50,301 nt of DNA from Methanomicrobia archaeon JdFR-19. GTDB taxonomy: Archaea; Halobacteriota; Methanosarcinia; DSM-18856; Methermicoccaceae. Positions 1 through 50,301 of the stretch are shown piece after piece. The position numbers were made by a program, and so were the translations under genes. The notes beneath the pieces are model-generated. The model was not told the DNA's origin. It did not search any database and saw only the letters and a list, made by a program, of their open reading frames with translations. How positions within the stretch are numbered: the first letter of the stretch is position 1; the number at the start of each line of letters is the position of its first letter. The stretch spans positions 1 to 50,301 of the forward strand of contig MTMG01000014.1 of assembly GCA_002010075.1 (NCBI GenBank), in the 5' to 3' direction.

Positions 1-1172
1 TAAGAAGCTCTGTACAGGATGCCACAGCAGCCAACCTTGCCGCATTCACAATAACAGCAGACGACTTTGCAGCATTCTGGTATGATATTGACGATGGAAT
101 CTCGAGCGAGGTTCTTGCATACACCAATGCTGCTGGCAGTGCAAACGGACCTCTTGGTCTTGCTGCAGGTGGATCAAACGTCATTGACGAGGGTGAGCTC
201 CTGTATGTGAGCCAGCCACAGCTGGTCACTTCTGAGATTGGTAGTGCATTTGGTTCACCATTCACACCAGAGGATGCTGACATTTCACAGTACTACAAGA
301 TGGGGCTGTTCGGTGAGGAGTACATTGCACTGGACAATGACCCAAGCCAGCTCGCCAAACTCTTGATAGAGTATGGCAGCTCTGACAAGAAGACACTCCA
401 GACTGGTGAGGAGTGGGAGCTTGCAGAGGGCTGGTCAGTTGTGCCAATGCAGATTGACCTCGATGGAAACAAGGTCTGGCTCCAGCTCAAGAAGGATGGA
501 GTTGAGGTCGACTCCGAGGTTATTGATGCAAGTTCTACAGCAACCAACGCACAGAGAACCTATGTATATGAGGACGCAGATGACCGTGCAATATTCTACT
601 GCTACGTTGATTCCGTGTTCCGTGGAACTGAGTCCAACATCGTACAGCTCAAGTACGTGTTCCTGAGAAGCGACAACGTGATGGAGATCGACACTGGCGA
701 CGACTACGGAGTGTTTGAGGTTCAGGGCTTCACACTACCAGCTGCCCTTGCAGGTGTTGGACCACTGGGAGCTGCAGGATCTGCTGCTCTTGTGATGGAG
801 ACAACAGATGACATAACCCTCGACGCTGGTGACACTGCTGACCTGTATGACGACCTCTACATGTACAGAGCTGATGACAGCACTGCATTCAGGTTCTACG
901 TGTACAAGACCGTGACAATCGCTGCAGCTGCACCAGCTGAAGAGGAAGTTGCTCCAGCCGAGGAAGTACCAGCTGAGGAAGTGACTGCACCAGCTGAGGA
1001 AGTGACTGCACCAGCCGAAGAGAATGTGACTGCACCAGCTGAGGAAGTACCAGCTGAAGAAGCACCTGCCGAAGAGGCACCGGCTGAAGAAGCTGCCCCA
1101 GGATTTGAGGCACTCTTCGCAATTGCTGGACTGCTTGCAGTTGCATACCTCGTGATAAGAAGAAGAGAGTGA
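1..1172 (+). CDS. S-layer domain protein with PGF-CTERM tail (5' truncated)
   Basis: 3' part of a surface-layer protein; the reading frame is already open at base 3, so the true start lies outside the window. Residues such as FWYDIDDG near the window start resemble the Methanosarcina-type S-layer duplication domain. After about 300 visible residues comes a low-complexity spacer of repeated APAEE/VPAEE units (about 935-1100), typical of a wall-spanning stalk. The C-terminus reads PGFEALFAIAGLL followed by a basic RRR tail. This is a PGF-CTERM signal, which archaeosortase A is known to replace with a lipid anchor. Ends in TGA followed by a hairpin plus T-run. Expected to be the main cell-envelope protein or a paralogue of it; it is probably N-glycosylated, but no pathway evidence is seen here apart from the AglJ-like enzyme at 47259. 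Confidence 0.85.
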   Translation, partial: RSSVQDATAANLAAFTITADDFAAFWYDIDDGISSEVLAYTNAAGSANGPLGLAAGGSNVIDEGELLYVSQPQLVTSEIGSAFGSPFTPEDADISQYYKMGLFGEEYIALDNDPSQLAKLLIEYGSSDKKTLQTGEEWELAEGWSVVPMQIDLDGNKVWLQLKKDGVEVDSEVIDASSTATNAQRTYVYEDADDRAIFYCYVDSVFRGTESNIVQLKYVFLRSDNVMEIDTGDDYGVFEVQGFTLPAALAGVGPLGAAGSAALVMETTDDITLDAGDTADLYDDLYMYRADDSTAFRFYVYKTVTIAAAAPAEEEVAPAEEVPAEEVTAPAEEVTAPAEENVTAPAEEVPAEEAPAEEAPAEEAAPGFEALFAIAGLLAVAYLVIRRRE

Positions 1173-1173
1173 A

Positions 1174-1198
1174 GGGGTTTAATTTAACCCCCTTTTTT
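1174..1198 (+). terminator. hairpin plus T-run after the S-layer gene
   Basis: GGGGTT (1174-1179) pairs with AACCCC (1186-1191) around a 6-nt loop and is followed by CTTTTTT. It lies immediately after the S-layer stop codon and before the convergent gatD, so it probably ends S-layer transcription. Confidence 0.6.
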
Positions 1199-1208
1199 AA
1201 TTTGTTTT

Positions 1209-2459
1209 TTATTTTATTGTGTAATAGTCATGTAGGCTTCTTTCTGATATTTCTCCCGCAATATTCACATTTACGAGCTTCTTAGCTTCTTCTGTTGAAT
1301 AATTTCCAAGTAGCCACATCAATTTCACGAGAGCCACTTCTGGAAGCATATCCTCTCCTTCTATCACCCCTGCTCTGAGCATATCTCGTCCGGTATCATA
1401 CACCCTATCACATACTCTTCCAAATAGACACTGAGAAGTTATCACCATAACCACATCTTCTTCTACAGCCCTCTTTATTGAGGGTATCCAATGTTCTCCC
1501 ACATGCCCTAATCCAGTGCCCTCGATAACAATCCCCCTGTACCCCTTATCCACATAGAAATCGATAATGTCTGGTTCAGCACCAGGGGTGTACTTTACAA
1601 GAGCACATTTATCTTCGAGTCTGTCCATTATTTTCAGTTTCTCCTCCCCCCTCTTTTTGTACTCAGATATCTTTTGTATATCGAGAGAAGGATACCTAAC
1701 GAGAGCTATTGGATGAGCGTTTATTGATTTGAATGCATCTCTTCTTGATGTGTGCATTTTTCTCACTTTACAACCTCTATGAACAAGACAGTAATCGTCT
1801 GATGATGTGCCATGCATGACTACACATACTTCTCCTATATCGCTAACAGCAACCTTTGAAGCACATATTGCATTCATGGCACTGTCCGAACTCGGTCTGT
1901 CTGAGCTTCTTTGGGAGCCAACGAAGACTATGGGAACCGGAGTCCGCAGCATGAATGAAATGGCGGCTGCCGAGTATGTCATTGTATCTGTACCATGTGT
2001 TATTATGATGCCATAGGCTTCTTTTTCTATCTCTTCATAAACCGCTCTTGCAAGTTTTATCCAGTACTCAGGTTTCATATTTTCGCTTAGGATGTTGTAC
2101 ACGAGTTTTGCTCTGAATCTTGCCAGTTCCATAAGTTCAGGTATTTCGGTTAGTATATCCTGAGCATCAAATTGACTCGTCACAGCCCCAGTTCTGTAAT
2201 CTACTTTACTTGCTATTGTACCTCCTGTTGAGAGGATTGCAATTTCTGGCTTGGTTAATTCTGTTATTGCAAATTTTTCTTCTTTTTCTGTTATTTTTTC
2301 TGATTTTTCCTCTAAAACAATGATTTCTTCCGGATTTTTGATTCCTATATTATAACCATTATCGAGCTTGATCACGATACAGTCCGTGGTGCTTGGCATT
2401 AGCACTCCCTCATATGTTCTTCCCTTCGAACTTACTTTGACTCTATCTCCACTCTTCAT
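1209..2459 (-). CDS. gatD: Glu-tRNA(Gln) amidotransferase subunit D
   Basis: Asparaginase-like subunit of the archaeal GatDE complex, which converts Glu-tRNA(Gln) to Gln-tRNA(Gln) by releasing ammonia from glutamine. The N-terminal about 70 residues form the GatD-specific beta-barrel ([16 protein letters not shown]). The catalytic asparaginase domain follows with [12 protein letters not shown] and THGTDTM, which carry the two nucleophilic threonine regions, then [12 protein letters not shown]. Length (416 aa) fits the family. An ATG at 2459 is preferred over a GTG one codon upstream because AAGGTGAG lies 7 nt before it. The partner gatE is not in the window. Ends in TAA. Divergent from the methyltransferase gene. 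Confidence 0.95.
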
Positions 2460-2587
2460 CACTTTCTCACCTTCTGGATAGGTAGGTTTAAAGAATTAAA
2501 AAGATAGTGAAAAGAATACTAAGGGTTTATTTGGGATGTTATTTTCATAAGTTCAGTAAAATTTTGTTTAATAACAAAAAGGTTAAA

Positions 2588-2622
2588 TTTATAAAGATTC
2601 AACATAATGCCCCTCTGGAGGT
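2588..2622 (+). promoter_or_regulatory. TATA box and ribosome-binding site of the methyltransferase gene
   Basis: TTTATAAAG at 2588-2596 is a good archaeal TATA box. A strong GGAGGT (2617-2622) lies 7 nt before the ATG at 2630. This fixes the start at 2630 and rules out the longer frame that opens at 2507. Confidence 0.6.
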
Positions 2623-2629
2623 AGTCGAT

Positions 2630-3649
2630 ATGGGAGAAATGACGCCGAAGGAAAGAGTTTTAGCAGCACTTAAAAGAGAGGAAGTTGATAGATTACCCGC
2701 AACTTCTGTTACTCAGACTGGTACTGTGGAGTTTATGGAGAAGGCGGGTGCTTTTTGGCCAGATGCACATAAACATGTTGATCAGATGGTTGCACTTGCG
2801 ATGGCTCCGTATAAGGAGGCTGGCCTTGAGTGCGTGAGAGTACCATTCTGTCTAACAGTAGAGGCTGAGGCACTCGGAGTGGGCATTCATTGGGGAACTG
2901 TTGACAGACAGCCATCTGCCAGAGAGACTCCATATAAAGATGCTGGAGAAATAAAATGGGATGGATTTTTGGAGAAGAATAGGGTTCCCGTTGTGATAGA
3001 GTCTGTAAAGAGACTCAAAGAAGAGGTTGGAGATGAACTCCCGGTAATCGCAGGATTTACAGGTCCCGTAACACTTGCAGGACATTTAATGGATACTGAG
3101 AAATTGATAATGGAGAGCATAACAAATCCAAAGAATGTGACTGATTTTATCGATGTTGCAAAGGAAGTGCTTTTGGAGTACACAATTGCCCTCATAGATG
3201 CGGGAGCTGACGTTTTGGTATCTCTCGACCCAACTGCTTCCACAGATATCCTCATGCCAACCTCTTTCGACTCTATTGCATTACCTGCATTGAAAGAAAT
3301 TCATGAGAGTATAAAGTCAAATGGTGCGGCTGTCGTACTCCACATATGTGGTAATGTGGAGCCAATACTTTCCAACATGGTTGAGACAAAGGCAGATGGC
3401 CTTAGCATTGAGCATAAGGTTGACATGGCAAAGGCAAGAGAGATTGTTGCGGATAAAGTCGCTCTTGTTGGCAATGTATCTCCAGTGGATCATCTTCTTA
3501 ACGGCACCCCAGAGGTTGTGGAAAAAGCCACGATAGAAGCTATCGAAAAGGGTGCTGATGTGATTGCTCCAGGATGCGGAATTGCACCGAGGACACCAAT
3601 AGCAAACATAAAAGCCATGGTTGAAGCTGTGAAGAAATACTTCGCATGA
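2630..3649 (+). CDS. mtaA: methylcobamide:CoM methyltransferase, MtaA/MtbA family (URO-D fold)
   Basis: Zinc-dependent TIM-barrel enzyme that transfers a methyl group from a methylated corrinoid protein to coenzyme M (or another thiol) in methanol or methylamine metabolism. The start motif MTPKERVLAAL and the length (339 aa) match MtaA/MtbA. The zinc ligands of the family are visible as HIC (in LHICGN) and the later Cys of PGCGIAPRTP. MtaA (methanol), MtbA (methylamines) and MtsA (methyl sulfides) cannot be told apart here. If it is MtbA, its partners MtmB/MtbB/MttB are the classical pyrrolysine proteins, which would fit the TAG usage in this window. No corrinoid protein gene is adjacent. Ends in TGA. 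Confidence 0.85.
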   Translation: MGEMTPKERVLAALKREEVDRLPATSVTQTGTVEFMEKAGAFWPDAHKHVDQMVALAMAPYKEAGLECVRVPFCLTVEAEALGVGIHWGTVDRQPSARETPYKDAGEIKWDGFLEKNRVPVVIESVKRLKEEVGDELPVIAGFTGPVTLAGHLMDTEKLIMESITNPKNVTDFIDVAKEVLLEYTIALIDAGADVLVSLDPTASTDILMPTSFDSIALPALKEIHESIKSNGAAVVLHICGNVEPILSNMVETKADGLSIEHKVDMAKAREIVADKVALVGNVSPVDHLLNGTPEVVEKATIEAIEKGADVIAPGCGIAPRTPIANIKAMVEAVKKYFA

Positions 3650-3694
3650 ATTTTTCAAAACCATTTTATTTTTTTAATGTGTTTTTATATTTAG

Positions 3695-4516
3695 ATGCTG
3701 ACAAAGAGGATAATACCGTGTCTTGATGTCACGTATGGTGAGAGTGGAGCCTGCGTAGTGAAAGGTATCCATTTCGTTAAACTCAGAGAAGCTGGAGACC
3801 CTGTCGAGCTTGCAAAGAGATACAACGAAGAGGGGGCAGATGAGCTTGTTTTTCTTGATATTACAGCTTCTCATGAGGGAAGGGAAACCATGGTAGATGT
3901 AATAGAGAGGACAGCTGATGAGGTCTTTATCCCTCTGACAGTGGGGGGAGGAATAGATTCCCTGTCCGATATCCAGAAGATTCTAAGAGCAGGTGCAGAT
4001 AAGGTGTCGATAAATACGGCTGCTGTAAAGCATAAGGAGTTTGTGAGAGAGGCTTCAAGGGTTTTTGGAAGTCAGTGTATAGTGGTGGCAATCGACTGTC
4101 GTTCAAATACAAATTTCTCTGGCAGTGGTGTGAAAAATGAGGTCATAAGAGAAGATGGTAAAAAAGTGTGGTATGAAGTTGTCATATATGGGGGAAGAAA
4201 ACCAACAGGAATCGATGCACTTTGGTGGGCGCAGGAGGTTGAAAGACTTGGTGCAGGTGAAATACTGTTGACGAGTATGGACAGAGACGGGACTTGTGAT
4301 GGCTATGACATTCCAATCACGAGGGAGATGTCTGAATTTGTGGGCATACCTATTATTGCATCGGGCGGTGCAGGCTCTCCACACCATATATACGAGGCAT
4401 TTACAAAAGGAAAGGCGGATGCTGCACTTGCAGCTTCCATATTTCACTATGGTGAGTACACGATTCGTGAAGTGAAGGAGTATCTTATGGAGAGAGGAAT
4501 ACCAGTCAGGTTATAA
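3695..4516 (+). CDS. hisF: imidazole glycerol phosphate synthase subunit HisF
   Basis: Cyclase half of IGP synthase in histidine biosynthesis. It uses ammonia from HisH to turn PRFAR into IGP and AICAR. The sequence begins [12 protein letters not shown], with the catalytic Asp in CLDV and the second phosphate and catalytic region [10 protein letters not shown]. The (beta/alpha)8 phosphate-binding motifs TVGGGI and IASGGAG are intact. Length 273 aa is normal. It stands alone, without other his genes nearby. Ends in TAA and is convergent with nob1. Confidence 0.97.
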
Positions 4517-4558
4517 TATATCATATCTTTTCATTCCAATTTGGTTATCCAAATTAGA

Positions 4559-5032
4559 TCATAGCCTCTTAGTTGTTAGCGGTGTTCCACATATTGGACA
4601 GACTCTCTCGTTATTCTTTATCACTATCTTCCTCTTACATCCTGGACATCTGTAAACCCAGTCTCTTCTCTCTCTCACACTTCTCAATACGGGCATGAAC
4701 TTTATTCCCATTTTAAGACACATGTTCTGCAAGTCAAAGTCATCACTCACTAGCACACCATTTGTCTCAAAAGCTTTTGCAAGCAGACTCATATCTGCCT
4801 CAGACAATGCCACATCATCTCCATATTCGTTCGCCCTATCTCTTACATATTCAATCGCATCCTTTGACACGGGCAGAACTTTCAGCCCTTTACCTTTTGC
4901 AAGCTCAAAAAAACATCTTGCAGTTGGACTCTTTATTTCTCTCTCTACCTCAGGTGTCGTGATGAGCTCTCCTCTAAGCTATTCAACAAAACCAGTTATG
5001 AAGACAACAGCATCACACACATATATGGTCAT
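4559..5032 (-). CDS. nob1: rRNA maturation endonuclease Nob1 with in-frame TAG at codon 18
   Basis: PIN-domain endonuclease with a C-terminal zinc ribbon that cleaves the 3' end of pre-16S rRNA. The ATG at 5032 overlaps the purC stop codon (ATGA). The frame reads YVCDAVVFITGFVE, then TAG at 4981-4979, then LRGELITTPEVE and the rest of the PIN domain (acidic SEAD, SDDFDLQN), ending with a zinc ribbon (CPGC...CPIC). Under the standard code only the stretch from 4870 down would look like a gene and the catalytic N-terminal Asp strand would be lost. With TAG read as an amino acid the protein is 157 aa, the usual archaeal Nob1 size. Last gene of a ribosome-biogenesis operon. Confidence 0.9.
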
Positions 5033-5934
5033 CCGAATTTCCTGCCTGTGATCCTCTCAAAGAGTTCTATGTATGTTTTGCTTACCTCAGACACAACATC
5101 AGCTGGAAGGGGAGGTATGTCTGGTTCTGGTTCTCCACTTTCACGGGCTTTGTAGAGTTCGTCTTTGTATCCAATTCTTCTGTAATACTGTCTCACGAGT
5201 TCTTTGCTCTTATCCACAAACTCTCCCTTTTCGTAGAGTTCTTTATCCCAGAATCTGTCTTCGTCCGCTGTGCCAAAAACATCCACAATCATGAGTTTTC
5301 TATTCTCATCGAATGCAAATTCTTTCTTTCCATCGACATGTATTAAACCACGCTCATACACGCTCTTGTTTATCAAGTCATCTATCTTTGATATCACTTT
5401 GATTATGTGTCCATATTCTTCTTCGGTCAGTCCTGAAATATTCAGAGCCTCTTCTTTTGTGAGAAGTCTGTCCACTCTTTCGAGTTTCGTTGAAACCTCA
5501 AAGAACGGTTCTGGCAACTCCTCGCCATACTTCACATTGTGGGATCTCGAAAAACCTATGTCTTCTGGAGATAATTTTCCAGTGATGAGTCTATCATATA
5601 GTGAGCCAGCAACGTAGTATCTTGATATGAACTCCAAGGGTATCAGATAGTTTTGAGTGGCAGGTGTGAGCTTCGAGTAATCAGGGATTACCCTAACCTT
5701 CTTCACCTTAATGCTCTTTGGAGGAATGTATTCAAGGAAGTGTGTTTTTATGTTCATATTCTTGACTTTTTCAAACCAGTAAACTGCGGTTCTGCACAGC
5801 GTCTCTCCCTTATGAGGAATCTCTGTTGGGATGAGTTTGTCGAATACAGAAATTCTGTCCGAAAATTCAAAGATGATGGTGTTTTCATCCACCTCATACA
5901 AATCCTTTACAGAACCACTTTTCAAAAGTTTCAC
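5029..5934 (-). CDS. purC: SAICAR synthetase PurC
   Basis: Purine biosynthesis: ATP-dependent ligation of aspartate to CAIR. Recognised by the N-terminal SGSVKDLYE, IPHKGETLCR, the ISRYYVAGSL segment and LIHVDGKKEFAF...VDVFGT near the C-terminus. Length 301 aa is on the long side for archaeal PurC but the domain is complete. It begins 9 nt after gfcR and overlaps nob1 by 4 nt, so the three are cotranscribed. Ends in TGA. Confidence 0.96.
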   Translation of the reverse strand: MKLLKSGSVKDLYEVDENTIIFEFSDRISVFDKLIPTEIPHKGETLCRTAVYWFEKVKNMNIKTHFLEYIPPKSIKVKKVRVIPDYSKLTPATQNYLIPLEFISRYYVAGSLYDRLITGKLSPEDIGFSRSHNVKYGEELPEPFFEVSTKLERVDRLLTKEEALNISGLTEEEYGHIIKVISKIDDLINKSVYERGLIHVDGKKEFAFDENRKLMIVDVFGTADEDRFWDKELYEKGEFVDKSKELVRQYYRRIGYKDELYKARESGEPEPDIPPLPADVVSEVSKTYIELFERITGRKFG

Positions 5935-5943
5935 GTAAATCCC

Positions 5944-6534
5944 TCACAGTGGAGTTACTTTGAGAAGCGACACAACTGGGATTCCATATATTTCTTTTAT
6001 GTCTTCCTTGTCAATCATGACACCTATCGCAAGCGGTTTTGCCTTCAGATTGATGAGAGCATTCGTGGTTTCTGTTATGGTTGTACCACTTGTTATCACA
6101 TCATCCACTATCAGGCATTTCCTTCCTTCAACCTCTGAGAAGTTTCTACTAAAAGCTCCAATCTCCCCACCCTTTTCAACTTGCTTCTTTGGTATGTATA
6201 TGGAAAAATCGCATCCTATATCCTCTGCAACTAATGCACCGAGCGGTACACCCGAGAGAGAAATACCAACGACTACATCCACCTCTTCATCAACAACTTC
6301 CATAAGCAGGTCAGAGAGGGCTGATGCAATCAGGGACAATCTCAATGCACTTTTTCCGATGGCACTCCAATTCACTGATATGTCTTTGAGTGGTGTTTCT
6401 ACTCGCTCAGGACGTGTTAAAAGCCAGGTTGCAGTTTCTTTTGATATATTCAACTCATCTGCTATCTGGCCAACGGATAATCCTTTCTCCCTGAGTGCTG
6501 TTGCCTTCTCTATGAAATCTTTGATATGCTCCAT
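5944..6534 (-). CDS. gfcR: PyrE-like phosphoribosyltransferase regulator (GfcR type)
   Basis: An N-terminal helix-turn-helix (EKGLSVGQIADELNISKETA) is followed by a PRTase domain with the PRPP loop CLIVDDVITSGTT. This architecture is that of archaeal orotate phosphoribosyltransferase-like proteins, one of which (haloarchaeal GfcR) regulates sugar catabolism. Whether this one is an enzyme or a regulator, and of what, cannot be told. The start is placed at MEHIKDF; an upstream ATG at 6558 is possible. It sits 9 nt before purC, which suggests a purine/PRPP-linked role. Ends in TGA. Confidence 0.8.
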   Translation of the reverse strand: MEHIKDFIEKATALREKGLSVGQIADELNISKETATWLLTRPERVETPLKDISVNWSAIGKSALRLSLIASALSDLLMEVVDEEVDVVVGISLSGVPLGALVAEDIGCDFSIYIPKKQVEKGGEIGAFSRNFSEVEGRKCLIVDDVITSGTTITETTNALINLKAKPLAIGVMIDKEDIKEIYGIPVVSLLKVTPL

Positions 6535-6567
6535 GACATCACCAACAATAACTCTCAAGCTTATATA

Positions 6568-7083
6568 TTAATAGTATTCCGTATCCATTCTTCTTTTTTC
6601 AAGAAATCTATATACAGCTCCATGTGGTGAGCCTCTTATGAGCATCCCTATTGCATTTCTGGCAGCTCTTATTCCTTCTGGGTATCCTATGAGACTGACA
6701 GTCTTACCATATACAGATATTTTCGTGTTGGTGTAATTCTCAATTGTTTCTCTTGTTCTTCCCTTTGAACCAATTATTCTTCCTTTTATTCTTTCCAATG
6801 CTTTTGGTGTCGATGCATACTCTGAAAGGTCTATAATATCCAAAAATAGCATATCATCCTCAAAGAGCGAGAAAGCTCTTTCAGGACTGAAACCACGGGC
6901 TATTGCCTTTATCACGTCCATCCCCCGCATCCCTTTGAGTGGGTCTTTCACATCTATGAGTTCCACCTCTCCTGTTTTGGAGTCTATTATGAGTCTGCCC
7001 GTAGATTCTTTTTCAATTATTTTCTTTACTGACCCATCTGAACCTATGAGTACACCTATTCTGTCTGCAGGAATCTTAATCAT
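6568..7083 (-). CDS. archaeal Dim2/Pno1-like KH-domain RNA-processing protein
   Basis: Two KH domains: the first with GVLIGSDGSVKKIIEKES (GxxG loop GSDG), the second with GRIIGSKGRTRETIE (GSKG loop). Length 171 aa and the gene neighbourhood (Rio kinase, aIF1A, Nob1) match archaeal Dim2, which binds the 3' end of 16S rRNA and assists Nob1 cleavage. Overlaps rio1 by 8 nt. Ends in TAA. Confidence 0.88.
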   Translation of the reverse strand: MIKIPADRIGVLIGSDGSVKKIIEKESTGRLIIDSKTGEVELIDVKDPLKGMRGMDVIKAIARGFSPERAFSLFEDDMLFLDIIDLSEYASTPKALERIKGRIIGSKGRTRETIENYTNTKISVYGKTVSLIGYPEGIRAARNAIGMLIRGSPHGAVYRFLEKRRMDTEYY

Positions 7084-7861
7084 ATCCCTTCACCTTTGAT
7101 AAAACCGATTCTGCATCATACTTGAGTCCATGTTTTTTCGCAAGTCTGACAATGTTCTTGACATCTCTCAGGAGAAACATCTCAGCATTCGGATGTTCGA
7201 GTGTGACACCTTGTCCCATGTCGATTATAAACACTTTCTTGGTCTCAGAGTCCCAGAGAACGTTGTACTCGCTCAGGTCAGCATGAACAAGCTCAGCATC
7301 TTTGTATAACCTTGTCATATTATCGATTATTTGTTCTATGGCGAATGCCATGTCTTTCTTTGTGAAATTTTCCATGAGTTCACATTCTTTGAGAGTGGGA
7401 AATGGTACACCATTTTTACCGAGAAACTCCATAATCAGTATGTTTTTATAGACATCGTATGGTTCTGGCACATCAACATCGGCATTTTTGGCCCTTTTCA
7501 GGTTCTTGTACTCCTTTTGAGCCCAAGCAAGTATTATATCTCTCTTTGTTTTTCTGACGTTTGAAAATCTATGGTCTCCAAGTATGTAATCTGCCATTGC
7601 CCTGAAATTGCTTGTGGTTATCATGTAAATCTTCACAGCCACATCTCTATCATCAACTTTCCCTATGAAGACGTGAGCCTCCTTTCCAGTATTCACAACC
7701 CCCCCCATTTCCAGATTGTGTCTTTTTTTGAGTTTATAGAGACTCTTAAGAGTAAATGAGTCAAAAACTTCAGCAAATACCTTAAACCATTCAGAATCTT
7801 TTTCTTTCATTCTGAGTTTGTCAAGTTCTCTATCGAACTCTTCAAGTCTTTTCTTCTTCAT
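7076..7861 (-). CDS. rio1: Rio1-type serine protein kinase/ATPase
   Basis: RIO kinase involved in small ribosomal subunit maturation. Key residues: glycine-rich [14 protein letters not shown], catalytic Lys in VAVKIY, the HADLSEYN catalytic loop (His-x-Asp) and the metal-binding IIDMGQ. The STGKEA-like loop and IDMGQ are those of Rio1 rather than Rio2. 261 aa, complete. The ATG at 7861 overlaps the aIF1A stop codon. Ends in TAA. Confidence 0.93.
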
Positions 7862-8180
7862 AGCTTCAAGTATCCCTTTCTTTCAAGTTGTTCTAATTGA
7901 GAGCTTGTGTATCTCCACACAATATCTGCCTTTTCGTCCTGAAATGGCCATGGAACTGCTATCACAACGTCTCCTTCGTTTATCCACACTCTTTTCTTGA
8001 GCTTTCCAGGTATCCTCCCCATTCTCATCTTGCCATCCATGCACCTCAACATCACTCTGTTTGAGCCAAGCATTGTCTCAACTACCGCAAGTATCTCATT
8101 CTTGGACTTGTTTGGAACTCGTATTCTCTCTACTTCTTCATCTCTTTTCAGTTTACCACCTTCGTCTTATTCTTCAGTCA
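7858..8180 (-). CDS. eif1A: translation initiation factor aIF1A (start unresolved; TAA at codon 5 from ATGA start)
   Basis: OB-fold initiation factor that occupies the ribosomal A site. Core: [41 protein letters not shown]. Homology begins upstream of the first clean internal ATG (8073), at about [10 protein letters not shown] near 8130. Operon style predicts the ATG at 8180 (ATGA overlap with the tfs stop), and [15 protein letters not shown] would be a typical acidic N-terminus, but codon 5 (8168-8166) is TAA. No ATG, GTG or TTG follows before the homology begins; a CTG at about 8150 is the nearest near-cognate codon. A base error, a non-AUG start or reinitiation are all possible. Product identity is secure, the 5' end is not. 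Ends in TGA. Confidence 0.82.
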
Positions 8181-8482
8181 TATTCTCGCCATGTGTATCC
8201 ACATTTTGTGCATCTGAAGAACCTTACCTCGCTCTCATCCGCAGCTCTTAGTTGTCTCATCCACCAGTATGCGACATCATTTCCACACTCTGGACAGTAA
8301 GCCTTTGTTGTTGGAAGTCCAGCTCCCTCCTCCTCAACTACTGCAATCTCCTTTTCTTTCATGTCTTTCTTACTAATAAAACTAATTCCTTCTCCTTCTT
8401 CCTCATATCCACATTTCCTACATCTCAGAATTCCTTTACGTGGAATCATGATGCTTTTACATTTGGGACAGAACTTTATCAT
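8174..8482 (-). CDS. tfs: transcription factor S (TFS, RNA cleavage stimulating factor)
   Basis: Archaeal TFIIS-like protein that rescues backtracked RNA polymerase. It has an N-terminal zinc ribbon (FCPKCKSIM...CRKCGY) and a C-terminal zinc ribbon (YCPECGND...[15 protein letters not shown]). The acidic DE pair normally at the tip of the C-terminal hairpin appears as AADESEVRFF. About 102 aa. The start MIKFCPKC at 8482 is chosen; two upstream ATGs (8494, 8491) exist. The 5' end overlaps the extended truD frame. Ends in TGA. Confidence 0.95.
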   Translation of the reverse strand: MIKFCPKCKSIMIPRKGILRCRKCGYEEEGEGISFISKKDMKEKEIAVVEEEGAGLPTTKAYCPECGNDVAYWWMRQLRAADESEVRFFRCTKCGYTWREYD

Positions 8483-9827
8483 CAGAAGCATCATTCGAAG
8501 TAAAGGATTTTAAGCTTTCGAAGTCTTCTGGAGGAACCTTCATATACTCTCTCAAGAGCGATGTTGCATAACATCCCCTGAAAAGTACGAATTCAAACAA
8601 AACTGACCTGTTTTTTGTATCAGATTTATCCTCTACTTCAAAATTAATCTCCTAATCAATTGTTATACATCTCAGAGTTCCTTTTGACGATAGTTCTGAT
8701 AGTTCCCCTTTGAGTTTGAAGTCTTCTGGTTTTACTTCCTCCTCCTCCAATATATTTCTGGCATACTGCGGAAGTGAGTTTGTTTTGTATCCTATTACGG
8801 GAAGAGCAACATACCCTCTCCCCACATTTATAAGCCTCTTCAACGATGAGATATTGTCATCTCTTACAAGTTCATACATCTTCTCATAAGGTACTCCATT
8901 CTTTGTAAATACTACATACTCCCCTGGAATTGGTTCATTCAGAGGAATCCCTTCCAGAATTCTTTCAGACAATATGCGGTTGAAGAGATAGGACTGATAA
9001 CCATGGATGAAGAGCTTCTGGAGATTTATAGGAAGTGCTCTGAAGGCTTTTGTATAACTACCTTCCGAGACTATGACGCTCAACATGGTTCTTTCGTATC
9101 TCAGATGGCGTGGAAATCTTTTTAGAATCTCTCCAAGCCCAGACTCATGTTCGCCTCTGAGATATCTTTCCCACAATTCCCTCCTCTCGTTCTTTACTCT
9201 CTCTCCTTCAAATGGCATGGCTATGTAGCTCATAACAGCGTCTTCCACGTCTCCTTTCAGTAGAGCTTTCCCCACTCGGTGGGTGATTGGACGGACAGAA
9301 CCAAATCTCTGGAATCCATAGAAATTCGGTGCCCCCCCAAAATCGTCCAGCTCATTCTTTATCCTGAGTATCCTTTCTTCACATTCTTTCTGTCCAATTA
9401 CAATGTCTCTAATTCTTATAAGGAATTTATTCCCTTTGAGATCACCTATTCCGATTCTTCTATTTGATTTTCCCACATATCTTATATTAACTCCTTTTAA
9501 ATTGATTTTTTCAATCTCTTTCCATTCCACTCCCCTTATACTTATTTTCTGGATTGTTTTTGCTTTTTTATCTTTTATCCCCGCAACCCCAAATCGCCTC
9601 TGACTAACTCTCAATCTCCTTGCAAGCTCTTTTATCAGCTGGTTTGTGTCCCAGTTCACCTTCTCAATCTCCACAATTAAATGCTCTCCATCGTCCCCAA
9701 TCTTCACTTCATCCGAGATTTCAATGACCATAAAGTCATCTGGGCTTACCTTGATTCTACCTCCGATTCCATCGGTTTTTGACACATAAGCAAGTATGCC
9801 AATTTCTCTCTCAACTTCGCTCAACAT
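8457..9827 (-). CDS. truD: tRNA pseudouridine synthase TruD with in-frame TAG at codon 392
   Basis: Pseudouridylates position 13 of tRNAs. Catalytic region RRFGVAGIKDKKAKT with the conserved Asp; further motifs NFYGFQRFGSVRP and HGYQSYLFNR. The frame reads LRCITID, then TAG (8654-8652), then continues with FEFVLFRGCYATSLLREYMK. This is the conserved C-terminal strand and helix of TruD (GxYATxLLRE), so the true end is TAA at 8457. The read-through protein is 456 aa. Stopping at TAG would remove a core element of the catalytic domain. Start MLSEVERE at 9827 is preferred over 9863. First gene of the operon running to nob1; it overlaps tfs by about 26 nt. Confidence 0.92.
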
Positions 9828-9864
9828 GCACACAAATATATTTTTATTAGGTGTATAAAGCATG

Positions 9865-11034
9865 ATGTTTTATGATGTGGCTATTGTTGGTGCAGGCCCC
9901 GCTGGTACGATGACAGCAAAGCACTTAGCTCTTCGAGGTTTATCCACAGTGATTTTGGAGGAACATAAGGCAATTGGTTTTCCCGTACAATGTGCTGGTC
10001 TCCTTGGGAAAAAAGCTTTAAGCTCATGTGAGGTGTCTGAGCGATGTGTTTTGAAAAAAATAACGGGAGCAAACATATTTGGTCCAGAAGGGGACAAATT
10101 AAGCATAGGTGGGGGGAATGTAAGGGCTTATGTGGTGGATAGGAGAGTTCTCGATACAGAAATGGCAAAGAATGCGATAGAAGCTGGCTCAGACATACTT
10201 CTGAATTTCCATGTTTCATAGATCAAAAAACATGATGACCACTTTGCAATCCATGGCACTCGGGAAAATGTGGGGGCAAAGATGATTGTGCTTGCAGAAG
10301 GTGTTTGTGGCAGGATTGCAAGGATGTTTGGGGTGGGGGGATTCGAAAAGGTCATAAGTTGTGCACAAATTGAAACGACTTACGATTTTTTGGATGAGGA
10401 TTTTGTTGAAGTTTTTCTTGGAAGTTGGTCTCCTGGTTTCTTTGCATGGGCAGTCCCTCTTGGAGATGATTTAGGGAGGGTGGGATTGGGTGTAAATCCA
10501 GAACTTTCGGCTAGTCATCCCGCTGATCATCTTCAGAATTTCTTATCCAACCATCCAGCACTCAATGGAAGATACAAGGAAAATGTTATGAGTCTCACTA
10601 TTGGTGCAATACCGATTGGTCTGAAGGGGAGGAGTTATGCAGATGGAGTGGTTGCTGTCGGAGATGCGGTTGCACAGGTAAAGCCAATCTCGGGAGGGGG
10701 GGTTTATCTGGGTACTTTGTGTGGAAGGATTGCTGCACAGACGATAGCAGAAGCTTTTGAGAATGGAGATACATCCGCCAAAAGATTATCTTCTTACGAG
10801 AGGGCTTGGAAAAAGGAGATTGGTAGGGAACTGAAATTTGGGATGAAGATTCATAACTGGATATTCACCATGAAAGACGAAAAAATTTCAGAAATATTGA
10901 AACTCTTGAATGATGAGAAGATATTGAATGTTGTGAATACTTATGGAGATATAGACTCGCCGTTATCGCTTGCCAAAAAACTCTTGAAAGAGCTGGATTT
11001 CAACATCCTCAGAATGATTAAGTTCCTCATCTGA
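9865..11034 (+). CDS. geranylgeranyl reductase family flavoprotein with in-frame TAG at codon 119
   Basis: FAD-dependent reductase that saturates the geranylgeranyl chains of archaeal membrane lipids. N-terminal Rossmann motif VAIVGAGPAGTMTA, FPVQCAGLLG (the substrate-side Cys motif), and the second FAD site GVVAVGDAVAQVKPISGGGV. TAG at 10219-10221 falls between LLNFHVS and IKKHDDHF; the same frame continues with VLAEGVCGRIAR and the rest of the enzyme to TGA. Full length 389 aa is normal for the family. Under the standard code it would be annotated as two fragments (ending 10221; restarting 10270). It may equally be a paralogue acting on another prenyl substrate. Convergent with nadC. Confidence 0.92.
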
Positions 11035-11848
11035 TGATTTCAAGAGAGAAATCGAGAAATCCGGATGAGTGTATGATATATCCGACTGATACAAAATCGA
11101 GGTCAAGCTCAGCATATTGACGAATGTTTTCTGGCGTGAGATTTCCTGAAGCCTCTAATAGAACCTTCCCCCTCAGTCCTTTCTGTTTCAGCATATCAAT
11201 GCATCTTCTAATCTCTTCGATGTTCATGTTATCGAACATTATCACATCCGCACCAGCATTTACAGCTCTCAAACACTCTTCACAGCTCTCCACTTCCACC
11301 TCCACCTTCATCATCGGTCCTGCAACCCTCTTTGCAATATTAACAGCATCCTCAATGTTCATCAGCTTCAGGTGATTGTCTTTGATCAGAACTGCATCTG
11401 AAAGACTGAATCTGTGTGGATATCCACCACCTATCCTAACTGCTTTCTTTTCGAACTTTCTAAATCCAGGGGTGGTCTTTCTTGTGCATGAGACCTTTAT
11501 CTTCGAACTTGCAAGCATATCCACACATTTCTTTGTGGTTGTTGCGATACCAGACATTCTGCCGAGTATGTTCAGTGCAACCCGCTCACCTTTTAAAATA
11601 CCTGCAGAATCCCCTTCAAGCTCTATCACAACATCCCCCTTCGCGACATCAGAACCATCTTCTTTGAGTACTCTTACATCAACTCCGAGATATTCGAAGA
11701 TTGCTTTTGCCTCCTCCACCCCCGCAACAACACCTTTTTCGTTCACAAGTATAACCGCCTTTGTCCTCACACCACTCAAACTCTCTATCAGGCCTTCTGT
11801 CCAGCCCCAGTCTTCTTCCAAAAATGTTTCTATCTCTCTGATGAGCAT
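11027..11848 (-). CDS. nadC: nicotinate-nucleotide pyrophosphorylase (quinolinate phosphoribosyltransferase)
   Basis: Forms NaMN from quinolinate and PRPP in de novo NAD synthesis; nadA lies at 41739. Motifs: ALNILGRMSGIAT, SCTRKTTPGFR (quinolinate-binding Arg/Lys), GGYPHRFSLSDAVLIKDNH, EVEVES and LLEASGNL. 273 aa, complete. No in-frame start lies upstream of the ATG at 11848. Ends in TGA, overlapping the 3' end of the reductase gene by 8 nt. Confidence 0.96.
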   Translation of the reverse strand: MLIREIETFLEEDWGWTEGLIESLSGVRTKAVILVNEKGVVAGVEEAKAIFEYLGVDVRVLKEDGSDVAKGDVVIELEGDSAGILKGERVALNILGRMSGIATTTKKCVDMLASSKIKVSCTRKTTPGFRKFEKKAVRIGGGYPHRFSLSDAVLIKDNHLKLMNIEDAVNIAKRVAGPMMKVEVEVESCEECLRAVNAGADVIMFDNMNIEEIRRCIDMLKQKGLRGKVLLEASGNLTPENIRQYAELDLDFVSVGYIIHSSGFLDFSLEIIR

Positions 11849-11873
11849 ACTCTAGAATTGTGCATTATCTTAT

Positions 11874-13349
11874 TTATTGGTAAGGACTGGAAGTCTCAGG
11901 ACAAGAACCTTCCAGCACAATCACACTGACCCCTCCCCCCTCGATTTTTGATGATATGATCTGAAATAGCTCCTCCTCGGTGGTTGATGATGCTTGGAGG
12001 AGGGTGGTATCTTTGCATATTGTCTTTGCAATATCTACAACGTATTCTGCCTCTCTGAAAGGTTGGCGCCCAGATATCCCAGCAACTCTATTGAGCATTA
12101 TCACAACCACTAAATCACGGGAATGAGATACCGCATGAACGAGAGATTGAACACCTGAGTGCATGAATCCAAAGTCTCCTATCACAGCCACACCCTTCTC
12201 AAATCCACAAGCAACTCCGATAGCAGAGCCAAGAACAAAAGCCACATCCACTGATTTCCAAGGCTCATGTGTGGTGAGATAGATGCATCCTACATCTCCC
12301 GCCACCGGCACATCTACCCTCCTCAACGCTTTAAAAAGAGGTATAAAAGGACAAGACATACACACGTTTCCCCTCTCTTCCTTACTTTTTACCTCTCGCC
12401 ACTCCACTCTCTCCATATCGAGTTTATCGAGTGCGAGCCGAATTTCGTTCTCATCGACGAGAGTGTTCTGGATATGTCCACTCCTCCTTCCCAGAAACTT
12501 TGTGCTAAGCTGTCTTTCAACAAATGGAGAAGTCTCCTCAACGACCAACACTCTATCGAGATTCTCAACATATGATATCTTTGAGAGTGGGAGAGGATTC
12601 ACAACCGACAGCTTTACATGTACCACATCTTCATCGACCACGCTATCTACGACTTGGGATGCGTATCCGGTTGAGATAATCCCAACTTTCCCATTGTTCT
12701 CCTCATTATAATTTCCTTTGACAACATTTAGATGTGTATTTTCTGAAAAGTCGATCATAATCTGGTATCTTTCACGTATGAACTTCATGTGTCTCTCGTG
12801 TACGGAGTATTCCCAAATATTTCTGTCATATCCCTCTGGGGGTTGTAGCTCACGACCGCCCTTGTGAGAACACTCCGCCCTCAGAAGTCGTTCTGTGAGT
12901 CTGACTATTGAGGGGCATTTTGTAGCCTCTGATATCCTGTATGCCTCAACTATTGAATCGAACAACGTTTCTGGATTCGGGTCGAATACAGGTACATCTG
13001 CAAGAAGTCCGTAGTATCTTGAATCCTGCTCATTCTGAGAGCCTATGCCCCCCGGGTCATCTCCCGCAAGCACAACAAGACCATGACCTATTGTATGTAT
13101 TGTGCTTGTGATCAATGGATCAGAGAGTACATTCATACCAACGTGCTTGACAACAACACATGACCTGAGTCCACTCACGGAATTGCCAAGTCCAATTTCA
13201 AAAGCTGTTTTTTCATTTACTGCCCACTCACCATCGAACTTTTCAACGAGCGTCTCGCCAAGCTCTGTAATAGGGTATCCTATTACGGCGATTGCCCTCT
13301 CAACTCCACAATGCTCAAGTGCCCTGCAAATAACCTTTTCTCCTATCAT
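11874..13349 (-). CDS. IorA-like thiamine-diphosphate oxidoreductase subunit lacking ferredoxin domain
   Basis: Resembles the alpha subunit of indolepyruvate:ferredoxin oxidoreductase. The N-terminal pyrimidine-binding domain has GYPITELGETL, NEKTAFEIGLG (ThDP-activating Glu) and CVVVKHVGMNVLSDPL. The C-terminal ThDP-binding domain has NVCMSCPFIPLFKAL, AGDVGC and GDFGFMHSGVQSL. At about 491 aa it lacks the C-terminal 2[4Fe-4S] ferredoxin part present in classical IorA (about 600 aa), and no iorB lies next to it. It could be an IorA variant with separate electron carriers or a different 2-oxoacid enzyme. The start is either MIGEK (13349) or 13361. Ends in TAA. Confidence 0.78.
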   Translation of the reverse strand: MIGEKVICRALEHCGVERAIAVIGYPITELGETLVEKFDGEWAVNEKTAFEIGLGNSVSGLRSCVVVKHVGMNVLSDPLITSTIHTIGHGLVVLAGDDPGGIGSQNEQDSRYYGLLADVPVFDPNPETLFDSIVEAYRISEATKCPSIVRLTERLLRAECSHKGGRELQPPEGYDRNIWEYSVHERHMKFIRERYQIMIDFSENTHLNVVKGNYNEENNGKVGIISTGYASQVVDSVVDEDVVHVKLSVVNPLPLSKISYVENLDRVLVVEETSPFVERQLSTKFLGRRSGHIQNTLVDENEIRLALDKLDMERVEWREVKSKEERGNVCMSCPFIPLFKALRRVDVPVAGDVGCIYLTTHEPWKSVDVAFVLGSAIGVACGFEKGVAVIGDFGFMHSGVQSLVHAVSHSRDLVVVIMLNRVAGISGRQPFREAEYVVDIAKTICKDTTLLQASSTTEEELFQIISSKIEGGGVSVIVLEGSCPETSSPYQ

Positions 13350-13396
13350 TTGTATTACCATATGCTTTTATCAGATAATTGTTTTTAACAGCTTTT

Positions 13397-14389
13397 ATGC
13401 TTGAGCTGGACGGCTCCTATGGAGAGGGTGGTGGACAGATACTCAGAACAGCTCTTGCTCTCTCGGCTATCACGAACATCCCAGTGAGGATATACAACAT
13501 AAGGAAGAAGAGAAAGAATCCGGGGCTTGCCCCCCAACACCTGAAAGCTACGGAGGTCTTGGTTGAACTAACAGATGCGCACGTCAGTGGGCTGGAGATA
13601 GGCTCTACCCAACTGACTTTTGAACCAGAACACATAAAGCCATGTAGAAAAACAATAGACATTGGAACTGCAGGCAGTATAACACTCCTCTTGCAGTGTA
13701 TAATCCCACCACTGCTATATGCGGACGAAGTTTCAAACTTCAGGGTGAAGGGTGGAACTGATGTTTATTGGTCTCCTTCATGGGACTATTATCAGCACAT
13801 CACATTGAGAGCAATGCGTGAGATGGGCATCAGAGTTGAAGGAAAACTTGTTAGAAGAGGATATTATCCGAGAGGGGGAGGAGAAGTTGAGATAATAGTC
13901 TATCCATCAAAACCCTCTCCAAAGAAATTTGAAAGGGTGAATGAGTGTGTTGAGGGAAGAGTCCACAGTTCTAAATTGCCCCTCCATGTGCCTGAAAGAA
14001 TAAAAAGAAGTGCGTTTGAGTATCTCAGAGAGAGCGGTATGGAAGCCTCTATTGAGATTGAGATTGGAGATGCTTTATCTCCCGGGTGTGGGATAACGTT
14101 GTGGAGTGGGTTGATTGGTTCTTGTGTGCTGGGAGCACGAGGGGTACCTTCAGAGGAAGTTGGGAGAGGTGCTGCCACCCATCTATTAAAAGAGCTTGAG
14201 TCTGGGGCATGTGTTGATGTGCATCTTGCTGACCAGCTAATACTCTACATGGGACTTGCGGGAGGAGGGGAATTTACGACTCCAGAACTCAGCGGGCACA
14301 CACTCACGAACATATGGGTTGTTGAAAAATTCATTGAAACATCGTTTGGTGTAGAGCAGACGAATGGACTATGGAAAATTTACCTATAA
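13397..14389 (+). CDS. rtcA: RNA 3'-terminal phosphate cyclase
   Basis: Converts RNA 3'-phosphate to a 2',3'-cyclic phosphate via an adenylylated histidine. Motifs: [57 protein letters not shown]. The C-terminus [16 protein letters not shown] carries the nucleophilic His region. 330 aa, full length. The start MLELDGS at 13397 matches the family; an upstream ATG at 13379 is less likely. Ends in TAA. Confidence 0.95.
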
Positions 14390-14455
14390 TTTTAAGTACT
14401 ATGACATCTTCTCTTTTTTGGGAATATTCTCAAAATTGAGAAAGTGGGGTCTGTG

Positions 14456-15115
14456 ATGGAATAGATAACTCTGTTGAAGAGACTGGCACTTCTCGGTGCG
14501 GTAAGAGAACCGGTTGAGATGGGGATTCACAGATGCTCACATCTGCTCTCTCAAAGTCCTCAAACAGCGGCAAGGAAACTTGAAGTACTTGAGAGAGAGG
14601 GATACATAGAGAGATGGAAAGCGAGAGGAAAGAGTTGGTTGATTATTACAGACAAAGGTAAAGAAACACTTTTCAAAGAATATATGGACTACAAGACGAT
14701 TTTTTCAGATAAACACAAGAAAAAGATTGTTTTGAGTGGTAGAGTCGTCTCGGGACTTGGCGAGGGTCAGTATTACACTAGTCTGGAAGGATATCGTACC
14801 CAGTTCAAGGAGAAGCTTGGCATCAATCCATATCCGGGAACGCTTAACATAAAGTTGGATGAGAAATCTCTTCCACTTAGGAGCATGTTTGAGTTGGGCG
14901 GAATACATATAGAGGGGTTTAAGACAGAGGACAGAACATTTGGAGAAGCCAGATGCTATCCTGCAACTATTGGGGGGCTTAGGTGTGGTCTTGTTCTGCC
15001 TCAGCGTTCCCATCATGGGGATGACATCATAGAAGTGATTTCGCCATACTATCTGAGAGAGAAACTTGGGCTGAAAGACGGGTCAGAAGTGAAAGTAGAG
15101 GTGCAACTCGTATGA
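14456..15115 (+). CDS. ribK: CTP-dependent riboflavin kinase with N-terminal HTH; TAG at codon 3
   Basis: Archaeal riboflavin kinase that makes FMN using CTP, fused to an N-terminal winged HTH (SPQTAARKLEVLEREGYI). The kinase domain starts at SGRVVSGLGEGQYY and contains NPYPGTLNIKL, typical of the RibK fold. An ATG at 14456 preceded by GTGGGG gives ATG-GAA-TAG-ATA-ACT-CTG-TTG, in frame with LLKRLALLGAV. Without reading TAG (14462-14464) the start would have to be a TTG at 14474 with no good ribosome-binding site. 219 aa. The stop overlaps the ribB ATG, so the two flavin genes are one unit. The HTH suggests a regulator/kinase fusion as seen in other euryarchaea. Confidence 0.88.
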
Positions 15116-15801
15116 TAAAAAAAGCTCTTCATGCATTCAGGAATGGAAAGCCTGTCTTGATATTCGATTCTGAAGATAGGGAAGGAGAAACTGATATAGC
15201 GTTTCCTGCTGAATTTGTAAAACCCGAGGACGTCAGAATGATGAGAAAGGAGGGAGGGGGGCTGATATGTGTTGCGATACATCCCAAGGCTGCAGAGAGA
15301 CTTGGACTTCCGTTCATGGTTGATATATTAAGAAGGTATGGGGGGAATGTCGAAAAGTCTGTTGAGAGAGAAGGAGATGTGAAATATGATAGAAGGTCAT
15401 CTTTTTCACTTTGGGTGAATCACAGAAGAACATTTACAGGTATTCCCGATAAAGATAGGGCATTGACGATTCGTGAGATTGGAAAGGCAACATCCACAGT
15501 TCTAAGGGGCAAGAAATACAATTTCTATGAGCATTTCAGAACTCCCGGACATGTTGCGATATTGAGGGCAGCAAACGAACTTCTCAGCGAGAGAGTAGGA
15601 CAGACAGAGCTTTCAGTCGCACTTGCCATCCTTGCTGGCATAACACCAGCGGTTGCAATATGTGAGATGCTCGGTGATGACGGGAATGCCTTTCCGAAAG
15701 ACGAAGCAAAGTTATATGCCATAGAACATGGAATCCCCTTTGTTGAAGGAAAAGACATCGTTAAATTGCATGAATCAGTAATCAAGAAGAGTCCTTTGTG
15801 A
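15112..15801 (+). CDS. ribB: 3,4-dihydroxy-2-butanone 4-phosphate synthase
   Basis: Makes the four-carbon precursor of riboflavin from ribulose 5-phosphate. Motifs: DSEDREGETDIAFPAEF (metal-binding acidic loop), GGGLICVAI, the sugar-phosphate loop TGIPDKDRALTIREI, and RTPGHVAILRA (metal-binding His). 229 aa. Overlaps ribK by 4 nt and nreA (convergent) by 27 nt. Ends in TGA. Confidence 0.96.
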   Translation: MIKKALHAFRNGKPVLIFDSEDREGETDIAFPAEFVKPEDVRMMRKEGGGLICVAIHPKAAERLGLPFMVDILRRYGGNVEKSVEREGDVKYDRRSSFSLWVNHRRTFTGIPDKDRALTIREIGKATSTVLRGKKYNFYEHFRTPGHVAILRAANELLSERVGQTELSVALAILAGITPAVAICEMLGDDGNAFPKDEAKLYAIEHGIPFVEGKDIVKLHESVIKKSPL

Positions 15802-16950
15802 AAGCACACCATGTATTATGTTCTTTTTCAGCCATTTGTGTTTTGGGGTTTCAAGTCTTGTTTCCATCTTAGCCACTGCATCCTCGAAATTATCAAACTT
15901 TTCAGGCATCCCTTTCATAGCTTCATCCACGGTTTTACTTATCACCCATGAACCAAGTGGTGCCCAATAACTTGGGTATACTTCTCTCACAATGAATATG
16001 GATGCTTGTCTTCTTCTGTTATAGAGATGTTCAAGTACTGAAATTCTTGCCGCATAGTATCCGCCCCCCAGTTGAGAATATCTCTTTGGCTTAGTTCTCT
16101 CTCCATCCCATATGACGCATCCATCAGACGACCATAGAGTATTCTTCATCCAAATTTCAACAATTTCGTATGAGTAGTGAGCAGGTATTAACAGTATCTC
16201 AAAATGATTTCCAAACCTCTCCCCATGAAACAATTCGAAACAGTCAATTGTTTCGAAATCAAGTATTCTCTTGATGAGTTCTCTTCCCACCATATCTTCA
16301 GTTGCGGTAATTGCCCATCTTGTTGGAACCAATCTTCTTCTTATACCTAAAAGTCCAGCGGATAATAGTCTTGTGATGTATTCTTTTTGTATTCCGTGTT
16401 CGTAGAGTTCTATGACAGCCTTTTCTGCATTGAGGTCATAATCTGAAACAGTTTTATCAACCTTCTTTGGCACTACTGGGTTATCTGCAACCACAAGTTT
16501 CTTCAAATTTCCACTCGGACCAACTGGCATAAGTGTGTCATCGAATCTAACTTCAAGTTTTGGTGGTTTTTCAAACCAAGCTTCAGTGTCAAGCGGTTTA
16601 CTCGATAGAGCACATTCTTGCATTGGAGAGATATCTACGTGTCTCACATGGGTTCGTATGTTAGACCTCACGAGTCTTGAACGGTATTCAACGACGTCTT
16701 GAATACTCATTGAAATCCATTTATCTGGTGCATCGAATAAGATGGCCCCCTCTCCGAACACTTCTGGCGGTATGAGGACGCCCGTGTAAACTTTTGGATA
16801 GAATCTGTGCCCTACGAGGAATGAGGGGGGTGTTGCACCGAATATGCTGTCTCCTATGCTGAGACTCTTTATGACATAGAACCGTTCAAGTATCGGGCAT
16901 CTTTCTCTCCCACAAAAGCCTCTCCCTTTACATATCACACATCTCTTCAT
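15775..16950 (-). CDS. nreA: archaeal DNA repair protein NreA with C-terminal PIP-like motif
   Basis: Conserved archaeal protein linked to DNA repair through the PCNA clamp. It begins with a zinc-binding cluster ([15 protein letters not shown]) and has the family core [17 protein letters not shown]. The last residues SQRTLLDY fit a PCNA-interacting pattern (Q-x-x-L-x-x-Y). 391 aa. Its ATG overlaps the stop of the biotin carboxylase gene. Ends in TGA inside the 3' end of ribB. Confidence 0.9.
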
Positions 16951-18431
16951 TTCTTGCCCCTTTTAACACCCATTGAATCTCGCGTATATGCAGCAATTGC
17001 AGCCGATATTGCAGCCATTTTTGCATCTTCTACACCGAAAGCAGCAGCAAGTGAATCTCTCTTCTCCTTCTCATCTTTGACAATCTTTTCAACAGATGCA
17101 ACTATATTTCTTTCTTGAACAAAGTGTGTGTTGTAATTTCCTTTCCTAAACTCTTTGTCTCTCATGACAGCTTTGTGGAATGGTATGTTTGTAATAACCC
17201 CCACTATTATGTATTCATAGAGAGCTCTGTCCATTCTCTTTATGCTCTCATCTCTGTTTCTTCCCCACACAGACAATTTCGATATCATTGGGTCGTAGTA
17301 GGGCGGTATCTCGTAGCCCATATGCACACCACTGTCCACCCTAACTCCCGGACCCCCTGGGGACCTGTATCTTCTTATTCTGCCTGGACAAGGTGCAAAG
17401 TCCCTCAATGGGTCTTCTGCGTTGATTCTACACTCTATTGCGTGACCGTTGACAGTTATGTCATCTTGGGACACACTCATTCCCTCTTCAGATGCTATCA
17501 ATATCTGCTCCTTTACGATATCGACTCCAGTAGTCATCTCGGTTATTGGATGCTCTACCTGTAATCGTGTGTTCATTTCGAGGAAGTAGAAGTTGCCATT
17601 TGAGTATATGAACTCTACAGTCCCAGCATTTCTATATCTTATGATTTTCCCCACTTTTTTTGCAACCTTCCCCATCTTCTCTCTAAGCTCCTCAGTCATC
17701 ACAGGCGATGGAGTCTCTTCGATGAGTTTCTGATGTCTTCTCTGTATTGAACACTCTCTCTCATTCAAGTGTATTATTTCTCCATTGTAATTTCCGAGTA
17801 TCTGAAATTCTATGTGTCTCGGATTTGGCAGGTATTTTTCAAGGATCAATCTCCCATCACCGAATGCAGATGTCGCCACGCTCGTCGCTCTCTCAAATGC
17901 TTTGAGGATATCCTCTTCACTACGAGCAATTTGCATTCCTATCCCACCACCACCTGCAGAAGCCTTTAAGATGACTGGATAGCCTATCTTCTCTGCACAC
18001 TTCAACACTCTATCTTCATTGATATCGGAATAACCAGGTATGACGGGAACGCCACCCTTCTTCATCGTCTCTTTTGCCTTACTTTTGTCCCCCATCATCT
18101 TGATGACATCACTCGAAGGGCCTATGAATGTGATACCTTCATCCTCACATCTTTTTGCAAAACTATGGTTTTCTGCGAGGAATCCATAGCCTGGATGTAT
18201 GGCATCCGCACCACACTTTTTGGCTATTTCTATGATTGCCTCTATGTTCAAATAACTCTTTGAGGGTGGTGCCTCTCCAATTCTGTATGCCTCATCTGCA
18301 TATCTTGCAAACAGTGCACCCTTGTCAGCATCAGAATAAACTGCAACACTCTTTATTCCAAGTTCTCTGCATGCCCTCATCACACGGATCGCTATCTCTC
18401 CTCTGTTCGCTACGAGCACTTTTTTGAACAT
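16947..18431 (-). CDS. pycA: biotin carboxylase (pyruvate carboxylase subunit A)
   Basis: ATP-grasp enzyme that carboxylates biotin for pyruvate carboxylase (or acetyl-CoA carboxylase). It begins [24 protein letters not shown] loop [42 protein letters not shown] with the catalytic Glu/Arg. 494 aa, full length. No pycB or biotin carrier is adjacent. In methanogens with this split form it supplies oxaloacetate. Ends in TGA, overlapping nreA. Confidence 0.93.
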
Positions 18432-18474
18432 GGTACCATAATTAATTTTAAACTATTAATGGTTATTCTGTGGT

Positions 18475-19815
18475 ATGAAATGTGTAATGACGGTTGCAGG
18501 TTCTGATTCTGGGGGTGGTGCGGGTATACAAGCTGACTTGAAAACGTTTGGCACTCTTGGAGTCCATGGTGTGAGTGTTGTAACTGCCATCACCTCACAG
18601 AACACGTTGGGCGTCCGTTCAATACATATCGTACCCGTTGATGAAATCGAGTCTCAGTTTGAAGCAATCTTCGAAGACTTCAATGTTGAGTGGTGTAAAA
18701 CAGGCATGCTTCCAAATGAGGAGACTATAAAGCTTGTTTGTGAAATGCAGAAAAAGTATGGGTTATCTCTTGTTGTTGACCCAGTTGTGTATGCAGAAAG
18801 TGGGGCGAAATTGACCAAATCAGCTGATGCATTGTGGAGGGTCCTGCAGAGGTGTGTGGTTGCGACTCCAAACAAGATGGAGGCAGAGCTACTTTCAGGA
18901 GTCAGAATAGAATGCGAAGATGATGTTATTGAGGCAGGAGAGAGGATTGTTAAAGGGGGGTGTTCTGCTGTTGTGATAACGGGCGGTCATCTGGATGGCT
19001 CTGATTACTTGATTACGTCCGATGGAGTTGAGGTGATAAGAGGGAAGTTGGTGAGAGGAGGGACACACGGTGCTGGTTGTACTTTCTCCGCAGCCCTCAC
19101 ATCTTACTTGTCGAGGGGATTTGACCTTCTGGAATCATGCAAACTGGCAAAGGAATTTACAAAATCTGCAATAATACACAGTACGCCTGTTGGAAGAGGT
19201 TCACATCCTGTTGACCAACTTCACGAGACAAGAGAATACTCAGAACGTTTTAAAGTCCTTTTAAATGTCAGGAAAGCGGTTGCCCTCCTTGTTAGCACCC
19301 CCGAATTTTCCAGGGTCATACCTGAGGTTGGCACAAATGTTGGTATGGGTATAATGGGAGCAAAAAACGAGGAGGATGTTGCTGCCGTGAGCGGAAGGAT
19401 TGTTCGTACTCTCTGTACGACATCCCCCACCCAGTAGCCAAAGGCATGTGGTGATGTAGAGTTTGGGGCAAGTGGGCATGTTGCAAGAATAATACTCACC
19501 GCTCATTCCATGTTTCCACACATAAGAGCTGCCATTAATATGAGGTATGGAGAGGATGTTATCAGGGCATGTGAGATGCTGGGTTTGAGGATAGGCAGTT
19601 TTTCGAGAGATGAAGAGCCGGAAGGCATGTCCACAATGGAGTGGGGAATTTCGACAGTGCTATCTAAGGGAGAAGTCGATGTGATATACGACAAAGGGAG
19701 CATAGGCAAAGAACCCATGGTCAGGTTGATAGGAAAGAATGCAGTTGAGGTTGCAGAGAGAGCTGTTGAGATTGCAAGATTTATAAGTTAGGAATTGGAT
19801 AGAAATAATGGGTGA
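18475..19815 (+). CDS. thiDN: bifunctional HMP kinase/thiamine-phosphate synthase ThiDN with in-frame TAG at codon 321
   Basis: N-terminal ThiD phosphorylates hydroxymethylpyrimidine ([45 protein letters not shown]). The C-terminal ThiN domain condenses HMP-PP with the thiazole phosphate. TAG at 19435-19437 lies inside ThiN, between [10 protein letters not shown] and [19 protein letters not shown], the conserved ThiN segment. The frame then runs on through [19 protein letters not shown] second TAG at 19789-19791 comes after EIARFIS; TGA follows at 19813-19815. If TAG is sense the protein is 446 aa; if the second TAG is a genuine stop the gene ends at 19791. A standard annotation would give ThiD plus a detached ThiN fragment. 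Confidence 0.9.
19780..19787 (+). promoter_or_regulatory. TATA box of the RNase P RNA gene
   Basis: TTTATAAG at 19780-19787, centred about 26 nt before the predicted 5' end of the RNase P RNA (19810). It lies inside the last sense codons of thiDN. Confidence 0.55.
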
Positions 19816-20107
19816 GAGAGGAAGGGCGGCTTACGCACCCATGGGGTGTGAGGAAAGTCCCCCCTCCGTTTGGACGCACGAACGCCCGAAAGGGCGTAGG
19901 GCGAGAGCCCTGGCAATGGCACAGAAACGACACCGCCACGTATGAGTGCGATGATTCCGCAAGGATGAGGTCGTACGTGTGCGGATGAAACGGCAAACCC
20001 TCGTGGGTGCAAGCGGTGGATGAAGGCGGACGTCCAACCGCCTCCACCAATATGCGCTTAGCCAAATGCCGCCGAAACAGAAGGGGGCTTACTCTCCTCA
20101 CTCACCC
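19810..20107 (+). ncRNA. rnpB: RNase P RNA (archaeal type A)
   Basis: Conserved elements appear in the right order: GAGGAAAGTCC (about 19849-19859), ACAGAAA near 19921, GGGTGCAAG near 20005, AGCCAAATG near 20060, and AACAGAAGGGGGCTTAC near 20076. The terminal helix pairs GGGTGAG (19810-19816) with CTCACCC (20101-20107). Highly GC-rich compared with neighbouring genes. This ribozyme removes tRNA 5' leaders. It overlaps the thiDN end by up to 6 nt and the cobT 3' end by about 10 nt. Confidence 0.95.
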
Positions 20108-21171
20108 TTTGCTTTCGACACTCCTGCCTCCTCAAATGTTTTCATTTCGGTGAGAATTTTGGCACTTGCTTCCACGATTGAGATTCCAAGTGCAGCACCC
20201 GTCCCCTCCCCAAGACGCATATTGAAATTGAGTAGAGGGCTGAGTCCAAGTTCATTCAGAACTGCTGAATGTCCCGGTTCTGCCGATTTATGTGCTATAA
20301 TCAGGTAATTCTTGACTTCTGGATGTAATTTAGATGCAATCAAAGCTCCGACTCCGGAAATGAATCCATCCACTACGACTGGTACATGGTTGGCACATGC
20401 AGAAAGCACAACACCACATATGCCCCCTATCTCAAAACCACCAACCTTTGATAAAACATCTATTGGGTCAGCGGGGTCTGGTTTATGAAGCTCGATTGCA
20501 TTTTCTATGGCTTCAATCTTTCTTTTTAGCTTCTCATCATCTATCCCAGTTCCTCTCCCACAAACCTTCGACACGGGAAGTCCTGTGAATACTGCTGTGA
20601 TGGCGGTGGAGGGCGATGTATTCCCGATTCCCATGTCTCCTGTTCCAACCACATCACACCCTCGTTTATAAATTTCCTCAAAAATCTCTATTCCAGCCTT
20701 TATAGAGCGTATGGCTTGTTTTCTTGTCATGGCAGGCTCTTTTTCCATATTTTTTGTTCCATATCCTATTTTTTTAACGATGAAGTCTTGATGAGATTCA
20801 GGGGCCGGTCTGATGTCAGATTTCACACCCATATCCACCACAATCACTTTTGCACCAACATGTCTTGCAAAAACGTTTATTGCAGCTCCACCAGATAAAA
20901 AATTGTACACCATCTGGGCGGTAACATCTTGTGGATATATACCAATACCACTCTCAACTATCCCATGGTCTCCCGCCATCGTGATTATGGCCTTTGAGTT
21001 GATTCTTGGCATTGGATTTCGCGTTATGCCAGCAAGTTTAACCGACAGGTCTTCAAGAAGCCCAAGGCTTCCAATGGGTTTTGTTAAATTGTCCTGTCTG
21101 TTCTTTGCCTTCTTCATAGCCTCTTCATCGAGTGGTTCGATTCTTTCAATAGTCCTTTCAATGGTGTCCAT
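20098..21171 (-). CDS. cobT: nicotinate-nucleotide:dimethylbenzimidazole phosphoribosyltransferase family protein
   Basis: Activates the lower-ligand base for cobamide assembly. Motifs: LTKPIGSLGLLEDL, MAGDHGIVESGIGIYPQDVT, GDMGIGNTSPSTAI and the C-terminal HKSAEPGHSAVL, with a Glu-rich end region. About 357 aa. In archaea the base used may not be DMB. The start is placed at MDTIERT (21171), preceded by GTGGGGAG; longer starts up to 21189 are possible. Ends in TGA, overlapping the RNase P RNA. Links with corrinoid use by the methyltransferase at 2630. Confidence 0.9.
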   Translation of the reverse strand: MDTIERTIERIEPLDEEAMKKAKNRQDNLTKPIGSLGLLEDLSVKLAGITRNPMPRINSKAIITMAGDHGIVESGIGIYPQDVTAQMVYNFLSGGAAINVFARHVGAKVIVVDMGVKSDIRPAPESHQDFIVKKIGYGTKNMEKEPAMTRKQAIRSIKAGIEIFEEIYKRGCDVVGTGDMGIGNTSPSTAITAVFTGLPVSKVCGRGTGIDDEKLKRKIEAIENAIELHKPDPADPIDVLSKVGGFEIGGICGVVLSACANHVPVVVDGFISGVGALIASKLHPEVKNYLIIAHKSAEPGHSAVLNELGLSPLLNFNMRLGEGTGAALGISIVEASAKILTEMKTFEEAGVSKAKGE

Positions 21172-21310
21172 TTCTCTCCCCACCATCACACTCAGTATAA
21201 AGTTTAAAAAATTTTTTAACTTTAATCAAAATATTTTTAGAAAGTTGTAAAGTGCATTTGATTTTAGAGTATGAATAATCTATAAATGTATGGCTGCCCC
21301 ATCATGAATT

Positions 21311-22882
21311 ATGTTGCTTGGCAGAGTATGTACCTTTGATGCAGATACTTTCGAGTTCATAACAAGAAAAGTAATCCCCTCAGGTATGTTTGTGTGTTAT
21401 TACGAGGAAGATAAGCCTGTGCTGTGTAGGGTGTGTGAGTGTAAACCTTTGAATGAGCTCCCATCAGAGCTGTTGGATGCAGAATCGGTAAGATGGGAGG
21501 AAATAATGGAGTTTTTCGGGTTTGATACTACTAATTTCAAACTTTTTAGTGTAAAAGCAAAACTTATAGGATATTTTGACGAGACCCTCGGCGAATTCAT
21601 AAATCCGAGAAGGATGCCCCCGCCCGGCACACCTGTTGAGGAGGCGGATAGGGATGTGTTGGTGTACCTCAGCAAGGTTGGAGATGGAGAAGGCTCTGCT
21701 TACATAGGGGAGGTGCTTGGTACTGATGTTCCTGTTTACATTTCTGTAAAGGACATTGTGAGCCAGCACATGTCTGTCATAGCATCAACCGGTGCTGGAA
21801 AATCATATGCAGTGGGTGTAATTCTTGAAGAGATGATGATGCCCAAGAACTGTGCATCTGTTCTTGTGCTTGACCCACATGGCGAATATTCATCGATGGT
21901 AGAAATCATGAACAATCAGAATTTTAGGTCTGATGAGTATCGGGCTGATGTAATGGTCGTGAAGCCAGAGAAAATAAAAGTTAGGTTGGGCGATCTTGAG
22001 CCAGAGGATTTGTTATCACTCATAGATGATGGGAACCTGTCGGAGAAGATGAGAACCTTCCTCACCAAGGCATATTATGATGCAAAAGAAGACATCCTCA
22101 CGTATTCGAGTCTAATTGGTGCGGTTGAAGTTTTGGGGGAGGACAAGAGACACGAATCAACTGTTGATGCACTTAGATGGAGACTCGAAAAACTTCGAAG
22201 AATGGGGGTTCTTGATGACTATCGTGGAATTCCTCTCAGAGATTATTTCAGTGCAGGAAGACTGACAATCGTTGATGTTAGTGGCATACCAGACAGTCTA
22301 CAACAACTTGTTGCAACAGTTCTTCTGAGACTGCTGTTTGATGCAAGGAAGGGAACTATCACAGGAGAGTACGTAGAAGGGGATGAGAGATATATCCCCT
22401 CTCCAGCGTTTGTAGTGCTTGAAGAAGCCCATAGATTTGCACCAAGAGAAGGGTTCTCTCTCTCGAAAAAGATACTGAAGACAATCCTTTCTGAAGGAAG
22501 GAAGTTTGGTGTGGGTGTTTGCTTGATATCACAGAGGCCAAGCAAGATTGATCAGGATATATTGTCTCAATGTCTGTCTCAAATCACGTTGAGAATTGTG
22601 AATCCTGCTGACCAAGAGTACATAGCACAGACAGTAGAGAGTTTTAGTAGAGACATCGTGAGGGAACTACCTTCATTACCCACGGGTGTCGCCATCGTTT
22701 CTGGTATATGCATAAATACACCCACGCTTGTTAGGGTGAGGAACAGGATTATCAAACCGAGGATTGGACAGTCGATAAATGCACCTGCGGAATGGAGGAG
22801 AATTGTTCGAGACACAAATGACAGAATATCGGAAGTGCCAACATACAAATCATCATCGATTGAGGAGGACCTTGGTATATGA
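21311..22882 (+). CDS. herA: HerA-family bipolar DNA helicase/translocase
   Basis: Hexameric FtsK/VirB4-like ATPase acting in DNA end resection. N-terminal HAS-barrel about residues 1-130; Walker A ASTGAGKSYAVGV; Walker B PAFVVLEEAHRFAP; arginine-finger region LISQRPSKIDQDIL. 523 aa. The usual partners nurA, mre11 and rad50 are not adjacent; instead the stop overlaps the ubiX start (ATGA). The start directly follows an A/T-rich promoter region. Ends in TGA. Confidence 0.93.
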   Translation: MLLGRVCTFDADTFEFITRKVIPSGMFVCYYEEDKPVLCRVCECKPLNELPSELLDAESVRWEEIMEFFGFDTTNFKLFSVKAKLIGYFDETLGEFINPRRMPPPGTPVEEADRDVLVYLSKVGDGEGSAYIGEVLGTDVPVYISVKDIVSQHMSVIASTGAGKSYAVGVILEEMMMPKNCASVLVLDPHGEYSSMVEIMNNQNFRSDEYRADVMVVKPEKIKVRLGDLEPEDLLSLIDDGNLSEKMRTFLTKAYYDAKEDILTYSSLIGAVEVLGEDKRHESTVDALRWRLEKLRRMGVLDDYRGIPLRDYFSAGRLTIVDVSGIPDSLQQLVATVLLRLLFDARKGTITGEYVEGDERYIPSPAFVVLEEAHRFAPREGFSLSKKILKTILSEGRKFGVGVCLISQRPSKIDQDILSQCLSQITLRIVNPADQEYIAQTVESFSRDIVRELPSLPTGVAIVSGICINTPTLVRVRNRIIKPRIGQSINAPAEWRRIVRDTNDRISEVPTYKSSSIEEDLGI

Positions 22883-23460
22883 GGGTAGTTGTTGGAATGA
22901 CTGGTGCAAGTGGGATACAGATAGGATTGAAGATACTTGATGTGCTGAGCAAAAGGGGGGATAACATAGATTTGATACTCTCGAAGCCAGCTCTTAGAAT
23001 ATTACAACTCGAGACTGACATGTTTCCAGAAGATGTGGTTGAAAAGGCTACGTTTGTGTGGGACGATTATGATATGGATGCTCCAATAGCGAGTGGTTCT
23101 TGTCGATTTGATAGTGTGGTTGTTGTGCCGTGCAGTATGAAGACACTTGGGGAAATAGCATCAGGCATATCCCAAACGCTCATTTCAAGGGTTGCAGATG
23201 TATGTCTGAAGGAGAGAAGAAAACTCGTCCTCGTTCCGAGGGAGACACCCCTCAATGTCATACATTTGGAGAACATGTTGAAAGTTGCAAAGGCTGGAGC
23301 CATTGTGCTTCCAGCATGTCCTGCATATTACACAAGACCAAGGACTGTTGAGGATTGCATAGATTTCATAGCAGGCAGAGTTCTGGATATGCTTGGTGTC
23401 AAACATTCTCTCTACACAAGTTGGGAAGAGTTGAGAGAGGACGAACTCAGAGAAGATTGA
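22879..23460 (+). CDS. ubiX: UbiX-family flavin prenyltransferase
   Basis: Makes prenylated FMN, the cofactor for UbiD-type decarboxylases. Begins VVGMTGASGIQIGLKIL (flavin-binding Rossmann motif); also ASGSCRFDSVVVVPCSMKT and the phosphate-binding LVLVPRETPLNVIHLENM. 193 aa. Translationally coupled to herA. The 3' end overlaps fwdB (convergent) by 14 nt. No ubiD in the window. Ends in TGA. Confidence 0.94.
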   Translation: MRVVVGMTGASGIQIGLKILDVLSKRGDNIDLILSKPALRILQLETDMFPEDVVEKATFVWDDYDMDAPIASGSCRFDSVVVVPCSMKTLGEIASGISQTLISRVADVCLKERRKLVLVPRETPLNVIHLENMLKVAKAGAIVLPACPAYYTRPRTVEDCIDFIAGRVLDMLGVKHSLYTSWEELREDELRED

Positions 23461-24604
23461 GTACCTCTTTCAAGATGTCTGAATTCTTTGGTCTGTCCTC
23501 ATAGAGTTGCGGTATCTTAACAGCCTTTCCATCGAGCCTTACAATCTCTCCGCCTTCATCAAGTCCGAGCTTTGCAACCGGGAATGAGTGGTGTGCGAGT
23601 TTTGTTGTGAGCGTTGGATGAGGCGACAAAGAGATGATTTTCGCATCGTTACATGGAAGTTCAAAAAGCACATCACCACACAAGTCTATTATCAGGTCAG
23701 CTCCGCCTTTGTATACTGGCTCGGATTTTGTCCAGCCATCATCATATTTGATGGCATTTATAGAGCCACTCCTTTCCATCATGAGTGTGCAAGCTCCCCT
23801 TGAATTTGCGTTCAGGAATAGAGGTGAGAACGAGAATGTCGTTCTCAGTTCAAGTGTCTCCTTCAACTCCAAAAAAGCTTTGAGTTCCTCATTCTTTACA
23901 GCTTCGTCTCCTATGATTACAACGCCATCCTCTGCTCTTTTTATCAGTCTTACTAGGTTTATTATCTCCTTTTGTCCAACATATTTTGTGGGTCTTGGAA
24001 CACTCCCAGCCATCGCATCCGAGAGTATTGTGTAAAACTTGTTTATTTCAGCATACTCGACCTTCATATACTTGTTTACAACCCTGCCACACGATGATTG
24101 GTGTGCATCTATACACACGGTCTTCCTGTCTTTCTCCCATCCTTGTTGTCTTCTCTCTCCCCTTGGATAGTAAGAGTACATCGAAAGATGTCTTGGATGG
24201 GTGCTTAAAGGGTCACAAAAGAGGTATATGATAACATCTGCGTTATCCTTTATCCAGTCGAGGCTGACCTCTCTCAATTCTCCTCGGAGTAATAGTTCCA
24301 GTACATGTCCGTGATAAAGAGATGTCTCGTTATCGACTCTTGCACCGACTTTTTCGGCTATATCAAGAGCATAACCAACAGCTTCCTGAGAGAGGTTTGA
24401 TAGCCCATATATCAGAGGGGTAGACGCCTTATCCAACTCCTGAGCAATCAGTTCAGCAAACCCCTCAACATCCAATTCTCTTTTTAGATTTGTTTTGAGG
24501 TATTCAGTTCCTTTCCGACAGGCATTGAAGATATCTGCTCCGTCTATCACCACGTCCTCACATGCGAGGGCACAGCCCGTACATACAGTAGTTACGATAC
24601 TCAT
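23447..24604 (-). CDS. fwdB: formylmethanofuran dehydrogenase subunit B-like (FwdB/FmdB), metal-ligand Cys replaced by Tyr
   Basis: Molybdopterin (Mo/W) catalytic subunit of formylmethanofuran dehydrogenase, which interconverts CO2 and formylmethanofuran. Seen: VCTGCALACEDVV at the N-terminus, FNACRKG, LIYGLSN, HPRHLSMYSYYPRGERRQQG. 385 aa, somewhat shorter than typical (about 430). In characterised FwdB the metal is bound by Cys (or Sec) in a S-V-C-H-G-P motif; here the equivalent reads SLYHGH with a TAT codon. This may be a catalytically altered paralogue. The other fwd genes are absent nearby, except an fwdD-like gene at 44957. Ends in TGA. Confidence 0.82.
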   Translation of the reverse strand: MSIVTTVCTGCALACEDVVIDGADIFNACRKGTEYLKTNLKRELDVEGFAELIAQELDKASTPLIYGLSNLSQEAVGYALDIAEKVGARVDNETSLYHGHVLELLLRGELREVSLDWIKDNADVIIYLFCDPLSTHPRHLSMYSYYPRGERRQQGWEKDRKTVCIDAHQSSCGRVVNKYMKVEYAEINKFYTILSDAMAGSVPRPTKYVGQKEIINLVRLIKRAEDGVVIIGDEAVKNEELKAFLELKETLELRTTFSFSPLFLNANSRGACTLMMERSGSINAIKYDDGWTKSEPVYKGGADLIIDLCGDVLFELPCNDAKIISLSPHPTLTTKLAHHSFPVAKLGLDEGGEIVRLDGKAVKIPQLYEDRPKNSDILKEVLNLL

Positions 24605-24640
24605 GTAAATGGACAGACAACTTTCCTGTATATATTGTTT

Positions 24641-25732
24641 TCAGAGGAAATCTATCAGTGTGCTTTTGATGAGTTCTGACTTCTTCTTTTCCTCCTTTCC
24701 CTCCTCCTCGTAGCCATCGTAGTCTTTGATTCCAGATATTATGGCAAGTACCCTCACTTTACCCTCGTAGTCGTCTCTCACTCTTGCTCCCCATATCACA
24801 TTGGCATCATCGGAGATTTCAGATGTTAGTGATCTTCCTATTAGGTTTGCCTCTTCAAGTGTCAAGTCCGGTCCACCAGTGATATGTATGAGTGCCCCTG
24901 TCGCACCATGGAATGTGGTGTTAAGTAGCTGATTATTCACTGCATATCTCACAACATCATTAGCTTTTTCCGGCCCATGTGCCTCTCCAACAAGTATAGT
25001 TGCAGTTTTACCCTGTCCTCTGGCTCCTCCCATCACGGATTTCACATCTGCATAGTCAAGGTTTATGAGAGATGGCTGGGTTATGGTCTCTGTTATTCCT
25101 TTTATGGTTTCTGCTATGATTTGGTCCATGACCAAAAATGCCTGTTCGATTGGAAGATGTGGCACGATGTCAAGTAATCTCTGATTATCGAGGATTATAA
25201 CAGTCTGGGACACTTTTTTAAGTTCTTTTATTCCCCTCTCTGCCTTTGCACTTCTTGCTCTTTCAGTCAAAAACGGCGTGGAGACCATAGATATAACGAT
25301 AGCACCAGTCTCTTTTGCAATTTCTGCAACAACAGGTGCAACACCCGTACCTGTTCCTCCCCCCATTCCAGCGGTTATAAAGACAAGGTCAGCACCCTCA
25401 ATATGTGGCTTCAGCTTCTCTCTTGAATTCTCTGCGGCTCTTCTTCCCTTTTCAGGGTCACCTCCAGTTCCAAGACCTCTCGTTATGGACTTGCCCACCA
25501 AAATCTTCTTGTCTGCTTGTGTTATTCTGAGGTGTTGATGGTCTGTGTTTATTGCAATGGTCTCTGCACCTTCTATGCCCATCTCAAAAAGACGGCGTAT
25601 GGTGTTGTTGCCAGCACCTCCACATCCAATCACCTTTATCCTTGGTTTGTATTCATGTACGTCGTCTAACTCATCCTCAATATCCAACCCTTTTTTTGCA
25701 TAACTCAAAGCTGCATTTATTATAGATTCCAT
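24641..25732 (-). CDS. ftsZ: cell division GTPase FtsZ (FtsZ2 type by context)
   Basis: Tubulin-like GTPase that forms the division ring. Motifs: [12 protein letters not shown], the tubulin signature [23 protein letters not shown] and NTDHQHL. The N-terminus carries an acidic extension and the C-terminus a Lys/Glu-rich linker with a short tail ([11 protein letters not shown]). The start MESIINA is preferred, with GGAGGGG a suitable distance upstream; MEGMDI at 25750 is possible. A CdrS-like ribbon-helix-helix gene sits 24 nt upstream, the arrangement known for ftsZ2 in euryarchaea. Ends in TGA. Confidence 0.95.
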
Positions 25733-25756
25733 TATATCCATCCCCTCCATGGACTT

Positions 25757-25933
25757 TTATGACATTTCAGAAAGGATTTTGATTTTCTCCATGATCTTAT
25801 CTTCTCTTCTCTCTATTAGCTCTCTGACAGCGTCTCTCACCGCCTCACTCACAGACGGAAACTCACCACATGCTACCAGTATATTGAGCATTCGTATCTG
25901 TTGTTCCGGAAGTCTCACAGTTATCTTTTCCAT
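25757..25933 (-). CDS. CdrS-like ribbon-helix-helix transcription regulator
   Basis: 58-aa CopG/MetJ-type regulator: beta-strand MEKITVRLPEQQIRML followed by two helices with SVSEAVRDAVRELIERRE. In haloarchaea the CdrS protein encoded next to ftsZ2 controls cell-division genes; position and size match here. The start ATG at 25933 is preceded by AAAGGATGAG. The upstream region holds a TATA box and a long inverted repeat that could be its own operator. Ends in TAA. Confidence 0.82.
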   Translation of the reverse strand: MEKITVRLPEQQIRMLNILVACGEFPSVSEAVRDAVRELIERREDKIMEKIKILSEMS

Positions 25934-25971
25934 GGCTCTCATCCTTTCTGACTTTGGGGTACATATGCCAG

Positions 25972-26012
25972 ACATGTGTCTGTCATTTGTCCGACATATG
26001 ATAGACACATGT
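25972..26012. promoter_or_regulatory. operator-like inverted repeat upstream of cdrS-ftsZ
   Basis: Perfect 10-bp inverted repeat ACATGTGTCT (25972-25981) and AGACACATGT (26003-26012), with further GACA/TGTC half-sites between them (TGTCATTTGTCCGACA). It overlaps the expected transcription start of cdrS on the minus strand. A ribbon-helix-helix dimer binding side by side on such half-sites is a plausible reading. Confidence 0.55.
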
Positions 26013-26023
26013 AAGACATCTAT

Positions 26024-26033
26024 CCATATAAAG
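26024..26033 (-). promoter_or_regulatory. TATA box of the cdrS-ftsZ-fwdB unit
   Basis: On the minus strand CTTTATATGG lies about 25 nt before the right arm of the inverted repeat, so transcription would begin within the operator-like region. Confidence 0.5.
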
Positions 26034-26040
26034 ATTTTGT

Positions 26041-27753
26041 TCATAACGTGTCTATCTTGGCGGGAGGTAATGTGATGATAATCCTTGTTCCCTCTCCCTC
26101 TTCCGAATGTATCAATATGCTACCACCCAGAGACCTCACGATGCCATACGAAACAGATAAACCAAGTCCGGTACCTTCCCCAACCGGCTTTGTTGTGAAG
26201 AATGGCTCAAACACATGCGGGAGCACATCTTTTGGTATTCCTATCCCATTGTCCTCAATCTCGATAACAACCATGCCATCCTTTTCGTAAGTGTGTATCT
26301 TTATTACTTTGTTCTATGTCTCTTTCTGGTTCAGTGCCCATATGGAGTTCGATATTATGTTCAGGAGGATTTGCATGATCTTCTCCTCTTCACCCAGCAC
26401 ACTGCTCTTGGCATCGAGTCTTTTTTCCACTTTTATTGTTCTCAGTTCATGGGTGAGGATCGTGAGTGTCTTTTCAATGATATCGTTGATATTCAGCTCA
26501 TAAAATTCTCCTCCTCCCTTTCTTGAGAAGTCGAGAAGGTCTGAGACAATCTTCTTGATCCTCATTCCAGCCTCTTCGATCTCACAGATCATTTCATAGT
26601 GCTCGCTATCAGATGGCAGTTCGTCCTTCAGTATCCAAGCATAGTTCAGTATTACCGTGAGCGGGTTATTAATTTCGTGTGCAACTCCCCCAGCCAACTG
26701 TCCAATTGATATGAGTCTCTCTGCATGGGCGAGCTGTGCCTCGAGTTTTTTCCTCTCTTCTTCAAGCTCTTTGATACGGGTGATATCTAAGATAACCCCA
26801 TCAACATGTTCGTTAATTTTTCTCCCCCGTTCTACAACGTACTTCCCATTGGCAATTCTGTACTCGGTTCTGTAAGATTCCCCTTTCAGTATATCTTTCA
26901 TCACATTCTCTTTATCTTCGGGGTGAATGAGGGCAAGATACGATTTTCCTATGAGTTCTGATGGCTCCAGTCCGAATAAGTTCTTGCTCTCATCACTCAT
27001 GTACTCGATTGTCCATTTGTCATCCAGAAATCTTCTGAAAACAACACCCGGAATGTTTTGAACAAGCGTCTCAAATCTCTCCTTAGCTTTTTTAATTTCT
27101 TCCTCTGACTTTAAACGTTCTGTTATATCAACAAGGGTTCCGAGGACCACCTTCTTTCCTTTGTATGTGGCTGATGTACCGAAAGCCTCAACCCATCTCA
27201 CAGAGCCATCCTTTTTTATGATCCTGAATCTCGAAGGAGGTAGATCCACTCTCCCCTTCAGCCTATCTCTTATTCGACTTTCAACAATTTTTCTGTCTTC
27301 TGGATGTATTATATCGAATGTATTTCTTCCGACCAGCTCATCTCTCTCGTATCCAAAAACTCTCGAAAACGTTGGATTCACATATATCAGTGTTCCGTTT
27401 TCATCTATCATAAACACGCCAGCTATTGCATTCTCGGTTAGAGTTCTGAACAGCTCCTCTCTCTCTGCTAGAGCCTCTTCAGCGTCTTTGAAGTATTTGA
27501 GCTCGTTCAGGATTACATCACACTCTTTTATCAGAGCAAGTGCGAATATCATCATCCCCGCGCCCATCAGTATGCTTTCTGAAAGTTGGAGAATTATGTT
27601 GTCTGATATCTCACTGACCACATTCACAAGTAAGCCGAGGGAAAACAGACCCCACCCGACGTTGACAAGGAATATTCTAAGTTTGCTGAGAAAGAAAAAC
27701 GCAACTATTGAGGCACAGAATATTGCTATGTTGATTGTGATGAGCATAGACAT
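26041..27753 (-). CDS. membrane PAS-PAS histidine kinase with in-frame TAG at codon 480
   Basis: Sensor kinase: about three N-terminal transmembrane helices, two PAS domains (FRTLTENAIAGVFMI...; FETLVQNIPGVVF...), a short coiled linker, a HisKA box with phospho-acceptor GGVAHEINNPL, then the ATPase domain. The N-box LNIISNSIWAL is followed by NQKET and TAG (26316-26314); the frame continues NKVIKIHTYEKDG into the G1/F/G2 boxes (EDNGIGIP, FFTTKPVGEGTGLGL) to TGA. Without TAG read-through the kinase loses its ATP-lid half. 570 aa. Start ATG 27753 fits a leaderless transcript from a TATA box just upstream. No response regulator is adjacent; the signal is unknown. Confidence 0.9.
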
Positions 27754-27828
27754 TATAGCTACAATGTTGCACAATATAAAAATGTTTATTCATAATACTT
27801 TAATAAGAAGAATGCAAAGGAGGGAGCA

Positions 27829-28830
27829 ATGGCAGAAGTGCAGGATAGAAAGACAATAGAAGATTTGCCAGGTGTTGGTGCAAGCACAGCAGAGAAGTTG
27901 AGAGATGCTGGATACAGCTCAATTGAGGCAATTGCAGTAGCATCTCCATCTGAGTTGGCATCTTCGGTTGCAGATATGAGCGAAAGCACCGCATCCAAGA
28001 TCATCAAGGCTGCGAGAGAACTTGCAGACATCGGAGGGTTTGAGACAGGGGACGTTGTATATGAGAGAAGGAAGAAAGTTGGAAAGCTCACAACAGGTAG
28101 TTCTGCTCTGGATTCTCTGATAGGAGGAGGTGTTGAAACACAGTCCATCACCGAACTTCATGGGGAATTTGGTTCTGGAAAGACACAGATTGTTCATCAG
28201 CTGTGCGTGAATGTACAGCTTCCAAAAGAGGTTGGTGGGCTTGAAGGTTCTGCAATCGTGATAGATACCGAGAATACGTTCAGACCTGAAAGGATAACCC
28301 AGATGGTTGAGGGGTTGAAGATTAGGTATGAGGATGAGTATCCAGATATCCCGTTTGACCCAAAGGAGTATTTGAAGAATATACATGTTGCAAGAGCATA
28401 CAACTCAAACCATCAGATTCTTCTGGTTGATAGTGCAAGCCAACTTGCAGAGTCTCTCAGAGACTCAAAACCCGTGAAACTTTTGGCTATTGATTCATTA
28501 ACGGCTCACTTTCGCTCTGAGTATGTGGGGAGGGGAACACTCGCCGATAGACAGCAGAGACTGAACAGGCATCTTCATGACCTTTTAAGATTTGCATCCC
28601 TTTTTGATGCGGTTGTTGTTGTTACAAATCAAGTGATGGCCCGTCCTGATGTTTTCTATGGTGACCCCAACAAGCCAATTGGAGGACATGTACTTGCACA
28701 CACCGCCACATATAGACTATCTCTCAAAAAGAGCAAACACAACAAAAGAATTGCAAGATTGATAGACTCACCTTCACTTCCTGAGGGAGAGGTGATTTTT
28801 TCGGTCACAGAGTATGGAATTGCGGATTGA
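27829..28830 (+). CDS. radA: DNA repair and recombination protein RadA
   Basis: Archaeal RecA/Rad51 recombinase. N-terminal helix-hairpin-helix domain ([15 protein letters not shown]), polymerisation region near 75-90, Walker [10 protein letters not shown], Walker [11 protein letters not shown]2 region [17 protein letters not shown]. 333 aa, no intein. The stop lies 10 nt before the start of the next gene. Ends in TGA. Confidence 0.98.
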
Positions 28831-28840
28831 TGGGGAGAAC

Positions 28841-29548
28841 ATGCAAGTCAAGGTTGTTGCGACAGACATAGATGGGACTCTTACAGACCGTTCAAGAAAA
28901 CTGAATCCATCTGCCCTGCAAGTTGTTCAGAATCTCTCAGAGTGTGTGAAGGTTGTGCTTGCAACAGGGAACACTCTGTGCTTTACTTGGGCATGTTCTG
29001 TTCTTTTGGGGACTGGTGGGGCAGTTATTGCAGAGAACGGGGCGGTTGTTGCAAGTGGGTACGATTCTGAACCTCTCATTCTCGGAGATAAAGAGAGATG
29101 CCTTAGAGTTTATCCCATTCTTGTGGAGAAGTTCTCTGCAAGAGCACTTGATATCGATTACAGACTTGGAGAGGTTGTTCTTGAACGGAATTTTTGCATC
29201 TCTAAGGCTAAAAGGATAGTTGAGCAGTATGACCCAGAGCTGGAGTTGGTCGATACAGATTTTGCAATTCATGTGAAGCTGAAGCACGTGAGTAAGGCAA
29301 GAGGGCTGGAAAGACTGGTCAGTACCTTTTCTGCGAGTATGGATGAAGTTGCTGCTTTTGGCGACTCAAGGAATGACATCTCGATGCTTGAAAAAGCCGG
29401 TATCTCTCTAACAGTTGCGAATGCCCCATCCGACGTGAAAGATGTGTGTGATTATGTGAGTCCGTACTCATTTGGAGAAGGGTTTGTTGACGGCGTTCGC
29501 TGGCTTGTTGAGAGGGGATTCATAGACGATGTCGTAGGATTGTTTTGA
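28841..29548 (+). CDS. pgp: phosphoglycolate phosphatase, archaeal HAD type
   Basis: HAD phosphatase with Cof-type cap. Motif I ATDIDGTLTD, motif II region VLATGN, motif III Lys in HVKLKHVSKARGLE, motif IV AAFGDSRNDISML. 235 aa. The start MQVKVVA at 28841 has GGGGAG upstream. Likely clears 2-phosphoglycolate, but related enzymes act on sugar phosphates. Its 3' end overlaps the inferred trm5 start by 20 nt. Ends in TGA. Confidence 0.85.
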   Translation: MQVKVVATDIDGTLTDRSRKLNPSALQVVQNLSECVKVVLATGNTLCFTWACSVLLGTGGAVIAENGAVVASGYDSEPLILGDKERCLRVYPILVEKFSARALDIDYRLGEVVLERNFCISKAKRIVEQYDPELELVDTDFAIHVKLKHVSKARGLERLVSTFSASMDEVAAFGDSRNDISMLEKAGISLTVANAPSDVKDVCDYVSPYSFGEGFVDGVRWLVERGFIDDVVGLF

Positions 29549-30485
29549 TACCAGAAGTCTCGCTCTCAGAGTCGAGAGAGAGAAAGGCGAGAAAGTAAGA
29601 CGTTGTCTTTTAGAGTAGGGACTTCTTAAAAAAGATTTGAAACCCTTTTCAGATGAAAAATTTGTTTATTTCCCTGTAAAAGATAATGCAAAGGATGTTA
29701 TGGAAGGAGATTTTGTTTGGGAGAGTTTTCAACCCATAAAAAAGCGAAAAACCCACTTAGACATTATTGGCAGAATAAGTTTTGACATTGTGGGCGATAT
29801 AGCTCTTGTTGACCTCAAGGCTATCAGTGGGTTGGATAGGAAAGAGGTGGCAGAGACACTTCTCAGCACGCTTCCTATCAGGTCAGTTTTTGGTGTTGGG
29901 GGAGTCAGTGGGGAGTTCAGGGTTGCCCAACTCGTTCATTTGGGGGGAAGCAGAAACACACTGACTCTCCACAAAGAAAATAAATGTGTTTTCGAGCTTG
30001 ATGTAGCCAGAGTTTACTTCAATCCGAGACTTGCAACAGAAAGAGCAAGGGTCGAGAGAAGAATCTCCCAAGAGAGGGCAAAGGTAATTCTTGATATGTT
30101 TGCTGGCGCAGGTCCATTTTCGATACTAATCGCAAAGATGGACAAAACTAGGGTTGTTCATGCGGTAGAAAAGAATCCAGTTGCATGTCATTTTCTCAGA
30201 AGGAATGTTGAGCTAAATAAAGTGAGTAATGTGATAGTACATGAGGGGGATGTGAGAGATATACTTGCCACCCAGAAAATAGATGCAGATGCAATAATCA
30301 TGAACCTTCCTCACACAGCAATCAACTTCCTCCCTCTTGCGTTGGAGTGTTCGCATCCTGGTACCCTCATATTCTTGTATACGATATCTGCGGATGAGCC
30401 AGACATACCTGGGATGGAAAAGGCGAGGAAGGTGAAATCGTATGCCCCCAATGTTTCCATATGGTGTGTTGAAGTGAGGGCATGA
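29529..30485 (+). CDS. trm5: tRNA (guanine37-N1)-methyltransferase Trm5 family with TAG at codons 3 and 30
   Basis: SAM-dependent methyltransferase that forms m1G37 in tRNA. N-terminal D1 domain SLALRVEREKGEKVRRCLLE, then TAG (29616-29618), then GLLKKDLKPF; D2 substrate domain with RVYFNPRLATERARV; catalytic domain with ILDMFAGAGPFSILIA (SAM motif I) and the active-site NLP in IIMNLPHTA. The only possible in-frame start before the D1 homology is ATG at 29529, whose third codon is also TAG (29535-29537). Without TAG decoding the first start would be a TTG at 29637 that cuts off D1. 318 aa. Could be the Taw22-type variant acting also in wyosine synthesis. Ends in TGA. Confidence 0.88.
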
Positions 30486-30574
30486 CATACCAACTGCGGT
30501 GCCAGTTTTTGTGGTTTGCATCATCTTTTCGTAGGTGTGGATTGGAGCTTTGTGTATTGGAAGCATTGAAAAGG

Positions 30575-30584
30575 CTATATATAG
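30575..30584 (+). promoter_or_regulatory. TATA box of the TPR protein gene
   Basis: CTATATATAG about 25 nt before the ATG at 30605 predicts a leaderless transcript and decides the start against the longer frame that opens at 30482. Confidence 0.5.
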
Positions 30585-30604
30585 CTGAAGATACATGTCT
30601 GTGT

Positions 30605-31447
30605 ATGGAAGAAGTAATTGCGACTTGCTCGAAAGCTCTCGAGCTTGCGGGCGAAGGTAAAATTGATGATGCACTTCAAATTCTCGATGAGCTTTATGAA
30701 TCACTTGAAGATGAACTTGAGAAGTCTTTTGTACTTGAGAAAAAAGCTGGTATTCTATCCATGAGTGGAAAGGTTGAGGAGTCTCTTTCGCTCTACGAGG
30801 ATGTTATATCCACACAACTAAAGGCTGTGGATGAGGACATACCAATGGCTGTTGAGATGTTATCAACTTCATTCTACAATCTTGGTAGCATCCTTACAGA
30901 TATAGGGGCTTTTAAGGAAGCTGAACTTGCATACGAACGCTCTCTTGATTTCCTCGAGAGAATCGGTGGCGAGGAGAATTATGCAGCAGATGTGGGCGGA
31001 ACTCTTTATCATTTGGGTTTTCTTGCCCAAGAGAGGGGTGATAACGAACTTGCAAGAAACAGGTATGAAAAGGCTCTCAGAATATTCGAGACAATAAAAT
31101 CCGATGCAGAGGTTCATACTGTGATGTGTGCAAACATACTCAACAACCTCGGGGTGATAGAGGCCCGAAGTGGTGAATTGGAGAGAGCAGAAGAGTTTTT
31201 CAGGCAAGCATCTGGCAGATATGTTGAGGTTGATAGTTTGGAGTCTTTGTTCTATGCTGCAACAACTCTTGGTAGTCTTGGAATGATCAGACGTGAACTT
31301 GGAAAGATGGATGATGCAAGGGATGCGTACTCCGATGCGCTGGAAATAGCACAGAAGCTTCTTGATAAAAGCGGAGATGATGAGCTTTATAAGGCTGTTG
31401 CAATGCGCCTCATAAACGAGCTTGAAGAAATGAAGAATGCACTTTAA
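30605..31447 (+). CDS. cytoplasmic tetratricopeptide-repeat protein
   Basis: About 280 aa made of TPR helices, for example YNLGSILTDIGAFKEAELAYERSLDFLE, NNLGVIEARSGELERAEEFFRQA and TTLGSLGMIRRELGKMDDARDAYSDAL (each quoted in part). No signal peptide or membrane segment. Acidic. TPR proteins bind other proteins; no partner can be named. It has its own promoter and is convergent with the ECF operon, sharing 4 nt with the S-component gene. Ends in TAA. Confidence 0.8.
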   Translation: MEEVIATCSKALELAGEGKIDDALQILDELYESLEDELEKSFVLEKKAGILSMSGKVEESLSLYEDVISTQLKAVDEDIPMAVEMLSTSFYNLGSILTDIGAFKEAELAYERSLDFLERIGGEENYAADVGGTLYHLGFLAQERGDNELARNRYEKALRIFETIKSDAEVHTVMCANILNNLGVIEARSGELERAEEFFRQASGRYVEVDSLESLFYAATTLGSLGMIRRELGKMDDARDAYSDALEIAQKLLDKSGDDELYKAVAMRLINELEEMKNAL

Positions 31448-32214
31448 TTTTTTACTTTAATTTTTTTTTCTGGTGCATTTTCAATTATCACTTCAAACCT
31501 CTTTTTATATCTTTCAAGCATGGATATTGTTTTTGGGGCAAGCATGAGTATGAAGACGACGTTTCCAATTGCATGCATTGTATCAAACCAGAAACTCGTG
31601 AGTTGAGTGAGGACGAAGGTTTTCCAGGTGAGTGGATAAACATATGTAACCCAGTGCCATATATTTAGAGTCCATCCATAGATATATCCCCACATCGCAC
31701 CGTATATGGAAAGAAACAAGAGATTTAAGTTTCTTTTAGAATCCCCAAGATTCTTCCCAATTCCAAAGAAATTCCGTAAAAATCCACTTGTTAGTCCAGC
31801 AAGTCCCCATCCAAGCATCTGGAATATTGTCCAAGGACCTTGACCAAGGAAGAGATTTGAGACAGCAGCACTGATGGCCCCGACCATGAATCCCGCAATC
31901 GGTCCAAAAACGAGACCTGTGCAGATTGTGAAGAACGTGCATGGTTGGATACTTGGAATGGTTGCAAATGGAACTCTTGAAACAGCAGAGATTGTTCCAA
32001 TCATGGCAATCAATGCTATTATTTTGGTGGATGTGTGTCTCTCCTCGAATTCAAACAGCATCCCAAGGACTGTGAGACATCCAATTGCGAGGATGCCTAT
32101 TGACCACGTACGTGATAGTTCTCTCGAGTGTTCAGGACTCACAACCGGTACAATGATATAGAACACCACGATTATGATTGCCAGAGCAATCATCAACTTT
32201 CCCTTTCCTCTCAC
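31444..32214 (-). CDS. ECF transporter substrate-binding (S) component
   Basis: Integral membrane protein with about six helices. The segment FFTICTGLVFGPIAGF followed by GAISAAVSNLFLGQGPWTIFQMLGWGLAG is typical of S components that pair with EcfT and EcfA. 256 aa, GTG start overlapping the EcfA stop. Its substrate is not readable from sequence. The operon's transcobalamin-like surface proteins make a cobamide a reasonable guess. An alternative is another vitamin or a metal. Last gene of the six-gene operon; ends in TAA. Confidence 0.8.
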   Translation of the reverse strand: MRGKGKLMIALAIIIVVFYIIVPVVSPEHSRELSRTWSIGILAIGCLTVLGMLFEFEERHTSTKIIALIAMIGTISAVSRVPFATIPSIQPCTFFTICTGLVFGPIAGFMVGAISAAVSNLFLGQGPWTIFQMLGWGLAGLTSGFLRNFFGIGKNLGDSKRNLNLLFLSIYGAMWGYIYGWTLNIWHWVTYVYPLTWKTFVLTQLTSFWFDTMHAIGNVVFILMLAPKTISMLERYKKRFEVIIENAPEKKIKVKN

Positions 32215-33932
32215 CTTTCCCCCCGCCTTAAACCCATATCAATTACCTCAAGTGCCTCCTCCACAGTGAGAATCTCATCTGGCACACCATATCTTCTGAA
32301 AGATTGTATCATCCTGTTTATCTGGGGTGAGAATAGGAGGGCGTTGGCAAGCCCCTTGTGTTTTTCATCATCTATTACAATCTTACCCTCACTCATTATT
32401 ACTGCTCTGTCTCCATGTCTTGCAGCAGTTTCAACATCATGTGTTGAGTATATCACTGTCCTTCCATTTTTTCTATACTCATCCAGTATTTTCATAATGT
32501 ATTCCTTGAGTGAGAAATCGAGCCCTCTTGTTGGCTCATCGAGTATCAGTATCTCTGGCTCAAATGCAAGAACACTCGCTATCGCAACTCTCTGTTTCTC
32601 TCCTCCGGACAGACTTCTCGGATAGCAGTCTCTGTATCTCTCGAGTTTTAACAGTTTGAGGACTTCATTCACCCTTTCTTCTATGTTATCGTATCCCATA
32701 CTTTTGAGTGGGAATGCAACCTCTTCAAAGACGGTATCTGCAATTAAGTGGTCATTTGGATTCTGGAAAACGAATCCAACATGTCTTGCAAGCTCAGCAA
32801 CCGTCGCCCTTCTCGTATCAAGCCCACAAACAACCACTTTCCCTTTGTTGGGTATGTTCAGCCCTATAAGATGCTTTAGTAAGGTTGTCTTTCCAGATGC
32901 ATTCCTTCCTAAGAGGGCAACAAATTCACCTTTCCGAACATTTAAACTCACACCCTTTAAGATGGGCTGATCATATCCGAACCATACATTCTCAATCAGG
33001 ACAACAGTTTTTCCCGTTTGGTGGTGTGTTTGCGGTTTCCACTCCACTCCATTGACCCTTCTGAAAAGAGGTCTTAGAATCTTCCTTCCCTCTTTTACCG
33101 TCAGAGGAATCTTGAAGCCATCTCTGAGTATATCTGGCTCATAATGTTCCATCACTTTGAGAGTTAAATCAACTACTGGAGGGATTTCTGTACCCGTCTC
33201 TCTCAATCTCTCGTCCTTCATGACTTCTCTTGGCTCTCCATCAGCAATTATCCTACCTCTGTCCATCACAATCACTCTGTCCACAAGATGCATTACTCTG
33301 TCGAGTCTGTGTTCTATTAGTATGACTGTGATACCAAGTTCATCGTTTATCCTCTCCACAACTTTTAAGACATCCTCTGCCCCCTGCGGGTCTAACTCAC
33401 TTGTCGGCTCGTCAAGAACAAGTACATTTGGGTGAAGTGCAAGAACACTCGCTATCGCAACTCTCTGTTTCTCTCCTCCGGACAGTTCTTTCGGATGTTT
33501 TTTTCTCAGATGGAGTATTCCAACCGTATCGAGAGCCTCTTCAATCCTCTTTCCTATCACATCCTTTGGCAGTCCTATGTTCTCAAGACCAAATGCTATT
33601 TCTCTCTCCACTTCCATTGATACCAGCTGATTCTCTGGGTCTTGGAAAACGAATCCAACATGTCTTGCAAGCTCAGCAACCGTCGCCCTTCTCGTATCAA
33701 GCCCACAAACAACCACTTTCCCCCCAAATCTCCCTCCATGAAAATGAGGAACGAGACCATTGAGACATCTCGCAAGCGTACTCTTACCCGATCCCGAAGG
33801 ACCTGCAAGAAGCACAAATTCCCCTTCATCGATTGTGATACTCACATCCACTAAAGCGGGCGTCTGACTTCCTGAGTATGTAAAGTGCAGCCCTTCTGTG
33901 AGAACCGTTCCCTCCCTCCATTCCCCGTTCAT
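32211..33932 (-). CDS. ecfA: fused double ECF ATPase (EcfA-EcfA')
   Basis: Energises the ECF importer. Two ABC ATPase domains in one chain: first with AGPSGSGKSTLARCL, Q-loop FVFQDPENQ, signature LSGGEKQRVAIA, VLVLDEPTSELDP; second with LLGRNASGKTTLLKHL, FVFQNPNDH, the same signature, ILILDEPTRGLDF. The C-terminal about 45 residues are a tail (RRYGVPDEILTVEEAL). 573 aa. Start ATG 33932 overlaps the EcfT stop (ATGA). The halves share perfectly identical DNA stretches (see repeats). Ends in TGA. Confidence 0.93.
   Translation of the reverse strand: MNGEWREGTVLTEGLHFTYSGSQTPALVDVSITIDEGEFVLLAGPSGSGKSTLARCLNGLVPHFHGGRFGGKVVVCGLDTRRATVAELARHVGFVFQDPENQLVSMEVEREIAFGLENIGLPKDVIGKRIEEALDTVGILHLRKKHPKELSGGEKQRVAIASVLALHPNVLVLDEPTSELDPQGAEDVLKVVERINDELGITVILIEHRLDRVMHLVDRVIVMDRGRIIADGEPREVMKDERLRETGTEIPPVVDLTLKVMEHYEPDILRDGFKIPLTVKEGRKILRPLFRRVNGVEWKPQTHHQTGKTVVLIENVWFGYDQPILKGVSLNVRKGEFVALLGRNASGKTTLLKHLIGLNIPNKGKVVVCGLDTRRATVAELARHVGFVFQNPNDHLIADTVFEEVAFPLKSMGYDNIEERVNEVLKLLKLERYRDCYPRSLSGGEKQRVAIASVLAFEPEILILDEPTRGLDFSLKEYIMKILDEYRKNGRTVIYSTHDVETAARHGDRAVIMSEGKIVIDDEKHKGLANALLFSPQINRMIQSFRRYGVPDEILTVEEALEVIDMGLRRGER
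32565..32612. repeat. 48-bp perfect intragenic repeat in ecfA (copy 2 of signature region)
   Basis: Identical to 33438-33485. Encodes the SGGEKQRVAIASVLA part of both ABC domains. Confidence 0.85.
32764..32843. repeat. 80-bp perfect intragenic repeat in ecfA (Q-loop region)
   Basis: Identical base for base to 33643-33722. Encodes the segment from GKVVVCGLDTRRATV to the Q-loop FVFQ in both ABC domains. Confidence 0.85.
33438..33485. repeat. 48-bp perfect intragenic repeat in ecfA (copy 1)
   Basis: Partner of 32565-32612, in the first ABC domain. Confidence 0.85.
33643..33722. repeat. 80-bp perfect intragenic repeat in ecfA (copy 1)
   Basis: Partner of 32764-32843, in the first ABC domain. 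Confidence 0.85.
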
Positions 33933-34864
33933 TGACGACCTCCATGAGCCAGTGGTTCTGAGGAATTGTATGTAATCCACACAGATACATAGGGTATGAC
34001 CAGCATAGAAAACAGCAGGACACCAAGTATTATTGACTCGAGTTCAATTGGAGAAAGTACAGGATAGTATTCATATGTGCCATAACCGAGAAATCTTGCA
34101 ATTATCCCCACGAGGAGAGTTGAAAAAATAAATACGCTTACGAGTTTATCCGCATGGGAAAGTTTCAGTTCTTTATAGAATGTTCTCTTTTTGTTCTCTC
34201 CAAAAGCTCTTGCCTCCATTGCCTCTGCAATTTCAACACTTCTCTCGAGCGAGTTTGCCAGCAGAGGCACAAGCACTGGAACTCTGTTTTTTATTCTTTT
34301 GATTATTGAACCTCTATCGAGTTCTAGTCCTCTTGTCCTCTGTACATCTGTGATTGTCTCAACATCAGAAAGCAGAGTGGGTATGAATCTTGATGAGAGG
34401 GATACAATCAGCACAGATTTATATGGCACTTTCATTTTTAACATCAGCATGACAATATCGTCTGGATGCACACTCAGAGTTATGATTGCAAATGCAGATA
34501 GGATAACAAGCAACCTGATACCCATCATGATACCATAGAAGAGTGCTTCAAGTGTTATGACCGGAGAACCAAAGAAAGGCAGATTATGTCCGAGAGTGTA
34601 CAAAATATGCTCACCATTGTGATTGAATGCGATGTTTAGCAGAACTATCACAGGGATGAAAAAAAGTCCGAGCTTAACAAAGAATGACCACTCTTTGATT
34701 ATTTTTCCAAATATGGCTGGCGGTATTGTTGCAACAAAGAGCAATATCAAAACAACGGGATTGTCAAAAATAAGGCTCAGTATTAGGATTGTGATTGCCC
34801 ATATTATCTTTGGCATTGGATTCATTCTGTGAATCGGCGTGTCTGCTTCTTTATAGACCATCAT
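33929..34864 (-). CDS. ecfT: ECF transporter transmembrane component EcfT
   Basis: Scaffold membrane protein linking the ATPase to the S component. Several transmembrane helices (AITILILSLIF, LVILSAFAIITL and others) and the two cytoplasmic coupling motifs: DVQRTRGLELD and ERSVEIAEAMEARAFG, which match the A-R-G/A-R-A signatures that dock in the ATPase grooves. About 311 aa. Start ATG 34864 overlaps the upstream gene's stop. Ends in TGA. Confidence 0.92.
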   Translation of the reverse strand: MMVYKEADTPIHRMNPMPKIIWAITILILSLIFDNPVVLILLFVATIPPAIFGKIIKEWSFFVKLGLFFIPVIVLLNIAFNHNGEHILYTLGHNLPFFGSPVITLEALFYGIMMGIRLLVILSAFAIITLSVHPDDIVMLMLKMKVPYKSVLIVSLSSRFIPTLLSDVETITDVQRTRGLELDRGSIIKRIKNRVPVLVPLLANSLERSVEIAEAMEARAFGENKKRTFYKELKLSHADKLVSVFIFSTLLVGIIARFLGYGTYEYYPVLSPIELESIILGVLLFSMLVIPYVSVWITYNSSEPLAHGGRQ

Positions 34865-35871
34865 GGTACAGGAATCACCTCGCCATTCACAACCACGCAT
34901 GCATACCTGTATCTTATTTCGTCTGGGTTCAGAAGCACATTTACACCATCCTCGATTTCCTCGGCAGCGGTACCAGCCACCACCATCACCATATTCTCAT
35001 TGACAACAGTTCCCTTTGGGTTCCAAGGACTGTTTACTGCAACTATAACACATCCATCACCGTATTCTCTTCCATCAACCGTCACAACATTTTCATTCTC
35101 GATATATGCGTACAAATTGAGTCTCTGAGCTATGGAGAAGATATGGGATACTGGCTCAAATGATGCATCCCCTATAAGTATCAGATTGTCTTTTTCCTTC
35201 TCATAATCCTTCAACTCATCCCATCTCTTTACCTTCACACTTGCTCCGGCACTTTCAAGATATTTCTTTATCTTCTCAGCATCCTCGTCAAATCCGTTTT
35301 GATAGACTATGATTGTATCTCTAACCATGCCGTTGTATCCATGCACGAACGGCTCTGGATATGCACCTATAATCGCCACCTTTCCATACGAGTCCCATGC
35401 ATGGTAATCCCATATCTCGAAATCCCCTGGGTGAAGTATGTACTGGGTTGCCCCCACCTCTGCTACAAATCCGTTTATGGTATAGAACCAATCCACCTTT
35501 TCACCCATCTTGAATAGGGATTCATGTCCGTTTATTGCCTCTACAAATCCACCCCCATATGCCGTTTGAACAGATGCAACTTTTTTCAAAGCGTCCATTG
35601 CAGTGGTTTTACCTTCTTCTATCTCAATCTCTTTATCAAGTAATACTCTATCTCCAAAGTCGAGGGTGACAGCAACCCTTACATTTGCTGTTTCCTCCCC
35701 TTCACCTCCACCCACAGTTTCACCAGTCTCAATCTGTTCTGTGAGCTCGAATCCCTGTTGAGTTTGGTTTAGTTGGGTGGTTTGAGACACTTCAACCGGT
35801 GTTTTCTCACCGACACACCCACATACACAGAGCAGTATGAAAATTAGTACAGCTGTCTTCTTTCCAGTCAT
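34861..35871 (-). CDS. DUF4430 lipoprotein (transcobalamin beta-domain-like)
   Basis: Secreted lipoprotein: hydrophobic signal LIFILLCVCGC with a lipobox Cys, then a Thr/Gln/Glu linker. Residues about 70-160 form a DUF4430 domain (TTAMDALKKVA, VDWFYTINGFVAEVGATQY, LHPGDFEIWDYHAW), the fold of the C-terminal domain of transcobalamin and intrinsic factor. The remaining about 170 residues look like a separate alpha/beta domain (DAEKIKKYLESAGASVKVKRW; LILIGDASFEP) of unknown function. Start MTGKK at 35871 overlaps the previous stop by 4 nt. Likely presents a ligand to the ECF transporter. Ends in TGA. Confidence 0.78.
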   Translation of the reverse strand: MTGKKTAVLIFILLCVCGCVGEKTPVEVSQTTQLNQTQQGFELTEQIETGETVGGGEGEETANVRVAVTLDFGDRVLLDKEIEIEEGKTTAMDALKKVASVQTAYGGGFVEAINGHESLFKMGEKVDWFYTINGFVAEVGATQYILHPGDFEIWDYHAWDSYGKVAIIGAYPEPFVHGYNGMVRDTIIVYQNGFDEDAEKIKKYLESAGASVKVKRWDELKDYEKEKDNLILIGDASFEPVSHIFSIAQRLNLYAYIENENVVTVDGREYGDGCVIVAVNSPWNPKGTVVNENMVMVVAGTAAEEIEDGVNVLLNPDEIRYRYACVVVNGEVIPVP

Positions 35872-37313
35872 TTTAGCCACCTCAAGACGAGGATGATGGC
35901 AAGGATGGTCAGTGAAAATGGCAATGGACTCTTTTCAGTTTTTTTGGTTGTATCTGGGTTTTGTGCAGATCCATTACTGACGTTGAGAGACGATACCTCA
36001 GATGACATATCTGAACTGTATATTTCAATGAGTTCTGGGGTACCCTCACCAACTGACTTTTCTATTTCGATTTCCTCCTTACTGGGCTGTGGCAACACCT
36101 CAACTTTGAACTTCTCACTTGTTTGGTAATATGTCTTTGTTGCCACAAGTTCGTATATGCCGGGAAGCGTGAGTGTGATTTTCACCTGTCCATTGGAGTC
36201 TGTTATATATACGTCATTGCCGACTCTGACCTCAGCCCCAGGCAAAGGTCTCCATCTCCTTGTCTCAACATCATTGTAATACACAGAAACGTTTATGCTC
36301 TCTCCAGCCACAATCTTCACTTTGTCAGCCCAGATTGTTGTTTCTGGCTTACTCACAGTATAAGAAGGCTCGGGAATCGTTGTTGTATTTATGAAAACCG
36401 GATACCACTTCCCACACAGTGCAATCACCGCATACGAGGTTACCAGCTCGGGCTGTGAACGGACATTTGGGAGATGGAAGAATGCACCATCAGCATCCTG
36501 CATACTTGACAGAAAATCCACCGGATTGTTTCCTGAGTTTGTCCACTCTCCTGATGTCGGGTCCTCGCCAGCGGCGAGAATGGCTGAAATCACCCAAGCG
36601 GTAGCTTCTGTGCTTGGCTGTGTTCCAAAGGATGGGTCAGAACAAAAACCACCAGTTGAATCCTGACAGCTTTTTATGTAATCAAAACCATCTTTTATCT
36701 CATCAGAAGAAGGGTCAACACCCGCTGCAATCAGAGCCATGATTGCTGCTGCTGTGTCATCTGTATCACTATCACCCCCAACATACCAGCTCCACCCCCC
36801 ATCTGGGTTTTGGTTGTCTTTTATGAATTCAACTGTTTGGGAGATGATGGTGGATGAGGAAGGGTCAACACCGGCAGCCACAAGAGCAATAATACCCCAG
36901 TAATCATCGTTCAGCAGACTCGGGTCTCCTATCTGTCCCTGTTTGAATTCATTACCCAGCATTGCAACATAATCCGTGCCGGTGAAGTTTGTTGGATCTT
37001 CACCCATGCATACGATTGTGAGGATGTGTCTCTCGATATCAGTTGCTTTGTCAGTGTCTAGTTGTTGTTGATTGTTTTTGATGTAATCTATAAGAGAGCC
37101 ATACTTTGTGGGGTCTTCCCCACAAGCAACAATCGCCATCAAAGCCCATTCTGATGTCATGTATCCACCGATGCGACCATCGTCCTCCTGAGTGGAGTTG
37201 AAGTAATCAAGTGCATTCTTTATAATCGGGTCAGATGTGGTGTATGGGTATGCAAGTGCACAGCCCATCAGTGCAGTTGTCAACACAAGTATGACCATAA
37301 CTCTGGGCATCAT
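35868..37313 (-). CDS. secreted alpha/alpha-barrel (prenyltransferase-like) surface protein
   Basis: Signal peptide VMVILVLTTALMGCALA. Then several alpha-hairpin repeats with the pattern ...AAGVDPSS...DYIKSCQDSTGGF...TAWVISAILAAGEDP..., resembling squalene-cyclase/prenyltransferase barrels and the alpha-domain of transcobalamin. Next an Ig-like/carboxypeptidase-regulatory-like domain (GAEVRVGNDVYITDSNGQVKI), a Ser/Glu linker and a C-terminal hydrophobic anchor (LPFSLTILAIILVLRW). No catalytic DxDD-type motif is visible, which fits a binding role. About 481 aa. ATGA coupling with genes on both sides. Ends in TGA. Confidence 0.75.
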   Translation of the reverse strand: MMPRVMVILVLTTALMGCALAYPYTTSDPIIKNALDYFNSTQEDDGRIGGYMTSEWALMAIVACGEDPTKYGSLIDYIKNNQQQLDTDKATDIERHILTIVCMGEDPTNFTGTDYVAMLGNEFKQGQIGDPSLLNDDYWGIIALVAAGVDPSSSTIISQTVEFIKDNQNPDGGWSWYVGGDSDTDDTAAAIMALIAAGVDPSSDEIKDGFDYIKSCQDSTGGFCSDPSFGTQPSTEATAWVISAILAAGEDPTSGEWTNSGNNPVDFLSSMQDADGAFFHLPNVRSQPELVTSYAVIALCGKWYPVFINTTTIPEPSYTVSKPETTIWADKVKIVAGESINVSVYYNDVETRRWRPLPGAEVRVGNDVYITDSNGQVKITLTLPGIYELVATKTYYQTSEKFKVEVLPQPSKEEIEIEKSVGEGTPELIEIYSSDMSSEVSSLNVSNGSAQNPDTTKKTEKSPLPFSLTILAIILVLRWLK

Positions 37314-38344
37314 CTGTATCCCCTCCTGAGGAGTAAGATGATACCCATCCCCATACCAAAAACAAGAGCTGAAAGAATCCACAACGACACTGAAATGCTT
37401 TTTTGATATGACAGCATTTTAAACTCAGTCGCATCAACAACATCCACCGCATCCCAGTTCTTTTTTGTTCCCACTCCCACGGATACAACATACACACCCG
37501 ATTTTCCAAAAATAACATTTATTTCTGAATTCGAGGGTGTGATTACGGGTGCGTAGTATTTGGTGCCATTCACCCACACCATTTCAGACGGTTCGATTTC
37601 AAGTGAGACATAGGAACCATCCCCACGTATGCTTATGCTTGTTAATTCTCCCGTCTTCACAACTTCAGATATGTGGATTTCGGGGGGGTTGCTTATGGGG
37701 TCTAAACTAGAAACAGCGTTTTTAATACTCTCTTCAGCATCGTCAATATCCCCCATTAGATACTGAGCAAGAGAAAGTTCGTACCAGAGCATGGGGTCTT
37801 CTCTTACCTCAACAGCCTTCTCATAATAATACACAGCCTCTTCATAGTCCCCCACCTCCATTGCAGACTTTGCCTCTTCCAAGTAGCGTGGCAATCTTAT
37901 TGTGTTTAGTAGCTCCAGAGTTTTATGTGCCCCCTCAACGTCTCCCATTGCATTTTGGGCTTTTATAAGATTTTCAAGTATTTTTTCATCTTCTCTTACC
38001 TCAACAGCCTTCTCATAATAATACACAGCCTTTTCGTATTTTTTTATGGCGTAGTATGCATTTCCAAGGTTGTTCATTATCACGTAATTCTGAGGGTCGA
38101 GCTTCAGTGCATTCTGGTAGCTTTCAATAGCCCCCAAAAAATCTCCCATTTTATACAAACAATTACCTTTTGCATACAATGCATAAACATCGTTTGGATT
38201 TGTCGATAGTATATTCTCATACAGCGAGAGTGCCTCTTCGTACTTTCCTTGTTTATAGAGTTCATCTGCTTGGGACAGCATGTCTTCTGTTGCTCCCGCA
38301 GAGACCATTATCAGAACAAATGCCACCACCCACATCAGCTTCAT
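37310..38344 (-). CDS. membrane-anchored extracellular TPR protein, first gene of ECF operon
   Basis: Signal peptide (VVAFVLIMVSAGA), then TPR units (ADELYKQGKYEEALSLYENIL; NLGNAYYAIKKYEKAVYYYE), a beta-rich segment (about residues 210-300) and a C-terminal transmembrane helix (VFGMGMGIILLLRRGYR). 344 aa. Two repeats share 43 identical bases (37797-37839 and 37989-38031). Probably assembles the surface proteins of the operon. The stop codon overlaps the next gene's ATG. Ends in TGA. Confidence 0.75.
   Translation of the reverse strand: MKLMWVVAFVLIMVSAGATEDMLSQADELYKQGKYEEALSLYENILSTNPNDVYALYAKGNCLYKMGDFLGAIESYQNALKLDPQNYVIMNNLGNAYYAIKKYEKAVYYYEKAVEVREDEKILENLIKAQNAMGDVEGAHKTLELLNTIRLPRYLEEAKSAMEVGDYEEAVYYYEKAVEVREDPMLWYELSLAQYLMGDIDDAEESIKNAVSSLDPISNPPEIHISEVVKTGELTSISIRGDGSYVSLEIEPSEMVWVNGTKYYAPVITPSNSEINVIFGKSGVYVVSVGVGTKKNWDAVDVVDATEFKMLSYQKSISVSLWILSALVFGMGMGIILLLRRGYR
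37797..37839. repeat. 43-bp perfect repeat within the TPR gene (copy at C-terminal side)
   Basis: Identical to 37989-38031. Encodes the VYYYEKAVEVRED part of two TPR units; copies are 192 bp apart. Confidence 0.8.
37989..38031. repeat. 43-bp perfect repeat within the TPR gene (copy at N-terminal side)
   Basis: Partner of 37797-37839. Confidence 0.8.
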
Positions 38345-38527
38345 ATCACGCCCCCTTGTTCTAGGTCATATGTCTTCCATCGGTGGGGTTCAGAGTGAGA
38401 GAGCCATTTCTGAAGTCCATCATGTTGTTTTCTTGAGAATAACAAATTGCAAGCTCGATAGTACATCTTGAGCCACCCATACAACCACCCAAATCTTTAA
38501 TTAAATTAAACTTTACTTTTGTATTTA

Positions 38528-39313
38528 ATGGTTGCTGATAGACTCGGTGCATCGACTTATTGTTGCATTCTTGAGCCTCTCGAAGTGGCTCTGGGGAAAC
38601 TTGAGAATACTGGATTTTCTCTCGTTGAAATTCTCTCAGATGGCATGCATGACCTTCTAAATGACTGTGAACCATGTTTTAGTTTTGGTATGGAGTATGT
38701 GGTGCACGCTCCGATTGATTTGAACATTGCAAGTGTGAGAGAGCCAATACGCAAAGCATCTGTTGAGGTGTTGAAGGGGGTTGTTGAAGTGGCAAACAGG
38801 ATAGATTCAGATTTATTGGTGATTCATCCTGGACACTACGGATGGCATATCGAGAAGGAGAGAGCATATAGGGCATGTGCTAATTCTGTGATGGAATTGT
38901 CCAGATTCTCAGAAGATTTTGGAGTTAGAATAGCAGTCGAGAATATGACTGACTGGGGGAATTCACTCCTTCGTTCTCCTATGGATGGGTGGGTGATTGG
39001 GAATGCAGGGCTTGCCCTTGATGTTGGACATGCCCATTTGATGCACGAACTTGAGAATTTTCTGGAAGACTCAAGAGTAATTCATCTGCACATTCATGAT
39101 AACGATGGCCAGAGAGATTCTCATGATGCTCTTGGAAGAGGAAATCTGAAACTGGAAGATGTCTTTTCGATGATGTTAGAGAGGAATGTAAGGGGTGTGA
39201 TTGAGGTTAACTCTCTTGATGCTTTGAAAGAAAGTGTTTTGTGGTTGAAAACCCATCAGGTATTGAAATCTCATTTTGATTCTCAATCTTTGCCAAGAAG
39301 TCCAGATTTTTGA
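38528..39313 (+). CDS. sugar phosphate isomerase/epimerase-like TIM-barrel protein
   Basis: Xylose-isomerase-like/endonuclease IV-like TIM barrel with putative metal ligands: VIHPGHYG, IAVENMTD (Glu), LALDVGHAHL (Asp, His), HLHIHDNDGQRDSHDALGRG, and Glu in GVIEVNS. 261 aa. Could be a sugar isomerase/epimerase or an AP endonuclease relative; the HDND...H.ALG.G segment is more like the isomerase group. The start ATG 38528 follows an A/T-rich promoter; a TTG at 38519 also exists. Convergent with the coiled-coil gene by 31 nt. Ends in TGA. Confidence 0.78.
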   Translation: MVADRLGASTYCCILEPLEVALGKLENTGFSLVEILSDGMHDLLNDCEPCFSFGMEYVVHAPIDLNIASVREPIRKASVEVLKGVVEVANRIDSDLLVIHPGHYGWHIEKERAYRACANSVMELSRFSEDFGVRIAVENMTDWGNSLLRSPMDGWVIGNAGLALDVGHAHLMHELENFLEDSRVIHLHIHDNDGQRDSHDALGRGNLKLEDVFSMMLERNVRGVIEVNSLDALKESVLWLKTHQVLKSHFDSQSLPRSPDF

Positions 39314-40137
39314 AGTATCAAAAGTTTTTCAGTATCAAGCTTCTCTCCAGCTATGAAGCGTTTGTATATTTCCTCTGCCTCTTTGAGAAGTGGAGACTTC
39401 TTAACAGTCTTCTTCTTCCTATCCAGTTTTTCTATGAGTATGTCAAATTCTTTTATTTCCTTTGCAAGCCTCAAGCATTTTTTGTGGATGGCATCCGCCT
39501 CATCTTGATATTTCACGAATTGAGCATGAGCATGATCAGCCTCTTTCCTGACCCTGTCAGCCTCACGGAAGAGCAAAACCATTTGGTCATGGTATTTCTG
39601 TGCGGTCTCAATCTCTCCAAGAAACATACGGTGGTATTTGTTTATCTCTTTTTCCAGATTTTCGATGTCAGATAGAATTTTCGAGATGTCAGGGTCACCT
39701 TCAAGCTCCTTTTTACGCTTGATATATTCCTTTCTCAGACTCTCTATTTTTTCTATGAGTTCCTTTTCTTTACTTATTGAAAGAACTTCAGTTTGTTGTT
39801 TGAACTCAAGCATTTCTAACTCTTTTTTAAGTTCTTCCAATGATTTTCCTTCAATACCTTTCTCTCTACCCTTTTTTTCGAGATTTATTTTGAGTTTCTT
39901 CATTTCATTCTTAAATTCGTCTCTTTTTTTCTTATATTCACCAACTAGTACGTTGTGTTTGTCTCTTTCTGCTTTCAGTTGCTGTGCCTTTTCAACCAGC
40001 TCCTTTACCTTTGTGTTGAGCTCGTTTCTTTTGTTAGCCCATTCGCTCGCTTTGGCGTTGAGCTCTGCTCTTCTCTCTCTCAACCTCTCCAATTCCTTTT
40101 GCAGTTCCTCTTTTCTGTCTTTCAGCTCCTGTAACAC
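39283..40137 (-). CDS. COG1340-type coiled-coil protein
   Basis: 284-aa protein almost entirely predicted coiled coil, rich in E, K, L and R heptads (DRKEELQKELERLRERR...; IEKIESLRKEYIKRKKELE...). Matches the widespread archaeal uncharacterised coiled-coil family that often sits next to serB. Function unknown; length and composition suggest a scaffold. The start is a GTG at 40137 overlapping serB by 16 nt. Ends in TGA. Confidence 0.82.
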   Translation of the reverse strand: MLQELKDRKEELQKELERLRERRAELNAKASEWANKRNELNTKVKELVEKAQQLKAERDKHNVLVGEYKKKRDEFKNEMKKLKINLEKKGREKGIEGKSLEELKKELEMLEFKQQTEVLSISKEKELIEKIESLRKEYIKRKKELEGDPDISKILSDIENLEKEINKYHRMFLGEIETAQKYHDQMVLLFREADRVRKEADHAHAQFVKYQDEADAIHKKCLRLAKEIKEFDILIEKLDRKKKTVKKSPLLKEAEEIYKRFIAGEKLDTEKLLILQKSGLLGKD

Positions 40138-40799
40138 CTCTCATCCTCCCGCATCAGCATATCAATGATTTTTATTACCTTCCTTAGGTCTTTTCCTTCT
40201 ACTGTTTCATCTGCATACTTCTTTAGAATTGGCTTTGCATTGAATGCAATTGCAAATCCTCCGTTTCTGAAAAGACAGATATCGTTTGCACCATCTCCTA
40301 CCATTATGCATTCATCGAGTTTGATTCCCTTTTCCTCAAGAAAACTTTTGAGTGCATGGAGTTTTGCTTCTCCATATGTCAGAGGCCCCCTCACTTCCCC
40401 TGTGAGTACTCCATCCTTTACCACAAGTTCATTGGATATCACATGCTCTATGCCAAGACTCTTGGCAACCTAATCCGTGGCAATCGAAAAGCCACACGAA
40501 ACCATCACAACCATCAGATTCTTGCTTTTGAGGTAAGACACCAGCTCATGGGCTCCATCCATATACGGCATCCTTTCCACAGCTTTCTTTGCTCTGTTAA
40601 CAGAGAGCCCTTCGAGCATCTTCACCCTTCTTTTCAGAGCCTCTCTGTAGTCTATCTTCCCTTCCATTGCCATCCTTGTAATCTCTGCAACCTCTTTGCC
40701 AACACCTGCCTCATAGGCTAGCTCGTTGATGGTTTCGGCATCTATCAGTGTAGAGTCCATGTCCAGAACCACCACCCTGAATCTTGCATTCTACTCCAT
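40122..40799 (-). CDS. serB: phosphoserine phosphatase SerB with TAG at codons 3 and 110
   Basis: HAD phosphatase making serine from phosphoserine. Motif I VVVLDMDSTLIDAE (nucleophile Asp), motif II VVMVSCGFS, Lys of motif III in YGEAKLHALKSF, motif IV MVGDGANDICLF. The frame is interrupted only by TAG at 40472-40470, between GFSIATD and VAKSLGIEHVISNEL, exactly in the Rossmann core. ATG at 40799, preceded by GAGGAT at 5 nt spacing, gives ATG-GAG-TAG-AAT-GCA-AGA and continues FRVVVLDMD, so codon 3 is TAG as well. Read through, the protein is 225 aa and complete. A standard annotation would give two broken halves. Ends in TGA. Confidence 0.92.
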
Positions 40800-40891
40800 A
40801 GAAATCCTCTTCAAGAACGGAAACTGCAATCTTTCAGAGCATCAATAAATAAAACCTTTTCGCTTGTGTGGACAATATTTGACTTCAGGTT

Positions 40892-41707
40892 TTAAAGTCC
40901 AAAAACAGCTCCAGACAAGAACGCAACAAGAGCGATTCCCATTGATGTTTTGAGAATTGTGGACGCGTTTGTTGGATTCTTAGGTATCTGAGTCAATGCA
41001 TAAAGAAATCCAGCATCTGCCATCACCACCACCCCCAGATATAGTTCCCCCAAGAGTCCTGTGAGATAGGGTAGAGGAGATAGCGCGATTGTGAGGAATA
41101 TGCACAAAACAGCAAACATACCCGCTTTTTGTATGCCCCAAACAACTGCAATGGTATTTGCCCCCCCGATCCTGTCCCCCTCTACATCTTCTATGCTTTT
41201 TACGATTTCTCTCGAGAGGGTTGCAAAGAACGATAGAATAAAAAGGACAATAACAACCCCCATCACCTTACCTGTGAGACTACCACCGTACAAGAAAGTT
41301 GATGCCGTAAGATATGAAATGAGAACATTTCCTATCAAAGGTAGTCTTTTTAACATTACAGCATAATTCCACAACAGTACGGAATTGATGAGAGCAAGTG
41401 CGAATGGAAAAAAGAAGTTTATCTGTAGAGAAACCATGAGAGATAACAAGATACCCACGATGAAGAAGATGCTCACAGTTCGCATGACAGCTCTTCTCTT
41501 CAACCTTCCAGATGGTAGAGGCCTATCTGGTTTGTTTACTCTGTCTATCTCGATATCATACACGTCATTCAGAGCATTCCCAGCCCCAGTTATCATAAAC
41601 ACGGAGAGCAATGCAAGTATTTCAGCCTCTGACCACAACTCCCCACTAACCACGAGACCAATGGCAACTGCAAGGCTTGCCATAATACAGTTTTTAATCC
41701 TAAACAA
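40892..41707 (-). CDS. UbiA prenyltransferase, probable digeranylgeranylglyceryl phosphate synthase (5' end uncertain)
   Basis: Membrane prenyltransferase adding the second geranylgeranyl chain to archaeal lipids. Asp-rich motif NALNDVYDIEIDRVNKPDRPLPSG and the second motif EIVKSIEDVEGDRIGG; about eight transmembrane helices. The open frame begins at TTG 41707 (FRIKNCIMASLAVAIG). Homology seems to extend upstream (KAWFEL), but a TAA follows. ATG at 41742 (overlapping the nadA stop) would be in frame if one more A were present in the AAA run near 41725. So either TTG is used or there is a 1-nt indel. Ends in TAA. Confidence 0.88.
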   Translation of the reverse strand: MFRIKNCIMASLAVAIGLVVSGELWSEAEILALLSVFMITGAGNALNDVYDIEIDRVNKPDRPLPSGRLKRRAVMRTVSIFFIVGILLSLMVSLQINFFFPFALALINSVLLWNYAVMLKRLPLIGNVLISYLTASTFLYGGSLTGKVMGVVIVLFILSFFATLSREIVKSIEDVEGDRIGGANTIAVVWGIQKAGMFAVLCIFLTIALSPLPYLTGLLGELYLGVVVMADAGFLYALTQIPKNPTNASTILKTSMGIALVAFLSGAVFGL

Positions 41708-41738
41708 CTCGAACCATGCCTTCGTTTGTTAGCCCCCC

Positions 41739-42653
41739 TCATACAGAAAGCATTCTTTCAAGAGCTTTCATAGCTTTCTTTCTAACATCTTCTTCGACCT
41801 CAACAATCGGTTCAATCTCTTCAAGAGATTTAGCAACACTTTCAAGGGGAATCTTCATGCTTGGGCATATCAGGTACTCAGAAGCTGGATAAAATCTCTT
41901 ATTGGGATTTTCGAGCATCATTTTATGTATAAGCCCTATTTCAGTCCCTATTATGAACTCTTTTTTCTCACTTTTCTTTACATATCTTAACATGCCACTT
42001 GTGGATGTAACAACATCCGCAATCTCACACACCTCAGGTCTGCATTCAGGATGCACCAGCAATTCTGCATCAGGGTGTTCATTCTTGGTGTTGATAACGT
42101 CTTTCAGTGTGAGGAAGTGATGAGTGGGGCAGTATCCATCCCAGGGAATTATTTTCTTGGTTGTGTGGCGTGAAGTCCAGTGGGCAAGGTTCTTGTCTGG
42201 CACAAATATCACCTCATCTCCCTCAAGGGAGTTCACGACTTTGGCAGAATTGGCTGATGTACAGCAGATATCCGAGAGAGCCTTCACTTCGGCTGATGTA
42301 TTCACATAGGAGACAACTGATGCGTTTGGATAGTCCTCCTTCATTTTCTCGAGTTTGGAGGGAGATACCATCATAGCCATCGGACATTTTGCCTCTTTTT
42401 CTGGGTGGAGGATAATTTTGTCTGGATTTAGAATTGCGGCACTTTCTGCCATGAAGTCCACTCCACACACTACAAGAATGTCCGCATCCACATCAACTGC
42501 CCACCTCGCAAGTTCAAGAGAATCTCCCGTGAAATCTGCTATATCCTGAACCTCACCTCTTTGATAGTTATGTGCGAGTATCACTGCATTTCTCTCTTTT
42601 TTCAGATTCTCTATGTAGTCTGTAATATCCTCTGTGAAGGTATTGTCTTTCAA
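41739..42653 (-). CDS. nadA: quinolinate synthase A
   Basis: [4Fe-4S] enzyme condensing iminoaspartate with DHAP to quinolinate; works with nadC (11027). Motifs: ILAHNYQRGEVQDIADFTGDS, VVCGVDFMAE (Cys ligand), VHPECRPEVCEIAD (Cys ligand), YLICPSMK (Cys ligand). 304 aa, complete. Ends in TGA and leads into ubiA. Divergent from cdc48. Confidence 0.97.
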   Translation of the reverse strand: MKDNTFTEDITDYIENLKKERNAVILAHNYQRGEVQDIADFTGDSLELARWAVDVDADILVVCGVDFMAESAAILNPDKIILHPEKEAKCPMAMMVSPSKLEKMKEDYPNASVVSYVNTSAEVKALSDICCTSANSAKVVNSLEGDEVIFVPDKNLAHWTSRHTTKKIIPWDGYCPTHHFLTLKDVINTKNEHPDAELLVHPECRPEVCEIADVVTSTSGMLRYVKKSEKKEFIIGTEIGLIHKMMLENPNKRFYPASEYLICPSMKIPLESVAKSLEEIEPIVEVEEDVRKKAMKALERMLSV

Positions 42654-42686
42654 GGCTCACACCAAAAGCCACATAGAGGCAAAATA

Positions 42687-42721
42687 CTATATAAGGATAG
42701 AGTAAGAATAGGTAATGAGGT
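42687..42721 (+). promoter_or_regulatory. TATA box and ribosome-binding site of cdc48
   Basis: CTATATAAG at 42687-42695 and GAGGT at 42717-42721. The spacing (8 nt) favours the ATG at 42730 over the one at 42724. Confidence 0.55.
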
Positions 42722-42723
42722 AA

Positions 42724-44952
<2,229 letters not shown>

Positions 44953-44956
44953 TAGA

Positions 44957-45337
44957 ATGGGGAAAAAGGGTTTTATGATGTATATACCAACTCCAGAGGT
45001 AAAGGTGGATGTTGTGGTATACGATGATGTGTTTTGTTTGAGTTCTTATCACACTCTGTCAGAGGAGTATGAGAGTAGAGCTTCTGTTGTGAAGATGGGA
45101 GAAAGGGAGATGAAATCCCTATCTGTGAAGGAAGGGGACAACGTTGTTGTTAGGAACGAGAGGGGAGAAATAGTTGTGAGAGTTGTAGATTCGGGTGAGG
45201 ATGGTTACCTTATTCCAAGAAGTCCATTGTCAAATTAGCTTTTGGATGGGAACGACAGAAGGTACTTCACTGCATTTATAAAAAAGACAGATAGAGAACA
45301 GAGTAAAATTATTCCTGAAGATAGTGCATCCAGTTAA
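44957..45337 (+). CDS. FwdD-like molybdopterin-dinucleotide-binding protein with in-frame TAG at codon 94
   Basis: Small double-psi-barrel protein like subunit D of formylmethanofuran dehydrogenase: LSSYHTLSEEYESRASVV, then MKSLSVKEGDNVVVRNERGE, then GYLIPRSPLSN. TAG (45236-45238) follows SN at the place where FwdD has a small residue before a hydrophobic pair (AN-A-LV). The frame continues LLDGNDRRYFTAFIKKT to TAA at 45335-45337, giving 126 aa, the usual FwdD length. Without read-through only 93 aa remain. It follows cdc48 by 4 nt and is far from fwdB. The 3' end overlaps the convergent kinase gene by 29 nt. Confidence 0.8.
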
Positions 45338-45821
45338 TTCTTCCCGGACTGAATTTTTTTATTTCTTTTCCCTCTCTAATCAATTTCACAATTCTATCGA
45401 GGAGTGATGCAACCTCATCTGGCTCCATCTCACTCACGTCAACTTCGTACACTTTCTCACATCTTTCATACGCTTCTATGAGTTGTGCATCTAGTATCTC
45501 CGCAAGTACGTTCTCTTCCACCTTGGTGGATGGATACTTTTGTGATAGTCTCTGTCTTATGATTTCGGGATTACATCTCAAAACGATACACACATCTGAA
45601 ACGAAAGGTGCCAGATGCCCTTCGACAACACACTCTTCATAAGTTAATAGTTCTTTTCTAAGTTTTTCAGTATCTATCTCAAATGATTCTCTTTCTTTGT
45701 CATATCCAGCAACAAATCCTTTTTCAATTGCAAATTTATTAAGGTCTATTACTTCTGTTTTCATGAGTGTTGTGGCGGTGGTTTTTCCCACTCCTGGCGT
45801 TCCAGCAATGCCGATTATCAT
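45309..45821 (-). CDS. Fap7/hCINAP-type adenylate kinase
   Basis: P-loop kinase with GIAGTPGVGKTT and a short NMP region (VVEGHLAPFVSDVCIVLRCNPE). 170 aa. The family comprises adenylate kinase-like proteins; eukaryotic Fap7 acts in 40S maturation together with Nob1, and archaeal members bind uS11. Complete. Ends in TAA. Confidence 0.88.
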   Translation of the reverse strand: MIIGIAGTPGVGKTTATTLMKTEVIDLNKFAIEKGFVAGYDKERESFEIDTEKLRKELLTYEECVVEGHLAPFVSDVCIVLRCNPEIIRQRLSQKYPSTKVEENVLAEILDAQLIEAYERCEKVYEVDVSEMEPDEVASLLDRIVKLIREGKEIKKFSPGRINWMHYLQE

Positions 45822-45882
45822 GGTTTTTAATCTAACCTAAGGTTTATATGTTTTCGGAGTAAATTCTAAACTGTGATATGTT

Positions 45883-46236
45883 ATGAAAGAGGCTGAAGAA
45901 GCTGTAAAGAAACTTTCTGAAAAAATGGGTGGATTCACACCAGATACTCTGAATGCGATAAAAAAGCACCATCCCGAACTCGCAAAGATGATTCACGATT
46001 TTGACAGAGTAATGAACGAGGATGGAGCTCTCGACAAAAAGACAAAGAGATTGATAGCTCTTGCATGCGTTGCAACGAGGATGTGCAAGGATTGTGTATA
46101 TCCTCAAGCAAGGGTTGCCATGAATTATGGAGCGACCAAGGATGAAATCATCGAAGCACTGCATGTTGCTTCTGTTGTTGGAGGAATTCCTGTCTTTTCT
46201 GTTGCCAAAGATGCGTTGGAAGAATTATTTAAATAA
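45883..46236 (+). CDS. carboxymuconolactone decarboxylase/AhpD-family protein
   Basis: 117-aa alpha-helical protein with the AhpD-type redox pair CKDC followed by VYPQARVAMNYGATKDEIIEAL. Family members are peroxidase reductants or decarboxylases. The CxxC suggests thiol redox activity; substrate unknown. A TATA-like GTTTATATG lies near 45842. Ends in TAA; convergent with the next gene. Confidence 0.88.
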   Translation: MKEAEEAVKKLSEKMGGFTPDTLNAIKKHHPELAKMIHDFDRVMNEDGALDKKTKRLIALACVATRMCKDCVYPQARVAMNYGATKDEIIEALHVASVVGGIPVFSVAKDALEELFK

Positions 46237-46264
46237 ATTTATTGCTTTTATTTCATTTTATTGA

Positions 46265-47287
46265 TTATTTGTATTCCTCTATGAGGAATGGGGGGTAGAT
46301 TATCTCTTTTTCAGTTATTATTGCACTCACATTTTCGATGGGGGTGGCATCGAATGCAGGGTTGTATATCGGGACGTCTGGAGCGAGTCTCTTACCATCG
46401 CAGAACTTTATCTCTTTTTCGTCCCTGATTTCTATCTCTATGTCTTCTTCATAATGCTCAAAATCGAATGTTGATAATGGTGCTGCCACATAAAAAGGAA
46501 TTCCATGCTCCTTTGCACATACAGAGTGCATATATGTGCCAATTTTGTTAAAAACAGCATCCTGAGTTATTCTATCTGCACCCACAATAACTGAGTTTAT
46601 ACGCCCCTCCCTCATTAAATATGCTGCAGCCGAGTCACATACCAGTGTCACATCTATGCCATCTCTTGAAAGTTCATAGCATGTGAGCCTACTACCCTGA
46701 TTGAGTGGTCTTGTCTCGCATGCTATCACACTCACGTTCTTTCCCTCCTCGAGAACAGCCCACCTAATGACACCCAGTGCGGTTCCCCACTCTACACATG
46801 CAAGCGCCCCTGCGTTGCAGTGAGTTAGTACTGTGTCTCCATCAGATATCAGCTTTGAACCGTTTTTTGATAATTTTTTGTTCAATTCAACATCCTCATT
46901 CGCTATTTCGATTGCCTCCTCTATAGCACCCCTCTTCATACCCTCTACGCTCCATCCGTCATTTATGGCGTTGAGAACCCTCTCCACTGCCCAAGATAGG
47001 TTTCTGGCTGTTGGTCTGAGTGAGACAATTCTTTTAGCATCTTTCTCCACGTCTTCCATCAGTGCCTCGGTAGTAATAGCGTCCGAATTCACAGCCGAAA
47101 GAGCTACTCCAAAAGCTCCAGCAACACCTATCGCCGGAGCACCCCTCACCCTCATGTTGAGTATTGCTTCACAGAGGTCATCGACCGTTCTTATTTCAAT
47201 CACAACAAGCTTCTCTGGAAGTTTTGTTTGGTCAATCATTCTGATACATTGCTTATTTTCATCCCATTCCAGAGTCCTCATCCTCAT
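46265..47287 (-). CDS. eIF2B-like sugar-phosphate isomerase (MtnA/aIF2B family)
   Basis: Motifs: WDENKQCIRMIDQTKLP, VRGAPAIGVAGAFGV, LTHCNAGALACVEWGTALG (catalytic Cys region), ETRPLNQGSRLT, VIVGADRITQDAVFNKIGTY (catalytic Asp), FYVAAPLSTFD, NPAFDATPIENV. These are methylthioribose-1-phosphate isomerase motifs. In archaea the same family also serves nucleoside degradation or methionine salvage. About 340 aa. The start is MRMRTLEW (47287 or 47281), overlapping the glycosyltransferase gene. Ends in TAA. Confidence 0.88.
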   Translation of the reverse strand: MRMRTLEWDENKQCIRMIDQTKLPEKLVVIEIRTVDDLCEAILNMRVRGAPAIGVAGAFGVALSAVNSDAITTEALMEDVEKDAKRIVSLRPTARNLSWAVERVLNAINDGWSVEGMKRGAIEEAIEIANEDVELNKKLSKNGSKLISDGDTVLTHCNAGALACVEWGTALGVIRWAVLEEGKNVSVIACETRPLNQGSRLTCYELSRDGIDVTLVCDSAAAYLMREGRINSVIVGADRITQDAVFNKIGTYMHSVCAKEHGIPFYVAAPLSTFDFEHYEEDIEIEIRDEKEIKFCDGKRLAPDVPIYNPAFDATPIENVSAIITEKEIIYPPFLIEEYK

Positions 47288-48203
47288 CACGTCCTTTTGT
47301 GGTCTCTCTGAGTTCAGAAAGTGCATTCAGAAGTTCTCTGTTGAGTCCGACGATTAGATTTGCAAGAACGCCGAAGATAACAATCTGTAGTCCGGTCAGA
47401 ACAAGCGCAACACTCAGGATTGTCATCGGTACGTGTTCTATTCCTTTGAACCATTCGAGAACAATATACACACCGAGACCGGTTCCAAGAAGTGTCAGCA
47501 CGAGACCCATAATACCAAAGTAGAATAGAGGATTGTGTCCGAGGGCAAGTTTATATATTGTGAGGCCAATTTTGAGACCATCCACAAATGGATTTAATTT
47601 TGTTTTTGACATCTCTCGTGGGTAGTATCTAACTGGCACAGCACCTATCTTCTGCCCCTTCTTTATACTTTCAACAGACATTTCAGCCTCTATTTCAAAT
47701 CCCTCTTTTCCGAGTTGAAGAGCTTTTATAGATGATGTTTTGAATGCCCTGTATCCAGACAAAACATCGTATAGATATTTTCCATAAATCATGGAGAACA
47801 GTCTGTTCAAAATCAGATTCCCAAAGAAGTTCAGTCGAGTGAATGCCTTTTTATCGAAGAGAACAAGCCTGTTTCCAATCACATGGTCATAACCTTCTTC
47901 AAGTAGTCTCAACAGTTTCGAGATGTCCTTTGCATCGTATGTACCATCTCCATCGACCATAACAACATATGGCGTATCCACCATTGACAGCCCATAGATT
48001 ATGGCATCTCCTTTTCCAGAGGCAGGTTGCTCTACAACCCTTGCTCCGGCACTTCTGGCCTTTTCCACTGTTTTGTCCGTACTGTGCCCATCTACTACCA
48101 GTATGTTATTGAACCCCAGTTCCCTGTAGCTCTTCACAACCTTCCCTATGCTTGCTTCTTCATTCAGAGCAGGTATAAGTACACAAACATCTTCTGTCTT
48201 CAT
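47259..48203 (-). CDS. family 2 glycosyltransferase, AglJ/DPM1-like
   Basis: Transfers a sugar onto dolichyl phosphate. GT-A motifs ALNEEASIGKVV, DGHSTDKT, VMVDGDGTYDAKD (metal-binding DxD), VIGNRL, DVLSGYRAF and RYYPREMSKTKLNPFVDG. Two C-terminal transmembrane helices (YFGIMGLVLTLLGTGLGVYI; ILSVALVLTGLQIVIFGVLA). 314 aa. Such enzymes start N-glycan assembly for S-layer glycoproteins. Ends in TGA. Confidence 0.9.
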   Translation of the reverse strand: MKTEDVCVLIPALNEEASIGKVVKSYRELGFNNILVVDGHSTDKTVEKARSAGARVVEQPASGKGDAIIYGLSMVDTPYVVMVDGDGTYDAKDISKLLRLLEEGYDHVIGNRLVLFDKKAFTRLNFFGNLILNRLFSMIYGKYLYDVLSGYRAFKTSSIKALQLGKEGFEIEAEMSVESIKKGQKIGAVPVRYYPREMSKTKLNPFVDGLKIGLTIYKLALGHNPLFYFGIMGLVLTLLGTGLGVYIVLEWFKGIEHVPMTILSVALVLTGLQIVIFGVLANLIVGLNRELLNALSELRETTKGRDEDEDSGMG

Positions 48204-48224
48204 CGCATGATTACTCCCTGCTTA

Positions 48225-48488
48225 TCAGACTTCATGGCTCTCTTCTCCAACTTTTGTATCAACCACGATATAATCTTTGATAGATCTGACAAGCTTTGCC
48301 GGAATAACAACACAGCCTTCACTCCTCTCAAACATATCCACTTCTGCCCCTGGCTCTGGTTTTACAAGGAAGCATTTGAGAATGCCTGTCTCCATCTCAA
48401 CCTGAACATCCACAAGTTTTCCGATGACCGCACCATCTACAGTCATAACCTGTTTTCCGGGAAGCGTACGTCCATATACCCTTACCAT
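48225..48488 (-). CDS. PRC-barrel domain protein
   Basis: Small protein with one PRC barrel: GKQVMTVDGAVIGKLVDVQVE, then EGCVVIPAKLVRSIKDYIVV. About 87 aa from the ATG at 48488; a GTG at 48518 would add 10 residues, but a TATA-like element close upstream favours the shorter form. Archaeal PRC-barrel proteins include the cell-division factors CdpB1/CdpB2; the family is broad, so function stays open. It is 21 nt upstream of the glycosyltransferase gene. Ends in TGA. Confidence 0.8.
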   Translation of the reverse strand: MVRVYGRTLPGKQVMTVDGAVIGKLVDVQVEMETGILKCFLVKPEPGAEVDMFERSEGCVVIPAKLVRSIKDYIVVDTKVGEESHEV

Positions 48489-48686
48489 CTCAATCACTAC
48501 GGGAGAGTATCTTTTCACCCATATATTATGATAACGCTTGTCTGAACTGTGATTAACCGATTTTTTACAGTTTTCGCAGTCACCATCTTAGGGTGTTTTG
48601 TGCAAAGAGTAGGTTTCCCCCTCAGGAGGGGATGTACGATGTGTAGAGCAATTTCTCTATGCACCAGATCTGAGGTTAAAGAACAA

Positions 48687-48729
48687 GAATCACCCACCGA
48701 TACTTCAATGTATCGTTTATAGGTGGGAT
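48687..48729 (-). terminator. nested hairpin downstream of the orphan membrane protein
   Basis: Outer arms CCCACC (48692-48697) and GGTGGG (48721-48726), inner perfect stem CGATAC/GTATCG. It lies directly 3' of the minus-strand gene ending at 48734, so it may end or protect its mRNA. The remaining interval 48489-48686 shows no convincing gene; it has a further C-run/G-run hairpin near 48619-48635. Confidence 0.4.
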
Positions 48730-48733
48730 TTGA

Positions 48734-49942
48734 TTAGATGTATTCGGTTAAATTTTCAACCAAAGAATTACTCAGCAGATACAACAGATAGGAGTTCACA
48801 ATAAGGGCGATAATTGTAGATATCGAGTTTACATCAAGCTTGAATGGCAACATCTTCCTTGACGAGATTTCATTGTAAATCGATGCTAGGGCCCAGAGCT
48901 GAACGTCGTCTTCCATTTTCGTATTTGCTATTCTTTGTCTTATTTGGAACAATTCCTTTTCTTTCATTTTTTTGACAATATTATGTATTTTAAATACTGG
49001 TTTTAACGCAATATAAAGATACTTTAGCATATAAATCGTTATAACAACGAAAAACAAAGTAATCAACAACAGTGAGATGAATGTCAGTACCAATGTGGTT
49101 TTTGACACTTCTGCATAGGAAAGGTAAGTTAACGATAGAGTGAAGATATACCCCATCGACGATGAGAATATTATAACTGGGAGAACTATTGCTAACAAAG
49201 GTATTATAGAACAAACTAATAAATCTATATTCAACTTTAATTGATTATCTTCACAAATGATTTCTTTGTAACAGAATTTATAGTTAAAATCCTGACTTTC
49301 GAGATTGTTCATCACTATTTTTGGAGTATTATTAAAAACGGATATTGAGATTCCAAGAATAAATGATGAGAAAATGAGTGTAGGAATTGATGATACAAAA
49401 GTTAAATACTCATTAAAATCATAAATTACTACAGGAAACATACATACGATCAAAACTACTATAAAAATCTTGTTAAATACGTCCCTTTTAATGATTTTAT
49501 CATCTCTTTTTATCAACTTTTTGTATTTCGAGTTGTGTTTATTTAAATAATAGAACGCTAATGTCGTCACAACAATAAAATACACCACGAGGACTATGAA
49601 TATTTTGACCAGATGATCATTTAAAGACAAAAATATGGCTGAAACAACCATTATCATAATAAAAATCATATATATACAGAGGAGGTGTTGCTGATAATTT
49701 TCTATAAGACCAACAAAATTATAAAAAGCCATTTTTTTAGGAGACAAAGAGTATGATAGTATAAAGACAATAAAAACCAGTATAAGAAATTCTAATGAGT
49801 ATTTTGCTAGGACGAACTCCTTTACAGATGATAGCAATATTGCAATCGAACACAAAATCAGTATGAATTTTAATATATTCCACTCTAACTTTATTAAATT
49901 CAATAGTTTTTGACAGCTTGTGGATAATGGTTGGTTATCCAT
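48734..49942 (-). CDS. hypothetical multi-spanning membrane protein, AT-rich
   Basis: 402 aa with about eight to ten hydrophobic helices (FILILCSIAILLSS, FLILVFIVFILSYS, IFIVLVVYFIVVTTLAFYYL, LLITLFFVVITIYML, others) and a cytoplasmic helix-rich segment near the C-terminus (IVKKMKEKELFQIRQRI). I do not recognise a family. It is clearly richer in A+T than its neighbours, with many Ile, Phe, Asn and Lys codons, which suggests a recently acquired or fast-evolving gene. Ends in TAA. Confidence 0.65.
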   Translation of the reverse strand: MDNQPLSTSCQKLLNLIKLEWNILKFILILCSIAILLSSVKEFVLAKYSLEFLILVFIVFILSYSLSPKKMAFYNFVGLIENYQQHLLCIYMIFIMIMVVSAIFLSLNDHLVKIFIVLVVYFIVVTTLAFYYLNKHNSKYKKLIKRDDKIIKRDVFNKIFIVVLIVCMFPVVIYDFNEYLTFVSSIPTLIFSSFILGISISVFNNTPKIVMNNLESQDFNYKFCYKEIICEDNQLKLNIDLLVCSIIPLLAIVLPVIIFSSSMGYIFTLSLTYLSYAEVSKTTLVLTFISLLLITLFFVVITIYMLKYLYIALKPVFKIHNIVKKMKEKELFQIRQRIANTKMEDDVQLWALASIYNEISSRKMLPFKLDVNSISTIIALIVNSYLLYLLSNSLVENLTEYI

Positions 49943-50042
49943 TAGAAGGTTGTTGTTAATTTATGGATATTAAATTTACTTATGGGACATATCTTAAAAG
50001 TGATATGCAACTCATGGGCGTACATTCTAAAACGATAGTCTC

Positions 50043-50301
50043 TCACCTTCTGCATTTTCTCAATATGTAAGTAGCCACCAGAAGTCCGAGGAGAGCAAGG
50101 TGGAGTTGGAAGGCTGGAAGTTTTTGACTTACCTCCGATATCACTGATCGAGCAACATTTGAGGCAACGCCTTCTTCTATCGTGGATTCCTGTGAGGCTG
50201 GACTCTCCATCAGGGGATAAGCATCATTCCCATATGGTATATCCCCAATCCCATCCCCATCTGCATCTGTACCAGTATAGTCTGAGTAGTAGTTACCAAG
50301 G
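50043..50301 (-). CDS. NosD-like surface protein, 3' end only
   Basis: The minus-strand frame is open to the window edge. It begins GNYYSDYTGTDADGDGIGD-IPY, a segment typical of NosD/CASH beta-helix surface proteins of methanogens, then PLMESPASQ, a short linker and a C-terminal hydrophobic anchor (LALLGLLVATYIL) with basic RKCRR. Only about 85 residues are visible. Ends in TGA. The 100 bases between it and the next gene show A/T-rich sequence only. Confidence 0.75.
   Translation of the reverse strand, partial: LGNYYSDYTGTDADGDGIGDIPYGNDAYPLMESPASQESTIEEGVASNVARSVISEVSQKLPAFQLHLALLGLLVATYILRKCRR

Follow-up and report, generated by a model that had tools for sequence, protein, structure and literature searches.

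serB and its in-frame TAG codons

We found that a gene for phosphoserine phosphatase, serB, occupies positions 40122-40799 (minus strand) of the window, the whole stretch of 50,301 nucleotides analyzed here (Methanomicrobia archaeon JdFR-19, contig MTMG01000014.1). The gene has 225 codons, ends in TGA (40124-40122), and contains two in-frame TAG codons. The start codon, ATG (40799-40797), is followed by GAG and then by the first TAG (40793-40791, codon 3). The second TAG (40472-40470) is codon 110. An earlier note on this DNA had placed the first TAG behind a ribosome-binding site, and we confirmed this: the purine-rich sequence AAGAGGA (40805-40811, minus strand) resembles a ribosome-binding site and lies 5 nt before the ATG. 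It is identical in a sister genome of the same genus (Methanosarcinales archaeon B74_G9, contig QMVI01000039; ~89% DNA identity over 8.4 kb). The note's span, 40470-40799, is correct for the part of the gene up to the second TAG but not for the gene as a whole, which extends to 40122. There, the 3' end of serB overlaps by 16 bases a gene for a DUF7121 coiled-coil protein (39283-40137, minus strand).

The frame that spans both TAG codons encodes a recognizable SerB. With TAG read as lysine, the product scored 234.3 bits against TIGR00338 (equivalog cut-off, 144.15) and aligned end to end with the phosphoserine phosphatase of M. jannaschii (4.5e-53). Based on this score and the full-length alignment, the frame is not a chance occurrence. 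The structure nearest to an AlphaFold model of SerB (pLDDT 74, medium confidence) was that of the M. jannaschii enzyme (1F5S). The HAD motifs DMDST, S101, K146 and GDGAND (numbered from the ATG) are all present in the alignment with homologues. As had been noted from the sequence, DMDST and GDGAND are intact, and the second TAG lies after motif II (S101) and before motif III (K146).

Both TAG codons are predicted to specify pyrrolysine. Codon 110 is a position in the helix after motif II and is not a catalytic residue. Arginine occupies it in 26 of the 29 homologues from the class. Codon 3 is in a variable N-terminal tail, with no conserved residue at this site among homologues. The M. jannaschii enzyme (PDB 1F5S), which shares its family and fold with the SerB described here, has lysine where serB has the second TAG. 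In contrast to serB, it has ordinary residues at both positions.

TAG codons and pyrrolysine genes across the genome

We found in-frame TAG codons in other genes of the window. On the plus strand, these are in a geranylgeranyl reductase-like FAD protein (TAG at 10219-10221; gene 9862-11034), in the ThiN domain of ThiD-ThiN (19435-19437; gene 18475-19815, with a second TAG at 19789-19791), and in the Trm5_N domain of a Trm5-type tRNA methyltransferase (29616-29618; gene extending to 30485). On the minus strand, they are in a PIN domain protein (4979-4981; gene 4559-5032), in a TruD domain (8652-8654; gene 8457-9863), and in the HATPase_c domain of a histidine kinase (26314-26316; gene 26041-27774).

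TAG is uncommon at the ends of open reading frames. We examined a 486 kb sample, 38% of the genome. Under translation table 11, 443 open reading frames of at least 120 amino acids ended in TGA (273), TAA (129), or TAG (41). Approximately 9% therefore ended in TAG, compared to about 30% expected from base composition alone. The majority of the 41 TAG-ended frames ran on in frame for at least 20 codons. An in-frame extension of at least 40 coding-like codons followed 11/41 of the TAG-ended frames and 24/402 of those ended by TAA or TGA (p ~1e-4), although this comparison is weak alone because in-frame neighboring genes yield positives for TAA and TGA too.

When TAG was treated as a sense codon, 79 of the 427 gene models in the same sample held 102 TAG codons. 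The 79 is an upper estimate, since some starts were probably placed too far upstream, with a TAG only near the N-terminus. We scanned 38 TAG-containing models with Pfam and serB with NCBIfam. In 30 of these 39 genes a TAG was within a recognized domain; for an RNA polymerase subunit and a PLP decarboxylase-like protein, both counted among the 30, it was at the domain edge. The genes with a TAG inside a domain include TruD, ThiD-ThiN, Trm5, ribonucleotide reductase, adenylosuccinate synthetase, NadC, RNase HII, an XPD-like helicase, HisB, and aldehyde dehydrogenase. Separately, a gene whose product has PKD and dockerin domains (L008 10241-12091, minus strand) contains four in-frame TAG codons.

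Four further TAG sites could be aligned to solved structures, where the homologous residues were Asp, Thr, His, and Val. Because the residues vary (Arg or Lys in SerB; Asp, Thr, His, and Val elsewhere), TAG is not taking the place of any one standard residue. Judged from these alignments, the variation at the five sites would fit what is expected of drift.

The genome encodes machinery for pyrrolysine. A tRNA-Pyl with a CUA anticodon, a 5-base D loop, and a 6-bp anticodon stem is at L008 9000-9070. It is in a row (L008 9000-10226; G000:C6) with a separate pylSn-like gene (92 amino acids, assigned by eye) and, downstream of that, pylSc (298 bits; cut-off, 178). Separate PylSn and PylSc proteins are known in few archaea, including JdFR-19, a Methanosarcinaceae relative (PMC9499178). 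pylD (222 bits; cut-off, 150) is on a different contig from pylS (L068, C18). It is not in a pylBCD operon; its neighbors, assigned by eye, are a nicotinamide-nucleotide adenylyltransferase-like gene and a thermosome-like gene. The methylamine methyltransferase genes mttB, mtmB, and mtbB (the last identified by sequence) each have an in-frame TAG and serve as internal positive controls for pyrrolysine decoding. Two other MtmB-family proteins lack pyrrolysine: at the position where it is predicted in the MtmB paralogue with a TAG, they have Phe (L120 14667-15995, C9) and Met (L072, C14).

How the TAG codons are read

We think it very probable that serB is intact and functional with its TAG codons translated as pyrrolysine, that TAG is a near-regular sense codon throughout the genome, and that the serB sites came about mostly by neutral drift. 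We infer the incorporation of pyrrolysine, its efficiency, and the activity of the product, that is, hydrolysis of phosphoserine by a pyrrolysine-containing protein. The earlier note had implied that serB functions by read-through of TAG and is broken by standard annotation, and our results support this. Pyrrolysine and the genome-wide scale were absent from that note, and in their light serB is an ordinary case, one of many.

A rather unlikely but far from negligible alternative is that TAG is decoded ambiguously, with insertion of pyrrolysine competing with termination by aRF1. Part of the SerB would then be produced as a fragment of two or 109 residues, and the yield of full-length protein would follow the supply of pyrrolysine, a form of methylamine-dependent control. 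The aRF1 gene (L077 1492-2736) is intact, and even with TAG used so heavily as sense it still has the canonical NIKS and YxCxxxF motifs, so some termination at UAG is possible. Ambiguous decoding also matches the accepted model for organisms that use pyrrolysine, in which insertion and termination compete (PMC9499178). However, TAG seldom serves as a terminator and often occurs within essential genes, where frequent termination would be costly. We also looked for an altered release factor and found both aRF1 motifs unchanged.

It is very improbable that another suppressor tRNA reads TAG as a standard amino acid such as Gln or Lys. Phages offer a precedent, with TAG reassigned to Gln (PMC9523058). 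However, no other tRNA with a CUA anticodon was found among 45 tRNA matches, leaving tRNA-Pyl as the sole candidate decoder of TAG that we found. The genome also encodes PylS, PylD, and methylamine methyltransferases with in-frame TAG. Among the other tRNA genes, two for tRNA-Ser have short introns in the anticodon loop (L052, C1:99314-99420; L119, C2:21977-22078).

Under the standard code the serB frame is broken twice, as would be seen if serB were a pseudogene or if the TAG codons were errors of assembly or sequencing. We found that the sister genome, which is independent, has TAG at both of the same codons; hence the TAG codons are not sequencing errors. The two serB genes differ at 16 codons, 15 synonymously and one non-synonymously. 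All five changes downstream of the second TAG are synonymous, and purifying selection is thus shown on both sides of that codon. The order serB-DUF7121, with the DUF7121 gene directly downstream, is kept in 28/28 relatives from the class that were examined. We looked for a second serB, which would have counted against a functional gene here, and found none in the assembly (1.29 Mb in 27 contigs, 89.75% complete; class Methanosarcinia, from an order with two species among the genomes compared), in which serB is single-copy. The HAD proteins considered as a possible second SerB were only of P-type-ATPase size or like phosphoglycolate phosphatase. serA is intact in the same genome. Based on the shared TAG codons, the silent changes, the conserved gene order, the lack of a second serB in the assembly, and the intact serA, a pseudogene or assembly error is very unlikely, indeed scarcely credible, and many single-copy essential genes have the same pattern of TAG codons.

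It is just as hard to credit that SerB is made as separate pieces that reassemble: mechanically called open reading frames do start at GTG 40775 and GTG 40442, but inspection of the sequence revealed no ribosome-binding site before either GTG, the second TAG is within a helix in the model, and no split serB was seen in the 28 relatives examined from the class.

We return to translation of the TAG codons as pyrrolysine. tRNA-Pyl(CUA) would decode UAG in the serB mRNA after being charged by PylSn and PylSc, which are separate proteins here. Decoding of UAG by Pyl-tRNA requires no special signal (PMC9499178). Codon drift that was mostly neutral probably produced the two TAG sites, at positions where a lysine-like residue is tolerated, and translation of serB would now depend on the pyrrolysine machinery.

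Consequences and comparison with known systems

Standard annotation would truncate serB and many other genes in this genome, giving false auxotrophies and false pseudogenes. If pyrrolysine is inserted, then serine synthesis would need pyrrolysine, and basic growth would be tied to an amino acid usually linked to methylamine use only. With our results, a lineage of the Methanosarcinia joins those in which TAG is recoded. It provides a test case for the spread of codon capture by drift and is striking both for annotation and for codon-capture theory. It is also plausible, although we put this forward tentatively and somewhat doubtfully, that TAG became an obligatory sense codon for pyrrolysine in this order-level lineage of Methanosarcinia, both in core metabolism and in information processing, that this happened independently of other archaea with such a code, and that, as a result, growth there has come to require a supply of pyrrolysine even without methylamines.

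An archaeal "Pyl code", in which TAG is a general codon for pyrrolysine, has reportedly been described by Kivenson et al. (in Science, 2025). As proposed for the genome analyzed here, the archaeon is said to be a methylotroph in which TAG specifies pyrrolysine in a large number of ordinary genes; its lineage is apparently different from this order of Methanosarcinia.

Sets of TAG-containing genes have been reported in two Methanomassiliicoccales. Ca. Methanomethylophilus alvus has 16 putative pyrrolysine proteins besides the methyltransferases (PMC4153887), and ISO4-H5 has 46 TAG-containing genes (PMC5011839). Both resemble the present genome in having in-frame TAG codons in housekeeping genes, and in M. 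alvus, as here, TAG is depleted as a stop. In contrast to both, the present genome is that of a member of the Methanosarcinia with separate PylSn and PylSc, and 38% of it yielded at least 28 domain-spanning cases besides serB and MttB.

Neutral evolution has been invoked before. It was suggested for the TAG-containing genes of Ca. M. alvus (PMC4153887) and, according to the citation in that paper, for pyrrolysine in the tRNA-His guanylyltransferase of Methanosarcina (PNAS 2009, cited in PMC4153887). Our pattern fits neutral drift into a usable codon, since no single standard residue is replaced. As far as that citation describes it, the guanylyltransferase is likewise a pyrrolysine protein other than a methylamine methyltransferase with a neutral explanation, but it is one protein, whereas here there are many, including one (SerB) with two sites. 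Genome-wide use of pyrrolysine is itself reportedly already known; what is new is the heavy use of TAG as a sense codon in a lineage of the Methanosarcinia.
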